DNA from: a virus
Strand: one strand, 5' to 3'
Virus record (IMG/VR): IMGVR_UViG_3300041409_000651
Coordinates: 1-53,032 of that record
Length of the DNA stretch: 53,032 bases
Part shown: in pieces, positions 1-53,032 of the stretch
Numbering within the stretch: the first letter of the stretch is position 1
Layout of the letters: each line of letters starts with the position of its first letter
Notes under the pieces: generated by a model
What the model was told of the DNA's origin: nothing
The model's input: the letters and a program-made list of their open reading frames with translations, nothing else
Database searches by the model: none
Position numbers and translations under genes: made by a program

Positions 1-69
1 CCGCCCGACCCGAAGCGCGCCCGATGCTCCGAGTGCGGCCGTGCCTGAAGGCGACGACGTCCTCGACGC
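1..69. repeat. 69-bp direct terminal repeat, left copy
   Basis: These bases are identical to 52964-53032. The copy contains the last 16 codons of the gene that ends the window and the start of the next gene, so reading frames stay intact when the ends are joined. This is what a circular assembly overlap looks like. A real short terminal repeat cannot be excluded from sequence alone. Confidence 0.95.
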
Positions 70-226
70 TCTCGCTCAACGGCCGATCGCGCGCCTCCCG
101 AGGTGGGAGCGCGACTACGTCCGCAAGGAGGCGAAGAAGATCCTCGTCGAGCGCCACGCCCGAGAGCTTCAGGCGATCGAGGACGACGAGGCCCGGCGCC
201 GCCTCGCGCAGCGCCCGCTCTTCTGA
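41..226 (+). CDS. Small charged hypothetical protein, 61 aa
   Basis: Starts at a GTG that overlaps the stop (46-48) of the preceding gene, which is complete at the other end of the window (52748-53011). The protein is mostly charged and probably helical, with many Arg, Lys and Glu residues and a basic run around residues 24-40. No cysteine, no membrane segment and no family I recognise. The overlap implies translational coupling with the upstream zinc-ribbon gene. A real gene is likely because the phage packs its genes this tightly throughout; the function is unknown. Confidence 0.6.
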   Translation: MPEGDDVLDALAQRPIARLPRWERDYVRKEAKKILVERHARELQAIEDDEARRRLAQRPLF

Positions 227-227
227 C

Positions 228-395
228 GTGGACCGCACCTGTCAGCAGGAGGGCGGGCCGTCCCGGTGCCCGTACATCGTCGTCGCCTGCTACTGCGGCG
301 AGGTCACGGCCGAGGACGCCGAGGGCTACGGCGGACACGACGTCTGCGGAGGGTGCGGCGACTACCCGGACGAGTGCGACTGCTTCACCGGGTGA
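228..395 (+). CDS. Cysteine-rich mini-protein, 55 aa
   Basis: GTG start one base after the previous stop. There are nine cysteines in 55 residues, including the patterns CYC, CGGC and CDC near the C-terminus. These suggest a compact metal-binding fold. No homologous family is recognised. It belongs to the large set of small Cys-pair proteins around the two terminase genes. The same frame stays open after its TGA stop up to 704, which matters for the unclear gene that follows. Confidence 0.5.
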   Translation: MDRTCQQEGGPSRCPYIVVACYCGEVTAEDAEGYGGHDVCGGCGDYPDECDCFTG

Positions 396-470
396 TCGTC
401 TCGAACCTGTAAACACGAATCCCGCGGGGAATCGGTCGACGACCGGCATACAAGGAGGCACGCCTCCGGA
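396..470. other. Non-coding gap with inverted repeats before the small terminase region; possible cos/pac site
   Basis: This short gap is locally AT-richer than its surroundings. It holds three small inverted repeats: TCCCGCGGGGA near 420, CGGTCGACGACCG near 433, and GGAGGC-AC-GCCTCC at 454-467. The last one would hide an AAGGAGG Shine-Dalgarno sequence (452-458). Packaging sites of actinophages usually sit just upstream of the small terminase gene, which starts at 730. Nothing here proves a cohesive end. Confidence 0.3.
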
Positions 471-704
471 TACAACCCGCCGCTACGCTCGCCCGGCATC
501 GGACCCCGCTCGAAGCTCCCGAGGACCCACGTCGTAGGCGCCGGGCACCGCTGCGACCGCTGCGGCGTCGACGTCCCCGACAAGCGGCTACCCATCGGCG
601 CTCTCGTCGACGACGGCGGCATCGTCCACTCGCACCACGCCGTCGCGCGTCCCGTCTGCGACCTCCTCGGCGACCGTCACGCCGGGCTCGTCGCGCTCCC
701 CTAA
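459..704 (+). CDS. Probable small Cys/His protein with no canonical start codon
   Basis: The reading frame from about 459 to the TAA at 702-704 looks coding: it has a CDRC pair (GHRCDRCGV), a SHH motif and a later Cys/His (PVCDLLGDRH). A good Shine-Dalgarno AAGGAGG lies at 452-458. However, the frame has no ATG, GTG, TTG or CTG between the TGA at 393-395 and the conserved part. The given start is only the first codon after the Shine-Dalgarno. Possibilities are a rare start codon, readthrough of the TGA at 393, a sequencing error or a decayed gene. I cannot name the family. Confidence 0.35.
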   Translation, partial: HASGYNPPLRSPGIGPRSKLPRTHVVGAGHRCDRCGVDVPDKRLPIGALVDDGGIVHSHHAVARPVCDLLGDRHAGLVALP

Positions 705-729
705 GCCGACTCGGTACCATGACCGAGCC

Positions 730-1188
730 ATGGGACGACCCTCGAAACTCACCCCGCAGATCCGCGAGGTCATCGTCGACCACGTCAAGAACGGCGGATA
801 CCTGAGCACCGCGGCGCAGCTAGCAGGCGTCGACGACGGCACCGTCCACCGCTGGATCGCGAAGGGTGGCGAAGACGGCGCACCCCGCGCGTACCGCGAC
901 TTTCGCGCCGCGATCCACGAAGCCGAAGGCGAACTCGAACGCCTCGTACTCACGAAGGCGAGGGAAGCGATCGAGCGTGGCGACGGTCCCGACGTGCGCC
1001 TCGGACTCGAAGTCCTCGCCCGCCGCCAGCCCGACAAGTGGGCGCCGCCGAAGGTCCGCTCGGAGATCTCGACGCCCGAGGGCGGCATCGACGTGAACGT
1101 GACGGTCTCGGCCCGCAAGTCGCTCCTCGACGCGCTCGACGGCATGGCGAAGCGGATCCACGGCGAGGACGACGTCGAGGACGAATAG
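730..1188 (+). CDS. terS: Terminase small subunit
   Basis: 152 aa. The N-terminus begins GRPSKLTPQIRE and continues into a helix-turn-helix (AAQLAGVDDGTVHRWIAKG, about residues 26-46), followed by a helical middle with Arg/Glu-rich stretches and the phrase RRQPDKWAP. This is the usual form of small terminase proteins that recognise the packaging site and load the large subunit. A possible -10 box TACCAT sits at 715-720, ten bases before the ATG, and no Shine-Dalgarno is obvious, so the message may be leaderless. It is unusual that the large subunit lies nearly 5 kb downstream (6144). A different HTH protein cannot be fully excluded. Confidence 0.8.
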   Translation: MGRPSKLTPQIREVIVDHVKNGGYLSTAAQLAGVDDGTVHRWIAKGGEDGAPRAYRDFRAAIHEAEGELERLVLTKAREAIERGDGPDVRLGLEVLARRQPDKWAPPKVRSEISTPEGGIDVNVTVSARKSLLDALDGMAKRIHGEDDVEDE

Positions 1189-1194
1189 CGAGTC

Positions 1195-1218
1195 GCGAGT
1201 CGCGACTCGCGGTACGGT
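1195..1218 (+). promoter_or_regulatory. Palindromic operator and -10 box of the RHH-like gene
   Basis: GCGAGTCGCGACTCGC at 1195-1210 is a perfect 16-bp palindrome and extends a tandem of the same unit from 1188. It is followed directly by TACGGT (1213-1218), a good actinobacterial -10 box. The ATG of the next gene is at 1224, so transcription would start at or next to the start codon. The arrangement fits autoregulation by the ribbon-helix-helix-like product downstream. Confidence 0.55.
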
Positions 1219-1223
1219 GTCGC

Positions 1224-1502
1224 ATGGCTCGTCCCCGAGATCCCGACAAGCTCGTGCCGGTGATCGTCCGTCTCGCTCCCGCCGAGGTCGAGGCGCTCGA
1301 CCGTGGCCGGGGCGCGGTGTCCCGCTCGGCTCACCTCCGGTCGCTCGTCCGTGCGAGCCTCGCCATAGGTCGACCGGACCCGCTCCGACTGGCCGCGGCC
1401 GTCGCCGATCTGGCGAAGGTGCACCCGCCCGATACCGGCAGTCCGCGCTCCTCGCTCGCCCGCCGGGACGTCACCCCCATCCCGAAGCGCCCGAGCCGAT
1501 GA
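1224..1502 (+). CDS. Putative ribbon-helix-helix (CopG/Arc-like) DNA-binding protein
   Basis: 92 aa. Residues about 10-45 show a short beta strand (LVPVIVRLAP) followed by two helices with the pattern AEVEALDRGRGAVSRSAHLR. This is the typical outline of an RHH fold, in which the strand pairs in a dimer and inserts into the DNA major groove. The C-terminal 45 residues are low-complexity and basic. The upstream 16-bp palindrome overlapping the promoter is a natural operator for such a dimer. The gene ends with an ATGA overlap with the next gene. Assignment rests on pattern only. Confidence 0.5.
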   Translation: MARPRDPDKLVPVIVRLAPAEVEALDRGRGAVSRSAHLRSLVRASLAIGRPDPLRLAAAVADLAKVHPPDTGSPRSSLARRDVTPIPKRPSR

Positions 1503-2194
1503 CCGTCCTCGACGGCGTCGACTGGACGACGTGCGTCGTCTGCAACCGGCCCGCGCCGTCGGCCGACCTGCTCCGCTTCCACGACTTCGTCGACCGGGTC
1601 GACGTCTACGCCTGCGCCGACCACGTCGAGGACGAGATCCGTGGTGCCGTCCAGCGCGCCCGCCACGCCCGCCGCAACCTGCCCGACCACTCCCAAGGAG
1701 AACCAATGAACCCCCGCTGCGTCCGTTGCCGTGCCGAGATCAAGGTCTCCGAGCCGAGGTGTCAGGTCGGGTGGATCCCGCCGCACGTCTTCGAGCCGAC
1801 CGAGACGAGCTATCTCTGCTTCTCGTGCTCGGGGCTCCTGCATCCCGGCGACCCGGTCGAGCCGATGACCGAACTCGTCGGCGAGATCTCGGCGCCGAAC
1901 CCTCGGGTCGCGGCTCTGAGCATGGCGCTCGACCTGCACACCGGCCAGTCGCCTGACGCCGAGACCGTGCTCGGCACCGCCCGCAAGTTCGCAGCGTTCG
2001 TCGAGGACGACGGGACCCGCGTCGAGATCTCGACGGAGCGGGGCTACTCGATCGAGTCGACGGTCCTCGCTCTCCTCCGAGAGTGCGAGGAGGTGCTCGC
2101 CCGTGTCGGCGGCGCCACGATCGGGTCGAGGATCGAGGAGGGTCTCTCGATGCAGGCGAACGACGTCCTCGCCGCCGTCCGGGTGATCGTGTGA
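1499..2194 (+). CDS. Two-part Cys-pair protein, in-frame fusion of two small modules
   Basis: 231 aa from the ATG that overlaps the previous stop. The first part (residues 1-69) has CVVC and a later CADH, a treble-clef or zinc-ribbon-like set. At codon 70 comes an internal ATG (1706), preceded by a perfect copy of the phage leader TCCCAAGGAG (1691-1700). No stop separates the parts. The second part has CVRC and CFSC pairs and then a helical region. It may be a fusion that arose by loss of a stop codon, or one gene with two starts giving a long and a short product. No function is recognised. Confidence 0.55.
   Translation: MTVLDGVDWTTCVVCNRPAPSADLLRFHDFVDRVDVYACADHVEDEIRGAVQRARHARRNLPDHSQGEPMNPRCVRCRAEIKVSEPRCQVGWIPPHVFEPTETSYLCFSCSGLLHPGDPVEPMTELVGEISAPNPRVAALSMALDLHTGQSPDAETVLGTARKFAAFVEDDGTRVEISTERGYSIESTVLALLRECEEVLARVGGATIGSRIEEGLSMQANDVLAAVRVIV
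1706..2194 (+). CDS. Internal start product: zinc-ribbon hypothetical protein, 162 aa
   Basis: This is the shorter product expected from the ATG at 1706, nested in frame inside the gene at 1499. The start is supported by the exact leader TCCCAAGGAG six bases upstream, which marks genuine starts at nine other places in this genome. The protein begins MNPRCVRC and has a second pair CFSC about 33 residues later, then a helical C-terminal half ending in a hydrophobic stretch. Similar small zinc-ribbon proteins are common in actinophages. Whether the longer form is also made cannot be decided here. Confidence 0.6.
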   Translation: MNPRCVRCRAEIKVSEPRCQVGWIPPHVFEPTETSYLCFSCSGLLHPGDPVEPMTELVGEISAPNPRVAALSMALDLHTGQSPDAETVLGTARKFAAFVEDDGTRVEISTERGYSIESTVLALLRECEEVLARVGGATIGSRIEEGLSMQANDVLAAVRVIV

Positions 2195-2571
2195 CCGCCC
2201 GTCAGGTCATGGAGTGGAAGTGCGACCGGTGCCGCGACGTCGCCGTGACGACGTCGAGCAACCGGCCCGAGGGGTGGGCGATCACGGAAGTCGACGGCGA
2301 GGAGGTGATCCGGATCGTGCACCTCTGCTCGCCGTGCGTGAACTCGTTCGACCTCTTCCTCGAAGGCGTCGACCGCGACGAGATCTCCGACGCGTACCTG
2401 ACCGGCGAGGGCGTGCCCGTCGGCCGCCCGCTCTGGCGGATCGTGAACCCGCAGGGGACCTCGATCCTCGTCGGGTTCGCCGAACCGGGCGCCGATGAGG
2501 GCGAGACGCAGAGACCGTCCGAGGAGACCGAGCGCGCCCGGCAGGAGACCGTCGTCGAGCGCCACCCGTGA
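2191..2571 (+). CDS. Zinc-ribbon hypothetical protein, 126 aa
   Basis: GTG start inside a GTGA overlap with the previous stop. The cysteine pairs CDRC (about residues 11-14) and CSPC (about 48-51) would bind one zinc ion. The C-terminal third is acidic (EETERARQETVVE). It probably belongs to the same loosely related group of small zinc proteins as its neighbours. Likely partners are DNA or proteins, but nothing in the sequence tells which. Translation is coupled to both neighbours through four-base overlaps. Confidence 0.6.
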   Translation: MTARQVMEWKCDRCRDVAVTTSSNRPEGWAITEVDGEEVIRIVHLCSPCVNSFDLFLEGVDRDEISDAYLTGEGVPVGRPLWRIVNPQGTSILVGFAEPGADEGETQRPSEETERARQETVVERHP

Positions 2572-2981
2572 ACGTCCTCCGCCCGGTCCACTGGCGCGAC
2601 CACCTCGGCGCCGTCCCCTACCTCGACGTCGAGTGGGACTCGCACGAGTGCTCGACGTGCGGGCCGATCGGTTACCCGCGGGCGCTCCCGCTCGCGATGG
2701 TCGTCGCCGAGCACGTCTCGATCTTCCACGCGCCCGAGCACGGCCGCCCGACGCTCGGGTTCGAGTGCGAACGGTCGGCGTGCTTCACCCCGGCCGACCA
2801 CCGAGCGATCTACACGAACGGGCGGGGCGAGTCGATCGCCGTCTACACGTGCGCCCGCCACCACGCCGATAACACCGGCGACGGTCCGTGGGACGCCGAG
2901 ATCTGCGGGTGGAACGAGTACCGGCAGGCGCAGTTCTCGGCCACGATCCGGGCGCTCCGAGACCGAGCGCGGATCGCATGA
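2568..2981 (+). CDS. Cys/His-rich hypothetical protein, 137 aa
   Basis: GTG start in a GTGA overlap. The sequence contains CSTCG, HVSIFH, CERSAC and CARHH, enough ligands for two zinc sites. The C-terminus is helical and basic. It sits in the coupled block between the terminase genes. No known family is recognised. Confidence 0.6.
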   Translation: MNVLRPVHWRDHLGAVPYLDVEWDSHECSTCGPIGYPRALPLAMVVAEHVSIFHAPEHGRPTLGFECERSACFTPADHRAIYTNGRGESIAVYTCARHHADNTGDGPWDAEICGWNEYRQAQFSATIRALRDRARIA

Positions 2982-3199
2982 CGCCCGCCGCCGATCGAGC
3001 CGTGTGGCGCTACCACCACGACGCCGCCTTCCATGCCGAGGTGCACCGAGCCGTCGCCGTCGCCGAGCAGGAACTCGGCGCGCGAGCCCACCGCGTGTCG
3101 GGTCGGGAGTTCGCCACCCTCGCCGCGGCCGTCGCCCGTGACGCCGTCGAGCACGCGACGATCGCCGGGTGGCAGGGACCGAGGCGGACCGGGTGGTAG
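2978..3199 (+). CDS. Hypothetical protein, 73 aa
   Basis: ATG start in an ATGA overlap with the previous gene. The protein is mainly helical and alanine-rich, with several histidines and no cysteine. No signal peptide or membrane segment. It lies in the coupled chain between the terminase genes. The family is unknown. Confidence 0.5.
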   Translation: MTPAADRAVWRYHHDAAFHAEVHRAVAVAEQELGARAHRVSGREFATLAAAVARDAVEHATIAGWQGPRRTGW

Positions 3200-3372
3200 A
3201 CCTCGACGACGACACGCCCGTCGACCTCGTGAAGTACCTCGAACGGATCGACGCCGCGATCGCAGAGGCGGGCTACCCGGACGCTCACGTCTACTTCGAG
3301 GCGACCGGGATCTTCGTCGACGGCGCACCCGAGCCCGTCGTCGAGCGGGCGTTCGAGGTGTCCGACCGGTGA
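3193..3372 (+). CDS. Acidic hypothetical protein, 59 aa
   Basis: The GTG at 3193 gives a short overlap with the previous stop and is preferred. A GTG at 3169 would add eight residues at the cost of a longer overlap. The protein is acidic (DLDDDTPVDLVKYLE) and has the outline of a small alpha/beta domain. No family is recognised. Confidence 0.45.
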   Translation: MVDLDDDTPVDLVKYLERIDAAIAEAGYPDAHVYFEATGIFVDGAPEPVVERAFEVSDR

Positions 3373-3617
3373 CCGCGCTCGGCCCGTTCACCGGGTACGG
3401 CCGCCGCCGACAGACGCCGACCGAAGCGAAGCAGGCGCAGCGCGCGGCGATCCGCTTCGAGGCGGTCGGCGACGCGCCACGGAAGCACGACTGTCCCGGC
3501 CACGCCGCCCGCCGCGACTCGATCGGCCGCCTCCCCGTCGGCGACTGCGGCGAGTCGTGCGTGATGCGCCGCTACCGGCTCGGTGTCGCCGTGTGGGACG
3601 GGGAGCGGTGGCTCTGA
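3369..3617 (+). CDS. Basic Cys/His hypothetical protein, 82 aa
   Basis: GTG start in a GTGA overlap. Residues of note are HDCPGH and GDCGESC in the second half, which could form one zinc site. The N-terminus is basic (GYGRRRQTPTEAKQ). It is coupled to both neighbours. The function is unknown. Confidence 0.5.
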   Translation: MTALGPFTGYGRRRQTPTEAKQAQRAAIRFEAVGDAPRKHDCPGHAARRDSIGRLPVGDCGESCVMRRYRLGVAVWDGERWL

Positions 3618-3874
3618 CCGACCCGACCGAGGACGACCTGAAGAGGATCGCCCACCGGTGCGCCTATCTGTACGCCGGGATCGCGAAGCTCCGCCAGAAG
3701 CGCCACACGACCGACGTCGCGGTCCGGATGCACCCGGCCGTCGAGCCGCTCCTCCGCTCGATCGGCGGTGTCGTCGTCACCCGCCACGTGACGGTCCCCG
3801 AGACCCAAGCGTGGATCATCGACCGTGCCCGCACACCGTGGGACGTGATCCGAGTCCCGATCCGGCCAGAGTGA
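3608..3874 (+). CDS. Hypothetical protein, 88 aa
   Basis: The GTG at 3608 is chosen because it gives a ten-base overlap with the previous gene. The upstream GTG in the same frame would run through unrelated sequence. The protein has an N-terminal helical half and a C-terminal strand-rich half (GGVVVTRHVTVPETQAW). No cysteine and no membrane segment. This is the last gene of the first coupled block, since a promoter follows. Confidence 0.5.
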   Translation: MALTDPTEDDLKRIAHRCAYLYAGIAKLRQKRHTTDVAVRMHPAVEPLLRSIGGVVVTRHVTVPETQAWIIDRARTPWDVIRVPIRPE

Positions 3875-3892
3875 CCGTCGTTCGTCCCCATG

Positions 3893-3920
3893 TTGTCCCC
3901 CGCTTGTGGATGGGTACGCT
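3893..3920 (+). promoter_or_regulatory. Promoter TTGTCC-16-TACGCT, likely leaderless
   Basis: A -35-like TTGTCC (3893-3898) and the -10 box TACGCT (3915-3920) are 16 bases apart. The ATG at 3927 lies exactly where transcription should begin, and there is no Shine-Dalgarno. This is one of the clearest leaderless candidates in the genome. Confidence 0.6.
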
Positions 3921-3926
3921 CGGGCC

Positions 3927-4106
3927 ATGCTCGCTCTCGTCGCTCTGATCGCCGCCGTCCTCGGCTTCCTCGCCGAAGAGGTCGTCGAGGCGCACAACGT
4001 GTTCGGGATCTCGGCCGTCGGGTGGCTCCTCGTCGCCGTCGCGTTCCTCGCCGCGCACCTGCTCCTCGGGTGGGTCGGCCCGCCGGTCCCTCGCCGCAAC
4101 CCGTAG
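3927..4106 (+). CDS. Small membrane protein with two transmembrane segments, 59 aa
   Basis: Residues about 1-17 (MLALVALIAAVLGFLA) and 33-50 (AVGWLLVAVAFLAAHLLLGW) are hydrophobic helices joined by an acidic loop, and the C-terminus is Pro/Arg-rich. The start at 3927 is chosen because it fits the promoter 7 bases upstream; an in-frame ATG at 3906 would lie inside the promoter. It is a small inner-membrane protein of unknown role. Isolated two-TM proteins like this can be holin-like, but it lies far from the lysis genes. Confidence 0.6.
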   Translation: MLALVALIAAVLGFLAEEVVEAHNVFGISAVGWLLVAVAFLAAHLLLGWVGPPVPRRNP

Positions 4107-4140
4107 TCGGCTACGATCGGGTCCTCACCTTCCCAAGGAG
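4103..4140 (+). promoter_or_regulatory. Regulon promoter and leader (GTAGTCGGC-TACGAT ... TCCCAAGGAG)
   Basis: The element GTAGTCGGC runs into the -10 box TACGAT (4112-4117) and overlaps the TAG stop of the preceding gene. After 13 bases the conserved leader TCCCAAGGAG (4131-4140) precedes the ATG at 4146. Same layout as at 12618, 42223, 45121 and 49123. Confidence 0.7.
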
Positions 4141-4145
4141 GACCC

Positions 4146-4913
4146 ATGACCGAACCCCGACCGCGTGCGCCACTGGCGTTCGTGGACACCGAGACGACCG
4201 GTCTCGACCCGAACCGTCACGAGGTGTGGGAGGTGTTCCTACACCTCCGAGAGTTCCGCGAGGACGGCACGCCGCGGACGCCGTTCGAGAAGCGGTGGTT
4301 CCTGCCCGTCGACCTCGGCAAGGCGGACCCGGTGGCGCTCACGATCGGCCGCTATTACGAGCGGTGGACGAAGCCGACGGCGCCGTCGACGAAGGGCGTC
4401 GTCTACGTGGACTCGGACGCGTCGACCCTCGAAGCCTTCGCCGCCGAGTTCGCCCGCCTCACGCACGGCGCCCACCTCGTCGCCGCGGTCCCGAGCTTCG
4501 ACGACGCCTTCCTGAAGCGCCTCCTCACGAAGCACGGGGCGTGTCCGGGGTGGCACTACCACCTCGTCGACGTCGAAGCGCTCGCGATCGGCTACCTCCG
4601 CGGCATCGCCCGCGGTGTCGCCGTCGCCGGTGACGTCGCCCGGTTCGGCGCGACCGTCGACCGTGCCCGACAGGTGAGCGCGCCGCCGTGGGACTCCTCG
4701 GCGTTGACGCAGGCGCTCGGGATCTCGATCGACGAGTCGACGAAGCACACCGCCGAGGGCGACGTCCGGTGGGCGATCGAGATCTACGACAAGGTCATGT
4801 CGGCGACCGGGCTCGACGCCGTGCCGCCGAGCATGGCCGCCGAGGCGAAGGGCTACTCGAACCTCATCGGCGTCGCGGACGCCGCCGAGTCCGTCCTCCG
4901 GAGCGACTCGTGA
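4146..4913 (+). CDS. DEDDh-family 3'-5' exonuclease
   Basis: 255 aa. The classical exonuclease motifs are visible in order: FVDTETTG with D14 and E16 (Exo I), SFDDAFLKR with D119/D120 (Exo II), and HTAEGDVRWA with H201 and D206 (Exo III of the DEDDh type). Such DnaQ/RNase T-like enzymes remove nucleotides from 3' ends of DNA or RNA in a two-metal reaction. Here it is a stand-alone gene rather than part of a polymerase. It has its own promoter and leader. It may serve recombination with the annealing protein at 38642, repair, or turnover of host nucleic acid; the substrate cannot be inferred from sequence. Confidence 0.8.
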   Translation: MTEPRPRAPLAFVDTETTGLDPNRHEVWEVFLHLREFREDGTPRTPFEKRWFLPVDLGKADPVALTIGRYYERWTKPTAPSTKGVVYVDSDASTLEAFAAEFARLTHGAHLVAAVPSFDDAFLKRLLTKHGACPGWHYHLVDVEALAIGYLRGIARGVAVAGDVARFGATVDRARQVSAPPWDSSALTQALGISIDESTKHTAEGDVRWAIEIYDKVMSATGLDAVPPSMAAEAKGYSNLIGVADAAESVLRSDS

Positions 4914-5257
4914 GCGGCGACGTCGAGAAGCTCCCGAAGTGGGCGCAGCAGAGGATCGACACGCTCACGAAGAGCGTCGAGTATTGGAAGGCGAAGACGA
5001 ACGCTGGACCCGAGGACTCGGACACGTTCGCAGCGATCGGCCCGGCGATCGGGCTCGACGACTGCAAGCCGCTCGGGCAGGGCGCCGGGATCCGGTTCCT
5101 CCTCGGCGTCCGTAGTCGGGATGGTCGTCAGGCGGTCGAGATCGACGCCCGGATCTCCGACGACCGCGAGTCGGTCGAGATCCGCACGGTGCACGGACAA
5201 CTCGCCGTGCGGCCGCTCTCGGGGAACATGGTCCGGATCGAGGAGGCGCGGCCGTGA
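4910..5257 (+). CDS. Conserved actinophage-type hypothetical protein, 115 aa
   Basis: GTG start in a GTGA overlap with the exonuclease gene. The N-terminus reads KLPKWAQQRIDTLTKSVEYW, a helix typical of a small protein seen in many actinophages. A beta-rich C-terminal part follows (IRFLLGVRSRDGRQAVEIDA). No catalytic motif is visible. Its coupling to the exonuclease suggests co-expression but does not show a shared function. Confidence 0.6.
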   Translation: MSGDVEKLPKWAQQRIDTLTKSVEYWKAKTNAGPEDSDTFAAIGPAIGLDDCKPLGQGAGIRFLLGVRSRDGRQAVEIDARISDDRESVEIRTVHGQLAVRPLSGNMVRIEEARP

Positions 5258-5517
5258 AGCTCGGACTCGCTCTCGTGAACCGGCCGACCACGCACCCCGG
5301 CGGCCCGGTCCGTCACGCCTTCCCGCCCGCCGGTGCCCGCATGGGCCGCGGGAACACCCTCTGCGACAAGGACGCCCGCCGGGGCGCTCTCGGCGACGAG
5401 ACCGTCTTCGACGTCAACCATCCCCGCTCGTGCCCGACGTGCGTCGTCGTCGCCCGCGAGTTGTACGCCACCGAACCCGCTCCGCTCCGCTCGATCGAGG
5501 AGACGTCCGCACCATGA
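5254..5517 (+). CDS. Small Cys-containing hypothetical protein, 87 aa
   Basis: GTG start in a GTGA overlap. It has a single pair CPTC near residue 66 and one more Cys (TLCDKD), with no further clear ligands. Small, polar and cytosolic. The family is unknown. It belongs to the coupled series 4146-6142. Confidence 0.5.
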   Translation: MKLGLALVNRPTTHPGGPVRHAFPPAGARMGRGNTLCDKDARRGALGDETVFDVNHPRSCPTCVVVARELYATEPAPLRSIEETSAP

Positions 5518-5942
5518 CGCCCGGCCCGAACGGCAAGCCCGAACCCCGCCTGATCTCGAAGGAGGAGTTCGACGAGGCCGCTCAGCGCGCCGCCGAGCGC
5601 CTCCTCGCCGAGCGCCTCGCCGAAGGGGACATGCGCCGCCCGGTCCTCGTCGACGGCGTCTACTGGCCGGTCCGGATCGACCCCGTGTCGGGGCTCCCGG
5701 CGTTCGGCGATCCCGACGGCGACTTCGAGAAGCGGGTCCGCCGGAACCTGTTCGCGACGGCGGTCGTGCAGCCACGCGCGGCGGACATGGCGGCGCGCCG
5801 TCACGTGTCGCTCGTCGAGCTAGAGGCGGAGCGGGCGCGGTGGACGGTCGTGTGTGGGAAGGCGATCGTCTCGCACGCCACGAACGCGGGCTCGATGCCG
5901 CCCGAGTTCCTCGCGCAAGCGTGGGAGACGGTGCTCCGGTGA
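5514..5942 (+). CDS. Hypothetical protein, 142 aa
   Basis: ATG start in an ATGA overlap. An N-terminal charged helix (EEFDEAAQRAAERLLAERL) is followed by a short beta hairpin (RPVLVDGVYWPVRID) and a second helical half. No membrane segment and no metal site. I do not recognise it. Position just before the large terminase is shared with many unassigned phage genes. Confidence 0.5.
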   Translation: MTPGPNGKPEPRLISKEEFDEAAQRAAERLLAERLAEGDMRRPVLVDGVYWPVRIDPVSGLPAFGDPDGDFEKRVRRNLFATAVVQPRAADMAARRHVSLVELEAERARWTVVCGKAIVSHATNAGSMPPEFLAQAWETVLR

Positions 5943-6142
5943 CCGACGGCGCCACCGTCGACGCGCACCGGCGCACCCATCGAAGCCACATCGAAGCCGG
6001 GTACTGCGCCGCGGTGAACGAGGTCAAGGCGTGGTGCACACAACGCGCCGGGCACGCCGACGGCTCGCACGTCACGCCGCAGGTCGGCGGACCCGACGTC
6101 GTATGGACCGAGACCGTCCCGTGTCCGTGCGACGATCGGTAA
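5939..6142 (+). CDS. Small Cys/His hypothetical protein, 67 aa
   Basis: GTG start in a GTGA overlap. It has three or four cysteines (GYCAA, AWCTQ, PCPCDD) and several histidines. It could bind a metal ion through its C-terminal CPC. It ends two bases before the large terminase start. The function is unknown. Confidence 0.5.
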   Translation: MTDGATVDAHRRTHRSHIEAGYCAAVNEVKAWCTQRAGHADGSHVTPQVGGPDVVWTETVPCPCDDR

Positions 6143-6143
6143 C

Positions 6144-7649
6144 GTGCCCGCCGTCCTCGACATAGCGAAGCTCCCACCGGAGCAACTCGCGCCCGCCGAG
6201 CGGCTCGCTCTCGCCACGCCCGCCGAACGGGAACGGATCCTCGGCGGGATGGTCGACGAAGCGTTGCAGTCCCTCCGGTGGGACTGGCACGGCTTTTGGG
6301 CGCGGCCCGAGCAGAGGGCGCCGTCGCACGCGTGGTCGTTGTGGGCGTACGTCGCCGGGCGCGGCACCGGGAAGACCCGCACCGGATCGGAGGAGACGAG
6401 GCAGGCACCGAACCGGCACCGCCGGATCGCTCTCGTCGCCGCGACCGCCGCCGACGCCCGAGACGTGATGATCGAAGGACCGTCGGGGATCCTCGCGGTG
6501 TCCCCGAAGGGTGAGCGCCCGAAGTACGAGCCGTCGAAGCGGCGGGTCACGTGGCCGAACGGCGCCGAGGGGATCGTCTACTCCGACGCCGAACCCGAAG
6601 CGCTCCGAGGGTTCGAGGGCTCGTACGCGTGGGTCGACGAACTCGGCAAGTACCGCCACCCCGAGGAGACGATGTCGAACCTCGCGTTCGCGCTCCGCTC
6701 CGTCGCCGCGAAGACGAACCCGCAGAGGGTCATCACGACCACGCCTCGTGTGACCCCGACGATCCGGAAGCTCCTCGCCGGGATCGCGAAGGAGAACGAG
6801 CGGCAGATAGCGAAGGGCCGACGGCCGCGGCAGTACCTCTCGACGGGCTCGACGTACCGGAACCTCGCGAACCTCGCCTCCGAGTTCGTCGAGGAGATCT
6901 TCGACATGTTCGAGGGGACCCGCCTCGGCGAGCAGGAACTTCACGGCATCCTGTTGGAAGAGGTCGAGGGGGCGCTCTGGAACTACGCGCTCCTCGAACG
7001 GCAGAGGTGGAAGGGGCTCCTCGCCTACGACGACGACGGGCACGAGGTCCCCGCCGGGGTGAAGTTCGCCCGGAAGATCTGCTCGGTCGACCCGCCCGGC
7101 AAGGACACGGGCGCCGAGTGCGGGATCATCGTCGCCGGTGCCGACTCGGCGAAACCGAAGGCGAACGCGTACCTCCTTGACGACCGCTCGAAGCGTGGCA
7201 CGCCCGGCGAGTGGTCGAAGGCGGCGGTCATGGCCGCGGCGGACTGGCGGTGCGGGGCGATCCTCGTCGAGGACAACTACGGCGGGCAGATGGTCGCCCA
7301 CACGATCCGGACCGTCGAAGCGTTCGTCGAGCGTGGCCGCCACTACCCGAGCGGCGACTCGTTCCGGATCATCGAGATCCCGGCGAAGGGCTCGAAGAGC
7401 GAGCGGGCCGAGCCGGTCCTCGGGAAGTACGAGCAACGCCGCGTGTGGCACGTCGGCCGCTTCCCCGAACTCGAAGACCAGCAACGGACGTGGGTGCCCG
7501 ACGAGCCGGGCGGCGTGTCCCCGGACCGCATGGACGCGCTCGTCCACGCCGTCGCCGAGTTGCTCGTCCTGAACCCCCGCCGCGGCATGAAGTCGAGCGG
7601 CTCCCAAGTCGCACGATCCCGACTCAACGTGGGCACCCCGAACGGGTAA
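6144..7649 (+). CDS. terL: Terminase large subunit
   Basis: 501 aa, a normal length. The ATPase domain has a Walker A motif AGRGTGKT (residues 71-78) and a Walker B motif YAWVDELG with D165/E166, followed by an ITTTPR segment typical of the coupling motif. The C-terminal RNase H-like nuclease shows acidic residues in CSVDPPGKDTGAE, in AILVEDNYGG, and in DRMDALVHAV. The enzyme cuts concatemeric DNA and drives it into the prohead through the portal. The GTG start comes directly after the upstream stop. The next gene has its own promoter, so terL is the end of a transcription block or is read through. Confidence 0.95.
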   Translation: MPAVLDIAKLPPEQLAPAERLALATPAERERILGGMVDEALQSLRWDWHGFWARPEQRAPSHAWSLWAYVAGRGTGKTRTGSEETRQAPNRHRRIALVAATAADARDVMIEGPSGILAVSPKGERPKYEPSKRRVTWPNGAEGIVYSDAEPEALRGFEGSYAWVDELGKYRHPEETMSNLAFALRSVAAKTNPQRVITTTPRVTPTIRKLLAGIAKENERQIAKGRRPRQYLSTGSTYRNLANLASEFVEEIFDMFEGTRLGEQELHGILLEEVEGALWNYALLERQRWKGLLAYDDDGHEVPAGVKFARKICSVDPPGKDTGAECGIIVAGADSAKPKANAYLLDDRSKRGTPGEWSKAAVMAAADWRCGAILVEDNYGGQMVAHTIRTVEAFVERGRHYPSGDSFRIIEIPAKGSKSERAEPVLGKYEQRRVWHVGRFPELEDQQRTWVPDEPGGVSPDRMDALVHAVAELLVLNPRRGMKSSGSQVARSRLNVGTPNG

Positions 7650-7670
7650 ACCCGCAGGTCAGACCACAAG

Positions 7671-7701
7671 TTGCACGCCGCTCTCCGAAGTCGGCTACGG
7701 T
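7671..7701 (+). promoter_or_regulatory. Regulon promoter TTGCAC-19-TACGGT with GAAGTCGGC element
   Basis: TTGCAC (7671-7676) and TACGGT (7696-7701) are 19 bases apart, longer than the usual 17. MerR-type activators work on such long spacers. The element GAAGTCGGC (7687-7695) fills the right part of the spacer. The ATG at 7709 is 8 bases downstream. The leader motif TCCCAAGGA is found here too, but after the ATG (7715-7723). Confidence 0.6.
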
Positions 7702-7708
7702 TGTGCAC

Positions 7709-8038
7709 ATGACCTCCCAAGGAACCGCCACCCGGACCTGCTCGACCTGCTCAGCCGAGATCACCTTCTGCGCCGTGAACGACGCCTTCGTCGACGCCGA
7801 CGACCGCCTCTTCTGCGACGTGAAGGGGGAGGCGATCCGGCACACGCCGGTCGTCTTCCCGTACGAGATCGGCGACCTCGTACGCAAGGGCAACGGCTCG
7901 ACCGTCTACCGGATCACGCACCTCTCGGCCGCTCGTGGCGGTACCGCCGGGGTCTGCAAGGCGACCACGGCGAAGGACCCCGCCCGGACCTGCATGTACC
8001 CGTTCGACGCCTTCACGAAGGTCGAGGCGCAGGCATGA
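7709..8038 (+). CDS. Cys-rich hypothetical protein, 109 aa
   Basis: Begins at the ATG 8 bases after the -10 box TACGGT, so the transcript is probably leaderless. The N-terminal part has CSTC and then C at residue 21 and C at residue 36, a plausible zinc site; further cysteines lie near residues 83 and 95. The middle (YEIGDLVRKGNGSTVYRITHL) looks like a small beta barrel of KOW or SH3 type. Oddly, codons 3-5 contain the phage leader motif TCCCAAGGA with no start codon after it, which suggests that an older downstream start was lost. The function is unknown. Confidence 0.6.
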   Translation: MTSQGTATRTCSTCSAEITFCAVNDAFVDADDRLFCDVKGEAIRHTPVVFPYEIGDLVRKGNGSTVYRITHLSAARGGTAGVCKATTAKDPARTCMYPFDAFTKVEAQA

Positions 8039-8319
8039 CCATGATCGACGAGTACCGGGCCGACGCCGACACGCGGCGCCGGAATCAGGAGCGGCAAGTC
8101 CGCTCGGCCGACGTCGCCGACGTCTGCTTCCTCTGCGAGCGTCCGCTGACCGAGCGGGCGCTCGCCTCCGCGTGGCTCGTCGAGCACGCCACGACCGGCG
8201 AGATCATCCCGGTCGGCGATCCCCGCTCGGGTGGCCCGGAGTCGCAGGGATGCTTCCCGCTCGGCTCCGAGTGCGCGAAGCGGCTCCCGAAGACGCTCCG
8301 CTCGAAGGCGATCCGATGA
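8035..8319 (+). CDS. Small zinc-site hypothetical protein, 94 aa
   Basis: The ATG at 8035 makes an ATGA overlap; a second ATG two codons later (8041) is also possible. It has CFLC near residue 31 and two more cysteines (GCFPLGSEC) near residues 73-79. This is a plausible four-cysteine zinc site. No family name is recognised. Confidence 0.55.
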   Translation: MTMIDEYRADADTRRRNQERQVRSADVADVCFLCERPLTERALASAWLVEHATTGEIIPVGDPRSGGPESQGCFPLGSECAKRLPKTLRSKAIR

Positions 8320-8537
8320 CCGAGCCGCTCTGGCCGCGTCACCCGATGTGCGAAGCGTCCGACCCCGAGCCGCGCTCGGACGATCCCGACGACACGTGGG
8401 AGCCGGGCGACACCCGGTGCCGCGTGGTCGACGGGCTCGTGTGGGTCGACACGCCCGGCTCGATCGGGTGGCTCTGCGAGCGCCACGCTTCGGCCGCCGA
8501 GAAGCGGGCGAAGCGGCGGGCGGCGCGCGCTCGGTAG
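8316..8537 (+). CDS. Small acidic/basic hypothetical protein, 73 aa
   Basis: ATG in an ATGA overlap. Three cysteines and a few histidines (HPMCEAS, TRCRVV, WLCERH) suggest a metal site, and the tail is strongly basic (EKRAKRRAARAR). It closes this short operon, since a strong hairpin follows at 8564. Confidence 0.5.
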   Translation: MTEPLWPRHPMCEASDPEPRSDDPDDTWEPGDTRCRVVDGLVWVDTPGSIGWLCERHASAAEKRAKRRAARAR

Positions 8538-8563
8538 CATCGAGCACGGGTGACGTTGACCTT

Positions 8564-8595
8564 CGAGAGCCGCTTCCTCCGGGGAGCGGCTCTCG
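8564..8595 (+). terminator. Hairpin terminator
   Basis: CGAGAGCCGCT (8564-8574) pairs perfectly with AGCGGCTCTCG (8585-8595) around a ten-base loop. No U-run follows, as is common in high-GC actinobacteria. A -10 box for the next gene starts six bases later, which supports a transcription boundary. Confidence 0.6.
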
Positions 8596-8600
8596 TCGCG

Positions 8601-8606
8601 TACGCT
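8601..8606 (+). promoter_or_regulatory. -10 box TACGCT for the DUF1360 gene
   Basis: TACGCT lies nine bases before the GTG at 8615, directly after the terminator hairpin. No Shine-Dalgarno is present, so this is another leaderless candidate and the likely start of the head operon. Confidence 0.45.
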
Positions 8607-8614
8607 CGCGAGTC

Positions 8615-8929
8615 GTGACCTCCGAGGACTTCGCCACCGTCGCTCTCGCGTCGTACCGGATCACGAGGCTCGTCACGACCGACAAGCTCACGGCGCGCCC
8701 GAGGCGCGACGTCATGGCGTGGGCGATGACCCGCCGCCACGAGGGATACCAGTCGTGGAAGATCGACGACCTCGTCTCGTGCTCGTTCTGCGCGGGATGG
8801 TGGATCACTCTGCTCGTCCTCGCCGCGTGGCGTGTGCGGCTCCTGCGGCCCGTCGTGCGGGCGTTCGCCGTCGCCGGGGCGCAGTCCCTACTCAACGCCG
8901 CAGACGCGGCCATGACCGACCCGAGGTAG
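8615..8929 (+). CDS. DUF1360-like membrane-associated protein, 104 aa
   Basis: The GTG at 8615 fits the promoter nine bases upstream. The sequence has ALASYRITRLVTTDKLTARPR, the phrase LVSCSFCAGWWITLLVLAAW (a CxxC next to a hydrophobic helix), and an alanine-rich end. DUF1360 proteins share the pattern of an N-terminal helix with RLxTxD followed by a C-x-x-C-x-x-x-W membrane segment. They are frequent in phages and Gram-positive bacteria and have no established role. It heads the head-gene operon directly before the portal gene. Confidence 0.65.
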   Translation: MTSEDFATVALASYRITRLVTTDKLTARPRRDVMAWAMTRRHEGYQSWKIDDLVSCSFCAGWWITLLVLAAWRVRLLRPVVRAFAVAGAQSLLNAADAAMTDPR

Positions 8930-8933
8930 GTCC

Positions 8934-10850
8934 GTGACCGCAGTCCTGACCCGACGCAACAAGCGAGAGATCCCGCACGACGAGGAGCCGATCACGCTCC
9001 GCCACCGGATCCGGCAGGCGGGCGTGCACGCGATCATCGCGGCCGCCGAGAAGCTCGACGCCGTCGCCGGTGACCGGGCGAAGCTCGCGAAGGCGCTCGA
9101 CTGGCAGCGGCAGGCGTGGGGCTACTACGACCTCGTCGGCGAGTTGTGGTACGCCTCGAACTTCGTCGGGTCGGTCCTGTCCCGTGTCCGTCTGACCGTC
9201 GCGATCCGGAACGACGACGGGTCGATCTCGCCCGCGTTCGGCGACGAGATCATCGACCCCGCCACGAACGAACCGACCGGCGAGTACGAGACGTTCCACC
9301 CGCTCGCGCAGGAGGCCGCCGAGCGGGTCAAGGAGCTTCGGTCGCAGCGGGGCGGGCAGGCGGCGATCCTGCGGGCGCTCGGACTGAACCTGACCGTCGC
9401 CGGTGAGGCGACGATCCTCGGCGTGAACGACCCCGACGGCGAAGCCGACTTCGACGTCCTGTCCGTCGAGGAACTCGTCGAGGAGAGCGGGAAGCGGTAC
9501 CGGGTCGACCCGACGAAGCCGCAGGACAAGAACGAGATTCCGGGCGAGGCGACGTTCGTGCGGATCTGGCGGCCGCATCCCCGCTTCAGCAGGCGGGCCG
9601 ACGCGGCGACGAAGCCGCTCCTCGAAGTCCTCGAAGAGCTAGTGCTCCTCACCCGCGCCGTGAGGGCGACGACCACGTCCCGTTTGACGGGCGCGGGGAT
9701 GCTCATCGTCGACGACGCGCTCGACTACTCCGACGACGACGACGCTCCCGAGGACGCCGACAAGAGCGACAAGTTCACCGCCGACCTCCTCGAACACACG
9801 ACGACGCCGATCACCGACCGGGGCTCGGCGGCCGCGGTCGTCCCGTTCGTGGTGCGAGCCGAGCGGCCGCCCGGCGGGACCGTGAAGGATCTGTTCCACC
9901 ACATCGACTTCACCCGCAACTTCGACGCCTACCCGAGCGTCGAGCTTCGGAAGGAAGCGGTCCGCCGGTTCGCTCAGGGCATCGACCTGCCCGTCGAGAT
10001 CGTCACCGGGTCGGGCGCGGCGAATCACTGGTCGGCGTGGCAGATCGACGAGGCGACGTACAAGAGCCACATCGAGCCGCTCCTGACGCTCATCGTCGAC
10101 GGGCTCACCGCCGGGTACCTGCACCCGGCGCTCCGGGCCGCGGACGGGAACCGCAAGGCGCAGGACGTCCGACAGATCGTGGCGTGGTACGACGCGTCGG
10201 AGTTGCTCGTCCACCCGAACCGTGGCGCCGACGCGATCGCTCTCTTCGATCGGAAGCTCGTCGCCGGGCGGGTCGTGCGCGACGCCCACGGCTACTCGGA
10301 GGACGACGCTCCCGACGACGACGAGATCGCCGCCCGCGACGCGGCGCCGCTCCCGACCGACGTCGGTGTCGGCGGCGTCCCCGTCGGTGCGCCTCCCGCC
10401 GACCCCGGCCAAGGAGCGAACGAGGTCGCGCCCGGCCCGCCGCCAGCGGCGACCGCCGCGCTCCTCGACCGGATCGCCGCCGCCGCCGAGGTGTCCGTCG
10501 AGCGGGCCGCCGCGGCGTGCGGGTCGATGATCCGCAGCAAGGCGGGCAACAACCCGACGGTGCGGAGCGTGCTCTCCTCGACCCACAACCTCGCCGACGT
10601 CGCGATGACGCTCGGTCCCGAGGAGTGCCGCCGCTACCTGCCCGACGCCGTCTTCGGTCAGGCCGAGTTCGGCCCGTTCGCCCGCATGGTCCGCCGGTGG
10701 GCGGCCGAGGCCGGATACTCGCCGGGCTACACCGCCGAGCAGGCGACGAAGGTCGTCGAGACGCTCGCCGCGCGGCGCCTCACGGGACTCGTCGAGATCA
10801 CGGCCGCCGACTTCGAGGCCGCGCTCGTGCAGTCCCCGGTCGATGCCTGA
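8934..10850 (+). CDS. Portal protein
   Basis: 638 aa, GTG start four bases after the previous stop with GAGGTAGG upstream. The features are those of actinophage portals: an N-terminal helix, the AWGYYDLVGELWYASNFVGS segment, a central VRIWRPHPRFSRRADA segment, a long tunnel-like helix region and a C-terminal helical extension. Twelve copies form the ring through which DNA enters and leaves the capsid and to which the terminase docks. The overlap of eight bases with the next gene (MuF) is the usual portal-MuF order. The identification rests on the pattern and the position after terL. Confidence 0.85.
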   Translation: MTAVLTRRNKREIPHDEEPITLRHRIRQAGVHAIIAAAEKLDAVAGDRAKLAKALDWQRQAWGYYDLVGELWYASNFVGSVLSRVRLTVAIRNDDGSISPAFGDEIIDPATNEPTGEYETFHPLAQEAAERVKELRSQRGGQAAILRALGLNLTVAGEATILGVNDPDGEADFDVLSVEELVEESGKRYRVDPTKPQDKNEIPGEATFVRIWRPHPRFSRRADAATKPLLEVLEELVLLTRAVRATTTSRLTGAGMLIVDDALDYSDDDDAPEDADKSDKFTADLLEHTTTPITDRGSAAAVVPFVVRAERPPGGTVKDLFHHIDFTRNFDAYPSVELRKEAVRRFAQGIDLPVEIVTGSGAANHWSAWQIDEATYKSHIEPLLTLIVDGLTAGYLHPALRAADGNRKAQDVRQIVAWYDASELLVHPNRGADAIALFDRKLVAGRVVRDAHGYSEDDAPDDDEIAARDAAPLPTDVGVGGVPVGAPPADPGQGANEVAPGPPPAATAALLDRIAAAAEVSVERAAAACGSMIRSKAGNNPTVRSVLSSTHNLADVAMTLGPEECRRYLPDAVFGQAEFGPFARMVRRWAAEAGYSPGYTAEQATKVVETLAARRLTGLVEITAADFEAALVQSPVDA

Positions 10851-12399
10851 CGCTCCCGCCGACGCGTTCCTCGGCGAGCGACTGATCGCCGAGGTCCGCC
10901 TCGCCCGCTACGAGGCGAAGATTGCGAAGGCGATCGAGCGGGTCCTCGCCGCGCTCCGGGCGCGCGTCATGGCCGACGTGCATGGGCTCACCGCCGCCGG
11001 GTGGGTCGACGAGCCGCTCGTCGACCCGCTCCTCGGGCAGGTCGTCGCCGCCGAGGTCGCGCCGATCGTGACCGATATCTACGAGGAGGTCGCCGGTGTG
11101 ATCTTCTCGAAGGTCGGGCTCGACCGGGCGTCGCTCCCGTCGGCCGGGTTCGAGCGGCAGGTCGCGCGCCTCACCGCCAGAGTCGAGGACATGGGCGTCG
11201 ACGTCGCCCGGAAGGTGGGCCGTGAACTCGCGGCGGGCACGCAGCGCGGCGAGTCCGTCGACGACCTCGCCGGTCGCGTCCGGGGAGCGTTCGACTCGTC
11301 GGCGTACCGGGCACGCACGATCGCCCGCACGGAGGTCGTGTCGGCGACGAACGGCGCCTCCGACGACGCCGCCCACGTCGCGCACGCGAACGGTGTCCCG
11401 ATGCGGAAGCAGTGGCTCGCGACTCGCGACTCGCGGACCCGGCCGACCCACGTCGCCGCCGACGGGCAGACGGTCGCGATGGATCAGGAGTTCTCGGTCG
11501 GCTCGTCGACGCTCCGCTATCCGGGCGACCCGAACGGAGCGGCGGAGGAGGTCGTCAACTGCCGTTGCACGACCCTCTACGTCCCGCTCGACGTCCCCAC
11601 CGACGAGACGCCGCCACCCGACGAGACCCCCGCCGAGGACCCGACCGCGGCCCGTCACCGCGACGCCGCCGCTCCCGAGGCGCCGCCGACGTTCCGGAAT
11701 CACTCGCAGGCGGCGGCGTGGCTCCGTGACCGCTGGTCGCAGGTCGAGGGCTACGTCCCGTCGCCGAAGGGCGCGAAGGTCCGCTCGCACATGGTTGGCA
11801 CCGGGAGCCGCGTCGTGGGGCTCGACGGGCTCAACGCCACGCAGGCACGGTTCGTAGTCGAGGCGCTCGATCAAGAGTTCTCGCACCTGCCCGAGGTCGC
11901 CGCGCGCATCCCCGACGTCCGAACCTTTCGCTCCGCCGGGTACCGACGCGACGCGATCGGTGTCGCGTCGAAGGACCGGTTCCTGTACCTCCGGAATACG
12001 TGGTTCGAGGACGCCGACAAGCTCAACCGCGAGTCGGTGCTTCAGCACGTGCGGGGATGGTGGTCGACGTACGACACCCGCGGCGTGATCGTCCACGAGT
12101 TCGGGCACCACGTGAAGTACCACGTCGACTCGATCATCGCCGCGCGCGTCGCCCGAGCCGAGCCCGTCGAGTACCTCGCCGAGCGGATCGTCGCGACCAT
12201 CGGAGCGGAGGCGCGGTCCGCCGAATACTTCGCGGCGATCCGGAACGGGATCTCGAAGTACGCGGCGACGAACCTCGACGAGACCGCCGCCGAGGCGTGG
12301 GCCGAGTACCGCACGATGCCGAACCCCCGACCGCTCGCGAAGGCGATCGGCGAATACTTCGAGGAAGTCATCGAGACCGAACGGAGCCGCACCACGTGA
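10843..12399 (+). CDS. MuF-type minor head protein fused to an HExxH metallopeptidase-like domain
   Basis: 518 aa. The N-terminal 250 residues are a head-morphogenesis MuF domain: ARTIARTEVVSATNGA, then the signature RDSRTRPTHVAADGQ and the closing NCRCTTL. A Pro/Asp-rich linker (about residues 250-285) leads to a separate C-terminal domain of about 230 residues. It contains VHEFGHHVKYH, with H418-E419-H422 as a classic zinc-peptidase motif, and ETAAEAWAEY around E484, a possible third ligand. MuF proteins sit at the portal vertex and can carry enzymatic or toxin domains that may enter the cell with the DNA. The C-terminal domain could process head proteins or act in the host; neither is shown here. 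Confidence 0.8.
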   Translation: MPDAPADAFLGERLIAEVRLARYEAKIAKAIERVLAALRARVMADVHGLTAAGWVDEPLVDPLLGQVVAAEVAPIVTDIYEEVAGVIFSKVGLDRASLPSAGFERQVARLTARVEDMGVDVARKVGRELAAGTQRGESVDDLAGRVRGAFDSSAYRARTIARTEVVSATNGASDDAAHVAHANGVPMRKQWLATRDSRTRPTHVAADGQTVAMDQEFSVGSSTLRYPGDPNGAAEEVVNCRCTTLYVPLDVPTDETPPPDETPAEDPTAARHRDAAAPEAPPTFRNHSQAAAWLRDRWSQVEGYVPSPKGAKVRSHMVGTGSRVVGLDGLNATQARFVVEALDQEFSHLPEVAARIPDVRTFRSAGYRRDAIGVASKDRFLYLRNTWFEDADKLNRESVLQHVRGWWSTYDTRGVIVHEFGHHVKYHVDSIIAARVARAEPVEYLAERIVATIGAEARSAEYFAAIRNGISKYAATNLDETAAEAWAEYRTMPNPRPLAKAIGEYFEEVIETERSRTT

Positions 12400-12620
12400 C
12401 GACGACCATGTTTACCCTCTGCGCCGGATGCGAGCACCTCGACCGGACCGCCGAGCTAGGCGCCGAGCGGTGCGCCGCGTTCCCGAACGGGATCCCCGCG
12501 GCGATCTTCCTCGAAGGCGGCGACCACCGGAAGCCGGTCCGGGGTGACAACGGGATTCGGTACACCGAGGCGGCGTGGGCGGAGGGTCACGCCGAGGACT
12601 ACGACGCCGCACGATCCTAA
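12396..12620 (+). CDS. Small conserved metal-binding phage protein, 74 aa
   Basis: GTG in a GTGA overlap; an ATG four codons later (12408) is also possible. The pattern FTLCAGCEHLDR, RCAAFPNGIPAAIF, GGDHRKPVRGDNGIRY belongs to a family of small proteins found in many bacteria and phages. In these a CxxC, a later Cys and a DHR-x-P motif recur. The molecular role is not known to me. It lies between the MuF protein and the capsid protease genes. Confidence 0.6.
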   Translation: MTTTMFTLCAGCEHLDRTAELGAERCAAFPNGIPAAIFLEGGDHRKPVRGDNGIRYTEAAWAEGHAEDYDAARS

Positions 12621-12657
12621 GTCGGCTACACTTCTCGTCGTACCCTCTCCCAAGGAG
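12618..12657 (+). promoter_or_regulatory. Regulon promoter and leader (TAAGTCGGC-TACACT ... TCCCAAGGAG)
   Basis: TAAGTCGGC overlaps the TAA stop of the preceding gene and leads into TACACT (12627-12632). The leader TCCCAAGGAG (12648-12657) stands five bases before the ATG at 12663. Same architecture as the other regulon units. Confidence 0.7.
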
Positions 12658-12662
12658 CCGAC

Positions 12663-12932
12663 ATGACCGAAGCATCCACCCCCACTGACCGACTCGTCGG
12701 CATCGAGGATCACGTCCGGGCCATGCGCCGTCTGATCGCCGACATGCCCTACTCGGGGCTCCTGACGACGAACACCTCGACGATCGAGACGCTCGCCGAC
12801 GTCGAGCGCGTCCTCGTCGATCTCCGCTCGGTCCTCCGCAACGTCGCCCGCGAGGCCGAGGCCGAGCGCGCCGAGTTGTTCGAGCTTCGTTCGCAGCGCG
12901 CCGCGATGCGGAGGTTCCTCGGGACCGCCTAG
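12663..12932 (+). CDS. Helical hypothetical protein, 89 aa
   Basis: It has its own regulon promoter, leader and terminator, so it is a one-gene transcription unit embedded in the head genes. The protein is almost entirely helical with a C-terminal coiled-coil-like stretch (AREAEAERAELFELRSQ, residues 65-81). A small helical protein in front of the protease could be a scaffold-like or regulatory protein, but its separate regulation from the head genes suggests an early role. No family is recognised. Confidence 0.6.
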   Translation: MTEASTPTDRLVGIEDHVRAMRRLIADMPYSGLLTTNTSTIETLADVERVLVDLRSVLRNVAREAEAERAELFELRSQRAAMRRFLGTA

Positions 12933-12954
12933 ATCTCCCGGCAAGGGGAGCACG

Positions 12955-12990
12955 GAGGCGCCCGTCGCGGGGAAGCGGCGGGCGCCTCTT
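12955..12990 (+). terminator. Strong hairpin terminator
   Basis: GAGGCGCCCGTCGC (12955-12968) pairs with GCGGCGGGCGCCTC (12975-12988) over 14 positions with one G-U pair and a GGGGAA loop, followed by TTCG. It ends the single-gene unit upstream. A -10-like TACCCT (13014-13019) restarts transcription for the protease. Confidence 0.75.
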
Positions 12991-13013
12991 CGCGTCCGAG
13001 GGGCGGGTCGGGC

Positions 13014-13019
13014 TACCCT
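13014..13019 (+). promoter_or_regulatory. Putative -10 box TACCCT upstream of the capsid protease
   Basis: TACCCT follows GGTCGGGC and is 31 bases before the ATG at 13051. GACGAGGAGGAAC forms a Shine-Dalgarno region in between. The position right after the terminator supports promoter function. Confidence 0.4.
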
Positions 13020-13050
13020 CGTCCGAAGGTCGACGAGGAGGAACACCGGG

Positions 13051-14484
13051 ATGACGTGGACGATCACCGAAGGTGGCGGAACCTGCCAAGACACCGAGTG
13101 GGCCGTCATCGACGACGCCACCGGTGAGACGGCCGGGTGCCACGCCACCGAAGCCGAGGCGCAGTCGCAGGTCACGGCGCTCGAAGCGAACGGCGCCGAC
13201 GCCGCCGCGTCGACCGAGCTTCCGGCCCGCTTCTCGACGGTCGTGATCCTCGAAGGGCAGACCACGACCGACGGCCGAGAGATCGCTCCCGGCTCGCTCG
13301 GGTTCCGGACGCTCCCGCTCCCGCTCATGCTCCTCACCGAGACCGGGTGGGGACACGACGGCGCGCGACTGGCGGGCGCGATCGACACGCTCGAACTCGT
13401 GAACGGCGAGTGGATCGGCGCCGGGTCGTTCGACCTCGCGGGCGAAGCGGGCGCCGAGGCGTCGCGGCTCGTCGCGTCGCAGATGCTCCGATGGGTCTCG
13501 GCGGACCTCGAAGCGACCGGCGTCGAGTACGTCCTCGTCGACGAGAACGGCGCGCAGAGCGACATCCCGCTCGAAGACCTTTGGGAGATCCCCGACGGGT
13601 ACCGCGTCGTCGAGCGGGTCACCGAGGGGAACATCATGGGCGCGACGGTCTGCCCGTTCCCGGCGTTCCCGCAGGCGGTCATCGTCCCCGAAGGGCAGGC
13701 GATCGCCGCCGCGCAGGAGCACGGCCGCGAGGCCGCGACGGCGCTCGGGTTCACCGGCCACGCGTCGAGGGCGCTCGTCGCCGCAGGAGGCCCGGAGCGG
13801 CCGCCTCGGGCATGGTTCGCCGACCCGCTCCTCGAAGGACCGACGCCGCTCACCGTCACCGACGACGGCCGCGTCTTCGGGCACGCCGCGTTGTGGGGGA
13901 CGTGCCACATCGGGCGCGAGGGCGTGTGCCTCACCCCGCCGCGCTCCGAGGCCGAGTACGCCTACTTCCGGACGGGCGAGATCACGACCGACGACGGCGA
14001 CACCGTCCCCGTCGGGCAGATCACCGTCGGCACCGGGCACGCCGCCTTGTCGGCCGGTGCCCGCGACGCCGCCGCCCACTACGACCACACGGGCACCGCC
14101 GTCGGCGACGTCGCCGCGGGCGAGGACGAGTGGGGCGTGTGGCTCGCCGGTGCGATCCGGCCCGGCGCCTCGGAGGAAGCGGTCCGGGTGCTGCGGGCGT
14201 CGGCGATCTCGGGCGACTGGCGGAAGATCGGCGGGAACCTCGAACTCGTCGCGGCGCTCGCCGTGAACGTCCCCGGCTTCCCGGTGCCGCGCACGAGCGC
14301 CGGGGTGAACCGTGACCGTCAGGTCGCGCTCGTCGCCGCCGGGATCCTCGAACGGGACCCGACGCACGACCGCCTCGCCGCGATGCAGGCGCGCCTCGAC
14401 GTGTTCGAGAGGGCGCTCCGCCCGCTCCTCCCGCTCGCCGTCGAGCAGATCGTCGCCTCGGCGACGGCGCGCGCCTCGGCGTAA
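13051..14484 (+). CDS. Capsid maturation (prohead) protease
   Basis: 477 aa with a good Shine-Dalgarno (GAGGAGG). The segment EGQTTTDGREIAPGSLGF, RTLPLPLMLLTETGWGHDGA and RWVSADLEATG matches the typical outline of actinophage capsid proteases. GHDG supplies a candidate catalytic His and WVSADL a candidate Ser. The enzyme cuts the scaffold-like N-terminal part of the capsid protein during head maturation. The first 45 residues look like a small separate domain (TWTITEGGGTCQDTEWAVID) and the C-terminus ends in helices that may act in scaffold assembly. The position before the capsid gene agrees. Confidence 0.8.
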   Translation: MTWTITEGGGTCQDTEWAVIDDATGETAGCHATEAEAQSQVTALEANGADAAASTELPARFSTVVILEGQTTTDGREIAPGSLGFRTLPLPLMLLTETGWGHDGARLAGAIDTLELVNGEWIGAGSFDLAGEAGAEASRLVASQMLRWVSADLEATGVEYVLVDENGAQSDIPLEDLWEIPDGYRVVERVTEGNIMGATVCPFPAFPQAVIVPEGQAIAAAQEHGREAATALGFTGHASRALVAAGGPERPPRAWFADPLLEGPTPLTVTDDGRVFGHAALWGTCHIGREGVCLTPPRSEAEYAYFRTGEITTDDGDTVPVGQITVGTGHAALSAGARDAAAHYDHTGTAVGDVAAGEDEWGVWLAGAIRPGASEEAVRVLRASAISGDWRKIGGNLELVAALAVNVPGFPVPRTSAGVNRDRQVALVAAGILERDPTHDRLAAMQARLDVFERALRPLLPLAVEQIVASATARASA

Positions 14485-14509
14485 CCGTCGTGCAGATGAT
14501 CCGCCAGCG

Positions 14510-14734
14510 GTGACGGTCCGCCGGTTCGAGCTTCATCGAGACGTCGACCACTCGGGCGTCTCGGGCGCCGGGATCGTGGCCGAGGGCGTGCACTTCGTCG
14601 ACGATGACGTCGTCGCTCTGCGGTGGACGTCGGCATGGCCGACGTCGGTCGTGTTCCACGAGCGCGGACTCGCGAGCGTCGAGGCGGTGCACGGGCACAA
14701 CGGGTCGACTCGGATCGTGTGGCTCGACGAGTGA
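14510..14734 (+). CDS. Conserved small phage protein, 74 aa
   Basis: GTG start. The sequence RFELHRDVDHSGVSGAGIVAEGV, VVALRWTSAWPTSVVFHERG and VEAVHGHNGSTRIVWLDE is a widespread actinophage pattern: a small beta-rich protein with conserved GxVAEGV, W-P-TSVV and HGH-G-TRIVW. The family has no known function. It overlaps the next gene by four bases. Confidence 0.65.
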   Translation: MTVRRFELHRDVDHSGVSGAGIVAEGVHFVDDDVVALRWTSAWPTSVVFHERGLASVEAVHGHNGSTRIVWLDE

Positions 14735-14955
14735 CCGCCGAGCACGTTCCCGCGGAGGAGGTCGAGGTGCTTCGCGAGGGCAGTCCTCGACCGCTACCCA
14801 CCGAGGGGCCGCGGGTGAGCCACGTCCTCCTCCGCGGTCGGGCGTCCGGTCCGGGCGCCTACCGCCTCGCCGCCGACGCGCTCACCGCGGCGATCCTCGA
14901 CGACATGGCGAACGCTCTCGGAGAGGAAGAGGGTCGAGGCGCTCTCGACCCGTGA
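14731..14955 (+). CDS. Hypothetical protein, 74 aa
   Basis: GTG in a GTGA overlap. The N-terminal half is Pro/Glu-rich and the C-terminal half is a helix (RLAADALTAAILDDMANAL). No cysteine or membrane segment. Located between the protease and the capsid promoter. The function is unknown. Confidence 0.5.
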   Translation: MTAEHVPAEEVEVLREGSPRPLPTEGPRVSHVLLRGRASGPGAYRLAADALTAAILDDMANALGEEEGRGALDP

Positions 14956-14968
14956 TCGAGGGTTCGAG

Positions 14969-14996
14969 TTGCGCGCGAATCCGAAGCGTGTAACTT
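14969..14996 (+). promoter_or_regulatory. Capsid promoter TTGCGC-16-TAACTT
   Basis: TTGCGC (14969-14974) and TAACTT (14991-14996) with a 16-base spacer form a good SigA-type promoter. A leader of about 90 bases follows, with a small inverted repeat CCGGCCGAGCCGG near 15010, before the GAGGAG Shine-Dalgarno of the capsid gene. A dedicated promoter fits the high demand for capsid protein. Confidence 0.55.
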
Positions 14997-15093
14997 GTGC
15001 CGCAGACGCCCGGCCGAGCCGGGACATGGGTCGACCCGAGGTCGGCGAGCCGCATCACCACATGCTCACCACTCACGAGGAGTCAATCGACCC

Positions 15094-17064
15094 ATGTTTC
15101 CCGAGCTTCCGGCCAACCTGTCCGACCTGTCCGACGAGGATCTCGGTCGCCTGATCGACGAGTACGTCGCGGCGATCGCCGACGGTGCACCGAACGTCCG
15201 CACCGCCGAGGAGGTGGCCGCTCTCGAAGCCGCAGGACAGAACCTCGCCGCGCTCCGCGCCGACGCCGAGCGGCGCGAGTCCGAGCAGGCCGAGATCGTC
15301 CAGCGGGCGCAGGCGGTCGTCGACGCCGCGAACGCGACGGCCGAGCCCGCCGAGGGTGCCGAGGGCACCGAGGGTGGTGAGGGCGACGGCGCCGACGGCG
15401 GCGAGACCCAGCCCGCCGAGGGCGCCGAGGGCGCTCCCGCCGAGCAGGAGTCGGTGACCGCCGGTGCGGCCGCTCCCGCGGTCACCCGCCGGATCCCGGC
15501 GATCCCGCAGCGCCCGGCGCTCTCCTCGATCTCGGGCCGCCAGCCCGCCGGGTCGCAGCCCGACCCGCGGCGCCCGTCGAACCTGCGGATCCTCGCCGCT
15601 CCGGACCTGCCGAACTTCTCGACGGGTCAGGATCTCAACATGGCGCAGGTCGCGAACGCGATGGTCGAGCGTCACGAGCGGCTCGGCCGTTCGCAGGGCG
15701 TCGACGGCGAGGTCGTCGGGATCGCCACGATCGAGGCGTCGATCCCGACCGACCGGTTCCTGACGTCGGTCGCGAGCCCGGTCGACAACACCGGTCGGGT
15801 CGAGGCGGTCACCGCCGCGCTCCGCTCGGCGTCGGTCGACGAAATGGACTCGCTCACCGCGGCCGGTGGGCTCTGCGCGCCGGTGGCGCCGTACTACGAC
15901 ATCCTCGTCGTCGCCGACTCGGCCCGCCCGATCCGCGACTTCCTCCCCGGCTTCGGCGCCGACCGCGGCGGCATCACCCTGATCCCGCCGCCCACGCTCG
16001 CTTCGGTGTCCCCGATCGCCCGCACGGTGGCGGACGGTGCGACGACGAACGCTTCGGCGACGGTCACGTCGGCGACGGCCGCGTTCGACGCCCGCGACGT
16101 CGGCGCCACGATCGCCGGTGCGGGCATCCCCGCCGGTGCCTACATCGTGTCCGTCACGAACGCGACGACCGTCGTGATCTCGGCGAACGCGACGGCGACG
16201 GCAGCGGGTGTGAGCATCACGATCACCCGCCTCGGGACGGTCGGCTACATCACCGCCACGCAGGACGCCGCCGCGCTGAACGGCACCGCCGCGCAGCAGA
16301 TCGCGGCGCAGAAGCCGTGCCTGCACGTCGTGTGCGGCAACCCGCAGACCTACACGGTCGACGCGATCTCCCGGTGCTTGGAGTTCGGGAACTTCTCGGC
16401 CCGCGCCTACCCGGAGCAGGTCTCGTCGTGGATCGACCTCTCCATGGCGGCGCACGCCCGCCGCGCCGAGACGTCGCTCCTCGATCAGATCGCCGCGAAC
16501 TCCGTCGCCGTGACCGCCGCTCTGGCGCTCGGCGCCGGTGCCGAGGTGTTCGCCCGTGCCGCGCAGCTTGCGGAGGGCTACCGGAGCCGCAACCGGATGA
16601 GCGAGGACGCCTCCCTCGACGCGTTGTACCCGTCGTGGACGGTCGGGCTCATCAACGCCGACCGGGTCCGTGCGGGCGTCGAGCCGCTCACCCGCGCCGA
16701 GATCGAGGCCCGCTTCCGGGCCACGGCCGGTCTCCGGATCGGGTGGTACGTCGACTCGAAGACGGGCGGCGGTCAGGTGTTCGGCACGCAGTCCGTCGGC
16801 GCGGCGCTCACGTTCCCGTCGACGCTCGTGTGGTACCTGTTCGCGCCGGGGACGTTCCTGTTCCTCGACGGCGGGACCCTCGACTTCGGGCTCGTGCGGG
16901 ACTCGACGCTGAACGCCCGGAACGATTACCGGATCATGGTCGAGACGTTCGAGAAGATCGCGTTCACCGGGTTCGAGTCGCTCGAAGTCACGCAGACGGT
17001 GTGCGCGACCGGCGAGATCGGCGCCCGCCGCACCGGTGGCGCGGCGCTCGTCTGCCCGGTCTGA
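15094..17064 (+). CDS. Major capsid protein (HK97-like) with N-terminal scaffold-like region and inserted beta domain
   Basis: 656 aa. The ATG at 15094 has GAGGAG upstream. Residues 1-75 are helical, 76-130 are an acidic Glu/Gly/Ala-rich linker, and a cleavable delta-like region may end near residue 180. The capsid core starts around LRILAAPDLPNF and ends with the long VRDSTLNARNDYRIMVETFEKIAF segment, typical of actinophage capsid proteins. Between about residues 308 and 380 a Thr/Ala/Val-rich repeat-like domain is inserted (TNASATVTSATAAFDA and DVGATIAGAGIPAGAYIVS). I know this type of domain from phage fibres and surface proteins; it probably projects from the capsomer. Function as capsid shell follows from position and core sequence. 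Confidence 0.8.
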   Translation: MFPELPANLSDLSDEDLGRLIDEYVAAIADGAPNVRTAEEVAALEAAGQNLAALRADAERRESEQAEIVQRAQAVVDAANATAEPAEGAEGTEGGEGDGADGGETQPAEGAEGAPAEQESVTAGAAAPAVTRRIPAIPQRPALSSISGRQPAGSQPDPRRPSNLRILAAPDLPNFSTGQDLNMAQVANAMVERHERLGRSQGVDGEVVGIATIEASIPTDRFLTSVASPVDNTGRVEAVTAALRSASVDEMDSLTAAGGLCAPVAPYYDILVVADSARPIRDFLPGFGADRGGITLIPPPTLASVSPIARTVADGATTNASATVTSATAAFDARDVGATIAGAGIPAGAYIVSVTNATTVVISANATATAAGVSITITRLGTVGYITATQDAAALNGTAAQQIAAQKPCLHVVCGNPQTYTVDAISRCLEFGNFSARAYPEQVSSWIDLSMAAHARRAETSLLDQIAANSVAVTAALALGAGAEVFARAAQLAEGYRSRNRMSEDASLDALYPSWTVGLINADRVRAGVEPLTRAEIEARFRATAGLRIGWYVDSKTGGGQVFGTQSVGAALTFPSTLVWYLFAPGTFLFLDGGTLDFGLVRDSTLNARNDYRIMVETFEKIAFTGFESLEVTQTVCATGEIGARRTGGAALVCPV

Positions 17065-17104
17065 TCGACCAGTTCCCGAGTTCGAGCGCTAGGAGGAGCG
17101 AGAC

Positions 17105-17956
17105 GTGACGGTTGCAGCACCCGAGGTGGTACCGGCACCGCGTCTCGCTCCTCCCGCGCAAGGGCTCCTCGTCGCGGCCGACGTCATCGACCACGACGCG
17201 GGCGACGAGCGGTGGGTCAACGGGTTCGGGTTCTCGCCCGAGTCGTGCACGACCGGCGAGGCGTGGGCCGCTTCGTGCGGGACCGTCGGGAACGCGATGG
17301 GTACCGGCCACAACCGGGGCGCGGCCCGCACGTTCGAGCCGTTCGCGGTGGTCGCACGCGACACGTGCGGCTCGTTCGGCTATCAGGCCGCCGAGTACGA
17401 AGCGCGCGCCCGTCGGGCTCTGGCCCGCGTCGAGGCGTGGCGCATCGAGAACGAGTTCTGGACGGGGACGCTGATCCCCACGAACTACCGGCTCGCGGCG
17501 GCTTCGACGCCGGTCGCCGGGTACGGGCTCGGCCGGGGTCTCGCGCTCGCCGCGCTGGAGCAGAGCATCGCCGACGCCGCCGTCGGGCTCGGCATGATCC
17601 ACGCCCGGCCCGGTCTCGTGTCGTTGTGGTGGGGCGACCAGTTGCTCCGCCTCGACGGGAACCGTCTCCGGACGGCGCTCGGGACGCTCGTCGTCGCCGG
17701 GCAGGGCTACGCGGGGACGTCACCGACGGGAGCGATCCCGGCGAACGCGACGGAGTGGGCGTACGCGACCGACCCGGTCGTCGTGCACCGCGGCCCGATC
17801 GTGATCTCGCCCGACAACCCGAACGAGGCGGAACGTCTCGCGCAAGCCACCGACAAGGTGAACAACATCGTCGAGTTTCGAGCCGAGCGCTTCGCCGGGA
17901 TCGCATGGGGCGGTTGCCTCGTCGCCGGTGTCGAAGTCGCCGTGACCGTCCCGTAG
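17105..17956 (+). CDS. Virion structural protein candidate, 283 aa
   Basis: GTG start with AGGAGGAGCG just upstream. The protein has five cysteines near the N-terminal third (SCTTGEAWAASCGT), a helix RRALARVEAWRIENEFWTG that is typical of capsid-proximal proteins, and a mixed C-terminus. The gene directly follows the capsid gene and is probably co-transcribed. It might be a head vertex or decoration protein, or a second capsid-like protein. No name can be given with confidence. Confidence 0.6.
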   Translation: MTVAAPEVVPAPRLAPPAQGLLVAADVIDHDAGDERWVNGFGFSPESCTTGEAWAASCGTVGNAMGTGHNRGAARTFEPFAVVARDTCGSFGYQAAEYEARARRALARVEAWRIENEFWTGTLIPTNYRLAAASTPVAGYGLGRGLALAALEQSIADAAVGLGMIHARPGLVSLWWGDQLLRLDGNRLRTALGTLVVAGQGYAGTSPTGAIPANATEWAYATDPVVVHRGPIVISPDNPNEAERLAQATDKVNNIVEFRAERFAGIAWGGCLVAGVEVAVTVP

Positions 17957-17971
17957 AGGAGAAGAGACCAC

Positions 17972-18625
17972 ATGGCCGGTAACACCTGTGCAGCGTCGAT
18001 CCAGGGGTGCGCGCTTCGCGTCGCCCGGCTCGCCGCCGACGGCACCACGCCCGCCGGTGCGACGAACATGTACGTCACCGATCAGATGGTGACGCTCGTC
18101 GCGGAGCGGGAGACGGAGGCGGGCGAGGAGATCGTCGTCAAGAACGCGTGCGGGTCGAACGTCGTCGACGTCCGAGACCCGGACCGGACTCGGCGTCTGA
18201 ACCTGACGCTCGGGCTCGCGATCCCCGACCCCGAGCTTCTCGAACTCATGGCGGGGGCTCTGCTCTCGACCACGACCGGGAACTCGGACGGGTTCGGGTA
18301 TCCGCTCCTGAACACGATCCCGAACCAGGACGGCGTGTCGCTCGAAGTGTTCTCGAAGGCGATCCTGAACGGGTCGCTCGCGTCGACGTCGCCGTACTGG
18401 CGGTGGGCGCTCCCGAAGACGTACGGGTGGGTCTTCGGGTCGCGGACGTGGGCGAACGCGGCGATGACCGAGACCCTGACCGGCTTCGCGATCCAGAACG
18501 CGAACTTCGGGAACGGGCCGACGAACGACTGGACGGGTCCGAGCGACCGGGTCCTCGCGGTGAAGCGTGCCGCGGCGCTCCCGGCCACGTCGTGCGGCTA
18601 CGTCGCCACGCCGGTCCAGACCTGA
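17972..18625 (+). CDS. Virion structural protein candidate, 217 aa
   Basis: ATG start with GAGGAGAAGAG upstream. It has several cysteines (NTCAASIQGCAL, KNACGSN, TSCGY) and a fold-rich sequence with long mixed beta/alpha patterns (RRLNLTLGLAIPDPELLELM). In position it could be a tail-tube-like or head-associated protein. Without homology evidence the choice stays open. Confidence 0.55.
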   Translation: MAGNTCAASIQGCALRVARLAADGTTPAGATNMYVTDQMVTLVAERETEAGEEIVVKNACGSNVVDVRDPDRTRRLNLTLGLAIPDPELLELMAGALLSTTTGNSDGFGYPLLNTIPNQDGVSLEVFSKAILNGSLASTSPYWRWALPKTYGWVFGSRTWANAAMTETLTGFAIQNANFGNGPTNDWTGPSDRVLAVKRAAALPATSCGYVATPVQT

Positions 18626-18662
18626 TCGACGGTAGGGTCCGAGCGAGCGAGAGGAGGGCATC

Positions 18663-19139
18663 ATGGCGACTGCCGACGTGAAGGCGTATTTCGAGGGGGC
18701 GCGGGACGTCGCCGATATCGAGGAGGACACGACGAACGCGACGATCGTCGGCGCGACGATCGCGATCCCGGTCGACGTGCAGTCGGTCCTCCGTCAACTC
18801 GTCACGTTGACGACGACGGTCCTCGGGATCTCGGCGGTGTTCACCGGCCCGACGATCGACGCGATCCAGGCGCAGCGGATCACGGGGCTCGTGACGGCCG
18901 ATCAGGCGGGCGTCCTCGACTTGCAGGTCTCGGACGACGCGGTGACGTGGTACACGCCGAGCGCTCGTGTGACCGACACGTATGAGGGGGCGGCGGCGTC
19001 GGCTCCGGTCGAGGTCGCTCTCGGCGAGGTCCGCACGTTCGCGTTCATCGCGAAGACTCGCTACATGCGGCTCCGTTACACGAACGGCGCGGTCGCTCAG
19101 ACGGCGTTCCGTCTCTCCGCCTACCTCTCGGCGCAGTAG
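18663..19139 (+). CDS. Beta-rich structural protein candidate, 158 aa
   Basis: ATG start, Shine-Dalgarno GAGAGGAGGG. After a short helix the sequence becomes Thr/Val/Ala-rich with alternating hydrophobic residues (VQSVLRQLVTLTTTVLGISAVF), and the C-terminal half (SDDAVTWYTPSARV ... RYMRLRYTNG) looks like a jelly-roll F5/8-type or carbohydrate-binding fold. It precedes the LamG genes by three bases, so it may be part of the same surface structure. A -10-like TAGGGT is at 18633. Confidence 0.55.
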   Translation: MATADVKAYFEGARDVADIEEDTTNATIVGATIAIPVDVQSVLRQLVTLTTTVLGISAVFTGPTIDAIQAQRITGLVTADQAGVLDLQVSDDAVTWYTPSARVTDTYEGAAASAPVEVALGEVRTFAFIAKTRYMRLRYTNGAVAQTAFRLSAYLSAQ

Positions 19140-19142
19140 CCC

Positions 19143-21584
19143 GTGCCGCCCAAGGCAGGCGCCGGGGTCAGGTTCACTCGGCCCGCCGCGGCGCTCGCGC
19201 CCTACGTCGATTGCGGTCTCGTCCCGCTTCCGAGCGAGTTCACGCTAGAGGGGTGGGCGACGTTCGCCGGGCACCCGATCGGCGACACGGACTCTTCGCT
19301 CTTCGGCCGGTGGAACTCGGCGCAGGGCGGGGCGATGGTGATCGTGTCGAACGGTCTCCTCCGCTACTACGTCAATGCCTCGGCGGTGACGGGACCGACA
19401 CTCCCCGCCGATGGTGCGTGGCACCACGTTGCATTCGTTCACTTTGCCGACGGGAGCGCCGCCTATTACCTCGACGGCGCTCAGGCGGGAACGTCGATCG
19501 CCGGGACGCTCGCCTCTGTCCCCGTCATGCCCGCCGCGGCGTCCTACAAGGTCGGCGCGTACGGAACGTCGCCGACGTCCGCGTGGAACGGGCGCGTAGC
19601 CGGGCATCGAGCATGGGGACGGGCGCTCTCCGCCGACGAGGTGCTCCGCCGGTTCCGTGGCCGCGAGATCTCGCCGGTCGGGCTCGTGCTCGATCTGCCG
19701 CTCGACGAGGGCGTCGGCGTGAAGGCACTCGACCGCACGGCGAACATGCTCGACGGGACGTTGACGGGCGGCGCTCAGTGGGCGCAGCCGAAGGCAGAGC
19801 GTGGCTACGCCGGGACCTCGAACTCGGCGGCGAACGTCACGGCCATCCTGTCGAACGAGCCGCTCCGGAAGCTCTCGCTCCTCTACTGGACGAAGCCACT
19901 CATCCCGAACCTCGGCGGCACCGCGGCCCGCCCGGTCCACGTGTTCGGGTCGAACTTCGGGCTCTTCACGCAAGGCGCGACGAGCCGGATCGACACGACG
20001 ACCGTGAATCAAACGTTCACGGCGGCCGTCGACGCGGGCGCGGGCGGGTGGCATCATCACGCTCTGCTAGTCGACATGGACGCAGCGCTCGTGCAGCACT
20101 ACGGAGACGGAGCCGGGGTGACGTCGCGAGGGATCGCTACGCCGATCACGATCCCGGCGGGACTCTCGGTCGTCGCTCCGAACGCGAGCCTCGGCGGTCA
20201 GATCTCGCGCGACATCGTCGTGTTCTCCCGAGTCCTGTCGCAGGCCGAGATCCGGTGGGTGATGCTCGGCGGCGACCCGACGAAGCTCGACGGGTGCATC
20301 GCTCACTTCCCACTCGATCAGGACGTCGTGAATCGGGCGCCGCGGGGGATGCGGCCCGCGAACCGCTTCGCTCGGACGTCGGGTCCCGTGAGCTACGACT
20401 TCGAGGACGGCACGACGACGGGGTGGGTCGCTAGCGGCGGGACGATCGGCGTGCAGGCGGGGATCGGGCGCAGGGGACGCAACGCGATGGTGCTCACGAC
20501 CGACGGGACGCTCGGGGCGTCGGTGAGGAACCCGGCGACGACGTCGTTCCCGCCGGTCGTCGAGGGCGAGGTCGTGACCGCGTCCTGCGACCTCGCCGCG
20601 ATCGGCTCGTCGCCGATCCGGCGCGCGTCCCTGACGCTGACGTGGGTGAACAGTGGCGGCGCCGGGGTCGGCGTCGGGATCGCCGTCACGAACCTCGCTC
20701 TCTCGGCGTCGGAGTGGCGGCGATTCTCGATCACCGGGACCGTCCCGGTCGGTGTCGGCGCGGTGAACGTGCGTCTCACGGTCGCGTTCGACGAGCCCGC
20801 CGCGGCAGGCGAGCGGATAGCGATCGACGGTCTCGCCGTCCGCGGCGGAACGAACGGCGAGTGGGCGCCGGGATCCGAGGTCGAGATCGTCTCGTCGCCG
20901 CCGGGCGTCGAAATGAACCTCGTCCGCCCGGTGCGCCTCCGGGCGCGGGCGACGGCGACGTCGTCGCGGCTCGTGCCGTCGTCGTTGTCGGCTCCGCTCG
21001 ACCCCGCCGCGTTCGGGGAGGCGAGCACGGTCGCCTTGTGGGTGCAGGCGGGACGCACGATCACCGACGCGCAGTACCTCGCCACCCTCGGCGGTCTTTC
21101 CGGCGGCGGCGAGGCGAACACGCATCAACTCCTCCTCTGGCGTCTCACGCCGAACTCCGTCGCGGTGCGGCACGGCACGGCGGCCGCGGGGCTCGGGCTC
21201 GGCGCAGCGCGCGCGGTGCCCGCCGCGTATGACCGGCCGGTCTTGTTCGTCGCCACCCGTGACGCTTCGTTTCAGCGGCAGTATCAGGACGGCGTGCAGG
21301 TCGACGTGATCGCCACCGTCGGCGCCGCTCCTGCGGTGAACGTGTTCCGTCTCGGCGCCGTGAACGGGACGGACAGTACGACCGACGCCCGCTACGGCGT
21401 GGCGCGCGTGTGGAACCGGGCGCTCTCCGCCGACGAGGTCGTCGGGCTCGTCCGCGACGTCGTCCCGCGTATCGGCCTTCAGGGCGAGTGGCTCACCGAC
21501 GGGTCGGTGAGTAACCGGATCGCGCTCGACACGAGCGGTAAGGGGCGACACGGCGTGCTCTCCGGTGGGATGGTGGCGGCGTGA
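19143..21584 (+). CDS. Multi-domain LamG (concanavalin-like) surface protein, 813 aa
   Basis: GTG start three bases after the preceding stop. Three LamG-like domains are visible at about residues 10-205, 225-400 and 610-800. Each has the marks of the fold: WHHVAFVHFADG with YLDG and HRAWGRALSADEV in the first, GGWHHHALLVDM with VVFSRVLSQAEI in the second, and RDASFQRQYQDG with ARVWNRALSADEV in the third. Between the second and third lies a jelly-roll carbohydrate-binding-like stretch (YDFEDGTTTGWVASGG). LamG domains bind glycans or proteins. The gene sits in the head/connector region, so a capsid decoration or fibre is more likely than a tail fibre. Confidence 0.75.
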   Translation: MPPKAGAGVRFTRPAAALAPYVDCGLVPLPSEFTLEGWATFAGHPIGDTDSSLFGRWNSAQGGAMVIVSNGLLRYYVNASAVTGPTLPADGAWHHVAFVHFADGSAAYYLDGAQAGTSIAGTLASVPVMPAAASYKVGAYGTSPTSAWNGRVAGHRAWGRALSADEVLRRFRGREISPVGLVLDLPLDEGVGVKALDRTANMLDGTLTGGAQWAQPKAERGYAGTSNSAANVTAILSNEPLRKLSLLYWTKPLIPNLGGTAARPVHVFGSNFGLFTQGATSRIDTTTVNQTFTAAVDAGAGGWHHHALLVDMDAALVQHYGDGAGVTSRGIATPITIPAGLSVVAPNASLGGQISRDIVVFSRVLSQAEIRWVMLGGDPTKLDGCIAHFPLDQDVVNRAPRGMRPANRFARTSGPVSYDFEDGTTTGWVASGGTIGVQAGIGRRGRNAMVLTTDGTLGASVRNPATTSFPPVVEGEVVTASCDLAAIGSSPIRRASLTLTWVNSGGAGVGVGIAVTNLALSASEWRRFSITGTVPVGVGAVNVRLTVAFDEPAAAGERIAIDGLAVRGGTNGEWAPGSEVEIVSSPPGVEMNLVRPVRLRARATATSSRLVPSSLSAPLDPAAFGEASTVALWVQAGRTITDAQYLATLGGLSGGGEANTHQLLLWRLTPNSVAVRHGTAAAGLGLGAARAVPAAYDRPVLFVATRDASFQRQYQDGVQVDVIATVGAAPAVNVFRLGAVNGTDSTTDARYGVARVWNRALSADEVVGLVRDVVPRIGLQGEWLTDGSVSNRIALDTSGKGRHGVLSGGMVAA

Positions 21585-22795
21585 CGGTCCTCCTCTCCCG
21601 CGGCTACCACTTCGACGCGGTGAACGACTACATCGCTCTCCCCGCGGCCGAGGCGCTCGGCGGCGCAGCATTCACCGCGGAAGGGTGGGCGCGGTTCGTG
21701 ACCTCGGGCTACGGCGGCCCGATCGTCGGAGCGTGGGCGGCGAACCTCGGATGGATGCTCTACGTCACGAACGGACAGGTGCAGGGCTACCTCGGGAACA
21801 CCGGACCGTCGGCGGGCTCGGTCCCGGCGGGTCGATGGGTGCACCTCGCGATGACGTACGACGGGGTGACGGTCACGGTCTACGTCGACGGGATCGCCGC
21901 CGCAGCGGGAGCGCGTGCGGCGTCGGTGCCGTCGACGGGCTCGGGGGCGATCGGAGCGTACGGCAACCCGCCGCCGCGGCCCGCTCTCACCGACAACGTC
22001 GGCGGTACGGTCCGCGACGTCCGTCTATGGAGCCGGGTGCTCGCTCCCGCCGAGCTAGGCGTGTTCCGCCCGAACCTGCGCGGCGACGAGGCGGGACTCG
22101 TGGGGTGGTGGCCGCTCGAAGGCGACACGCTCGACCGGACGGTGCGCCGCCGGTTCGGTCCGATCCGCGACGGCTTCGGCGTCGGGCAGGGCGGGCCGTT
22201 GTTCGGCCGCACGACGGAGGTCGGCGGAGCGACGTGGGTTATCGGCGGACCCGGTTCGGGGCTCTGGCGGGTCGGCGACGGCGTCGCGCAGCTTGCAGCG
22301 CCGGGCGGTGACGACGAGGCGGTCGTCCCGTTCCCGCACCGCAACGTCGAGGTGCGAGCGTTGATTCGTCGACAGACGATCGGGACCGGCGGACCGGGAC
22401 TCATCGCCCGGACGACGATCGGGGCGGCGGCGGACAGTTACGTGATGGTCCACCTGTCGGCGCCGAACGCGTTCACGGTCTACAAGCGGGTCGCCGGATC
22501 GTACGTCGCGCAGGGGATCACCCCGATTCCCGACACGAACGGAGCGGCGCGCGACGTGCGGCTCCGGGCGATCGGTACGACGGTGCAGGCGATCGTCGAC
22601 GGCGTCGTGTCGCCCGTCTACTCGGTCTTCGACGCGGCGGTGCAACTGGCGGGCGGGGTCGGGCTCTACTCGAACGCGACGGGGCTCGATCAGTGGTGGG
22701 ACAACTTCGAGGTGACGGCGCTCGACGCCGACGACGGTCTGCATGGCATCGCACGCAACGGTGCCAGGCCCGCTCTCGCGAGGAGCGCGGCGTGA
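21581..22795 (+). CDS. LamG-domain surface protein, 404 aa
   Basis: GTG in a GTGA overlap with the previous LamG gene. The first domain (about 1-170) has YHFDAVNDYIAL, GRWVHLAMTYDG, VYVDG and VRLWSRVLAPAELG. The second (about 200-390) has a different concanavalin-like outline with LIARTTIGAAADSYVMVHL, VRLRAIGTTVQAIVDG and GGVGLYSNATG, ending in WWDNFEV. This resembles glycan-interacting lectin or hydrolase-like folds. It is translationally coupled to both neighbours, so the three proteins are probably assembled together. Confidence 0.75.
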   Translation: MTVLLSRGYHFDAVNDYIALPAAEALGGAAFTAEGWARFVTSGYGGPIVGAWAANLGWMLYVTNGQVQGYLGNTGPSAGSVPAGRWVHLAMTYDGVTVTVYVDGIAAAAGARAASVPSTGSGAIGAYGNPPPRPALTDNVGGTVRDVRLWSRVLAPAELGVFRPNLRGDEAGLVGWWPLEGDTLDRTVRRRFGPIRDGFGVGQGGPLFGRTTEVGGATWVIGGPGSGLWRVGDGVAQLAAPGGDDEAVVPFPHRNVEVRALIRRQTIGTGGPGLIARTTIGAAADSYVMVHLSAPNAFTVYKRVAGSYVAQGITPIPDTNGAARDVRLRAIGTTVQAIVDGVVSPVYSVFDAAVQLAGGVGLYSNATGLDQWWDNFEVTALDADDGLHGIARNGARPALARSAA

Positions 22796-23412
22796 GGACG
22801 TCCGTCACGCCCGCAGGGTTCGCTCGATGGTCGCCGCCGCCCGCGGCTCTGCAACTCCGCGGGACCATGACCGTCGCGATGTGGGCGACGTGGATCGACG
22901 GTTCCCCGACCCTCGCCCGGTTCGGGAACGGCGCCGACGAGAAGTGGGGACTCGTGATCCCCGGCGACGGGTCGCTCTCGTGGGAGCAGTACGACGGCGC
23001 CTTCCGTTCGGCGACGGTCGCGCCCGCCGCGTCCATGCAAGGTCGCGTGCCGACCCACGTCGCCGTCACGCGAGCCGCCGACGGCGTGTCGCTCACCGGC
23101 TACCTGAACGGGCGCCGCGTCACGCAACCGGTCGTCCCCGGTGGCGCGCCGACGGCGACCGTGCCCGCGTCCGGAACGATCGGGTCGAGCAACGGCTCGA
23201 CGGTCGGCGGGACGGCGATCATCGCTGGACTCGCCGTCTGGAACGACGTGCTCACGGCCGCCGAGATCCTCGCCGAGTATCAGGGCGCCGAGGTCGAGCG
23301 GGCGCTCGTCGGTCGGTGGCCGCTCGCCGCCGACTACCGCGACGTCGGCCCGAACGGTCTGCACCTCGCACCCGTCGGGGCGCCGGTCCTCGATCTCGCG
23401 CTCCTCCGCTAG
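22792..23412 (+). CDS. LamG-domain surface protein, 206 aa
   Basis: GTG in a GTGA overlap. It is a single LamG domain: FARWSPPPAALQLRGTMTVA, THVAVTRAADGVSLTGYLNG, GTIGSSNGSTVGGTAIIAGL, AVWNDVLTAAEI and the closing LVGRWPLAADYRDVGPNG. It resembles the N-terminal domains of the two genes before it, so the cluster probably grew by duplication. The likely role is surface binding. Confidence 0.7.
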   Translation: MRTSVTPAGFARWSPPPAALQLRGTMTVAMWATWIDGSPTLARFGNGADEKWGLVIPGDGSLSWEQYDGAFRSATVAPAASMQGRVPTHVAVTRAADGVSLTGYLNGRRVTQPVVPGGAPTATVPASGTIGSSNGSTVGGTAIIAGLAVWNDVLTAAEILAEYQGAEVERALVGRWPLAADYRDVGPNGLHLAPVGAPVLDLALLR

Positions 23413-23420
23413 CCGAAAGG

Positions 23421-23426
23421 TAACCT
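23421..23426 (+). promoter_or_regulatory. -10 box TAACCT, leaderless candidate
   Basis: TAACCT ends seven bases before the ATG at 23433 and there is no Shine-Dalgarno. Layout identical to the leaderless units at 3927 and 32974. Confidence 0.45.
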
Positions 23427-23432
23427 CGACTC

Positions 23433-23927
23433 ATGGCTCTCGATCTCGAAGGACGCAGGCGTGCGAAGTGCGGGTGGCGCGACTGCCCGTACCCGGCGAA
23501 GGTGATCGACCTCACCGCCGGTCAGTTCGTCGAGGACCCGACGGCCGACAAGGCGTTTCACCAAGCGTGCTACGAGGCGAAGCAGGGCGCGCAGGCCGAG
23601 CGAGCGGACCGTCGACAGAAGCGGCTCGCGGACGAGGCGCTCGACAAGGAGTACGCGGACGCCGTCGCCGCGCAGCGCCTCGCCGCGGACGTCGCGGCGT
23701 GGCAGGCACGGAAGGACGCGTGGGACGCCGACGCGTCGCACGCCGGGCGCCCGTTCCCCGACCCGAAGCCGGGCTCGACGCCCGCAGCGGTGACCGCCGA
23801 CGGCGACCACGCCGGGCCGCCTCCGATGGGGAACGCGATCCCGACGAACGTGTGGAAGGCGGGCGACGCGAAGCCCGCGAACGCGACGGCCGTCCCGGTC
23901 CCGTCCGCGACGCCCGTCAACCGGTAG
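23433..23927 (+). CDS. Helical hypothetical protein near the connector genes, 164 aa
   Basis: Leaderless-type start. The N-terminus has CGWRDCPY and HQACYEA, a plausible zinc site in residues 13-48. A long charged helix or coiled coil follows (RRQKRLADEALDKEYADAVA), then a Pro/Ala/Gly-rich tail. Genes of this outline occur near head-tail connector genes of some actinophages. The exact role is unknown. Confidence 0.55.
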   Translation: MALDLEGRRRAKCGWRDCPYPAKVIDLTAGQFVEDPTADKAFHQACYEAKQGAQAERADRRQKRLADEALDKEYADAVAAQRLAADVAAWQARKDAWDADASHAGRPFPDPKPGSTPAAVTADGDHAGPPPMGNAIPTNVWKAGDAKPANATAVPVPSATPVNR

Positions 23928-23934
23928 ACCCTCG

Positions 23935-24606
23935 GTGACAATGGCGCCGTGGGTGTCCGCGGCATGGCTGATCCCCGCCAACTGCGAGGGCATGGACTCG
24001 GCGAAGGTCGACGAGGCGGTGACCGTCGCCGCCGTCACCGAGATCCTGTTCCTCCTCTCGGGGAAGCAGTTCGGCGTCCGCTCCGACGTGTACGAGCCCG
24101 CGCTCTGCCCGAACCTCTGCTGGATCCACGCGTTCCCCGGCAACTACGAGGAGGGCGTGACGAACCGTGGACGCATCGAGCTTGCGGGACCGGCGGTCGT
24201 GTCGTCGGTGACGGTGAACGGCGCCGCGCTCTCGCCCGCGTCGTACCGGGTCGAGGACGGCCGCTACCTCCGCCGCCTCGACGCCGGGTGGCCGTGCTCT
24301 GGCGTGCACATCGACTACACGTGGGGGAAGCCGGTCCCGAACGCCGGGGTCCTCGCCGCTCAACAACTGGCGTGCGAACTCGCGAAGAGCGTCTCGGGGT
24401 CGGGTTCCTGCAAGCTCCCCGCCCGCGTGCAGTCCCTCACCCGGCAGGGCGTGACGATGACGATCCTCGACCCGCAGGACTTCCTCGACAACGGCCGCAC
24501 CGGGCTCTACTTCGTCGACCTGTTCCTCGCCGCGGTCAACCCGACCGGGAAGCGGCGGAGGGCTACGATCGCTTCGCCCGACATATCCAGAGGAGTTCGA
24601 CCGTGA
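23935..24606 (+). CDS. Head-tail connector (adaptor) protein candidate, 223 aa
   Basis: GTG start at 23935; an ATG two codons later (23941) is an equally good choice. The N-terminal half shows helices typical of connector proteins (KVDEAVTVAAVTEILFLLSGKQFG). A beta segment follows (RIELAGPAVVSSVTVNG, ALSPASYRVEDGRYLRRLD), then a helix with AAQQLACELAKS. The C-terminus contains LTRQGVTMTILDPQDFLDNGRTG, a pattern common in actinophage head-to-tail proteins. The gene starts the connector block that leads to the tail genes. Confidence 0.65.
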   Translation: MTMAPWVSAAWLIPANCEGMDSAKVDEAVTVAAVTEILFLLSGKQFGVRSDVYEPALCPNLCWIHAFPGNYEEGVTNRGRIELAGPAVVSSVTVNGAALSPASYRVEDGRYLRRLDAGWPCSGVHIDYTWGKPVPNAGVLAAQQLACELAKSVSGSGSCKLPARVQSLTRQGVTMTILDPQDFLDNGRTGLYFVDLFLAAVNPTGKRRRATIASPDISRGVRP

Positions 24607-25034
24607 CCGAAGAGCCCGAGTACGACCCGACCGAGAAGACCGTCGACGACGTCATGGCCGACGTCGAGAACGGCGTCGCCGACGCGCAGAGCGTCCTCGT
24701 CGCCGAGCAGGGCGCGCCGAAGCCGCGCACGACCCTGATCGAGCGCCTCACGAGGCACCTCGAAGAGCAGGACCCCGGCGACGGCGACGGCGACGGCGAC
24801 GGGATCGACCCGAGCGACGTCGCGCGGACCGGCGGCGCCGACCCGAGCCCGGTCGACCCGGACGAGCCGGTGCGGATCCCCGAGGGTCAGGAAGTCCTCA
24901 CGACCCCGGACCCGACGGTGCAGGAGGGCTACACGTCGAGCGACGTCGGTCAGGAGCAGGGCACGCCCGCACCGGAGCCGAAGGGCTCGACGGGCGAGGC
25001 GCTCTCGCACCGCGACGAGACCCGCACCTACTAG
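24603..25034 (+). CDS. Acidic repeat-containing hypothetical protein, 143 aa
   Basis: GTG in a GTGA overlap, with an AGAGGAG Shine-Dalgarno. The protein is very acidic. It has a helical N-terminal third and a low-complexity GDGDGDGDG run around residue 58, produced by tandem GGCGAC repeats. The rest is Pro/Glu/Thr-rich and probably disordered. It may be a flexible virion or assembly protein. No homologue is recognised. Confidence 0.5.
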   Translation: MTEEPEYDPTEKTVDDVMADVENGVADAQSVLVAEQGAPKPRTTLIERLTRHLEEQDPGDGDGDGDGIDPSDVARTGGADPSPVDPDEPVRIPEGQEVLTTPDPTVQEGYTSSDVGQEQGTPAPEPKGSTGEALSHRDETRTY

Positions 25035-25049
25035 CCGAAGGAGGCGGCC

Positions 25050-25499
25050 GTGCCGCCCGTCCCGAACGTGAAGGGCGCGGCGGCCGGTCTCCTCGCGGCG
25101 ATCGACGCCGAGGCGCTCCTGCAAGCTCGCCCGGCGACGGGCCGTAGCTTCGTCGCAGAGGCGGCTCCTGTCCCGCAGGACTGCTCGCAGACGTACGTCG
25201 TGGTGCTCAACGTCGTCCCGTACCTGACGGGACCGGTGAACGCGGCGACGTCGTGGCGTGTCGACGTCGAGGCACAGATCGGGCGGTGCACGGCGGCGGC
25301 GATGGGCGACAACGGCGACCCGCCGTCGGTCGCGACGATCGAGGCGTCGTCGACGAGCGTCCTCGCCGATCTGGCGGTCCTCGTCGAAGCGGCCCGGAAG
25401 TACGCCCGGTCGTGCTCGACGGTGGTAATCACATCGGCGTCACCGTCGGTGAATGGGGACATGGCGGCCGCTACGCTGCGTGCGTCGATCCAACTCTGA
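25050..25499 (+). CDS. Tail terminator/completion-like protein candidate, 149 aa
   Basis: GTG start. The sequence has a helix, then beta strands (TYVVVLNVVPYLTGPV and SWRVDVEAQIGRC), then a helix (LADLAVLVEAARKYARS) and a final strand. Length, order of secondary structure and position between the connector and the HK97 gp10-like gene fit a head closure or tail terminator protein. This is inference from position and outline. Confidence 0.5.
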   Translation: MPPVPNVKGAAAGLLAAIDAEALLQARPATGRSFVAEAAPVPQDCSQTYVVVLNVVPYLTGPVNAATSWRVDVEAQIGRCTAAAMGDNGDPPSVATIEASSTSVLADLAVLVEAARKYARSCSTVVITSASPSVNGDMAAATLRASIQL

Positions 25500-25511
25500 G
25501 GAGGACCGCAG

Positions 25512-25712
25512 TTGCGAGTGCAGGCACGGGCGAACGTGTTCGGTCTCACCTACGGGCAGACCGGCGAACTCGACGCCGGGAACGAGGAGGTCGCTCGGGC
25601 GCTCGCAATGGGGTTCGTGGTCGAGGTCGACTCGAACGGGACCCCGAAGGGCGGAGCCGCTCCGCTCGCACCGTCGCAGGTCGGCGGGTGCGGGTGCGGC
25701 GGCCGTGCCTGA
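25512..25712 (+). CDS. Small hypothetical protein with CGCGG tail, 66 aa
   Basis: The TTG at 25512 is chosen for its distance to the Shine-Dalgarno GAGGAGG. The GTG two codons later is possible. The first 45 residues form a small beta-rich domain (QARANVFGLTYGQTGEL, ALAMGFVVEVD) and the end is GGCGCGGRA. Small proteins of this kind sit among head-completion genes. The function is unknown. Confidence 0.5.
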   Translation: MRVQARANVFGLTYGQTGELDAGNEEVARALAMGFVVEVDSNGTPKGGAAPLAPSQVGGCGCGGRA

Positions 25713-26100
25713 CGGCTCCTACGTCCGCTTCGACGGGGCGAAGCTCGCCGCGTACCTGACGGCGACGGGCGGGCACGTCGCGCAGGATCTCACCCGGCGG
25801 GCGTTGCGTGTAGCGAACCGGGCGAAGGAACTCGCGCCCGTCGACACGGGACGGCTCCGCGCTTCGATCGTGTGGACGATCGGTGTCGGCGGGAACGGGA
25901 AGCTCGTCGCGCGCGTCGGGACGAACGTCGCGTACGCCCGGCCCGTCCACGAGGGTTCACGCCCGCACGTGATCCGCCCGCGCCGCGGTCGGGTGCTCGT
26001 GTTCCCGATGGGCGGCCGTACCGTCTTCGCCCGAGTCGTTCACCATCCCGGCACCCGGCCGCACCCGTTCCTGCGGGACGCGCTCCGGGCGGCCGCCTGA
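25705..26100 (+). CDS. HK97 gp10-like tail completion (neck) protein, 131 aa
   Basis: GTG start with an eight-base overlap. The sequence AKELAPVDTGRLRASIV, NVAYARPVHEGSRPHVI and HHPGTRPHPFLRDALR matches the core of HK97 gp10-like minor tail/neck proteins. A helix leads to PVDTGxLR, then YAxxVHxG, then the C-terminal HPGTxPxPFLR. These proteins complete the head-proximal end of the tail. Its place before the chaperone and tape-measure genes agrees. Confidence 0.8.
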   Translation: MPDGSYVRFDGAKLAAYLTATGGHVAQDLTRRALRVANRAKELAPVDTGRLRASIVWTIGVGGNGKLVARVGTNVAYARPVHEGSRPHVIRPRRGRVLVFPMGGRTVFARVVHHPGTRPHPFLRDALRAAA

Positions 26101-26110
26101 TCCCAAGGAG
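26101..26110 (+). promoter_or_regulatory. Conserved leader/RBS TCCCAAGGAG
   Basis: Exact copy of the regulon leader directly after the upstream TGA, five bases before the ATG at 26116. Here no TCGGCTAC promoter element is present, so the motif acts at the level of translation. Confidence 0.7.
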
Positions 26111-26115
26111 GACCC

Positions 26116-26547
26116 ATGAAGGATTTCGATGCGGCACGCAGAGAACGCGGCGAGAAGGAGGCGCCGCTCGACTTCCGTCTCGGCGGCGAGGAGTTCCACC
26201 CGATCGCCTACTACCCGGCCGGGAAGTACCTCTCGATCGTCGTCGGCGGCGTGACCGTCGTCCGCTACCGCGACTTCATGGGCGACGTCCTGCCCGACGA
26301 GGAGTACGAGATCTTCGAGAAGGTGATCGAGAGGAAGATCGACCCGATCGACGTCGCCGACGTGAAGGACGTCGTCGACTGGCTCATGGCGGAGTACGCG
26401 GCCCGCCCTACGAAGCCGCTCACCTCCTCGGATGGTGGGCGGCCGAGCGATGGGGACTCCTCGAAGCCCGATACGACCCCGACGGGACCGGACGTCTCCT
26501 CGATCTCCCCATCCGGCGAGTCCTCGGCTTCGCTTTCGCCGAGCTAA
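26116..26547 (+). CDS. Tail assembly chaperone, short form (gpG-like), 143 aa
   Basis: Starts behind the leader TCCCAAGGAG. Residues 1-95 form the folded part (PLDFRLGGEEFHPIAYYPAG, EEYEIFEKVIERKIDPID). The last 47 residues are Ser/Pro/Gly/Asp-rich and overlap another open frame that codes the folded second half. This is the usual arrangement of G and GT chaperones, which bind the tape measure protein and recruit tail tube subunits. The short form results when ribosomes do not shift. Confidence 0.75.
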   Translation: MKDFDAARRERGEKEAPLDFRLGGEEFHPIAYYPAGKYLSIVVGGVTVVRYRDFMGDVLPDEEYEIFEKVIERKIDPIDVADVKDVVDWLMAEYAARPTKPLTSSDGGRPSDGDSSKPDTTPTGPDVSSISPSGESSASLSPS

Positions 26548-26723
26548 CGAGAGGTCTCGATTCCGTGCAGATCGCGCAGTACGAACGGTGGCTCGCCGGT
26601 GACGTCGACGACGTCGCCGATCTCGTCGTCCCCGACGGGATGGAAGACGCGCGGCTCGCCGCGTCCGAGGAGGCACGGATGCTCATGCTCGCCGGTGGCT
26701 TCGATCCCGACGAGGAGGTGTAG
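26398..26723 (+). CDS. Tail assembly chaperone, -1 frameshift extension (gpT-like)
   Basis: The frame shifted by -1 relative to the gene at 26116 is open to 26723 and codes for a folded protein: PPYEAAHLLGWWAAERWG, LDLPIRRVLGFAFAELTRGL and QIAQYERWLAGDVDD. It has no start of its own in a suitable place, so it should be expressed as a fusion after the shift. No textbook slippery heptamer (such as GGGAAAA) stands in the region, so the exact shift point is unknown. The given start is only the approximate beginning of the extension. Confidence 0.65.
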
Positions 26724-26726
26724 GCG

Positions 26727-29147
26727 GTGAGCTTCGCGGGCGGCGGCGAGGTGATCGGCGAGGCGTTCGTCGAGATCAAGCCGCTCACCGACAAGTTCCT
26801 CTCGGACGTCGAGGGTCAGACGACGTCGGCGTTCTCGAAGGCGGGCGACTCGGCCGGGAAGGCGTTCACGGACAAGGTCGACTCGAATCTGAAGCGGTCC
26901 GAGAAGGACGGCGCCGACGCGGGTGGGAAGGTCGGGAAGGCGTTCGCTAAGAAGCTCACCGACTCGGCGGACGGCTTGCAGGACTTCGGGAAGAAGGCGA
27001 CGGTCGCGATCTCGCTCCCGATCGTCGCCGGGCTCGGGCTCGCGACGAAGGCGGCGTCGGATCTCGGCGAGGCGACGAACGCGACGGGACTGATCTTCGG
27101 TGAGGCCCGGAAGGAGATCGACGACTTCGCGAAGCATGCGGCGACGTCGGTCGGGACGTCGCAGCGCTCGTTCCGTGACCTGACCACGAACGTCGGCGGC
27201 TTGCTCACCGCGCTCGGACTGACCCGCACCGAGGCGGCGGCGGCGTCGATCGACCTCGTGAAGATCGGCGCCGATCTCGGTTCGGCGTACAACGCCGAAC
27301 CGGCCGAGGCGGTAGAGGCGCTCGGCGCCGCGATCCGGGGCGAGACCGAACCGGCCCGCCGCTTTAACATCGTCCTCGACGCTGCGTCGGTGACGGCGAA
27401 GGCGGTCGCTCTCGGGCTCATCGAGCAGGGCGCCGAGTTGACGAACACGGCGAAGGCGCAGGCGACGCTCGCGCTCATCACCGAGCAGGCGAGCAACGTG
27501 CAGGGCGACTTCGTGAACACGTCCGACGGCGCCGCGAACAAGCAGCGGATCCTCCGCGCCGAGCTAGAGGACACCGCAGCGAAGATCGGAGCGAACCTCC
27601 TCCCGGCGTTCACGGGGATTCTGAACGTCGCGGAGAAGGGCGTCTCGGCTCTGTCGAACATGGGTCCCGGCGCGACGCAGGCGGGACTCGCGATCGCCGG
27701 GATCGCCGTCGCCGCCGGTCCGGTCGCCGGTGCCGTCGGGAACGTGATCTCGCTCTCCGAGACGCTCGGGCCGAAGCTCAAAGCGATGAGCCTGACGGGC
27801 GTCGGCGCGTTCGGTGTCCTCGCTCTCGGCGCGGCCACGTTCGCGAAGGCGATCATCGACTCGCGCCAGCACGTGCAGGACTTGTACGACGACCTGAACA
27901 AGGGCACGCCCGACGTGTCGTCGCTGAAGTCGCTCCGCACCGAGGCGGAGGCGACCCGGAAGGAGTTCGAGAAGCAGAGCGCCGAGTTCCGGCATCAAGA
28001 GCACGACCTCGGCCCGCTCGGCGCGGCGACGCAGCAGTTCATCGAGAACGTGACGCCGCTGAAGAACCGGATGCAGGAGAACTCCGACGCCGTCGGCGAG
28101 GGTCGGAAGCGGCTCGACGAGTTCGAGGAGGCGCAGGGGCGCGCGACGGAGGCGGTCAACGTCGCCGCGGCTCGACTGAAGTTGACGACGGGCGAGGTCG
28201 AGACCCTCGCCGAGAAGAACAAGATCGACCTGACGGGCTCGTTCGACGACGTGCAGGAAGCGATCCGCAAGGCGAGCGACGGGACGTCGATCTACGCGTC
28301 GAAGACCGACGCGTCGGCGACCGCGACCGAAGCGTTCGCCGATAAGACGGCGTCGGCGGAGGACAAGCTGAAGACGTTCCGGACGGCGCTCGACCTCGCG
28401 CTCGGCGGGCACCTGTCGATCACCGAGGCGAGCATCCGGCATCAAGAGGCGATAGCGAACCTGACGCAGGCGATCACCGACAACGGGACGTCGACGAACC
28501 TCCTCACCGAGAAGGGCCGCAACCTTCAGGGCGCGCTGAACGACGTGATCGCTTCGGCGGAGGGCGAGGTCGACGCGCTCGTGAAGAGCGGCGAGGTGAC
28601 CGAGGGGACGTCGGAGCAGAAGCGGGCGCTCGTGCAGCGCTTGACGGATCTTCAGGAGAAGTTCCCTCAACTGAAGGGACCGATTCAGGAATACATCGAC
28701 AAGATTAAGGACATCCCGGCGGAGTACGTCACCGACGTTCACGCCGTCGTCGAGCCCGCGATCCTCGACCTGAAGCGGTTCCGAAAGGCGATCGCCGAGC
28801 TACCGACGGGGATCTTCGTGCAGCCCGGCTTCGACCCGAACGCTCTGATCGCTCAGTTCTCGAACCAGCGCGAGTACGGCGGCCGCGTCTACGCGGGACG
28901 CCAGTACGTCGTCGGCGAGAAGCGCGCCGAGTTGTTCACCCCGGACGTGTCGGGGACGATCTCGCCTCGCGTGCCCGCAGGGTTCGGCGAGACTGGCGGC
29001 ATGAACGTCTCGGTCCCCATCGTGATTCAGGGGAACGCTTCGCCCGAGACGGCGGACCTGTTGCGGCAGGTCGCCCGCGACGAGATCGGCCCGGCGCTCG
29101 AACGTGTCCTCGACGGCGTCCTCGCCGGGAAGGGCACGACCCGGTGA
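26727..29147 (+). CDS. Tape measure protein, 806 aa
   Basis: GTG start just after the chaperone extension. It is by far the longest protein in the tail block. The sequence is rich in Ala, Lys, Glu and Gly, with a hydrophobic helix at about residues 95-115 (ATVAISLPIVAGLGLA) and another at about 315-340. A long helical middle with charged repeats follows (RKEFEKQSAEFRHQEHD). Near the end is a segment GRVYAGRQYVVGEKRAELF, commonly found in actinophage tape measures. It sets tail length and is injected at infection. By the usual 0.15 nm per residue the tail should be about 120 nm. Confidence 0.9.
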   Translation: MSFAGGGEVIGEAFVEIKPLTDKFLSDVEGQTTSAFSKAGDSAGKAFTDKVDSNLKRSEKDGADAGGKVGKAFAKKLTDSADGLQDFGKKATVAISLPIVAGLGLATKAASDLGEATNATGLIFGEARKEIDDFAKHAATSVGTSQRSFRDLTTNVGGLLTALGLTRTEAAAASIDLVKIGADLGSAYNAEPAEAVEALGAAIRGETEPARRFNIVLDAASVTAKAVALGLIEQGAELTNTAKAQATLALITEQASNVQGDFVNTSDGAANKQRILRAELEDTAAKIGANLLPAFTGILNVAEKGVSALSNMGPGATQAGLAIAGIAVAAGPVAGAVGNVISLSETLGPKLKAMSLTGVGAFGVLALGAATFAKAIIDSRQHVQDLYDDLNKGTPDVSSLKSLRTEAEATRKEFEKQSAEFRHQEHDLGPLGAATQQFIENVTPLKNRMQENSDAVGEGRKRLDEFEEAQGRATEAVNVAAARLKLTTGEVETLAEKNKIDLTGSFDDVQEAIRKASDGTSIYASKTDASATATEAFADKTASAEDKLKTFRTALDLALGGHLSITEASIRHQEAIANLTQAITDNGTSTNLLTEKGRNLQGALNDVIASAEGEVDALVKSGEVTEGTSEQKRALVQRLTDLQEKFPQLKGPIQEYIDKIKDIPAEYVTDVHAVVEPAILDLKRFRKAIAELPTGIFVQPGFDPNALIAQFSNQREYGGRVYAGRQYVVGEKRAELFTPDVSGTISPRVPAGFGETGGMNVSVPIVIQGNASPETADLLRQVARDEIGPALERVLDGVLAGKGTTR

Positions 29148-29668
29148 GGCGCCTCGCCGTCGTCGCCGTCTGCGTCGCAGCGTTCGCCGCGTCGTCGTGC
29201 ACCCGCAACGACGCGGCCGCGTTCTTCGCGGCCCGTGAGCTAGGCGCCGACGAGACGCGCCCGGAGCCGTACATGACGTCGAGCGGGTTCGAGGATCACC
29301 CGAACCCGGCGGTCCGTCAGGCGTCGGTCGGGTTTTGGTGCGACGAGTTCGCGGCGGCGATGCTGAACCGGGCGGGGATCCACCCGAACACGACCGGCGA
29401 ACCGCAGGGGCTCGCCGAGCAGTACCCGATCGCCGAGGCGCCGTACCGGCCCGGAGATCTCGTGTTCGTGACCTACAACCCGGCCCGCGTCGAGCAACGC
29501 TACGACCACGTCGGGATCCTTCAGCGCGCCGACGGCGACCACTTGTGGGTCGTGGACGGCAACTGGCCGACGGGCCGCTACAAGCCGAACGGGCGGGCGC
29601 TCTCCGGGGTCGTCCTGAACGAGCGGTGGGTCGGCGACGGCTCCGTGACCGAGATCCGGCGGCCGTAG
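29144..29668 (+). CDS. CHAP-type cell-wall peptidase/amidase with lipoprotein-like signal, 174 aa
   Basis: GTG in a GTGA overlap with the tape measure gene. Residues 1-18 are a signal-like segment (MRRLAVVAVCVAAFAASSC) ending in a lipobox-like ASSC. A CHAP domain follows with catalytic Cys66 in FWCDEFAAAML, His122 in YDHVGIL and a likely Asn/Asp in DGNWP. PGDLVFV is the typical motif before the histidine. CHAP enzymes cut peptidoglycan cross-bridges. The position after the tape measure is that of tail-tip peptidases such as lambda K. The export signal is unusual for a tail protein and may mean a periplasmic or surface function instead. Confidence 0.7.
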   Translation: MRRLAVVAVCVAAFAASSCTRNDAAAFFAARELGADETRPEPYMTSSGFEDHPNPAVRQASVGFWCDEFAAAMLNRAGIHPNTTGEPQGLAEQYPIAEAPYRPGDLVFVTYNPARVEQRYDHVGILQRADGDHLWVVDGNWPTGRYKPNGRALSGVVLNERWVGDGSVTEIRRP

Positions 29669-31245
29669 TGGGAACCGCGACTCTCCGACCGAACGGGACG
29701 GTGCAGACGTTCGGGACTGTCGTCGGCGCCGCCAGCGGGCACGCAGCGCTCTCCGACAACTCCGACGCGTCGTACATCGACATTCCGCTCGACGAGTACG
29801 ACATGGCGACGACCGCCTTCCCGGCGGGCTCGCAGATCCGGTCCGTGACGCAGCGGCTCCGCTACCTCGCGAACGACGCGTTCTTCACGACGGCGATGGT
29901 GCTCAGTCACCGCGTCGGCGCGTCGGGCACGGTGTCGCCGAACACGAGCGTCCCGAACTCGGCGGTCATCACCACGAACTCGGGCGCGGCCCGCACCGTC
30001 AACCCGGACGGGAACCCGTGGACGCAAGCCGATATCGACGGGCTCCACTTCATTCTCACCGCGCTGAACTCGAACTCGTCGATCTACACGACGCGCGCCC
30101 ACGAGGCGTACATCGACGTCCTCTACAACGAACGGCCGACGGCGGTGGTCACCGCGCCCGCCGAGGGCGGCTCGGTCACGACGACGACGCAGCCGACGGT
30201 CACGTGGACGTACGCCGATCCCGAAGCGGACGCTCAGGAGCGCTACCGGGTGAAGGTGTTCAGCGCCGCGCAGTACGGCGCCGGTGGCTTCGACCCGGAG
30301 ACGTCGACGGCGACGTGGGACTCGGGCGACGTGTTCTCGGCGGCGACGTCGGTCGTGGTCGCGTCGCCGCTCGTGAACGGCGTGACCTATCGGGCGTACG
30401 TGAAGGTCGGCGACGTCACCCCGAGCGGCTACTCGGCGAAGTGGTCGACGTGGGACTCGAACACGTTCACGATCGCCGTGACGCCTCCCGGCACGCCGAC
30501 GGTGACCGCCGTCGCCGCCGCCGCGGGCTCGACGATGGGCGGGACCGTCACCTCGGGTTCGATCCCGGCGGGCGGGTCCGGGCACCGCTTCGAGTTGCAG
30601 CGCTCCGTCGACGGCGGCGCGTCGTGGCAGACCGTCCGCGGGTACACGGCGAAGCAGTTCGGGGCGGGGACCGGCGGCGCGGGGACGGCGGTCGCGTTCG
30701 TCGACTACGAAGTCCCGCGCGGCCGGTCGGTGTCGTACCGGGCGCGCTCGACGGCCGACGTCACCGGGTCGCCGATCACGTCGGCGTTCTCGGCGGGGAC
30801 CGTCGCCGTCCTGCAACCCGTCGACGCTCCGTGCGCCTACCTGAAGAGCCCGAGCGACCCGACGAAGAACATCACCGTCGACGTCGCCGAGACCCGCCTC
30901 GCGTCGACGAGCGACCTCCCGCTCTCGATCTTCTACGCCGAGGGCAGGGCGCTCCCGATCGTCCACTCCGCCGACGTCAAAGGCGAGGACTTCGACGTGC
31001 TCCGGTTCTCGTTCCCGACCGACGCCGCCTTCGAGGCGTTCGAGGTGCTCCGGGCACGATCGGAGCCGCTCCTCCTGCAACTCCCGCACGGCGACGCGAC
31101 CGGCGTCTACGCCGACCGCGAGCAGAGGTGGGTCAAGCTCGGGAAGCGGTCCGTCGTCCGCTACACGTACTCGGCCATGAACGCGGCGCAGATCCGCACG
31201 GCGACGGTCCGGGCGATCGAGGTCGCCGAGCCGCCCGTCTCGTGA
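29668..31245 (+). CDS. Minor tail protein with fibronectin III-like domains, 525 aa
   Basis: GTG overlapping the previous stop. The N-terminal 150 residues are beta-rich and end with AHEAYIDVLYNERP, a pattern seen before Fn3 modules in phage tail proteins. Two Fn3-like domains follow (PTAVVTAPAEGGSV ... TWTYADPEAD and PGTPTVTAVAAAAG). The C-terminal 120 residues resemble a separate tail-tip domain (DAPCAYLKSPSDPTKNI). It is probably part of the baseplate or tail tip and contributes to receptor contact. Confidence 0.65.
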   Translation: MGTATLRPNGTVQTFGTVVGAASGHAALSDNSDASYIDIPLDEYDMATTAFPAGSQIRSVTQRLRYLANDAFFTTAMVLSHRVGASGTVSPNTSVPNSAVITTNSGAARTVNPDGNPWTQADIDGLHFILTALNSNSSIYTTRAHEAYIDVLYNERPTAVVTAPAEGGSVTTTTQPTVTWTYADPEADAQERYRVKVFSAAQYGAGGFDPETSTATWDSGDVFSAATSVVVASPLVNGVTYRAYVKVGDVTPSGYSAKWSTWDSNTFTIAVTPPGTPTVTAVAAAAGSTMGGTVTSGSIPAGGSGHRFELQRSVDGGASWQTVRGYTAKQFGAGTGGAGTAVAFVDYEVPRGRSVSYRARSTADVTGSPITSAFSAGTVAVLQPVDAPCAYLKSPSDPTKNITVDVAETRLASTSDLPLSIFYAEGRALPIVHSADVKGEDFDVLRFSFPTDAAFEAFEVLRARSEPLLLQLPHGDATGVYADREQRWVKLGKRSVVRYTYSAMNAAQIRTATVRAIEVAEPPVS

Positions 31246-32369
31246 GGGCACGCTCCGCGAAGTTCGACTCGGCGGTCCGCTACGGCGGGACCGTCTCGTA
31301 CCGCATCGACGTGCAACGCGTGTCGTTGTCGACGGGGGTCGCGACGACGATCGTCGCGGACGTGAAGCTCGTCGGCCCGGCGTCGGTCCACGTCGACACG
31401 TCGGCGTCGTCGCGGCGGTCGCTGCGGTGCACGCTCGCCGACCCGGACGGGTCGCTCGCTCCGATCGCGGCGACGGACCCGCTCGCTCCGTTCGGGAACG
31501 AACTCGTCGTGCGGACCGGGTTCTCGTGGCCCGACGGGAGCTTCGAGCGGGTCGACGTGGGGACGCTCCGCATCGTCGACGCCGAAGCCGACGGCGACGG
31601 TGCCGTGCGCGTCTCGTGCCTCGACCGGTCCGTCGTGATCGCCGAGAACCGTTTCACCGTCCCCTACGTGATCCCGGCGGGAACGAACGTCGTCGCGGCG
31701 ATTCAGTCGCTCCTCCTGTCCCGCTATCCGGGGCTCACGATCTCGTCGACGGCGAGCGTCCGGACGGTCCCGCTCACCGTGTATCAGGAGGGGTCCCACT
31801 CTGGCGACCCGTGGCGCAACGCCCGCGACCTCGCCGCCGCAGACGGGCTCGAAGTGTTCTTCGACGCCGCCGGGGTCGCGGTGATCCGGCCCGTCCCGAA
31901 CCCGGCCGTCGACCCGCTCGTGTGGTCGTACAAGCCGGGCGCCGACTCGATCTACATCGGGTCGACGAGCGGGCTCACCGCCGACGGCGCCGCGAACATC
32001 GCGGTCGTCACCGGCGAGGGGACCGGCGTCGGCGCTCCGATCCGCTCGGTCGCTCAGATCACCGACCCGGCGAGTCCGCTCTACCCGAACGCGTTCGGTC
32101 CCCGCCCGGTGTTCCTCGCGTCGCCGCTCATCACCACGCAGGCGCAATGCGACGCGGCGGCGGTCGGGCTCCTGCAACGATCCGCGGGTGGCGCCGAACG
32201 GCTCCGCTTCACCGCCGCGCCCCACCCCGCGCACGAGGGCGGCGACGTCGTGCAGGTCGTGAACGCCGGGCTCGGTCTCGACCGGAACGTCGTCCTCGCC
32301 AGCTTCGAGACGCCGATCGTCCTCTCCTCGGTCGTCGACTACGCGACCCTCGGGCGGCGGTCGGCGTGA
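31242..32369 (+). CDS. Minor tail protein, DUF5047-like, 375 aa
   Basis: GTG in a GTGA overlap. The N-terminus (YGGTVSYRIDVQRVSLSTG, VHVDTSASSRRSLRCTLAD) and the segment VDVGTLRIVDAEADGDGAV match the pattern of the DUF5047 tail family of actinophages. The middle has PAGTNVVAAIQSLLLSRYPG and the end is a compact alpha/beta part. The overall outline is like baseplate hub proteins that attach to the distal tape-measure complex. The assignment is by pattern memory and moderately sure. Confidence 0.65.
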   Translation: MRARSAKFDSAVRYGGTVSYRIDVQRVSLSTGVATTIVADVKLVGPASVHVDTSASSRRSLRCTLADPDGSLAPIAATDPLAPFGNELVVRTGFSWPDGSFERVDVGTLRIVDAEADGDGAVRVSCLDRSVVIAENRFTVPYVIPAGTNVVAAIQSLLLSRYPGLTISSTASVRTVPLTVYQEGSHSGDPWRNARDLAAADGLEVFFDAAGVAVIRPVPNPAVDPLVWSYKPGADSIYIGSTSGLTADGAANIAVVTGEGTGVGAPIRSVAQITDPASPLYPNAFGPRPVFLASPLITTQAQCDAAAVGLLQRSAGGAERLRFTAAPHPAHEGGDVVQVVNAGLGLDRNVVLASFETPIVLSSVVDYATLGRRSA

Positions 32370-32953
32370 GCGACCTCGAACGGCTCGCGGACCGTCTCGC
32401 GGCGAAGATCACGCCGAATCCGGAGACGACCGAACCGCGGCCGGTGCTGCGCCGATGGGGGACGGTCTCGGCCGTCAACGCCGTGGGCACCTACGACGTG
32501 AACCTCGGGCAGAGCGGCGTCACGCTCCCCGGCGTCCGGGCGCTCGGCTACGGCGCGTTCATCGTCGGCGAGGTCGTCGTCGTCGAGTTCGCCGGGTCCG
32601 ATCCGCTCATCATGGGCGGAGCGGGCATCGAGGACGGGTGGCACGAACCGGCGTGGGCGGCCGGGTGGTCGAACTACGGCGCGCCGTGGACGGCGAAGTA
32701 CCGGAAGGTGCACGGGCTCGTCTACATCGAGGGGCTCGCCACCGGCGGAGCGACCGGGTCGACGATCTTCACGCTCCCCCCCGGCTACCGGCCGCTCACG
32801 AGCACCATGCGGACGCAGATCGCTCAGGTGAACATCGCGATGCGCGTCGACTACAACGCCGACGGCACCGTCCTGTTGCAGGGCGAGAGCACCGGCGCCC
32901 GAGCCGGGACCGGGTGGGTCTCGGTCGCTGCGTCGTTCCCCGCCGAGCAGTAG
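32366..32953 (+). CDS. Minor tail/baseplate protein candidate, 195 aa
   Basis: GTG in a GTGA overlap. Residues 1-90 contain a small OB-fold-like part (VLRRWGTVSAVNAVGTYDVN, VRALGYGAFIVGEVVVVEF) that occurs at the base of baseplate spike proteins. The C-terminal 100 residues (KYRKVHGLVYIEGLATGG, TIFTLPPGYRPL) look like a fibre-tip domain of the type found at the end of many siphophage tail genes. It is likely part of the host recognition device. Confidence 0.6.
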   Translation: MSDLERLADRLAAKITPNPETTEPRPVLRRWGTVSAVNAVGTYDVNLGQSGVTLPGVRALGYGAFIVGEVVVVEFAGSDPLIMGGAGIEDGWHEPAWAAGWSNYGAPWTAKYRKVHGLVYIEGLATGGATGSTIFTLPPGYRPLTSTMRTQIAQVNIAMRVDYNADGTVLLQGESTGARAGTGWVSVAASFPAEQ

Positions 32954-32961
32954 CCGCGGGC

Positions 32962-32967
32962 TACCCT
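32962..32967 (+). promoter_or_regulatory. -10 box TACCCT, leaderless candidate
   Basis: TACCCT ends seven bases before the ATG at 32974 and no Shine-Dalgarno is present. It sits inside CCGCGGGC-TACCCT-CGCGG. Confidence 0.45.
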
Positions 32968-32973
32968 CGCGGC

Positions 32974-33177
32974 ATGGCACCCGAGAGCGACAAGAGCGAG
33001 ACCCACAAGAACGAGACGCCCGCCGAGCGCGAAGCCCGCGCCGAACGCGTCACCGCGACCGACGTCGACGGCGTCGAGTCCACGACCCCGCCGCTCCTGA
33101 AGACGGAGAGCGGCTCGACGGTCCGTGTGCCCGAGGTTCTCGACGCACCCGCGACCGACATGCACCCCGGCCCGTAG
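32974..33177 (+). CDS. Small hydrophilic hypothetical protein, 67 aa
   Basis: Leaderless-type start. Strongly charged, Lys/Glu/Thr-rich and probably disordered (ESDKSETHKNETPAERE). No cysteine and no membrane segment. It stands between the tail and lysis genes. The function is unknown. Confidence 0.5.
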   Translation: MAPESDKSETHKNETPAEREARAERVTATDVDGVESTTPPLLKTESGSTVRVPEVLDAPATDMHPGP

Positions 33178-33179
33178 CC

Positions 33180-33311
33180 GTGCCCGACGACCCGGTCGAC
33201 GACGGCGCCGTCGACGCAGACGACGCCGACCACGACGTGCCGCTCGATCTCGTGATCGCGTTCGAGTCGATCGACTTCGCGGAGCGTGCAGCGCTCGGAC
33301 CGAACGCGTGA
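33180..33311 (+). CDS. Very small acidic protein, 43 aa
   Basis: GTG start three bases after the previous stop, and its own stop overlaps the GTG of the next gene (GTGA). Sequence begins VPDDPVDDGAVDADDADHDV and continues with a helix LVIAFESIDFAERAAL. Short and very acidic. The tight fit between two genes in the same direction supports expression. Confidence 0.5.
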   Translation: MPDDPVDDGAVDADDADHDVPLDLVIAFESIDFAERAALGPNA

Positions 33312-34240
33312 CGTCGCCGTTCGTGACCCGCGCTCAGGCGGGACTCCGGGCTCCCCGGTCGGTGTCGACGTCCGTGCGTGGCGACGAGGGCGTGACCGGC
33401 CACTACGGCGGCGGCCCGCTCGGCGGGTTCCCGTGGGACCACTCGCGGTGCCCGACGATCTGGCGGGCGTGGCAGGCGTACCACATGTCGCCCGGCGGGC
33501 TCGGCGTCCCGAGCGGCGGGAGCGACCTCGCCTACTCGCTCGGCGCGTGCATCCACGGCTTCGTCTTCGAGGGGCGCGGCGTCGGTGTCCGCACCGCGGC
33601 GAACGGGACGACGTACGGGAACGACCACTCCTACGCCGTGGTCTACATGGCCGGTGCGGGCGAGCCGCTCACCGACGCCGGGAAGGTCGCGTTCCTCGAC
33701 GCCCGCGCTCTCCTCATGGGCGGGCCGCGCCCGGCGAACTCGGACCTGTACCCGCATGATCATTGGAAGCTCACCGAGTGTCCCGGCGACGTGAAGGAAT
33801 GGATCCGTCAGGGCGCGCCGAGCCCGGTCCTCGTGTGGGCTCCGCCAGCGAACCCGGCGATGAGCGCGCCGCTCGCCGATCTCGCAGAGACGCCGTCGGG
33901 CCACGGCTACATCGAGGTCGACGAGAAGGGCGGCGTCTACACGTTCGGCGATGCGATGTTCTTCGGGTCCCTACCGGGACTCGGTGTCGTCCCGAACCAT
34001 CCGATCGTCGCGGCCGAGATCTCGCCGAGCGGCGGCGGCTACTGGATCGTCGCGGCCGACGGCGGCGTCTTCGCGTTCGGTGACGCTCCGTACCTCGGCG
34101 GGCTCGGCGGTGTCGCGCTGAACGCGCCCGTCGTCGCGTTCGAGGCGTCCCCGACCGGCGCGGGTTACCGCATGGCGGGCGCCGACGGCGGGGTGTTCTG
34201 CTTCGGTGACGCGACCTACGAGGGCCGGGCGTCGTGGTGA
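33308..34240 (+). CDS. Endolysin: amidase (PGRP/Amidase_2-like) with FGDA-repeat binding domain, 310 aa
   Basis: GTG in a GTGA overlap. The first 185 residues show zinc-amidase features: HYGGGPLGG with H32, NDHSYAVVYMAG, and HDHWKLTECPGD with H150/H152 and C158. The H-x(n)-TxCPG pattern is typical of N-acetylmuramoyl-L-alanine amidases, which cut peptidoglycan between sugar and stem peptide. Residues about 196-310 contain three imperfect repeats of GYW/R-x-x-x-DGGVFxFGDAxYxG. Such repeats are very common in secreted proteins of Acidimicrobiia and some other actinobacteria and probably target the cell wall. Location at the start of the lysis region agrees. Confidence 0.75.
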   Translation: MTSPFVTRAQAGLRAPRSVSTSVRGDEGVTGHYGGGPLGGFPWDHSRCPTIWRAWQAYHMSPGGLGVPSGGSDLAYSLGACIHGFVFEGRGVGVRTAANGTTYGNDHSYAVVYMAGAGEPLTDAGKVAFLDARALLMGGPRPANSDLYPHDHWKLTECPGDVKEWIRQGAPSPVLVWAPPANPAMSAPLADLAETPSGHGYIEVDEKGGVYTFGDAMFFGSLPGLGVVPNHPIVAAEISPSGGGYWIVAADGGVFAFGDAPYLGGLGGVALNAPVVAFEASPTGAGYRMAGADGGVFCFGDATYEGRASW

Positions 34241-34623
34241 AGGACCCGGCGCCACCGCCGAAGTCCGAGCCGCCGTCGCTCGTCGAGACGCTCGTCTTCA
34301 TGCGGTCGACGATGACGTTCGTCCGGAACACCGGCGTCGTGGTCGTCCTCGTCGCCGTCTGCGGCGCCGTCGCAATCGCCGCTCTGTTCGGCCGCCTCGG
34401 CGATCTCCGCCAGACGCAGGAGGACGGCATCGTCCGCGGCTACAAGAACCGGACGCCGATGTGCGTCGCGCTCATGCTCTCGTCGTCGTCGAAGCTCCCC
34501 GACGTGTGCACCGAGGATCCGGTCCTGCCGTACGTGTGCAAGGCGGCCGCGCAGACGAACCCGGCGTGGGTCCCGCGGATCGAGGCGCAGGTCGGTAAGC
34601 CGTGCTCGTTCCCGCGGGAGTAG
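34237..34623 (+). CDS. One-TM protein of the lysis region, 128 aa
   Basis: GTG at 34237 (another GTG one codon earlier). A hydrophobic helix lies at about residues 33-52 (TGVVVVLVAVCGAVAIAALF). The outer part has four cysteines in its C-terminal half (PMCVAL, DVCTED, YVCKAA, KPCSF), which could form disulfides outside the membrane. Could be a holin, antiholin or spanin-like protein. The order endolysin, TM protein, TM protein is typical of lysis cassettes. Confidence 0.55.
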   Translation: MKDPAPPPKSEPPSLVETLVFMRSTMTFVRNTGVVVVLVAVCGAVAIAALFGRLGDLRQTQEDGIVRGYKNRTPMCVALMLSSSSKLPDVCTEDPVLPYVCKAAAQTNPAWVPRIEAQVGKPCSFPRE

Positions 34624-34871
34624 CGCCGTGGCTCGCTCAGTCGATACCGATCGAGGGGTTCGCGAAGGAGGGCGTCCTCGGGGCGCTCATCATCGCTCTC
34701 TCGTGGCTCCTCTGGCAGTTCCTAAAGCAGCAGCGCGCCGACCTGCTCGAAGCGCGAGCGGACCTGAAGGCCGAGCGGGAGGCGCACGTCCAGACCCGCG
34801 AAGCCACCGCGACGATGCTCGCGGAGGCGACCCGCGCTATGGATCGCATGGCGCGCCGTCGGAGCCCGTGA
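34602..34871 (+). CDS. One-TM protein with coiled-coil tail, 89 aa
   Basis: GTG start with a 22-base overlap. A hydrophobic helix at about residues 22-42 (KEGVLGALIIALSWLLWQFL) is followed by a charged coiled coil (QQRADLLEARADLKAEREAH). This is a plausible holin or lysis regulator of the one-TM type. Confidence 0.55.
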   Translation: MLVPAGVAPWLAQSIPIEGFAKEGVLGALIIALSWLLWQFLKQQRADLLEARADLKAEREAHVQTREATATMLAEATRAMDRMARRRSP

Positions 34872-35053
34872 TGCCCGTACAGTGGCCGTGGAGGCGGGAT
34901 GTGAAGACGGTTGACGATCCGGTACTCGACTCGCGGACGCGTTCCTCGCTCGCCCGGTGGGAGCAGGCGGCCGCCGAGTTGCGCGCGACGCTCGTCGCGA
35001 TCGACGAAGATGTGGTCGCGGGCGGCGAACGAGAGGACCCCGACGAGCGGTGA
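34871..35053 (+). CDS. Small hypothetical protein, 60 aa
   Basis: ATG overlapping the previous stop (TGATG). Polar, with an N-terminal basic patch (PVQWPWRRDVK) and a helical acidic end. No membrane segment. The function is unknown. Confidence 0.45.
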   Translation: MPVQWPWRRDVKTVDDPVLDSRTRSSLARWEQAAAELRATLVAIDEDVVAGGEREDPDER

Positions 35054-35589
35054 TCGGCGAGCCCGAAGACGAGTACGTCGCACCATCCGTCGACGAGGTG
35101 TGGGCGGGCATCGACCCCGACGACCCGAAGCAGGTCGCGCGGGCGCTCGCCGAGATCGGGATGCGCGCCGGTGGGCAGGCGAGCGTTCTCGCGCACATGC
35201 ACGCCCGGATCGGTCGCGCGTTGGATGAGTTCACGCGGGCGACGGACGCGCTCGGAGCGCTCGCGACCCGCGAAGAGTTGGAGGCGAAGGTGAATGCACT
35301 AGAGCGGCGGCAGGACGAGCAGCGCGCCGCGGACCGGCGGGCGGCGACGACGCGCCTGATCGTGGTCGTCGCGGTGGCGGTCCTCGTCGTCACGGTGATC
35401 GCCGCGGCCGTCGCGCTGAACCGGTCGGCGGTCACGACGGCAGAGCGGCGCGACCGGGAAGCGGAGGCCCGGTCGGCGGCGCAGATCGCCGAGGTCACCC
35501 GCCGTCAGGAGATCACCGCGATCTGCACCCGAACGAACGGGACCGAGGCGACGATCGTCGCGTGTATCGCCGAGAGGCTCAACCGGTGA
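35050..35589 (+). CDS. Coiled-coil protein with one TM segment, 179 aa
   Basis: GTG in a GTGA overlap. A soluble N-terminal half with a coiled coil (TREELEAKVNALERRQDEQ) leads to a TM helix at about residues 101-122 (TRLIVVVAVAVLVVTVIAAAVAL) and a charged tail containing two cysteines. It could be a spanin-like or fusion-type lysis accessory protein. Assignment is by topology and position only. Confidence 0.55.
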   Translation: MIGEPEDEYVAPSVDEVWAGIDPDDPKQVARALAEIGMRAGGQASVLAHMHARIGRALDEFTRATDALGALATREELEAKVNALERRQDEQRAADRRAATTRLIVVVAVAVLVVTVIAAAVALNRSAVTTAERRDREAEARSAAQIAEVTRRQEITAICTRTNGTEATIVACIAERLNR

Positions 35590-36299
35590 GCGACGGCGAC
35601 GTCGAACGGATCCCGTGGGCCGACGACCTCCCCCACCCGCTCGGCCGCCACGTCCGCCACGACCCCCGATCTCGGGCGTTCGCGGTACCGCGCGCGACGG
35701 CGCCGACCGTCGACGTCCGCCACCGCCGCTTCGGCGAGAAGCTCAATCAGGGCTCGGTCGGCGCGTGTACCTGCTTCGCCGCGGTGCACACCCTGAACAC
35801 GAACCCGGTACGGCGCGGGATCTCGCCGCGGCCGACGATGCGAGGCGACCGGGCGATCGCGCTCTACGGGCGGGCGACGGCGCTCGACCCGTTCCCCGGC
35901 ACGTACCCGCCCGACGACACCGGTTCGTCGGGACTGGCGGCGTGCGAGGCGATGATCGAAGCCGGTCTGATCTCCCGCTACGAGTGGGCGTTCGGCTTCG
36001 ACCACGGGCTCGACTCGATCGAGCGCGGCCCGTTCATGCAGGGCACGTGGTGGACCGCCGACATGTTCCACCCCGACGCCGACGGCCGCGTCCACCCGAG
36101 CGGGAGCGACGCGGGCGGGCACGAGTACGAGTGGGTCGGGATCGAGATCCGCTCGAAGCGGGAACCGTCGAAGAACCGGGCGTGGTACATGAACTCATGG
36201 GGCGGCTCGTGGGGGAAAGCGGGCTACTTCTACATGACGTTCGCCGACGCCGCCGCGCTCCTCGCCCGCTCCGGGGACCTGATCCGTCCTATCGTGTAG
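35586..36299 (+). CDS. Papain-like (C1-type) cysteine protease, 237 aa
   Basis: GTG in a GTGA overlap. The three papain motifs are in place: NQGSVGAC with Q55 (oxyanion hole) and C61 (nucleophile), GGHEYEWVGIEI with H179, and MNSWGGSWGKAGYFYM with N203. The residue after C61 is Thr instead of the usual Trp. No signal peptide is seen. C1-like peptidases occur sporadically in phages. Here, inside the lysis region, it may attack envelope or host surface proteins, or process virion proteins. The target is not known. Confidence 0.75.
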   Translation: MSDGDVERIPWADDLPHPLGRHVRHDPRSRAFAVPRATAPTVDVRHRRFGEKLNQGSVGACTCFAAVHTLNTNPVRRGISPRPTMRGDRAIALYGRATALDPFPGTYPPDDTGSSGLAACEAMIEAGLISRYEWAFGFDHGLDSIERGPFMQGTWWTADMFHPDADGRVHPSGSDAGGHEYEWVGIEIRSKREPSKNRAWYMNSWGGSWGKAGYFYMTFADAAALLARSGDLIRPIV

Positions 36300-36302
36300 G
36301 TC

Positions 36303-36575
36303 ATGCCCGAACCCGTCATCACCGGCCCGTCGAACACCGGGAAGGATCCGGTCCTCACCCTCGGCACGGTCACGGCGCCAGTCGTCCGCACCGGCGGTCA
36401 GGTGACGCTCACGATCGCGGCGATCCGGCTCGCCGAGGTCGTCCCGAACCCGGACCTCGTGATCTCGTCCGGTGACCGCGACCTGATCTTCGGTGTCCTG
36501 ATCCTCGTGATCGCATTCGCGCAGAACCTCATCGAGAAGACCGTCGGCCGCCGTCTCGTCGGAGCGGCCCGCTAG
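36303..36575 (+). CDS. Holin candidate, 90 aa
   Basis: ATG three bases after the protease stop. The N-terminal half is polar and the C-terminal half has one strong hydrophobic helix at about residues 60-77 (DLIFGVLILVIAFAQNLI), ending in a basic tail (EKTVGRRLVGAAR). Size, topology and last position in the lysis block fit a small holin that opens the membrane for the endolysin. Other one-TM proteins in the block compete for this role. Confidence 0.55.
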   Translation: MPEPVITGPSNTGKDPVLTLGTVTAPVVRTGGQVTLTIAAIRLAEVVPNPDLVISSGDRDLIFGVLILVIAFAQNLIEKTVGRRLVGAAR

Positions 36576-36579
36576 GCGG

Positions 36580-36699
36580 TACACTCGCCTCGCCGGGCGC
36601 CGACGTAAGGTCAGGTTCGGCGACGTTCCTCCTTGGGAGCGTCGGCACCGGCAGAGCGACACGAGACCTCACGAACCCCCGCCGGTCGTGAGGTCTCGT
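36580..36699 (+). ncRNA. Candidate small RNA with anti-leader loop
   Basis: A gene-free unit at the late/early boundary. The -10 box TACACT (36580-36585) puts a start near 36592. A stem CGACG (36621-36625) / CGTCG (36640-36644) displays the loop TTCCTCCTTGGGAG. Within it CCTCCTTGGGAG (36628-36639) is the exact reverse complement of CTCCCAAGGAGG, the leader in front of about ten phage genes, and it resembles the 16S rRNA anti-Shine-Dalgarno. A 14-bp terminator hairpin ends the unit. It has no coding potential and no start codon follows on the minus strand, so it is not an inverted gene start. Action in trans on leader mRNAs is inferred. Confidence 0.45.
36661..36699 (+). terminator. Strong terminator hairpin of the late region/sRNA unit
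   Basis: ACGAGACCTCACGA (36661-36674) pairs perfectly with TCGTGAGGTCTCGT (36686-36699) over 14 bases with an 11-base loop. No U-run follows. It separates the lysis block from the early block. Confidence 0.7.
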
Positions 36700-36758
36700 C
36701 GCGTCCGAAACCGAGTCAAGCGGAATCTGAACTTCGCTCTGACCAGCATCGACGCGCG

Positions 36759-36842
36759 GCCGACTTCGAGCCGCTAGGCGTCGAGCATCCGAAGTCGGCT
36801 ACGGCCGTTTGCTACAATGGCGGTAGCCACTCTCCCAAGGAG
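36759..36842 (+). promoter_or_regulatory. Early-operon control region with inverted operator halves, TACAAT box and leader
   Basis: GCCGACTTCG (36759-36768) and CGAAGTCGGC (36790-36799) form an inverted repeat 21 bases apart, followed by TAC. A near-perfect -10 box TACAAT (36813-36818) lies further downstream. The leader CTCCCAAGGAGG (36832-36843) is the copy with the longest match to the candidate small RNA. The ATG is at 36848. This is the most elaborate of the regulon control regions and starts the main early operon. Confidence 0.65.
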
Positions 36843-36847
36843 GCAAC

Positions 36848-37303
36848 ATGCCAGAGCAACCCGAGTACCTCGTCCGAGGCCGGTCCTTGTCGCAGACCCG
36901 GATCGTGCAGTCGACGACGCCGTTCGTGCAGCACAAGGCGGTTCACCGCCCGACCGGGAAGTCGATCGGCGGCTTCACCGAAGTCGCCGTCGCCGGGGTC
37001 GACCGGAAGAACGTCGTCGTAGCGTCTCGCGACACCGTCTACGCCGACGGCCGCGGCGGTCAGGGCGTCCGGGCGCACGTCGCTAAGACGGCGGCCGGTC
37101 TGAAGACGGCGGTCCGTCGACTGCGGCCGCAGGAAGCCGAACGTCTCGACGAGATCGACGCCGAGATCCGAGCGCTCCGTGAGGCGATCACCGCCCTACA
37201 AGCGGCCCGGAAGAACGTCGTCGCCGAAGCGTGGGCGAAGGCGCACGTCGTCCGCCTGAACGAGATCACCCTCGCCTCCGACCCGACGCTGAGGGCGAAG
37301 TGA
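36848..37303 (+). CDS. Early hypothetical protein, 151 aa
   Basis: First gene of the early operon, behind the regulon leader. The N-terminal half is beta-rich and basic (VRGRSLSQTRIVQSTTPFVQ, HRPTGKSIGGFTEVAVAG), and the C-terminal half is a coiled-coil-like helix (ERLDEIDAEIRALREAITAL). The basic, helical outline would suit a nucleic acid-binding or host takeover protein. No homologue is recognised. Confidence 0.6.
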   Translation: MPEQPEYLVRGRSLSQTRIVQSTTPFVQHKAVHRPTGKSIGGFTEVAVAGVDRKNVVVASRDTVYADGRGGQGVRAHVAKTAAGLKTAVRRLRPQEAERLDEIDAEIRALREAITALQAARKNVVAEAWAKAHVVRLNEITLASDPTLRAK

Positions 37304-37593
37304 CGGCGACCGTGACGTTCGAGATCTCGGGCGCGGCATGGGCGGCCGCGGTCATCGACGGCGGGTGGCCCGCCGACAACCCGACCGCCGCGGCGATCGT
37401 CGAGTCGAGCCCGTGGCGCGCCGTCGGCAAGGGGCGCCGCTACACGGTCACGCTCCCCCGTTCCGACGCGAGCGACCTCGCCGACTACTTGTGGTCGGTC
37501 GCCGAGGTGAACGAGGTCGGTGAGGGACGCGACTCGAAGGTCGTCGGCGTCTGCCGCCGGGCCGTCGACGCGATCGTCGAGGCGCTCCGATGA
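37300..37593 (+). CDS. Hypothetical protein, 97 aa
   Basis: GTG in a GTGA overlap. A small alpha/beta protein (TVTFEISGAAWAAAVIDGGW, RRYTVTLPRSDASDLADYLW). No metal site or membrane segment. Coupled within the early operon ahead of the Gam-like gene. The function is unknown. Confidence 0.55.
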   Translation: MTATVTFEISGAAWAAAVIDGGWPADNPTAAAIVESSPWRAVGKGRRYTVTLPRSDASDLADYLWSVAEVNEVGEGRDSKVVGVCRRAVDAIVEALR

Positions 37594-37982
37594 GCGGGCT
37601 CCCCGACGGTGCGACGTACAACGTCGACGGGGTCGAGCCGTTCCACGGCGCCGCCGTCGTGATCCACCTCTCCCACGAGCCGACCGGCGCCACGCAGGAC
37701 GAGCGGGGACTGACGTACGAGGTGCGCGTGACGCTCCCCGAGGTCCCCCGCCTGATCGAGGCGATCGTGTCGGCGTACTCGTCGTCGGTCCACGACCTCC
37801 TCACCGACCTCGCCGCGGGCGGGTGCCGCACGTGCTCGAACGAGCGCGCCGTCGGCGTGAACAAGCTCGCCGCTCTCCTCGGCGGAGACGGCGGCGGCGA
37901 ACCCTGTCCCGTCTGCATCCCACGAGCCCGGAAGCGGATCCGCGACCGGGTCTCGTTCCCACGAAAGGACCGCACCCGATGA
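37590..37982 (+). CDS. Hypothetical protein with Cys pairs, 130 aa
   Basis: ATG in an ATGA overlap. Beta-rich first half, then CRTC near residue 78 and CPVC near residue 109, separated by a helix; these four cysteines could bind zinc. The C-terminus is basic (IPRARKRIRDRVSFPRKD). Possibly nucleic acid-binding. No family name. Confidence 0.55.
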   Translation: MSGLPDGATYNVDGVEPFHGAAVVIHLSHEPTGATQDERGLTYEVRVTLPEVPRLIEAIVSAYSSSVHDLLTDLAAGGCRTCSNERAVGVNKLAALLGGDGGGEPCPVCIPRARKRIRDRVSFPRKDRTR

Positions 37983-38611
37983 CCCCCGACCCGCTCTTCC
38001 CCGACTACGAGAACGAGGCGTGGCTCTGGCCCGACGCGCCGCCCGCCGCCGAAGCTCCCGAGCCCGAACCGAACCCCCGCTTCCTCGTCGACTCGACGGC
38101 GAAGGCGGAGTGGGCGATGCGCCGCGTTGTCGCCGCCCGCGCCGAGATCGCCCGGATCGCCGCCGAGGCCGAGGAGCTTCAGCACCGGATCATCGCGTGG
38201 CATCAACAGGCGGAGCGTCGTCCGCAGCGGACGCTCGAACACTTCGAGGCGCTCCTCGTCCGCTACCACCGCGACCAGTACGAGCAGGCGATCGCCGACG
38301 GTGTCCGCGAGAAGGATCTCCCGAAGTCGATCAAGCTCCCGTCGGGCGTGCTCCGCTCGACGGCGCCCGGCAAGGGCCGCCTCGTCGTCGACGACGAGGA
38401 CGCTCTCATCGAGTGGCTCGACGCGAACACGACCCTCGACGTGATCGAGGAGGTCGTCGCCCGGAAGGTGCAGGCGGCGAAACTCCGGGCCGTCGCCGTC
38501 GAGACCGACAAGGACGGCGAGACGGTCCTGATCGTCTCCGGTCAGGTCGCGCCGCACGTCCGCGTCGAGCGCGACACCGAGCGCTCATTCACTGTCGCAC
38601 CCTCGTCGTAA
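37979..38611 (+). CDS. Mu Gam-like host-nuclease inhibitor, 210 aa
   Basis: ATG in an ATGA overlap. The helical hairpin (AKAEWAMRRVVAARAEIARI ... EEAEELQHRIIAW) is followed by LEHFEALLVRYHRDQYEQ, KSIKLPSGVLRS and a VDDEDALIEWL segment. This order matches phage Mu Gam-like proteins, which bind DNA ends like Ku and protect them from RecBCD/AdnAB-type nucleases. The neighbour is a single-strand annealing protein, so the two form a recombination pair. The predicted role is protection of linear phage DNA ends. Confidence 0.75.
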   Translation: MTPDPLFPDYENEAWLWPDAPPAAEAPEPEPNPRFLVDSTAKAEWAMRRVVAARAEIARIAAEAEELQHRIIAWHQQAERRPQRTLEHFEALLVRYHRDQYEQAIADGVREKDLPKSIKLPSGVLRSTAPGKGRLVVDDEDALIEWLDANTTLDVIEEVVARKVQAAKLRAVAVETDKDGETVLIVSGQVAPHVRVERDTERSFTVAPSS

Positions 38612-38636
38612 GATCCGCTCACCCTCTCCCAAGGAG
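38609..38636 (+). promoter_or_regulatory. -10 box TAAGAT and leader TCCCAAGGAG
   Basis: TAAGAT (38609-38614) overlaps the TAA stop of the Gam-like gene, with TTCACT about 15 bases upstream. The leader TCCCAAGGAG (38627-38636) precedes the ATG at 38642 by five bases. The TCGGCTAC element is missing here, so this unit shares the leader only. Confidence 0.6.
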
Positions 38637-38641
38637 CCGAC

Positions 38642-39844
38642 ATGACCGAACCCACCGAAACATCCGAGTCCGCCGCGCCCGCCCGACCGCCAGTGATGCC
38701 GCTCGGCGACGTCGCTCTCCGCCTCGCCGCCGACCTCGCCGAGAACGGCGGCGAGCAGGAACAGATCCGCGACCTCCTCCTCCGCTCGCTCTGGCGGCCG
38801 ACCGACCCGAGTCTCGTGTCGAAGCTCCCGAAGGGGAACACGATGCTCGACTACCTCGGGCACGCCGACACGACCCGCCTCATCGCCGAGATCGACCCGA
38901 TGTGGGAATGGTGGCCGTGGCCCGAGTTCGCCGCGTCGTGGGGCGAGGACGTCGTCGCCCGAGACGACAACGGCTACCCGAGGCGGCTCTACATCAAGCT
39001 CACGATCCTCGGCGTGACCCGGCCCGGTATCGGCACCGTCGAGAAAGGCAAGTCGGACCCCGAGAAGGAACTCATCGGCGACGCGATCCGGAACGCCGCG
39101 ATGCGGTTCGGGATCGGCGCCGACTTGTGGTCGAAGGCGCCGCACGGCGATCTCGACGCCACGGCCGGTGAGCACGCCCGCGCGGCGAAGGGCGGCGGGA
39201 AGGACTGGTACATCGAGGCGGGATGGGACGGCGGGCAGGCCGAGCACGACCGCTCCCGCGAGAACCTCCTCGCCCGCCTCCGGACCCTGAACCCCGAGAA
39301 CGTCGCCGCGTTCCGGAAGTGGCGCGAGTCCGCGGGCTACAAGATCGGGAACGAGGCATCGACGCACGACGAGTGGGTCGCCATGCTCGACAAGGCGAAG
39401 GAGCTTCAGGCGGCGCAGAAGACGCCCGACGCCACGACGCCGCCTCAGAGCCCGCAGGAGCCGTCGGCTCCGGATGCCGCGCCCACGCCGCCGAGCGCCG
39501 CAGGAGGCGAATCCGGGCCGCCTCCGCCCGAATCTGCGCCACCTCCCCCGCCGAGCACCGACGAGGACGACGAGGTGCCGTGCCCGGCGTGCCTCGGCGG
39601 ACCCGACGGCCGGATCGACCCGGACTGTTGGGGATGCGACGGCCGCGGGACCGTGAAGCCCGCGGCGGCCACGACCGCCACGCAGGTACTCGACGCCCGA
39701 GAGAAGGCGCCCGACCACCCCGAGTGCGCCTTCTGCGGGTCGAAGCGGACGAAGGTCGCCGAGGTGAACGGTCACCTCCGGTGCGTGAACGCCACCGACT
39801 GCCGCCGCCGGGCCGAAGCCCGCAAGGATCCCGCCGAGCAGTAG
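38642..39844 (+). CDS. Rad52-like single-strand annealing protein with C-terminal zinc modules, 400 aa
   Basis: Residues about 60-190 carry the annealing core: LDYLGHADTTRLIAEIDPMW, WWPWPEF, RLYIKLTILGVTRPGIG and GDAIRNAAMRFGIGADLWSK, the last being a hallmark of the Rad52/Sak-type recombinases of phages. A helical part follows, then a Pro-rich linker (about residues 265-305). Two cysteine modules end the protein: CPACLGGPDGRIDPDCWGC, a DnaJ-like knuckle, and CAFCGSKRTK ... LRCVNATDC. Such proteins anneal complementary single strands during phage recombination. The zinc modules are an uncommon addition. Own promoter and leader. Confidence 0.8.
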   Translation: MTEPTETSESAAPARPPVMPLGDVALRLAADLAENGGEQEQIRDLLLRSLWRPTDPSLVSKLPKGNTMLDYLGHADTTRLIAEIDPMWEWWPWPEFAASWGEDVVARDDNGYPRRLYIKLTILGVTRPGIGTVEKGKSDPEKELIGDAIRNAAMRFGIGADLWSKAPHGDLDATAGEHARAAKGGGKDWYIEAGWDGGQAEHDRSRENLLARLRTLNPENVAAFRKWRESAGYKIGNEASTHDEWVAMLDKAKELQAAQKTPDATTPPQSPQEPSAPDAAPTPPSAAGGESGPPPPESAPPPPPSTDEDDEVPCPACLGGPDGRIDPDCWGCDGRGTVKPAAATTATQVLDAREKAPDHPECAFCGSKRTKVAEVNGHLRCVNATDCRRRAEARKDPAEQ

Positions 39845-39957
39845 ACCCTCCGCGCTACGGTGCGGAGCGATTCCTCTTCGGGACGCGAAGAGGACCGCAG
39901 GGCTCGACTCCTGCGGTCCTCGTAGTCCGTCCCGATCCACGACGAAGGGAAGAACGC
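39845..39957 (+). promoter_or_regulatory. Structured leader (attenuator-like) of the replication initiator gene
   Basis: A -10 box TACGGT (39856-39861) lies inside CTCCGC-GCGGAG. Downstream are two mutually exclusive structures: CCTCTTCG (39873-39880) with CGAAGAGG (39886-39893), and a 12-bp hairpin GAGGACCGCAGG (39890-39901) / CCTGCGGTCCTC (39910-39921). The second is closed by an outer stem TCGGGACG (39878-39885) / CGTCCCGA (39928-39935). The GAGG at 39890-39893 is shared, so only one can form. This is the logic of an attenuator or regulatory RNA switch. The initiator ATG follows at 39958 behind GAAGGGAAG. Confidence 0.5.
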
Positions 39958-40809
39958 ATGGACGATACCCGACGAGACCACGTCTCGCACTACGACCTGC
40001 TCGCCGCGGCGCGCCGCTACCGGGCGGGAGGAACCGGGCCGAAGGCGACCCTCATGGCGCTCGTCGAGCACCTCGGCGACCACGACGGCGAGTGGTCATG
40101 TTGGCCGTCGCAGGACGCTCTCGCCCACGCAACCGAGCAGACGACCCGGACCGTTCGACGCCACGTCGAGGTCTTCGTCGAGGTCGGACTCGTGCGGATC
40201 GAGCCGCGCTGGACGACCGGCGGGCGCCAGTCGAATCGCTACGTCGTCGACCTCGACGTTCTCTTCGAGGGGGCGGGTCTACCGGACACCATGTCCGCCA
40301 CGTCTACCGGACATCCGGAGCAGGTCAACCGGACACCGGCGACACCTCTACCGGACACGGGAGACCTGTTGCTTCATACCAAAGAGCTAGAGAAGAGCGA
40401 GAGGAAGAACGACGCGCGCGCCGACGGCGACGCGCGCGCTCAGTTCGAGGACTACTTCTGGCCCGCGTACCCGCCACGCAACGGCCGCAAGATCGGGAAG
40501 GCGGACGCGCTCGCTCAGTGGGTCAAGCTCTCGATCGAGGACCGGCGAGCCGCTCTGCGCGGCGCCCGGATCATGTCGGTCGAGGTCGACCTCGGGACCA
40601 CTCTCCCGCCCGACGCTCATCGGTGGCTCCGGAAGCGGACGTGGCAGGACTGGCAGGAACCGCCGACCGAGGCGACACCGAAGCGGCGCGGCGGGAAGCA
40701 GACCATGACCGAGGCGCACGACGTGATCGCCCGCTCGGCCGTCCTCGCCCGCGAGGCGGGGATCAAGTTCGACGACGACGGAGAGGAGCCGACCCGTGCG
40801 ATCGGCTGA
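39958..40809 (+). CDS. Replication initiator protein (lambda O-like organisation), 283 aa
   Basis: ATG with a weak Shine-Dalgarno GAAGGGAAG. Residues 1-105 form a winged helix-turn-helix domain: ATLMALVEHLGDHDGEWSCW, DALAHATEQTTRTVRRHVEV and RIEPRWTTGGRQSNRYVVDL. A Ser/Thr/Pro-rich linker (about residues 106-150) is coded by four iteron repeats. The C-terminal part (EDYFWPAYPPRNGRKIGKAD, AHRWLRKRTWQDWQEP) is like the DnaD/replication-protein tails that recruit a helicase loader. It should bind its own gene as origin. The next gene, overlapping by 14 bases, is a loader-like protein as in the lambda O-P pair. Confidence 0.75.
   Translation: MDDTRRDHVSHYDLLAAARRYRAGGTGPKATLMALVEHLGDHDGEWSCWPSQDALAHATEQTTRTVRRHVEVFVEVGLVRIEPRWTTGGRQSNRYVVDLDVLFEGAGLPDTMSATSTGHPEQVNRTPATPLPDTGDLLLHTKELEKSERKNDARADGDARAQFEDYFWPAYPPRNGRKIGKADALAQWVKLSIEDRRAALRGARIMSVEVDLGTTLPPDAHRWLRKRTWQDWQEPPTEATPKRRGGKQTMTEAHDVIARSAVLAREAGIKFDDDGEEPTRAIG
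40281..40440. other. Putative origin of replication with four iterons inside the initiator gene
   Basis: TCWACCGGACAYC-type iterons occur at 40281, 40306, 40328 and 40350 (ACCGGACA cores), 25, 22 and 22 bases apart, so on one face of the helix. A partial reverse copy TGTCCGCC stands at 40292. A purine-rich stretch with more A/T (about 40367-40413) follows, as the unwinding region does in lambda. After that come two copies of GACGCGCGCGC (40411 and 40429). Iterons within the initiator gene coding for its linker are the lambda ori design. Confidence 0.6.
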
Positions 40810-41302
40810 GGCGCAGGCGGTACTAGCGGAGATCCGGGCGACGTGGCCGAACCGGGAGATCGACGAGGCGCAAGGGCTCGTGTGGATGGACACGCTCGCT
40901 CCGATCGGGATCGACTCGGCACGTTCGGCGGTGAGGTTCCTTCGGCAGACGAAGGACTTCCCGCCGTCGCATCACGAGTTCCTCGTCGCCGCGCAGGAGC
41001 AGGGCCGCCGCCTCGCGGCCGAGAACTCACTCGGCGACGGCGAGGCAGGACCGTGCCGCGAGTGCGGCGACGACCAGTGGGTGACGCTCGGTCACCCGAG
41101 CTTCGGACAGACGCCGACGGTGCGGCCGTGCTCGCGGTGTATGCCGGTGCAGTTCGTCAGGTGGTCGGAAGGTCACCTAGCCTCGGGACACAAGTGCTCC
41201 GAGTGCGTTGACCTCGTGCGTGGCAGCGCGGAGACCCGACGGGAGGTGACGTCGGCGATCCGTGGGCGGGCCGTGCCGGTCGACCTCGACCCCCTCTTCT
41301 AG
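40796..41302 (+). CDS. Helicase-loader-like protein with zinc module, 168 aa
   Basis: GTG start with a 14-base overlap with the initiator gene. The N-terminal 70 residues (AVLAEIRATWPNREIDEAQG, DTLAPIGIDSARSAVRFL, FPPSHHEFLVAA) have the helical outline of the phage G39P-type loader/inhibitor of replicative helicases. The C-terminal half has CREC, CSRC and CSEC, two potential zinc sites. The role would be to bring the host DnaB helicase to the origin-bound initiator, as lambda P does. Position next to the initiator supports it. Confidence 0.65.
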   Translation: MRSAEAQAVLAEIRATWPNREIDEAQGLVWMDTLAPIGIDSARSAVRFLRQTKDFPPSHHEFLVAAQEQGRRLAAENSLGDGEAGPCRECGDDQWVTLGHPSFGQTPTVRPCSRCMPVQFVRWSEGHLASGHKCSECVDLVRGSAETRREVTSAIRGRAVPVDLDPLF

Positions 41303-41312
41303 GAGATCGCCC

Positions 41313-41846
41313 GTGCGCCGTTCCCCGTTCACCCTGACCGCCGTTGTCGTGGCGGTCCTCCTCCTCGCCGGTGCCGCGGCGGCTTCCGTGCAGCGGCCGA
41401 CCGCGGCATCGGCAGGACAACCCGAGACGATCGCTCCGCTCCGCTTCGACGCGACGCCGCCCGGCCCGGTCGAGCCCGACTACACCGCCGGGGTGTACCT
41501 CCGCTCGATCGAGATCGAGCGCTACCTCGCCGCCGCCGCCCGTCCCGCTCCTCGACGCACGCCGCCGCGAGCGAGCCGCTCGGCCCGCAGGACGGTCGTC
41601 TCGTCGGGAGCGTGCGACGACGCGTGCCGGGCGCACCTCGCCCGGATCGGGGCGTGCGAGTCGAACGGCTACGCCGACCGGCGGAACCCGACGTATCGAG
41701 GCCGCTACCAGTTCTCGCGGGCGACGTGGGCGAGCGTCGGCGGGGTGGGGGATCCCGCCGACGCGCCGCCCGCCGAACAGGATGCCCGAGCCGAGGCGCT
41801 CTACGCGCGCTCGGGTCCCGGCCAGTGGCCGAGGTGCGGTCGGTGA
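41313..41846 (+). CDS. Secreted Rpf-like (resuscitation-promoting factor) muralytic enzyme, 177 aa
   Basis: GTG start, Shine-Dalgarno TAGGAGAT. Residues 1-25 are a signal peptide (FTLTAVVVAVLLLAGAAAA). A Pro/Arg-rich linker leads to the C-terminal domain from about 105: LARIGACESNGYADRRNP, YRGRYQFSRATWASVGGVG, and YARSGPGQWPRCGR at the end. This is the transglycosylase/lysozyme fold of actinobacterial Rpf proteins, with E116 in GACESNG as catalytic residue. The enzyme would cut host glycan strands outside the membrane. Its place among replication genes rather than lysis genes is unusual. Confidence 0.75.
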   Translation: MRRSPFTLTAVVVAVLLLAGAAAASVQRPTAASAGQPETIAPLRFDATPPGPVEPDYTAGVYLRSIEIERYLAAAARPAPRRTPPRASRSARRTVVSSGACDDACRAHLARIGACESNGYADRRNPTYRGRYQFSRATWASVGGVGDPADAPPAEQDARAEALYARSGPGQWPRCGR

Positions 41847-42226
41847 CGATCGAGCGGCGCACGCCTCTGGCGCGGTCGCAGAAGCCGATCGCCCGGTCGC
41901 CGCTGAAGCGGTCGACGAAGCGGATCCCGGCGCGGTCGCAGAGGCGGGAAGCGATCGCGCAGGAGCGGCGCGAGTTCGTCGAGCGGATCCTCCGGGCGCG
42001 GCCGTGGTGCGAAGCTCGGGTGCCCGGTCTCGGGTGCTCGCCTCGCCCGTCGACCGATGTGCACGAACTCGTCCGCCGATCGCAGGGCTCGCCGATCGTC
42101 CCGTCGCAGGGACTCGCCGACGATGACGTCCTCGCGGTCGACCGCCAGTGTCACGACTGGATCACGACGCACCCCCGCGAGGCGGTCGCGCTCGGACTCG
42201 CCCGGTGGGGATCACGTCCGTCGTAG
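41843..42226 (+). CDS. HNH/NinG-like endonuclease-type protein, 127 aa
   Basis: GTG in a GTGA overlap. A basic N-terminus (TPLARSQKPIARSPLKR) is followed by RPWCEARVPGLGC, VHELVRRSQGSPIVPSQ and CHDWITTHPREAVALGL. The pattern of Cys, then VHE, then C-H-x-W resembles small phage HNH-type proteins related to NinG and is common beside RusA-type resolvases. The role is probably in recombination or packaging-related DNA processing. Confidence is moderate because key HNH residues are only partly visible. Confidence 0.6.
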   Translation: MTIERRTPLARSQKPIARSPLKRSTKRIPARSQRREAIAQERREFVERILRARPWCEARVPGLGCSPRPSTDVHELVRRSQGSPIVPSQGLADDDVLAVDRQCHDWITTHPREAVALGLARWGSRPS

Positions 42227-42263
42227 CCGACTTCGGGTAGGGTGGTCTCCTCTTCCCAAGGAG
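42223..42263 (+). promoter_or_regulatory. Regulon promoter (GTAGCCGACTTCGG, -10 TAGGGT) and leader
   Basis: GTAGCCGACTTCGG begins at 42223 over the TAG stop of the upstream gene and leads into TAGGGT (42238-42243). The leader TCCCAAGGAG is at 42254-42263, seven bases before the ATG at 42271. Confidence 0.65.
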
Positions 42264-42270
42264 GCACCAC

Positions 42271-42444
42271 ATGGACCGAACCCCGAAGCCGAACCCGTCG
42301 CAAGTCGCGCGGGCCGCGGCTGACGTCGACGCCGAGGCCGCCGAGCGCGGCGTGAAGCTCACCGCCCACGAGCGGACCGTTCTCATCGAGGAGCGGGCAC
42401 ACAAGCTCGCGGCCGCCGACAACGACACACCGAAGCACCGGTGA
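42271..42444 (+). CDS. Small helical hypothetical protein, 57 aa
   Basis: ATG behind a regulon promoter and leader, which is the main support for this short gene. The protein is mainly one charged helix (QVARAAADVDAEAAERGVKL, VLIEERAHKLAAAD). It ends with a one-base overlap (TGATG) with the next gene. Its prominent control region suggests an early regulatory or takeover role. Confidence 0.6.
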   Translation: MDRTPKPNPSQVARAAADVDAEAAERGVKLTAHERTVLIEERAHKLAAADNDTPKHR

Positions 42445-42674
42445 TGCAGTTCTTCGAGGATCTCGTCGTCATCGTCGCGGGCGGCGTGGTCGCCTACTAC
42501 GGGACGCTCGTGGTCGTTCTCGCGTTCTTCGCCGTGCGCGACGAGTACCGCCTCGCTCAGCGCCGCAAGCTCTACCGCAGCAACCCGGACGCGTACTGCG
42601 CGCTCGGCCACTTCCACGCATCACGCCTCGAAGCCGAATGGTGCGAGGCGGCCCACGGAGTAGGAGACCAATGA
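42444..42674 (+). CDS. Small membrane protein with Cys/His tail, 76 aa
   Basis: ATG overlapping the previous stop; a GTG one codon earlier is possible. A hydrophobic helix spans about residues 7-29 (DLVVIVAGGVVAYYGTLVVV). The tail is basic and has YCALGHFHASRLEAEWCEAA, a possible zinc site on the cytoplasmic side. The function is unknown. Confidence 0.55.
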   Translation: MQFFEDLVVIVAGGVVAYYGTLVVVLAFFAVRDEYRLAQRRKLYRSNPDAYCALGHFHASRLEAEWCEAAHGVGDQ

Positions 42675-42925
42675 CCCTCGACCCGAACACCGACACGACC
42701 GACGCCGTCTTCGACGACCCGACCGTCGACCCGCACGAGGCGGCGCTCCGTCTCCTCGACTACGTCCGCGACGTCGAGGAGCAGGCGGACACCGACCCGA
42801 TGGGTCTCGCTCAGCGCCCGGCGCCGTCGGAGGTCGCGAACGTGTACGCCCGCGCCGGGGTGTACGCCACGCTCGCTCTCGTCGAAGCGGTGAACGGGCT
42901 CACCCGCCAGATCGCCGAGACGTAG
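42671..42925 (+). CDS. Hypothetical protein, 84 aa
   Basis: ATG in an ATGA overlap, with AGGAG upstream. Acidic and helical (EAALRLLDYVRDVEEQADTD, VYARAGVYATLALVEAVNGL). No cysteine and no membrane segment. The function is unknown. Confidence 0.5.
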   Translation: MTLDPNTDTTDAVFDDPTVDPHEAALRLLDYVRDVEEQADTDPMGLAQRPAPSEVANVYARAGVYATLALVEAVNGLTRQIAET

Positions 42926-42928
42926 ACG

Positions 42929-43738
42929 GTGGCCGACAAGAGCGGGATCGAATGGACCGACGCCACGTGGAACCCGGTCGTCGGATGCGAGAAGGTCTCG
43001 CCGGGGTGCGACCACTGTTACGCGATCCGCGACGGCGCACGCCTTCAGCACCTCGCCGCGTACGCGGGCACGATCGCCGACGGCGACTGGACCGGCGTCG
43101 TCCGTGAGCTACCCGAACGCCTCGACGTCCCGCTCCGGTGGCAGAAGCCGCGGAAAGTGTTCGTCAACTCAATGTCGGACCTCTTCCACCCGGACGTCTC
43201 GCGAGCGTTCATCGAGAAGGTCTTCGACGTCATGGCCCGCGCCGAGCGGCACACGTTCCAAGTCCTCACGAAGCGCCCGGCGCGCATGGCGAAGCTCACG
43301 CACGATCGGCTCGCTACGCCCGAGGAGGTCGACGGCGGTCACGAACTCGGGATCGTGCCCGGCTTGTGGGACCTCGTGAACTCGGGCATCCCGGCGCCGA
43401 ACGTGCACCTCGGGACGTCGGTCGAGTCGAACGAGTTCGCGTGGCGCGCCGACCGTCTGCGCGAGACCGCGGCCGCCGTCCGGTTCCTGTCGATCGAGCC
43501 TCTCCTCGGGCCGGTCGACGGTGTCACCGTGAAGGGGCTCGACTGGATCATCGTCGGCGGCGAGTCGGGCCACGGCGCGCGGCCGCTCGACCTCGGGTGG
43601 ATCCGAGATCTCCGCGACCAATGCTCCGACGAGGGCGTCCCGCTCTTCGTGAAGCAACTCGGGATCGCGTGGGGTCCTGACCACAAGCACCCCGAGGCGT
43701 GGCCCGCCGACCTCCGGATCCGCGAGTACCCGGCGTGA
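42929..43738 (+). CDS. Phage Gp37/Gp68 family protein (DUF5131-like), 269 aa
   Basis: GTG start. The N-terminus SGIEWTDATWNPVVGCEKVS with PGCDHCYA is the signature of the Gp37/Gp68 family, where three cysteines probably hold an iron-sulfur cluster or zinc. Further typical parts are KVFVNSMSDLFHPDV, HTFQVLTKRPARM, NVHLGTSVES and IVGGESGHGARPLD. The whole resembles a radical-SAM-type barrel, but the exact reaction is not established in my knowledge. It is found in many phages and mobile elements. A role in nucleic acid modification is possible. Confidence 0.8.
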   Translation: MADKSGIEWTDATWNPVVGCEKVSPGCDHCYAIRDGARLQHLAAYAGTIADGDWTGVVRELPERLDVPLRWQKPRKVFVNSMSDLFHPDVSRAFIEKVFDVMARAERHTFQVLTKRPARMAKLTHDRLATPEEVDGGHELGIVPGLWDLVNSGIPAPNVHLGTSVESNEFAWRADRLRETAAAVRFLSIEPLLGPVDGVTVKGLDWIIVGGESGHGARPLDLGWIRDLRDQCSDEGVPLFVKQLGIAWGPDHKHPEAWPADLRIREYPA

Positions 43739-44250
43739 CTGTCCTCGATCGTCTCCGCGACCTGCACCGTCTCCGCCTCGTGCACGGCGGGCGCGTCTTC
43801 CTCGACCGCTTCGGCGTGGACTTCGGGCGCGTCGGCGTGTACGTGCACAACCTCGCCGGGCCGGATCCCGGCATCGACGTGCACGATCATCCTTGGCAGT
43901 TCGTGACCCTGATCGTCCGGGGCGGCTACACCGAGGAATGGTGCGAGGCGCGAGACGCTCAGGAGTGGGCGCGCACCGGCGAGATCTTCGACCGCACCCG
44001 TCCCGCCGGTACCGCTCGGTACCCGAGAGGCGAGCGCCGAACGTGGCGACGGTGGTCGATACACGCGATGCCGTTCGGGGTCGCTCACCGGATCACGGCG
44101 ACAGAGCCGGGCACGTGGACCGTTGTCCTCCGTGGCCGCAAGGCGCGCCCGTGGGGGTTCTTCCTCCCGACCGGGTGGGTCGACCAGCGACGGTACCCGT
44201 ACGAGGTCCGCCGTCCCGTCGAGGTCGATCGGCACGTGGGCGGTGAGTGA
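43735..44250 (+). CDS. Cupin-like protein, 171 aa
   Basis: GTG in a GTGA overlap. The centre of the protein has DVHDHPWQFVTLIVRGGYTE and, later, RRWSIHAMPFGVAHRIT with PGTWTVVLRGRK. These two motifs form the metal-binding halves of a cupin barrel (HDH ... H ... H). The end GFFLPTGWVDQRRY is common in phage cupins of this type. Cupins can be oxygenases, isomerases or sugar-binding proteins; no specific reaction can be given. Coupled to the Gp37/Gp68 gene. Confidence 0.65.
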   Translation: MTVLDRLRDLHRLRLVHGGRVFLDRFGVDFGRVGVYVHNLAGPDPGIDVHDHPWQFVTLIVRGGYTEEWCEARDAQEWARTGEIFDRTRPAGTARYPRGERRTWRRWSIHAMPFGVAHRITATEPGTWTVVLRGRKARPWGFFLPTGWVDQRRYPYEVRRPVEVDRHVGGE

Positions 44251-44725
44251 GTTCCTCGTGTCGCTCGTGATCGAGGGCGAGCCCGTGCAGCAGGGCTCGA
44301 AGATAGCGGTCCTCCCGAAGAACGCTCGCCGCCCGGTCGTGATCGACGACAACTCGAAGACGCTCCGCCCGTGGCGGAAGTCGGTCAAGGCGGCCGCCGA
44401 GAAGGCGTGGCGCGACGAGGGCCGCTCCCCGATCGGCGACCCGGTGCAGGTCGAGATCTCGTTCGTGTTCACGCCGACCGCGTCGAACCCCGACCGCCAC
44501 TGGCGGTACGTGCAGCCCGACCTCGACAAGCTCGAACGGGCGCTCTACGACGGGCTCGTCGACGGGAAGCTCCTCCGCGACGACTCTCTCGTCGTGCAGC
44601 ACCTCACCCGGAAGCGGTTCGCCGAGGCGGACGAGATCGCGGGAGCGCACGTCTCGATCTCGTCGCTCGCCGATCACGAGACCCTCGCGTCGACGCGACG
44701 CCGGAACGATCGGATGCGGCGATGA
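44243..44725 (+). CDS. RusA-family Holliday junction resolvase, 160 aa
   Basis: GTG start with an eight-base overlap. The features of RusA are visible: GEPVQQGSKIAVLPKNARRP, a helix KSVKAAAEKAWR, VEISFVFTPTAS, and the acidic cluster PDLDKLERALYDGLVDGKLL with RDDSLV. The aspartates are the metal ligands. RusA cuts four-way junctions and thus resolves branched replication and recombination products before packaging. It fits the recombination set of Gam-like and Rad52-like proteins in the same region. Confidence 0.85.
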   Translation: MSEFLVSLVIEGEPVQQGSKIAVLPKNARRPVVIDDNSKTLRPWRKSVKAAAEKAWRDEGRSPIGDPVQVEISFVFTPTASNPDRHWRYVQPDLDKLERALYDGLVDGKLLRDDSLVVQHLTRKRFAEADEIAGAHVSISSLADHETLASTRRRNDRMRR

Positions 44726-45123
44726 CGCTCTTTGATCTCGACCCGCCCGAACCGGAGCGCCAGTACGTCGAGCCGACGAAGCGGGCGAAGCCGCGCTCGG
44801 TCGACGCCGGGCGCGCGGCCGCCGACGCGTCGATCGCTCAGGTCGCCGCCGCGGCCGACCCGACGTGGGCGCGCCTCGCCGTCCTCGCCGTCGTGGCCGT
44901 AGCTACCGCCCACGAGGAGTTCACGACCGACGACGTGTGGACGTGGCTCGAAGCGTGCTCGGTCACGACACACGAGCCGAGAGCGCTCGGCGCGGTCATG
45001 CGGACGAAGCGGGCGAAGGAGGTCGCGACGCCGACCGAGAGGTACCGCCCGTCGGACCGGCCCGAGTGCCACGCCCGCCCGGTGCGGATCTGGCGCTCGA
45101 AGGTCTACCCGACCGACGACTAG
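44722..45123 (+). CDS. Winged-helix-like conserved phage protein, 133 aa
   Basis: ATG in an ATGA overlap with the resolvase gene. The second half has EEFTTDDVWTWLEACS, EPRALGAVMRTKRAKEV and RPECHARPVRIWRSKVYP, a pattern of a small winged-helix domain seen in many actinophage proteins. DNA binding is likely. It is the last gene before the next regulon promoter. Confidence 0.65.
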   Translation: MTLFDLDPPEPERQYVEPTKRAKPRSVDAGRAAADASIAQVAAAADPTWARLAVLAVVAVATAHEEFTTDDVWTWLEACSVTTHEPRALGAVMRTKRAKEVATPTERYRPSDRPECHARPVRIWRSKVYPTDD

Positions 45124-45165
45124 GTCGGCTACGCTACCCGGCTAAGCCTCACCTCTCCCAAGGAG
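45121..45165 (+). promoter_or_regulatory. Regulon promoter (TAGGTCGGC-TACGCT) and leader
   Basis: TAGGTCGGC covers the TAG stop of the upstream gene and leads into TACGCT (45130-45135). The leader TCCCAAGGAG is at 45156-45165, eight bases before the ATG at 45174. Confidence 0.7.
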
Positions 45166-45173
45166 CCGAACCC

Positions 45174-45452
45174 ATGCCGCAGTCTCCCGAGCCCGAGCGC
45201 TCGTGGTCGATCCAGAAGTTCGCCTCGAACGGTCAGGGCATGATCGTCGTCGGGTGCGCCGACACGCCCGTCGGGCACCGCCCGCTCGTGATGATCGTCG
45301 ACGACACACGCCGCAAGCCGCGGCCCGTGACGCTCGAACCGGTCGAGGCGGCCGACGTCGCTCTGCGCCTCCTCGCCGACGTCGTGAAGGGCGCTCCGGA
45401 GGAGGACGCGCTCCGCATGCTCGCGGTCATGCTCACGCGGCGACTCCGGTGA
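45174..45452 (+). CDS. Hypothetical protein, 92 aa
   Basis: First gene behind a regulon promoter. A small alpha/beta protein: WSIQKFASNGQGMIVVGCAD and RPLVMIVDDTRRKPRPVTLE as strands, then a C-terminal helix. No known motif. It is coupled to the J-domain gene by a GTGA overlap. Confidence 0.6.
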   Translation: MPQSPEPERSWSIQKFASNGQGMIVVGCADTPVGHRPLVMIVDDTRRKPRPVTLEPVEAADVALRLLADVVKGAPEEDALRMLAVMLTRRLR

Positions 45453-46132
45453 CCCGCCTCGTCTTCCGGCCGATCGAGTCGTGGCCGGGCACGTTGACCG
45501 CCGAGCGCGACTACTCGCCGTTCTCGGCGGACTGGCGCGACACGCTCGACCTCCTCGACCGGGAGCTTCACTTCCTCGGCGTGCGCGACGAGGCGGTCGT
45601 GCAGGTCGCTCTCCCCGAGCGCTCGTTCCGTGCGAGCGGCGAGATCCGCGGCGACGCCCGCGAGCCCGACCATCCCGGCGTGATCCTCTCGTTCGAGTCG
45701 AAGCTCGGCCCGCTCCGCTACTGGACCGACCGGTTCACGGCCCGCGGCTACACGGGCACCGGTCCGAAGGCGTCGTGGAAGCACAACCTCCGAGCGGTGG
45801 CGAAGGGACTCGAATCGCTCCGCACCGTCGAGCGGTACGGGATCGCCGAGCGCGGCGAGCAGTACGCCGGGTGGAAGCAACTCGGCGCGGGCACGCCGCT
45901 CGGCCCGCCGCAACCCATGACCCGAGACGAGGCCGCCCGGATCCTCCTCGTCGGCGCCGACATGCCGACGTCGGCGCTCGCCGAGGTACTCACCGACCCC
46001 GACTTCGTAGCGATCGCCTACCGGATCGCGGCGAAGCGGAACCACCCGGACACCGGCGGCTCGGCCGACGTGTTCCGCAAGATCTCCGAGGCGCGAGACG
46101 TGCTCCTCGGCCAACAGAAAGCAGGAACCTGA
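45449..46132 (+). CDS. J-domain (DnaJ-like) phage protein, 227 aa
   Basis: GTG in a GTGA overlap. The N-terminal 150 residues belong to a conserved phage domain (FRPIESWPGTLTAERDYSPF, HPGVILSFESKLGPLRYW, AVAKGLESLRTVERYGIAER). The C-terminal 60 residues end in a J-domain core: AYRIAAKRNHPDTGGSADVF and KISEARDVLL, with the HPD motif. J-domains stimulate the ATPase of Hsp70 (DnaK). Phage versions could borrow host DnaK for replication complex remodelling, as in lambda replication. No zinc finger of full DnaJ is present. Confidence 0.75.
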   Translation: MTRLVFRPIESWPGTLTAERDYSPFSADWRDTLDLLDRELHFLGVRDEAVVQVALPERSFRASGEIRGDAREPDHPGVILSFESKLGPLRYWTDRFTARGYTGTGPKASWKHNLRAVAKGLESLRTVERYGIAERGEQYAGWKQLGAGTPLGPPQPMTRDEAARILLVGADMPTSALAEVLTDPDFVAIAYRIAAKRNHPDTGGSADVFRKISEARDVLLGQQKAGT

Positions 46133-46134
46133 AC

Positions 46135-46548
46135 ATGGCGAAGCTCCCGAAGTTCGGCAAGCGGAACGTGCGGAAAGCCGGGCTCACCGTCCGGAAGACC
46201 GGCGACGGCTTGTCCGAGGCGCTCGCGTTCGAGCCGGTCGCGTACTGGCCGGGCGACGAGATCTACCTCGTCGTGAAGGCGGTCGTCGTCGACGTCGCCC
46301 ACCCCGCCGAGAACCGCAAGCACCCCGATCAGGACGACCTGACCCGGATGCACATCGCCGACGCGATCGAGGTCGCCTCGATCCCGGTCGAGGTCGCCGA
46401 GCCGCTCCTGAAGGAGGCCGACGCCCGCCTGCACGAGTTCCGTCTCGCGGCGTCCCTCGAAGAGGAACGGGCCGCCGGGATCCAGCGCCTCGACGACGCG
46501 CTCGAACCGACCGGCACGGAGGGCGGCGACGGTGGCGGCGAAGAGTGA
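46135..46548 (+). CDS. Hypothetical protein, 137 aa
   Basis: ATG two bases after the J-domain gene stop. Basic N-terminus (KLPKFGKRNVRKAGLTVRKT), beta-rich middle (AYWPGDEIYLVVKAVVVDV) and acidic helical end. No recognised family; possibly a small nucleic-acid-binding protein. Overlaps the following HTH gene by 17 bases. Confidence 0.55.
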   Translation: MAKLPKFGKRNVRKAGLTVRKTGDGLSEALAFEPVAYWPGDEIYLVVKAVVVDVAHPAENRKHPDQDDLTRMHIADAIEVASIPVEVAEPLLKEADARLHEFRLAASLEEERAAGIQRLDDALEPTGTEGGDGGGEE

Positions 46549-46780
46549 GCCGCGCCGGGGACCGACCCCGGCGCAGCAGAGAAAGATCGACGCCGACCTC
46601 GATCAGGCGGCGTCGCTCACGGCGCGTCTCCGCCGCCTCGAAGCCGAGCTAGAGGAGGCGAAGGGGGACCGGCGGATCGTGTTCGCCCGACTCCGCAAGG
46701 CGGGCGTGACCGCTCAGAAGATCGCCGACCGGTGCGGGATCACGGACGCGGCGGTGCACGCCACGCTCCGAAAGGGCTAG
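46532..46780 (+). CDS. Small HTH protein with coiled-coil N-terminus, 82 aa
   Basis: GTG start. Residues 18-50 are a charged coiled coil (DADLDQAASLTARLRRLEAE). The C-terminal third has a helix-turn-helix, LRKAGVTAQKIADRCGITDA with AAVHATLRKG. Likely a dimeric DNA-binding regulator. Its place directly ahead of a MerR-like gene suggests that both control phage transcription, possibly through the TCGGCTAC elements. Confidence 0.6.
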   Translation: MAAKSEPRRGPTPAQQRKIDADLDQAASLTARLRRLEAELEEAKGDRRIVFARLRKAGVTAQKIADRCGITDAAVHATLRKG

Positions 46781-46802
46781 CGCTCCGACTGCATTACCGC
46801 CG

Positions 46803-46808
46803 TACACT
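46803..46808 (+). promoter_or_regulatory. -10 box TACACT of the MerR-like gene
   Basis: TACACT follows TGCATTACCGCCG. A leader of about 20 bases with GAGAGAGG leads to the ATG at 46832. The TCGGCTAC element is absent. Confidence 0.45.
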
Positions 46809-46831
46809 CGGCGAGAGAGGACGTACACACG

Positions 46832-47254
46832 ATGGGCTCGGGCACGTTGACCGGATACCGCACGCAGCAGGTACTCACCGCCGCGGGCGTCACCATGCGG
46901 GAACTCGATTGGTGGCTCCGCCAGCGGGTCGTGTCGTCCTCTCTCGCCGAAGCGGAGGGCTCGGGTTCGTCGCGGCGCTTCTCGTTCGTCGACGTGGTCG
47001 TCGTCCGCTTCGTCGCGTTCGCCCGCCGCCGGGGGATCGAGCTTCACTCGCCGATCGTCACGCAGGGGATCGAGGGGCTCCGGGCCGCCGCGCCCGCCGA
47101 TCTCGCCTCGGGTGTCCTCGTGATCTACGACGGGCGCGGCGAGGTCGTCGGGGCGTTCGAGGCGGCCGACGTGGCGACGGAGTGCGCCGTGAACGGGGTC
47201 TCGGTCCTGATCGTCCCGCTCGACGAGATCGCCGCCGGGCTCGGCACCGCATGA
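46832..47254 (+). CDS. MerR-like transcriptional regulator, 140 aa
   Basis: ATG with GAGAGAGG upstream. Residues 7-70 resemble a MerR winged helix: YRTQQVLTAAGVTMRELDWW, then a basic wing RRFSFVDVVVVRFVAFARRRG. The C-terminal half is a small alpha/beta domain (GVLVIYDGRGEVVGAFEAAD) that could sense a ligand or form a dimer. MerR proteins bind palindromes between -35 and -10 boxes with a long spacer. The phage elements at 7671-7701 and 49123-49143 have such geometry, so this is the first candidate for the regulon regulator. Confidence 0.6.
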   Translation: MGSGTLTGYRTQQVLTAAGVTMRELDWWLRQRVVSSSLAEAEGSGSSRRFSFVDVVVVRFVAFARRRGIELHSPIVTQGIEGLRAAAPADLASGVLVIYDGRGEVVGAFEAADVATECAVNGVSVLIVPLDEIAAGLGTA

Positions 47255-47370
47255 GTACGGATCCGTCGGAAGTCGAACACGAGTGCATGACCGTGCGGAT
47301 ACTCGACAGGCGTCGGCGTCGTCGTGCAGAGGTGCGCGAGTCCGACGAGGATCGGGTAGAGGTCCCGTAG
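47251..47370 (+). CDS. Very small basic protein, 39 aa
   Basis: ATG in an ATGA overlap with the MerR-like gene. Sequence begins MSTDPSEVEHECMTV and has a run of arginines (DRRRRRRAEV) before an acidic end. The coupling supports translation. Its TAG stop lies in the next regulon element. Confidence 0.45.
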   Translation: MSTDPSEVEHECMTVRILDRRRRRRAEVRESDEDRVEVP

Positions 47371-47421
47371 TCGGCTTCGGAATGGTGGTACGCTTCGGGG
47401 CGTCAACCCATTCCCAAGGAG
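47367..47421 (+). promoter_or_regulatory. Regulon element (GTAGTCGGCTTCGG), -10 TACGCT and leader
   Basis: GTAGTCGGCTTCGG begins at 47367 over the upstream stop. TACGCT (47389-47394) is 12 bases further on than in the usual arrangement. The leader TCCCAAGGAG is at 47412-47421, eight bases before the ATG at 47430. Confidence 0.6.
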
Positions 47422-47429
47422 CCGACACC

Positions 47430-49046
47430 ATGACCTTCACCCCCACCGACGAGCAGGCGACGGCGCTCGACCTGTTCCGCACCGGGCAGTCCCTCGCGAT
47501 CGAGGCGGGCGCCGGTGCCGGGAAGACGAGCACCCTTCAGTTGCTCGGGAACTCGACGACCGCCCGCGGTCAGTACCTCGCGTTTAACAAGGCGATAGTG
47601 ACCGAGGCCGGGTCGAAGATGCCCGGCAACGTGGCGTGCTCGACCGCCCACTCGCTCGCCTTCCGGGCCGTCGGCCGGAACATGAAGCACCGCCTCGACG
47701 CCCACCGCATGAAGTCGCAGGAGATCGCGAAGATCATCGGGATCGACCGGCAGTCCCTCGTCGTGCGGCACGGCTCGCAGACGAAGGTTCTCCAGCCGTC
47801 GTACCTCGCCGGGCTCGCGATGCGGGCGATCACCACGTTCTGCCAGACCGCCGACGACGTGCCCGGCGAGCGCCACGTCCCGTACGTCGAGGGGATCGAC
47901 CTCCCGACCGAGGCCGGGAAGCGGACGTGGAAGAACAACGACGAGGTGCGCCGGATGCTCGCGCCGCTCCTGCCGCAGATGTGGCGGGACCTGACCGACA
48001 AGGGCGGCCGCCTCCCGTACAAGCACGAGCACTACCTGAAGGCGTGGCAGCTTGACCGGCCCACGATCCACGCCGACTTCCTCCTGATCGACGAGGCGCA
48101 GGATCTCTCGCCGGTCATGCTCGCGATCGCCGCCGAGCAGCATCACGCGCAACTCGTGTTCGTCGGCGACTCGCAGCAGCAGATCTACGAGTTCACGGGC
48201 GCCGTGAACGCTCTCGCGAACGTGGCCGCCACGAACCGCGCGTTCCTCACGCAGTCGTTCCGGTTCGGCCAACCGATCGCCGACGTCGCGAACCTGATCC
48301 TCGGGACCCTGAACGCCGAACTCCGCCTCACCGGCACCGACCGGGTGTCGTCGTCGGTGACCCCGATCGACGAGCCCGACGTGATCCTGTCCCGCACGAA
48401 CGCTTCGGCGACGTCGACGCTCCTCCGCCTCACGAAGAGCGGGAAGCGGGTCCACCTCATCGGCGGCGGCGAGGACGTCCTGTCGTTCGCCCGAGCGGCC
48501 CGCGACCTGAAGGCGCAGACCCGCACCTACCACCCCGACCTGTCGTGCTTCGAGACGTGGGGCGAGGTTCAGGACTACGTGTCGAACGACCCGCAGGGCT
48601 CGGACCTGAAGCTCCTCGTCGACCTCATGGACGACAACGACCCCGACGTCGTGATCGACACGCTCTCGCGGATGCCCGCCGAGCGCGACGCCGACGTCGT
48701 CCTCTCGACCGCCCACAAGGCGAAGGGCCGCGAGTGGGACCGGGTGCAACTGGCCGGGGACTTCCCCGACCCCGACGAGAAGGACGTCTCCGACGGCGAG
48801 TGGCGGCTCCTGTACGTCGCAGCGACCCGCGCCCGCCGCGAACTCGACGTGACCGGATGCGGCGCGATCTCGTCGCTCATGCGGGCCGAGGTCGAGTCGG
48901 CCGCCGCTCCCGCCGCGGTGGCGCCGGTGCCCGTCCTCGTGCCCGCAGAGGCGCCGTCGACGTCGTGCCCGAGGTGCGGAACCGAAGGCGCCCGCTCGGC
49001 CCGCACGGGGATCGTGAGCGCGACCCACCGGTGCCCGATCGGGTAG
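47430..49046 (+). CDS. UvrD/Rep-like superfamily 1 DNA helicase, 538 aa
   Basis: Behind a regulon leader. Motif I is GAGAGKTS (residues 27-34), motif II DEAQD (221-225), motif III GDSQQQIYEF, then SFRFGQPIAD, STAHKAKGREWDRV (motif V region) and LLYVAATRARREL (motif VI). The C-terminus adds CPRCGTEGARSARTG with a final Cys, a small zinc ribbon. Such helicases unwind or clear DNA ahead of replication and recombination. It is the only helicase in the genome, while a DnaB homologue is missing. A strong terminator follows at 49076. Confidence 0.85.
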   Translation: MTFTPTDEQATALDLFRTGQSLAIEAGAGAGKTSTLQLLGNSTTARGQYLAFNKAIVTEAGSKMPGNVACSTAHSLAFRAVGRNMKHRLDAHRMKSQEIAKIIGIDRQSLVVRHGSQTKVLQPSYLAGLAMRAITTFCQTADDVPGERHVPYVEGIDLPTEAGKRTWKNNDEVRRMLAPLLPQMWRDLTDKGGRLPYKHEHYLKAWQLDRPTIHADFLLIDEAQDLSPVMLAIAAEQHHAQLVFVGDSQQQIYEFTGAVNALANVAATNRAFLTQSFRFGQPIADVANLILGTLNAELRLTGTDRVSSSVTPIDEPDVILSRTNASATSTLLRLTKSGKRVHLIGGGEDVLSFARAARDLKAQTRTYHPDLSCFETWGEVQDYVSNDPQGSDLKLLVDLMDDNDPDVVIDTLSRMPAERDADVVLSTAHKAKGREWDRVQLAGDFPDPDEKDVSDGEWRLLYVAATRARRELDVTGCGAISSLMRAEVESAAAPAAVAPVPVLVPAEAPSTSCPRCGTEGARSARTGIVSATHRCPIG

Positions 49047-49075
49047 CGTCTCGCAGGCGAGGCATCGGCAGGCAC

Positions 49076-49103
49076 GGGCGGTCGTCCTACGGGACGGCCG
49101 CCC
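49076..49103 (+). terminator. Strong terminator hairpin after the helicase gene
   Basis: GGGCGGTCGTCC (49076-49087) pairs with GGACGGCCGCCC (49092-49103) over 12 positions with one G-U pair and a four-base loop TACG. It lies about 30 bases after the stop and just before the next promoter. Confidence 0.75.
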
Positions 49104-49122
49104 GCTCCGCGTCTACACATCC

Positions 49123-49169
49123 GTAGCCGACTTCGGCTACACTTCGTGTCGGCACCCCATCCCAAGGAG
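49123..49169 (+). promoter_or_regulatory. Full palindromic regulon promoter and leader
   Basis: GTAGCCGACTTCGGCTAC (49123-49140) is the most complete operator: GTAGCCGA and TCGGCTAC are perfect inverted halves. It overlaps the -10 box TACACT (49138-49143). The leader TCCCAAGGAG (49160-49169) precedes the ATG at 49176. Confidence 0.75.
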
Positions 49170-49175
49170 ACCACC

Positions 49176-49445
49176 ATGCCGAAACTCCGTCCCTTCGACG
49201 GCTTCACCGACTGGCAGCAAGCCAACGGCGAGCACGTCACGACCACCGTCGACGGCGAGGAAGTCGTCGACCTCGACACCGTCGGCGCCGAGATCGCACG
49301 AGAGGTCGTCGTGCACTACACCGCGCAGGCGGTCCTCGCCGCGGCGATCGACTTCGTGAACGCGTTCGAGGCGGGCGCACCGTGCGACGTGACGCTCCTC
49401 GTCGAGCGCGTCGAGTCCTATCGGGAAGCGACGGACCTCCGATGA
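49176..49445 (+). CDS. Hypothetical protein, 89 aa
   Basis: First gene of the operon behind the full palindromic promoter. Alpha/beta, with GEEVVDLDTVGAEIAREVVV as a notable helix. No known motif. Coupled to the next gene by an ATGA overlap. Confidence 0.6.
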   Translation: MPKLRPFDGFTDWQQANGEHVTTTVDGEEVVDLDTVGAEIAREVVVHYTAQAVLAAAIDFVNAFEAGAPCDVTLLVERVESYREATDLR

Positions 49446-49741
49446 CCGGCCGCATCGTGGCGCAGAAGCCGCTCACCGTCCGCGTGCAGTCCCTCGCCGA
49501 CGTCGAGACCCCGAAGCTCCCGAAGATGGTCGAGATCCGCGACGACCTGTCCGACCTGATCGACCACCTCGAAACGGCGGTCGGAGCGGCGAACGAGATC
49601 GTCGACGCGGTCGACTCCTACGAGAACGCCGAGCCGGGCCGTGACGGCGCCGACGAGCGCGCCGACGCCCGCGAGACCGTGAAGGACGCCGCCGAGACGC
49701 TCGCCTCGGCGCTCGTCGAGATCTCGGGGAAGCTCTCGTGA
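49442..49741 (+). CDS. Helical hypothetical protein, 99 aa
   Basis: ATG in an ATGA overlap. Mostly helical and acidic (EIRDDLSDLIDHLETAVGAA, ETVKDAAETLASALVEISGK). No cysteine or membrane segment. Precedes the small Cys/His gene. The function is unknown. Confidence 0.55.
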   Translation: MTGRIVAQKPLTVRVQSLADVETPKLPKMVEIRDDLSDLIDHLETAVGAANEIVDAVDSYENAEPGRDGADERADARETVKDAAETLASALVEISGKLS

Positions 49742-50016
49742 GCGCCGTCGACGTCGACGACGTGATTCCGGCGACCGAGCGCGGCGGCTACCTCGTCGCC
49801 TCCGAGTCGCAACCCGGCGTGTGGTGGTTCGTGACGGTCCTTCCCGGCCGTCTCGTCTGCCCGTGCCCGAGAGGCGCTCAGATCGAGCGTGAGCGCGGCG
49901 ACGTCGGCGCTCCCGCCTTCTGCCGCCACGGCCGCCGCGTCCTCGCCTTCACGGACGCTCAGGGCATCGCAGCGCGGCGCCCGAGCGCTCCGCCTCACCC
50001 CGGATTCGTGGACTGA
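49738..50016 (+). CDS. SWIM-like Cys/His mini-protein, 92 aa
   Basis: GTG in a GTGA overlap. The central part has GVWWFVTVLPGRLVCPCPRG and later FCRHGRRVLAF. The CPC ... CRH spacing is like a SWIM zinc finger (CxC ... CxH), found in DNA-binding proteins and transposases. It is directly before the mini-A-like gene and may assist it in DNA binding. The assignment is by pattern only. Confidence 0.55.
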   Translation: MSAVDVDDVIPATERGGYLVASESQPGVWWFVTVLPGRLVCPCPRGAQIERERGDVGAPAFCRHGRRVLAFTDAQGIAARRPSAPPHPGFVD

Positions 50017-50017
50017 C

Positions 50018-51058
50018 GTGGCACGCATCGCGTACGAGAAGTGGACCCCGCGCGGCGACGCGCTCGACATGGTCGCGAAGGCGAACGCCGTCTGCGCCGA
50101 CTACCGCCAACAGGGCTACGACCTGACGCTCCGCCAGTTGTATTACCAGTTCGTCGCGCGGGGATGGATCCCGAACTCGCAGCGCTCCTACAAGCGCCTC
50201 GGCGACGTCGTGAACAAGGCACGCATGGCCGGGCTCATGGATTGGGACTACATCGTCGACCGGACCCGGAACGTGCAGACGCTCGGCCACTGGTCGAGCC
50301 CGGCGTCGATCATCCGGGGCGCCGCGAACTCCTACGCCCGCGACAAGTGGTCGGACCAGCCGACGCGCGTCGAGGTGTGGGTCGAGAAGGAAGCGCTCGC
50401 CGGTGTCGTCGAGCAGGTCGCCGAACGCCACGACGTCTCGTACTTCTCGTGCCGCGGCTACGTGTCGCAGTCCGAGCAGTGGGGCGCCGCACAACGCCTC
50501 GGCCGCTACATCGAGGCCGGGCAGAACGTCGTGATCCTGCACCTCGGCGACCACGACCCGAGTGGCATCGACATGACCCGCGACATCCGCGAGCGGATCG
50601 GGACGTTCCTCACGCAGGACTACCTCAACCGGCACGTCTCGGACTTCGAGGGCGACTCGGTCCTGACCTCGAAGATTTGGGACGCGATGGCCGAGCGGAC
50701 GTCGGCGACGTTCCCATTCGTCGTCGAGCGAATCGCGCTCAACATGGATCAGATCGAGGAGTACGAGCCGCCGCCGAACCCGGCGAAGACGACCGACTCG
50801 CGCTTCGAGTCCTACGAGGCCGAGTACGGCGAGGAGTCGTGGGAGCTTGACGCTCTCGACCCGTCGACCCTCGATGCTCTGATCGAGGAACACGTCCTCG
50901 ATCTCCGCGACGACGTCCTCTACTTCGAGCAGGAGGCGATCGAGGAGCGTCACCGGATCCTGCTCACCGAGACCTCGAACCGGTGGACCGACGTCGTGGA
51001 CTTCCTCACCGAACCCGACGAGGACGACGACGATCCCGAAGTGGTCGAGGACGAGTGA
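50018..51058 (+). CDS. Spo11/Topo VI-A-like (mini-A) protein with Toprim domain, 346 aa
   Basis: GTG start. Residues 34-75 form a winged helix with LTLRQLYYQFVARGW; Y42/Y43 correspond to the catalytic tyrosine of Topo VI-A and Spo11. The Toprim domain is shown by VEVWVEKEALAG (E123/E125) and VVILHLGDHDPSGID with D178 and D180. These residues bind the metal ion for DNA cleavage. The acidic C-terminus (EPDEDDDDPEVVEDE) is separate. No B subunit (GHKL ATPase) is in the window, as in reported mini-A proteins of phages. The likely act is double-strand DNA cleavage or rejoining, for replication, recombination or host DNA damage. The biological role is open. Confidence 0.75.
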   Translation: MARIAYEKWTPRGDALDMVAKANAVCADYRQQGYDLTLRQLYYQFVARGWIPNSQRSYKRLGDVVNKARMAGLMDWDYIVDRTRNVQTLGHWSSPASIIRGAANSYARDKWSDQPTRVEVWVEKEALAGVVEQVAERHDVSYFSCRGYVSQSEQWGAAQRLGRYIEAGQNVVILHLGDHDPSGIDMTRDIRERIGTFLTQDYLNRHVSDFEGDSVLTSKIWDAMAERTSATFPFVVERIALNMDQIEEYEPPPNPAKTTDSRFESYEAEYGEESWELDALDPSTLDALIEEHVLDLRDDVLYFEQEAIEERHRILLTETSNRWTDVVDFLTEPDEDDDDPEVVEDE

Positions 51059-51261
51059 GCGCGCCGCAAGTGTTCACCGGTGCCGCTCTTGCCGAAGCCG
51101 TCGAGCAGACGACGACGTGGGCGGTCGTGATCCCTCCTCGGGGTCACGACCGCTCGGCCATGTCCCGCAACCCGCGCGGCCACGGCGCGTGGGCCGAGCC
51201 GACGCTCGTGCTCCTCCTCGACGCCGCCTTCGTCCGCTCCTACCGGGAGAACCGACCGTGA
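51055..51261 (+). CDS. Hypothetical protein, 68 aa
   Basis: GTG in a GTGA overlap. It is a compact mixed protein (TTTWAVVIPPRGHDRSAMSR, TLVLLLDAAFVRSYREN). It connects the mini-A gene and the methyltransferase gene by overlaps on both sides. The function is unknown. Confidence 0.5.
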   Translation: MSAPQVFTGAALAEAVEQTTTWAVVIPPRGHDRSAMSRNPRGHGAWAEPTLVLLLDAAFVRSYRENRP

Positions 51262-52019
51262 AGGACACCGCGCCGCATCCGGCGAAGTGGACGCAGAGCA
51301 TCCTCGACGAGATCGAGGATCTCCTCTTCGAGCATGAGGTCCCCGACGACGCGCTCGTCTTCGACCCGTTCGCAGGTCCCGACCTCGGCCGCCTCGCCGC
51401 CGCCGTCGAACCCCGCCCGGTAGCGGGGACCGAGATCGAGTGGCCGTGGGTGTCGGGCGCCGACGGGTCGATGCAGGGCGACGCGCTCCGCCCGCCGCTC
51501 CGTCCCGCCTCCGTCGGTGTCCTCGTCACGAGCCCGGCGTACGGGAACCGCATGGCCGACAACCACGACCCGAAGGACGCGTGTAAGCCGTGTGGCGGGA
51601 GCGGGGAGGCGCCTCCTCTCGCTCGGTCCGGGCCGATCCCGTGCCGGGCGTGCGGCGGCTCGGGGCTCTCGAAGCGGAACACGTACAAGCACGTCCTCGG
51701 CCGTGACCCGTCGCCGGGCGCGAGCACGGTCCTTCAGTGGGGGAAGGCGTACCGCGACTTTCACGAGGCGGCGTGGACGGTGGCGAACGACGCGCTCGCT
51801 CCCGGCGCGCTCGTCGTCGTGAACGTCAAGAACCACGTCCGAGACCACCGGGAGCGGGCCGTCGTCGAGTGGCACCTGAACGCGTGGCTCCGCCTCGGCG
51901 CCCGCCTCGAAGAGGTCCGCCGGGTCGCGGTCCGAGGGAACCGGAACGGCGAGAACGGCGACGCCCGCGTCCCGTTCGAGCGGATCCTCGTCCTCCGAGC
52001 GAAGTCGGTCGCGTGGTGA
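51258..52019 (+). CDS. DNA methyltransferase with DnaJ-like zinc insertion, 253 aa
   Basis: GTG in a GTGA overlap. The motif for cofactor binding is LVFDPFAG (D36-G40) and the catalytic loop is VTSPAYGN (S92-Y95), an amino-methyltransferase signature in which the usual second Pro is Ala. Between the catalytic loop and the rest lies an insertion with CKPCGGSGE (C109, C112) and CRACGGSG (C129, C132), two zinc knuckles like those of DnaJ. The enzyme would methylate adenine or N4 of cytosine, perhaps for protection against restriction. The unusual site order and zinc insertion leave the target unclear; tRNA is also possible. Confidence 0.7.
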   Translation: MKDTAPHPAKWTQSILDEIEDLLFEHEVPDDALVFDPFAGPDLGRLAAAVEPRPVAGTEIEWPWVSGADGSMQGDALRPPLRPASVGVLVTSPAYGNRMADNHDPKDACKPCGGSGEAPPLARSGPIPCRACGGSGLSKRNTYKHVLGRDPSPGASTVLQWGKAYRDFHEAAWTVANDALAPGALVVVNVKNHVRDHRERAVVEWHLNAWLRLGARLEEVRRVAVRGNRNGENGDARVPFERILVLRAKSVAW

Positions 52020-52249
52020 GCCGCAACCTCTACGAGATCGCCGAGGACGCGCCGCCGGGGTTCGCCGGATGGTGCGGCCGGTGCGGGCGGAAGATCGACG
52101 CCGTCACGGCGACCACGTGGGCGATCGAGCCCGGCTACTACTCGACGACCGACTTCCACATGCACCCGTGCGGGTGCGGCCCGTATCCGGATCCCGTCGA
52201 CCGGTCGTGGTGGATCTACGCGCCCGTCTACCCGCCCGAGTGGGCATGA
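52016..52249 (+). CDS. Small zinc-ribbon hypothetical protein, 77 aa
   Basis: GTG in a GTGA overlap. It has WCGRCGRK near residue 20 and HPCGCG near residue 50, suited to one zinc ion. Aromatic-rich end (SWWIYAPVYPPEWA). The role is unknown. Confidence 0.55.
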   Translation: MSRNLYEIAEDAPPGFAGWCGRCGRKIDAVTATTWAIEPGYYSTTDFHMHPCGCGPYPDPVDRSWWIYAPVYPPEWA

Positions 52250-52746
52250 GCCCGACCCTGACCGCTCCGGAAGGCGGAGCGATCTTCGACGGACCGTACC
52301 GGTACCGCCTCTGGCGCGGCCCGGAGAGCGCGCCGAACGGCCGGGTGCTCTTCGTGATGCTGAACCCGTCCACGGCCGACGCCACGCTCGACGATCAGAC
52401 GATCCGCCGGTGCCGCTACTTCACCCGCCGTGAAGGGTTCGACCGCCTCGACGTCGTGAACCTCTTCGGTCTCCGCTCGCGCGACCCGCAGGCGCTCCGC
52501 TACCACGACGACCCGATCGGCCCGAACAACGACTGGCACATCCGCGACGCCGCGGCGGTCGCCGACCTGATCGTCGTCGCATGGGGCGGCTCGATCCCCC
52601 GAGGGCTCCGCGCCCGCCCGTACGAGGTGCTCGACGCTCTACGCAAGATCGGCGACGTGTGGTGCCTCGGGCACACGGAACGCCTCGCACCGTGCCACCC
52701 GTCCCGGCTCCCGAACGCGGCGCCGCTCGTCCCGTACAAGGTCTGA
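52246..52746 (+). CDS. DUF1643 family protein, 166 aa
   Basis: ATG in an ATGA overlap. The typical sequence of the family is visible: YRYRLWRGP, VLFVMLNPSTADATLDDQTI, RRCRYFTRREGFDRLDVVNL, FGLRSRDPQAL and a C-terminal WGG ... CLGHT part. DUF1643 proteins occur in bacteria and phages. The function is not established in my knowledge; the fold may be related to nucleotide or nucleic acid enzymes. Confidence 0.8.
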   Translation: MSPTLTAPEGGAIFDGPYRYRLWRGPESAPNGRVLFVMLNPSTADATLDDQTIRRCRYFTRREGFDRLDVVNLFGLRSRDPQALRYHDDPIGPNNDWHIRDAAAVADLIVVAWGGSIPRGLRARPYEVLDALRKIGDVWCLGHTERLAPCHPSRLPNAAPLVPYKV

Positions 52747-52747
52747 C

Positions 52748-53011
52748 GTGGACGACGGCACCCGCCCGACGGACCCGTGGCGGAAGGTCACGAAGGCGGT
52801 CGCCCGCGGCGGCGGCTCGATCTTCGCTCCGATCAAGTTCCATTGGTGGTACCTGACGCTCGAATGTGGGCACGAGGTCGAACGCCGGATCCGGTGGCTC
52901 CCGATCGAGAACGCGCCGAAGGGGTGGGCGGCGTTGCATCGAGGCGTCTCCCTCGACCGGCTCCCGCCCGACCCGAAGCGCGCCCGATGCTCCGAGTGCG
53001 GCCGTGCCTGA
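52748..53011 (+). CDS. Zinc-binding hypothetical protein, 87 aa
   Basis: GTG one base after the previous stop. After a basic N-terminus (DPWRKVTKAVARGGG) come WYLTLECGHEVERRI and CSECGRA at the end. C-x-H ... CxxC is enough for one zinc ion. The last 16 codons are duplicated at 1-48 as part of the terminal repeat. The stop overlaps the start of the gene at 41 (53004 in this copy), so the operon runs across the map junction. Confidence 0.6.
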   Translation: MDDGTRPTDPWRKVTKAVARGGGSIFAPIKFHWWYLTLECGHEVERRIRWLPIENAPKGWAALHRGVSLDRLPPDPKRARCSECGRA

Positions 53012-53032
53012 AGGCGACGACGTCCTCGACGC
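52964..53032. repeat. 69-bp direct terminal repeat, right copy
   Basis: Identical to 1-69. See the left copy; the unique genome length is 52,963 bases if the ends are joined. Confidence 0.95.

Follow-up and report, generated by a model that had tools for sequence, protein, structure and literature searches.

The virus contig analyzed here (the window, at its full length of 53,032 nucleotides) probably encodes a small RNA that acts in trans to silence a whole set of phage genes sharing one leader, and would probably do so late in infection. The candidate RNA carries an anti-leader, a single stretch complementary to the shared leader, and leader and RNA have changed together in seven very different genomes, suggesting that the RNA probably switches this gene set off.

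The window is a 53-kb contig with a 69-bp end repeat and is thus probably a complete phage genome, whose + strand encodes terminase, portal, head, tail, peptidase, Gam, annealing, and replication genes. A DNA search of the phage collection with the window returned no useful relatives. The portal and other proteins of the window have distant relatives among actinobacteriophages, so that the host is probably an actinobacterium. The window and the relatives described below are environmental phages probably infecting actinobacteria. The major head protein open reading frame (14995-17064, 689 aa) matches the head family best only in a C-terminal stretch (430-680), and its N-terminal part holds a short repeat near 15315-15432.

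A start-associated leader, CTCCCAAGGAGG and its variants, precedes ten gene starts on the + strand. These are the ten sites listed in an earlier sequence-only reading, which had placed each of them 1 nt too high. The leader sites and the repeat associated with them are the following:

1690-1701, + strand: leader of gene 1706-2194, with no TANNNT box nearby
4130-4141, + strand: leader of gene 4146-4913
12647-12658, + strand: leader of gene 12663-12932, in the structural half
26100-26111, + strand: leader of gene 26116-26547, just 5' of the tape measure gene in the structural half, with no TANNNT box nearby
36832-36843, + strand: leader CTCCCAAGGAGG of gene 36848-37303, with 12-nt exact complementarity to the anti-leader
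38626-38637, + strand: leader of the single-strand annealing protein gene 38642-39844
42253-42264, + strand: leader of gene 42271-42444
45155-45166, + strand: leader of gene 45174-45452
47411-47422, + strand: leader of the helicase-like gene 47430-49046
49159-49170, + strand: leader of gene 49176-49445
7714-7725, + strand: eleventh, degenerate leader copy CTCCCAAGGAAC with no start codon behind it, accompanied by a TACGGT box and a GTCGGCTAC element of its own
4106, 7690, 12621, 36794, and 45124 on the + strand, 42231 and 49131 on the - strand: copies of GTCGGCTAC

Ten of the 11 CCCAAGGA sites on the + strand stand before an ATG, and the 12-mer is matched 17 times in the window when up to two mismatches are allowed, compared to 4.1 times (sd 1.9) in shuffles. 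A TANNNT box lies 9-19 nt upstream of 9 of the 11 leader sites, against 0.72 per kb overall in the window, suggesting that most leaders would lie near the 5' end of their own mRNA. At seven leader promoters the GTCGGCTAC repeat overlaps or adjoins the -10 box in either orientation; it looks like an operator or promoter element, and an eighth copy is found inside a gene at 16240. The degenerate copy at 7714-7725 could be a decoy soaking up the RNA or simply a degenerate site. A protein search with the product of gene 36848-37303 found neither relatives nor a recognizable family.

The candidate RNA unit occupies a non-coding gap whose 5' neighbor is a small gene (36303-36575), itself located after the lysis peptidase. 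The features of this region are as follows:

36576-36831, + strand: non-coding gap that separates the last late gene from the leader of the next operon and contains the RNA unit
36580-36585, + strand: TACACT, candidate -10 box of the RNA, by consensus match only
36599-36605, + strand: GCCGACG, 5' strand of an outer helix in minimum free energy (MFE) folds, partner of 36640-36646
36607-36610, + strand: AAGG, predicted in the folds to pair with CCUU of the anti-leader as an internal lock
36628-36639, + strand: anti-leader CCTCCTTGGGAG (in RNA, CCUCCUUGGGAG), the complement of the shared leader
36640-36646, + strand: CGUCGGC, 3' strand of the outer helix in MFE folds, directly 3' of the anti-leader
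36661-36699, + strand: 14-bp GC-rich hairpin (z = -5.25), where both the RNA and the late transcript probably end
37520-38611, + strand: open reading frame holding a Mu Gam-like end-protection protein

The putative -10 box named in the sequence-only reading was recovered at 36580-36585; the same hexamer also occurs upstream of the leaders at 12647 and 49159, and the candidate promoter of the RNA unit is without the GTCGGCTAC element. The 14-bp hairpin described as a terminator was likewise recovered, but no run of T follows it, and hence it is not a canonical intrinsic (rho-independent) terminator. Terminators without U tracts have been discussed for actinobacteria. An Rfam search of the window gave no match at the gathering score, the sole match in the RNA slot being a chance microRNA (E 4.7). 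A second inverted repeat, GCCGACTTCG...CGAAGTCGGC (36759-36768 and 36790-36799), overlaps a GTCGGCTAC element and sits 3' of the RNA unit, ahead of the next promoter.

The exact complementarity between the anti-leader and the shared leader was confirmed. On the - strand, the leader 12-mer has a single exact copy (36628-36639), and the gap reaches a mean longest complementary run of 11.1 nt against the ten leaders, compared to 5.7 nt in shuffles, none of which (0/600) attained that value. Exact runs for the individual leaders measured 11, 12, 11, 12, 12, 11, 11, 11, 10, and 10 nt, a range of 10-12 nt rather than the 11-12 matching bases claimed previously. The predicted duplexes with the ten leaders were also strong, with a mean energy of -23.4 kcal/mol compared to -17.0 for other starts bearing a Shine-Dalgarno (SD) sequence and -12.6 for random 30-mers, but net binding after the folding cost was modest, with a mean of -4.3 kcal/mol that was matched by 21% of random 30-mers. 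By this net measure, leaders were favored in G001 and G058, two relatives of the window, and weakly in the window itself, while in two others (G005 and G004) they did no better than random. Genome-wide, the anti-leader site was the best complement of the leaders in G001 and G004; in the window and G058 it was among the highest-ranking ones after the antisense strands of real leaders had been set aside.

The sequence-only reading further held that the stem-loop exposes CCTCCTTGGGAG, which the predicted fold does not support: CCUCC is mostly paired, with unpaired probabilities of 0.00-0.31, and GGGA alone is largely free (0.64-0.69). The fold of G001 likewise pairs AAGG with CCUU, and the MFE folds of the other relatives place an inner hairpin before the anti-leader and a closing helix at or just after it. 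However, whereas six genomes have a very strong downstream hairpin (z -4.3 to -5.5), the window is the only one in which the 5' domain clearly beats shuffles (z -2.5, against -0.07 to -1.7 elsewhere), which makes this inner-hairpin and closing-helix architecture suggestive rather than proven.

Seven diverged genomes with a uniform leader, namely, the window, G001, G005, G004, G058, G109/G110, and G060, each carry a cognate anti-leader in the gap before a leader-bearing operon. We group them as a proposed leader/anti-leader RNA class, in which the anti-leader precedes or lies within a strong hairpin. Where measured, the six relatives show 25-65% identity in shared proteins, and outside the complementarity the sequence cannot be aligned. 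Leaders differ among the relatives (UCCCAAGGAG, ACCCAAGGAG, CCCCAAGGAGCA, UCCCAUGGAGG, ACCCCGA, and ACCCCGAGGAAGG), and the anti-leaders change to match. Joint change of leader and loop had been set beforehand as a test, and its outcome was favorable: the unit is kept in six relatives, and the anti-leader follows the leader. The pairs include:

UCCCAAGGAGG, with anti-leader CCUCCUUGGGA
CCCCAAGGAGC, with anti-leader GCUCCUUGGGG
UCCCAUGGAGG and CCCAUGAGAGG, with anti-leader CCUCUCAUGGGA
ACCCCGA, with anti-leader UCGGGGU
CCCCGAGGAAGG, with anti-leader CCUUUCUCGGGG, in 12 contiguous pairs with one G-U

Most of these relatives were reached via protein homology and not via the anti-leader. Helicase alignment led to G004 and G005 and later to G058 and G060, while Gam alignment led to G109/G110; G001 came from a scan for the leader before ATGACCG and was found again through its helicase. 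This last genome (54.9 kb) is broadly collinear with the window, with a protein identity of about 27-57%, and carries TCCCAAGGAG seven times on one strand and once in reverse. This reverse copy is flanked by the Gam gene and by a small membrane gene that comes after the lysis gene. A gam homologue also lies directly 3' of the RNA slot in G004, G005, and G109. Leaders in G005 read ACCCAAGGAG, and its unit, GTCCTTGGGAG plus a hairpin before gam, has lost one SD pair (CGUCC), leaving only 8 bp and a weak fit to the class. In G004, the leaders are TCCCATGGAGGG and CCCATGAGAGG and the unit consists of CCTCTCATGGGAG and a hairpin before gam, with a complementarity test that is confounded by a CATG palindrome. 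The G058 leaders (CCCCAAGGAGCA) are accompanied by the unit GCTCCTTGGGGC and a hairpin, and ACCCCGA occurs nine times in G109/G110, with one inverted occurrence in the gap that precedes gam. The anti-leader there matches mainly the part of the leader upstream of the SD sequence and is not an SD mimic. Finally, ACCCCGAGGAAGGA-like leaders stand at six or seven starts in G060, and the unit CCCCTTTCTCGGGG, in the gap after a membrane-protein gene, offers 12 contiguous pairs including one G-U and is enclosed by a long helix. As a separate observation, a promoter-like repeat, CCTAACCGCGCTAAGGTT, precedes most G001 leaders, with counterparts in G005 (ACCGCGGTATGGT) and G058 (TGCTAAGGT).

The anti-leader test covered the fetched helicase relatives with a detectable uniform leader; twelve other helicase relatives had no uniform leader in a scan gated on the -10 box. 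A few starts in G069 carry CCAAGGAG, its leader is not uniform, and there is no reverse copy. By eye, the Gam-bearing genomes G032 and G008 showed no such unit before gam, and a helicase scan of the genome collection returned actinobacterial helicases with no Gam near them. The pattern TCCTCCTTGGGAGCGNC matched 11 stretches, mostly coding by appearance, and revealed no second system, while GTTCGG..CCTCCTTGGGA returned G001 and otherwise chance-looking matches. For the window, G001, G005, and G058, we ruled out that the reverse copy is the leader of a reverse-strand gene, as no start codon lies within 25 nt behind it; GTG codons are found near the reverse copy in G004 and G109.

Shuffling each gap separately gave equal or better complementarity in 0/600 cases for the window, 0/600 for G001, 8/600 for G005, 5/600 for G004, 0/600 for G058, and 31/600 for G109 (four leaders tested, p = 0.05). 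For G060, the count was 1/600 with G-U pairs allowed, 96/600 with Watson-Crick pairs only, and 0/200 by energy. The Fisher-combined p was about 3e-7 over five gaps (G001, G005, G004, G058, and G109), with the window left out as it had been chosen for its match, and G060 also left out; G001 is a less independent test among these because it was examined for its reverse copy. Furthermore, when five anti-leaders were set against five leader sets, only 2 of 120 permutations, one of them the true assignment, paired as well as the true assignment.

These results are best explained by a mechanism in which the unit would yield an RNA of roughly 110 nt (about 36590-36699). This RNA could be transcribed from a promoter of its own, arise as the 3' end of the late transcript, or both, and its outer helix and inner hairpin would present the anti-leader on the 3' side. 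Since GGGA is more often unpaired than CCUCC, we read it as the point where pairing with UCCC of the leader would start, before invading via CCUCCUU across the SD sequence and blocking ribosomes on ten phage mRNAs. As late transcription accumulated the RNA, the leader-bearing genes, which serve DNA metabolism or in many cases have unknown functions, would be shut down. In most genomes, the late operon leads straight into the unit and no obvious terminator separates the two, so that late transcription could raise the RNA level, an arrangement that supports, but does not show, late silencing. In G058, the neighbor just upstream of the unit (~27102) is instead a divergently oriented reverse-strand gene that has a real leader, and the unit would need its own promoter. 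An early-to-late switch is suggested by the position beside the late operon, but a pure early-gene switch would be a poor fit, two of the target leaders (12647 and 26100) being in the structural half.

The anti-leader might instead act in cis as an insulator, folding on late read-through transcripts onto the adjacent downstream leader and leaving other mRNAs unaffected. A leader-bearing gene does start within about 90-260 nt downstream in 7/7 genomes, and the pair in the window is an exact 12-mer. We nevertheless consider this unlikely, as a strong hairpin separates the anti-leader from the adjacent leader in most genomes, the adjacent gene in G001 and G058 has a variant leader (CCCCGAGGAG) such that the anti-leader fits distant leaders better, and an insulator has no need for ten uniform leaders across the genome. 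It is more improbable still that the region is only the terminator of the late operon, with a coincidental or relic complementarity. The hairpin is indeed the best supported structure and stands at the late operon end, and the complementary stretch is short and partly paired, but coincidence sits poorly with seven genomes, with the combined p obtained even without the window and G060, and with a complementarity that tracks leader changes though the remaining sequence cannot be aligned.

The possibility of a general anti-SD RNA directed against host mRNAs, a phage version of the actinobacterial 6C/B11 RNA that would take ribosomes over for the phage, deserves separate consideration. CCUCCUU is a copy of the 16S rRNA 3' end, and other SD-bearing starts pair with the RNA too, at the mean of -17.0 kcal/mol given above. 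However, the CCC part of the leader is unnecessary for ribosome binding and has no partner in the 16S rRNA 3' end, yet it is covered by the pairing; the phage's own leaders pair clearly better (-23.4 kcal/mol); and the G109 anti-leader lacks an SD mimic, its match lying mainly upstream of the SD sequence. Coverage of CCC and the G109 match favor dedicated recognition of the leader, and we regard a general anti-SD function as very unlikely.

The trans-acting silencer that we favor has partial parallels among described systems. The C-rich loops of the actinobacterial 6C/B11 small RNA block ribosome binding sites in mycobacteria, reportedly without a chaperone (PMC10470900). Both RNAs are structured and contain a C-rich stretch, and 6C/B11 pairs with the ribosome binding sites of many mRNAs, as is predicted for the window RNA. 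Unlike the chromosomal 6C/B11, with its two unstructured C-rich loops, the window unit is phage encoded, has one partly paired anti-leader and no Rfam match, and is directed at one repeated phage leader that co-varies with the RNA. The C4 antisense RNA of phages P1 and P7 pairs around the ribosome binding site of a phage mRNA (PMC12197685) and is similarly a short phage RNA with a looped complement aimed at such a site, but it controls one antirepressor message, in cis, whereas ten separate genes share the target in the window; Rfam found no C4 match there.

A further counterpart is found in cluster K mycobacteriophages, in which a repeated SD-containing leader (SAS/ESAS) lies by start codons, often with its own promoter (PMC3203893, PMC12699233, PMC11373665). 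These start-associated sequences were already described in 2011, with no function assigned and an RNA or protein binder left open, and four K1 phages carry one unexplained SAS copy in reverse orientation that is not associated with any gene (PMC3203893). We found the single reverse SAS of Adephagia (JF704105, 58682-58694) in the loop of a long hairpin. This hairpin lies in the gap between genes 92 and 93, the apparent starting region of late transcription (PMC11373665). Cluster K phages also show, in the gap before the last small genes, a conserved late-promoter-like block of TAGACT followed by AGCACAACTGTGCC. The K1 phages thus share with the window a repeated SD-containing start leader plus one reverse copy that is not located at a gene start, but the leader itself (GGGATAGGAGCCC versus CTCCCAAGGAGG) and the gene position differ. 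Moreover, Adephagia, Anaya, Niklas, and Amelie retain the reverse-SAS loop, Hammy, Unicorn, and Shandong1 carry an altered form, and Marshawn, Keshu, Yuna, KiSi, and other phages have lost it though their SAS is unchanged, so that the parallel is only partial. Our literature search, which had most subscription journals outside its reach, returned no described system of leader/anti-leader form; the earlier statement to this effect holds for the full form, but 6C/B11, C4, and the K1 reverse SAS were already described.

We tentatively propose, as a possibility somewhat short of even, that these phages possess a private translational regulon, in which a uniform leader behind many promoters is served by one dedicated RNA and the two co-evolve as lock and key, so that silencing stays confined to the genes of the phage itself and spares those of a rival phage and of the host. 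Cluster K1 phages may have arrived at this design independently. If true, one small RNA would control a whole phage gene set at the level of translation, with a specificity that evolves as leader/anti-leader pairs. Such a pair suggests a simple orthogonal translational switch, and a cognate RNA would be a direct answer to what binds the repeated start-associated leaders of actinophages.
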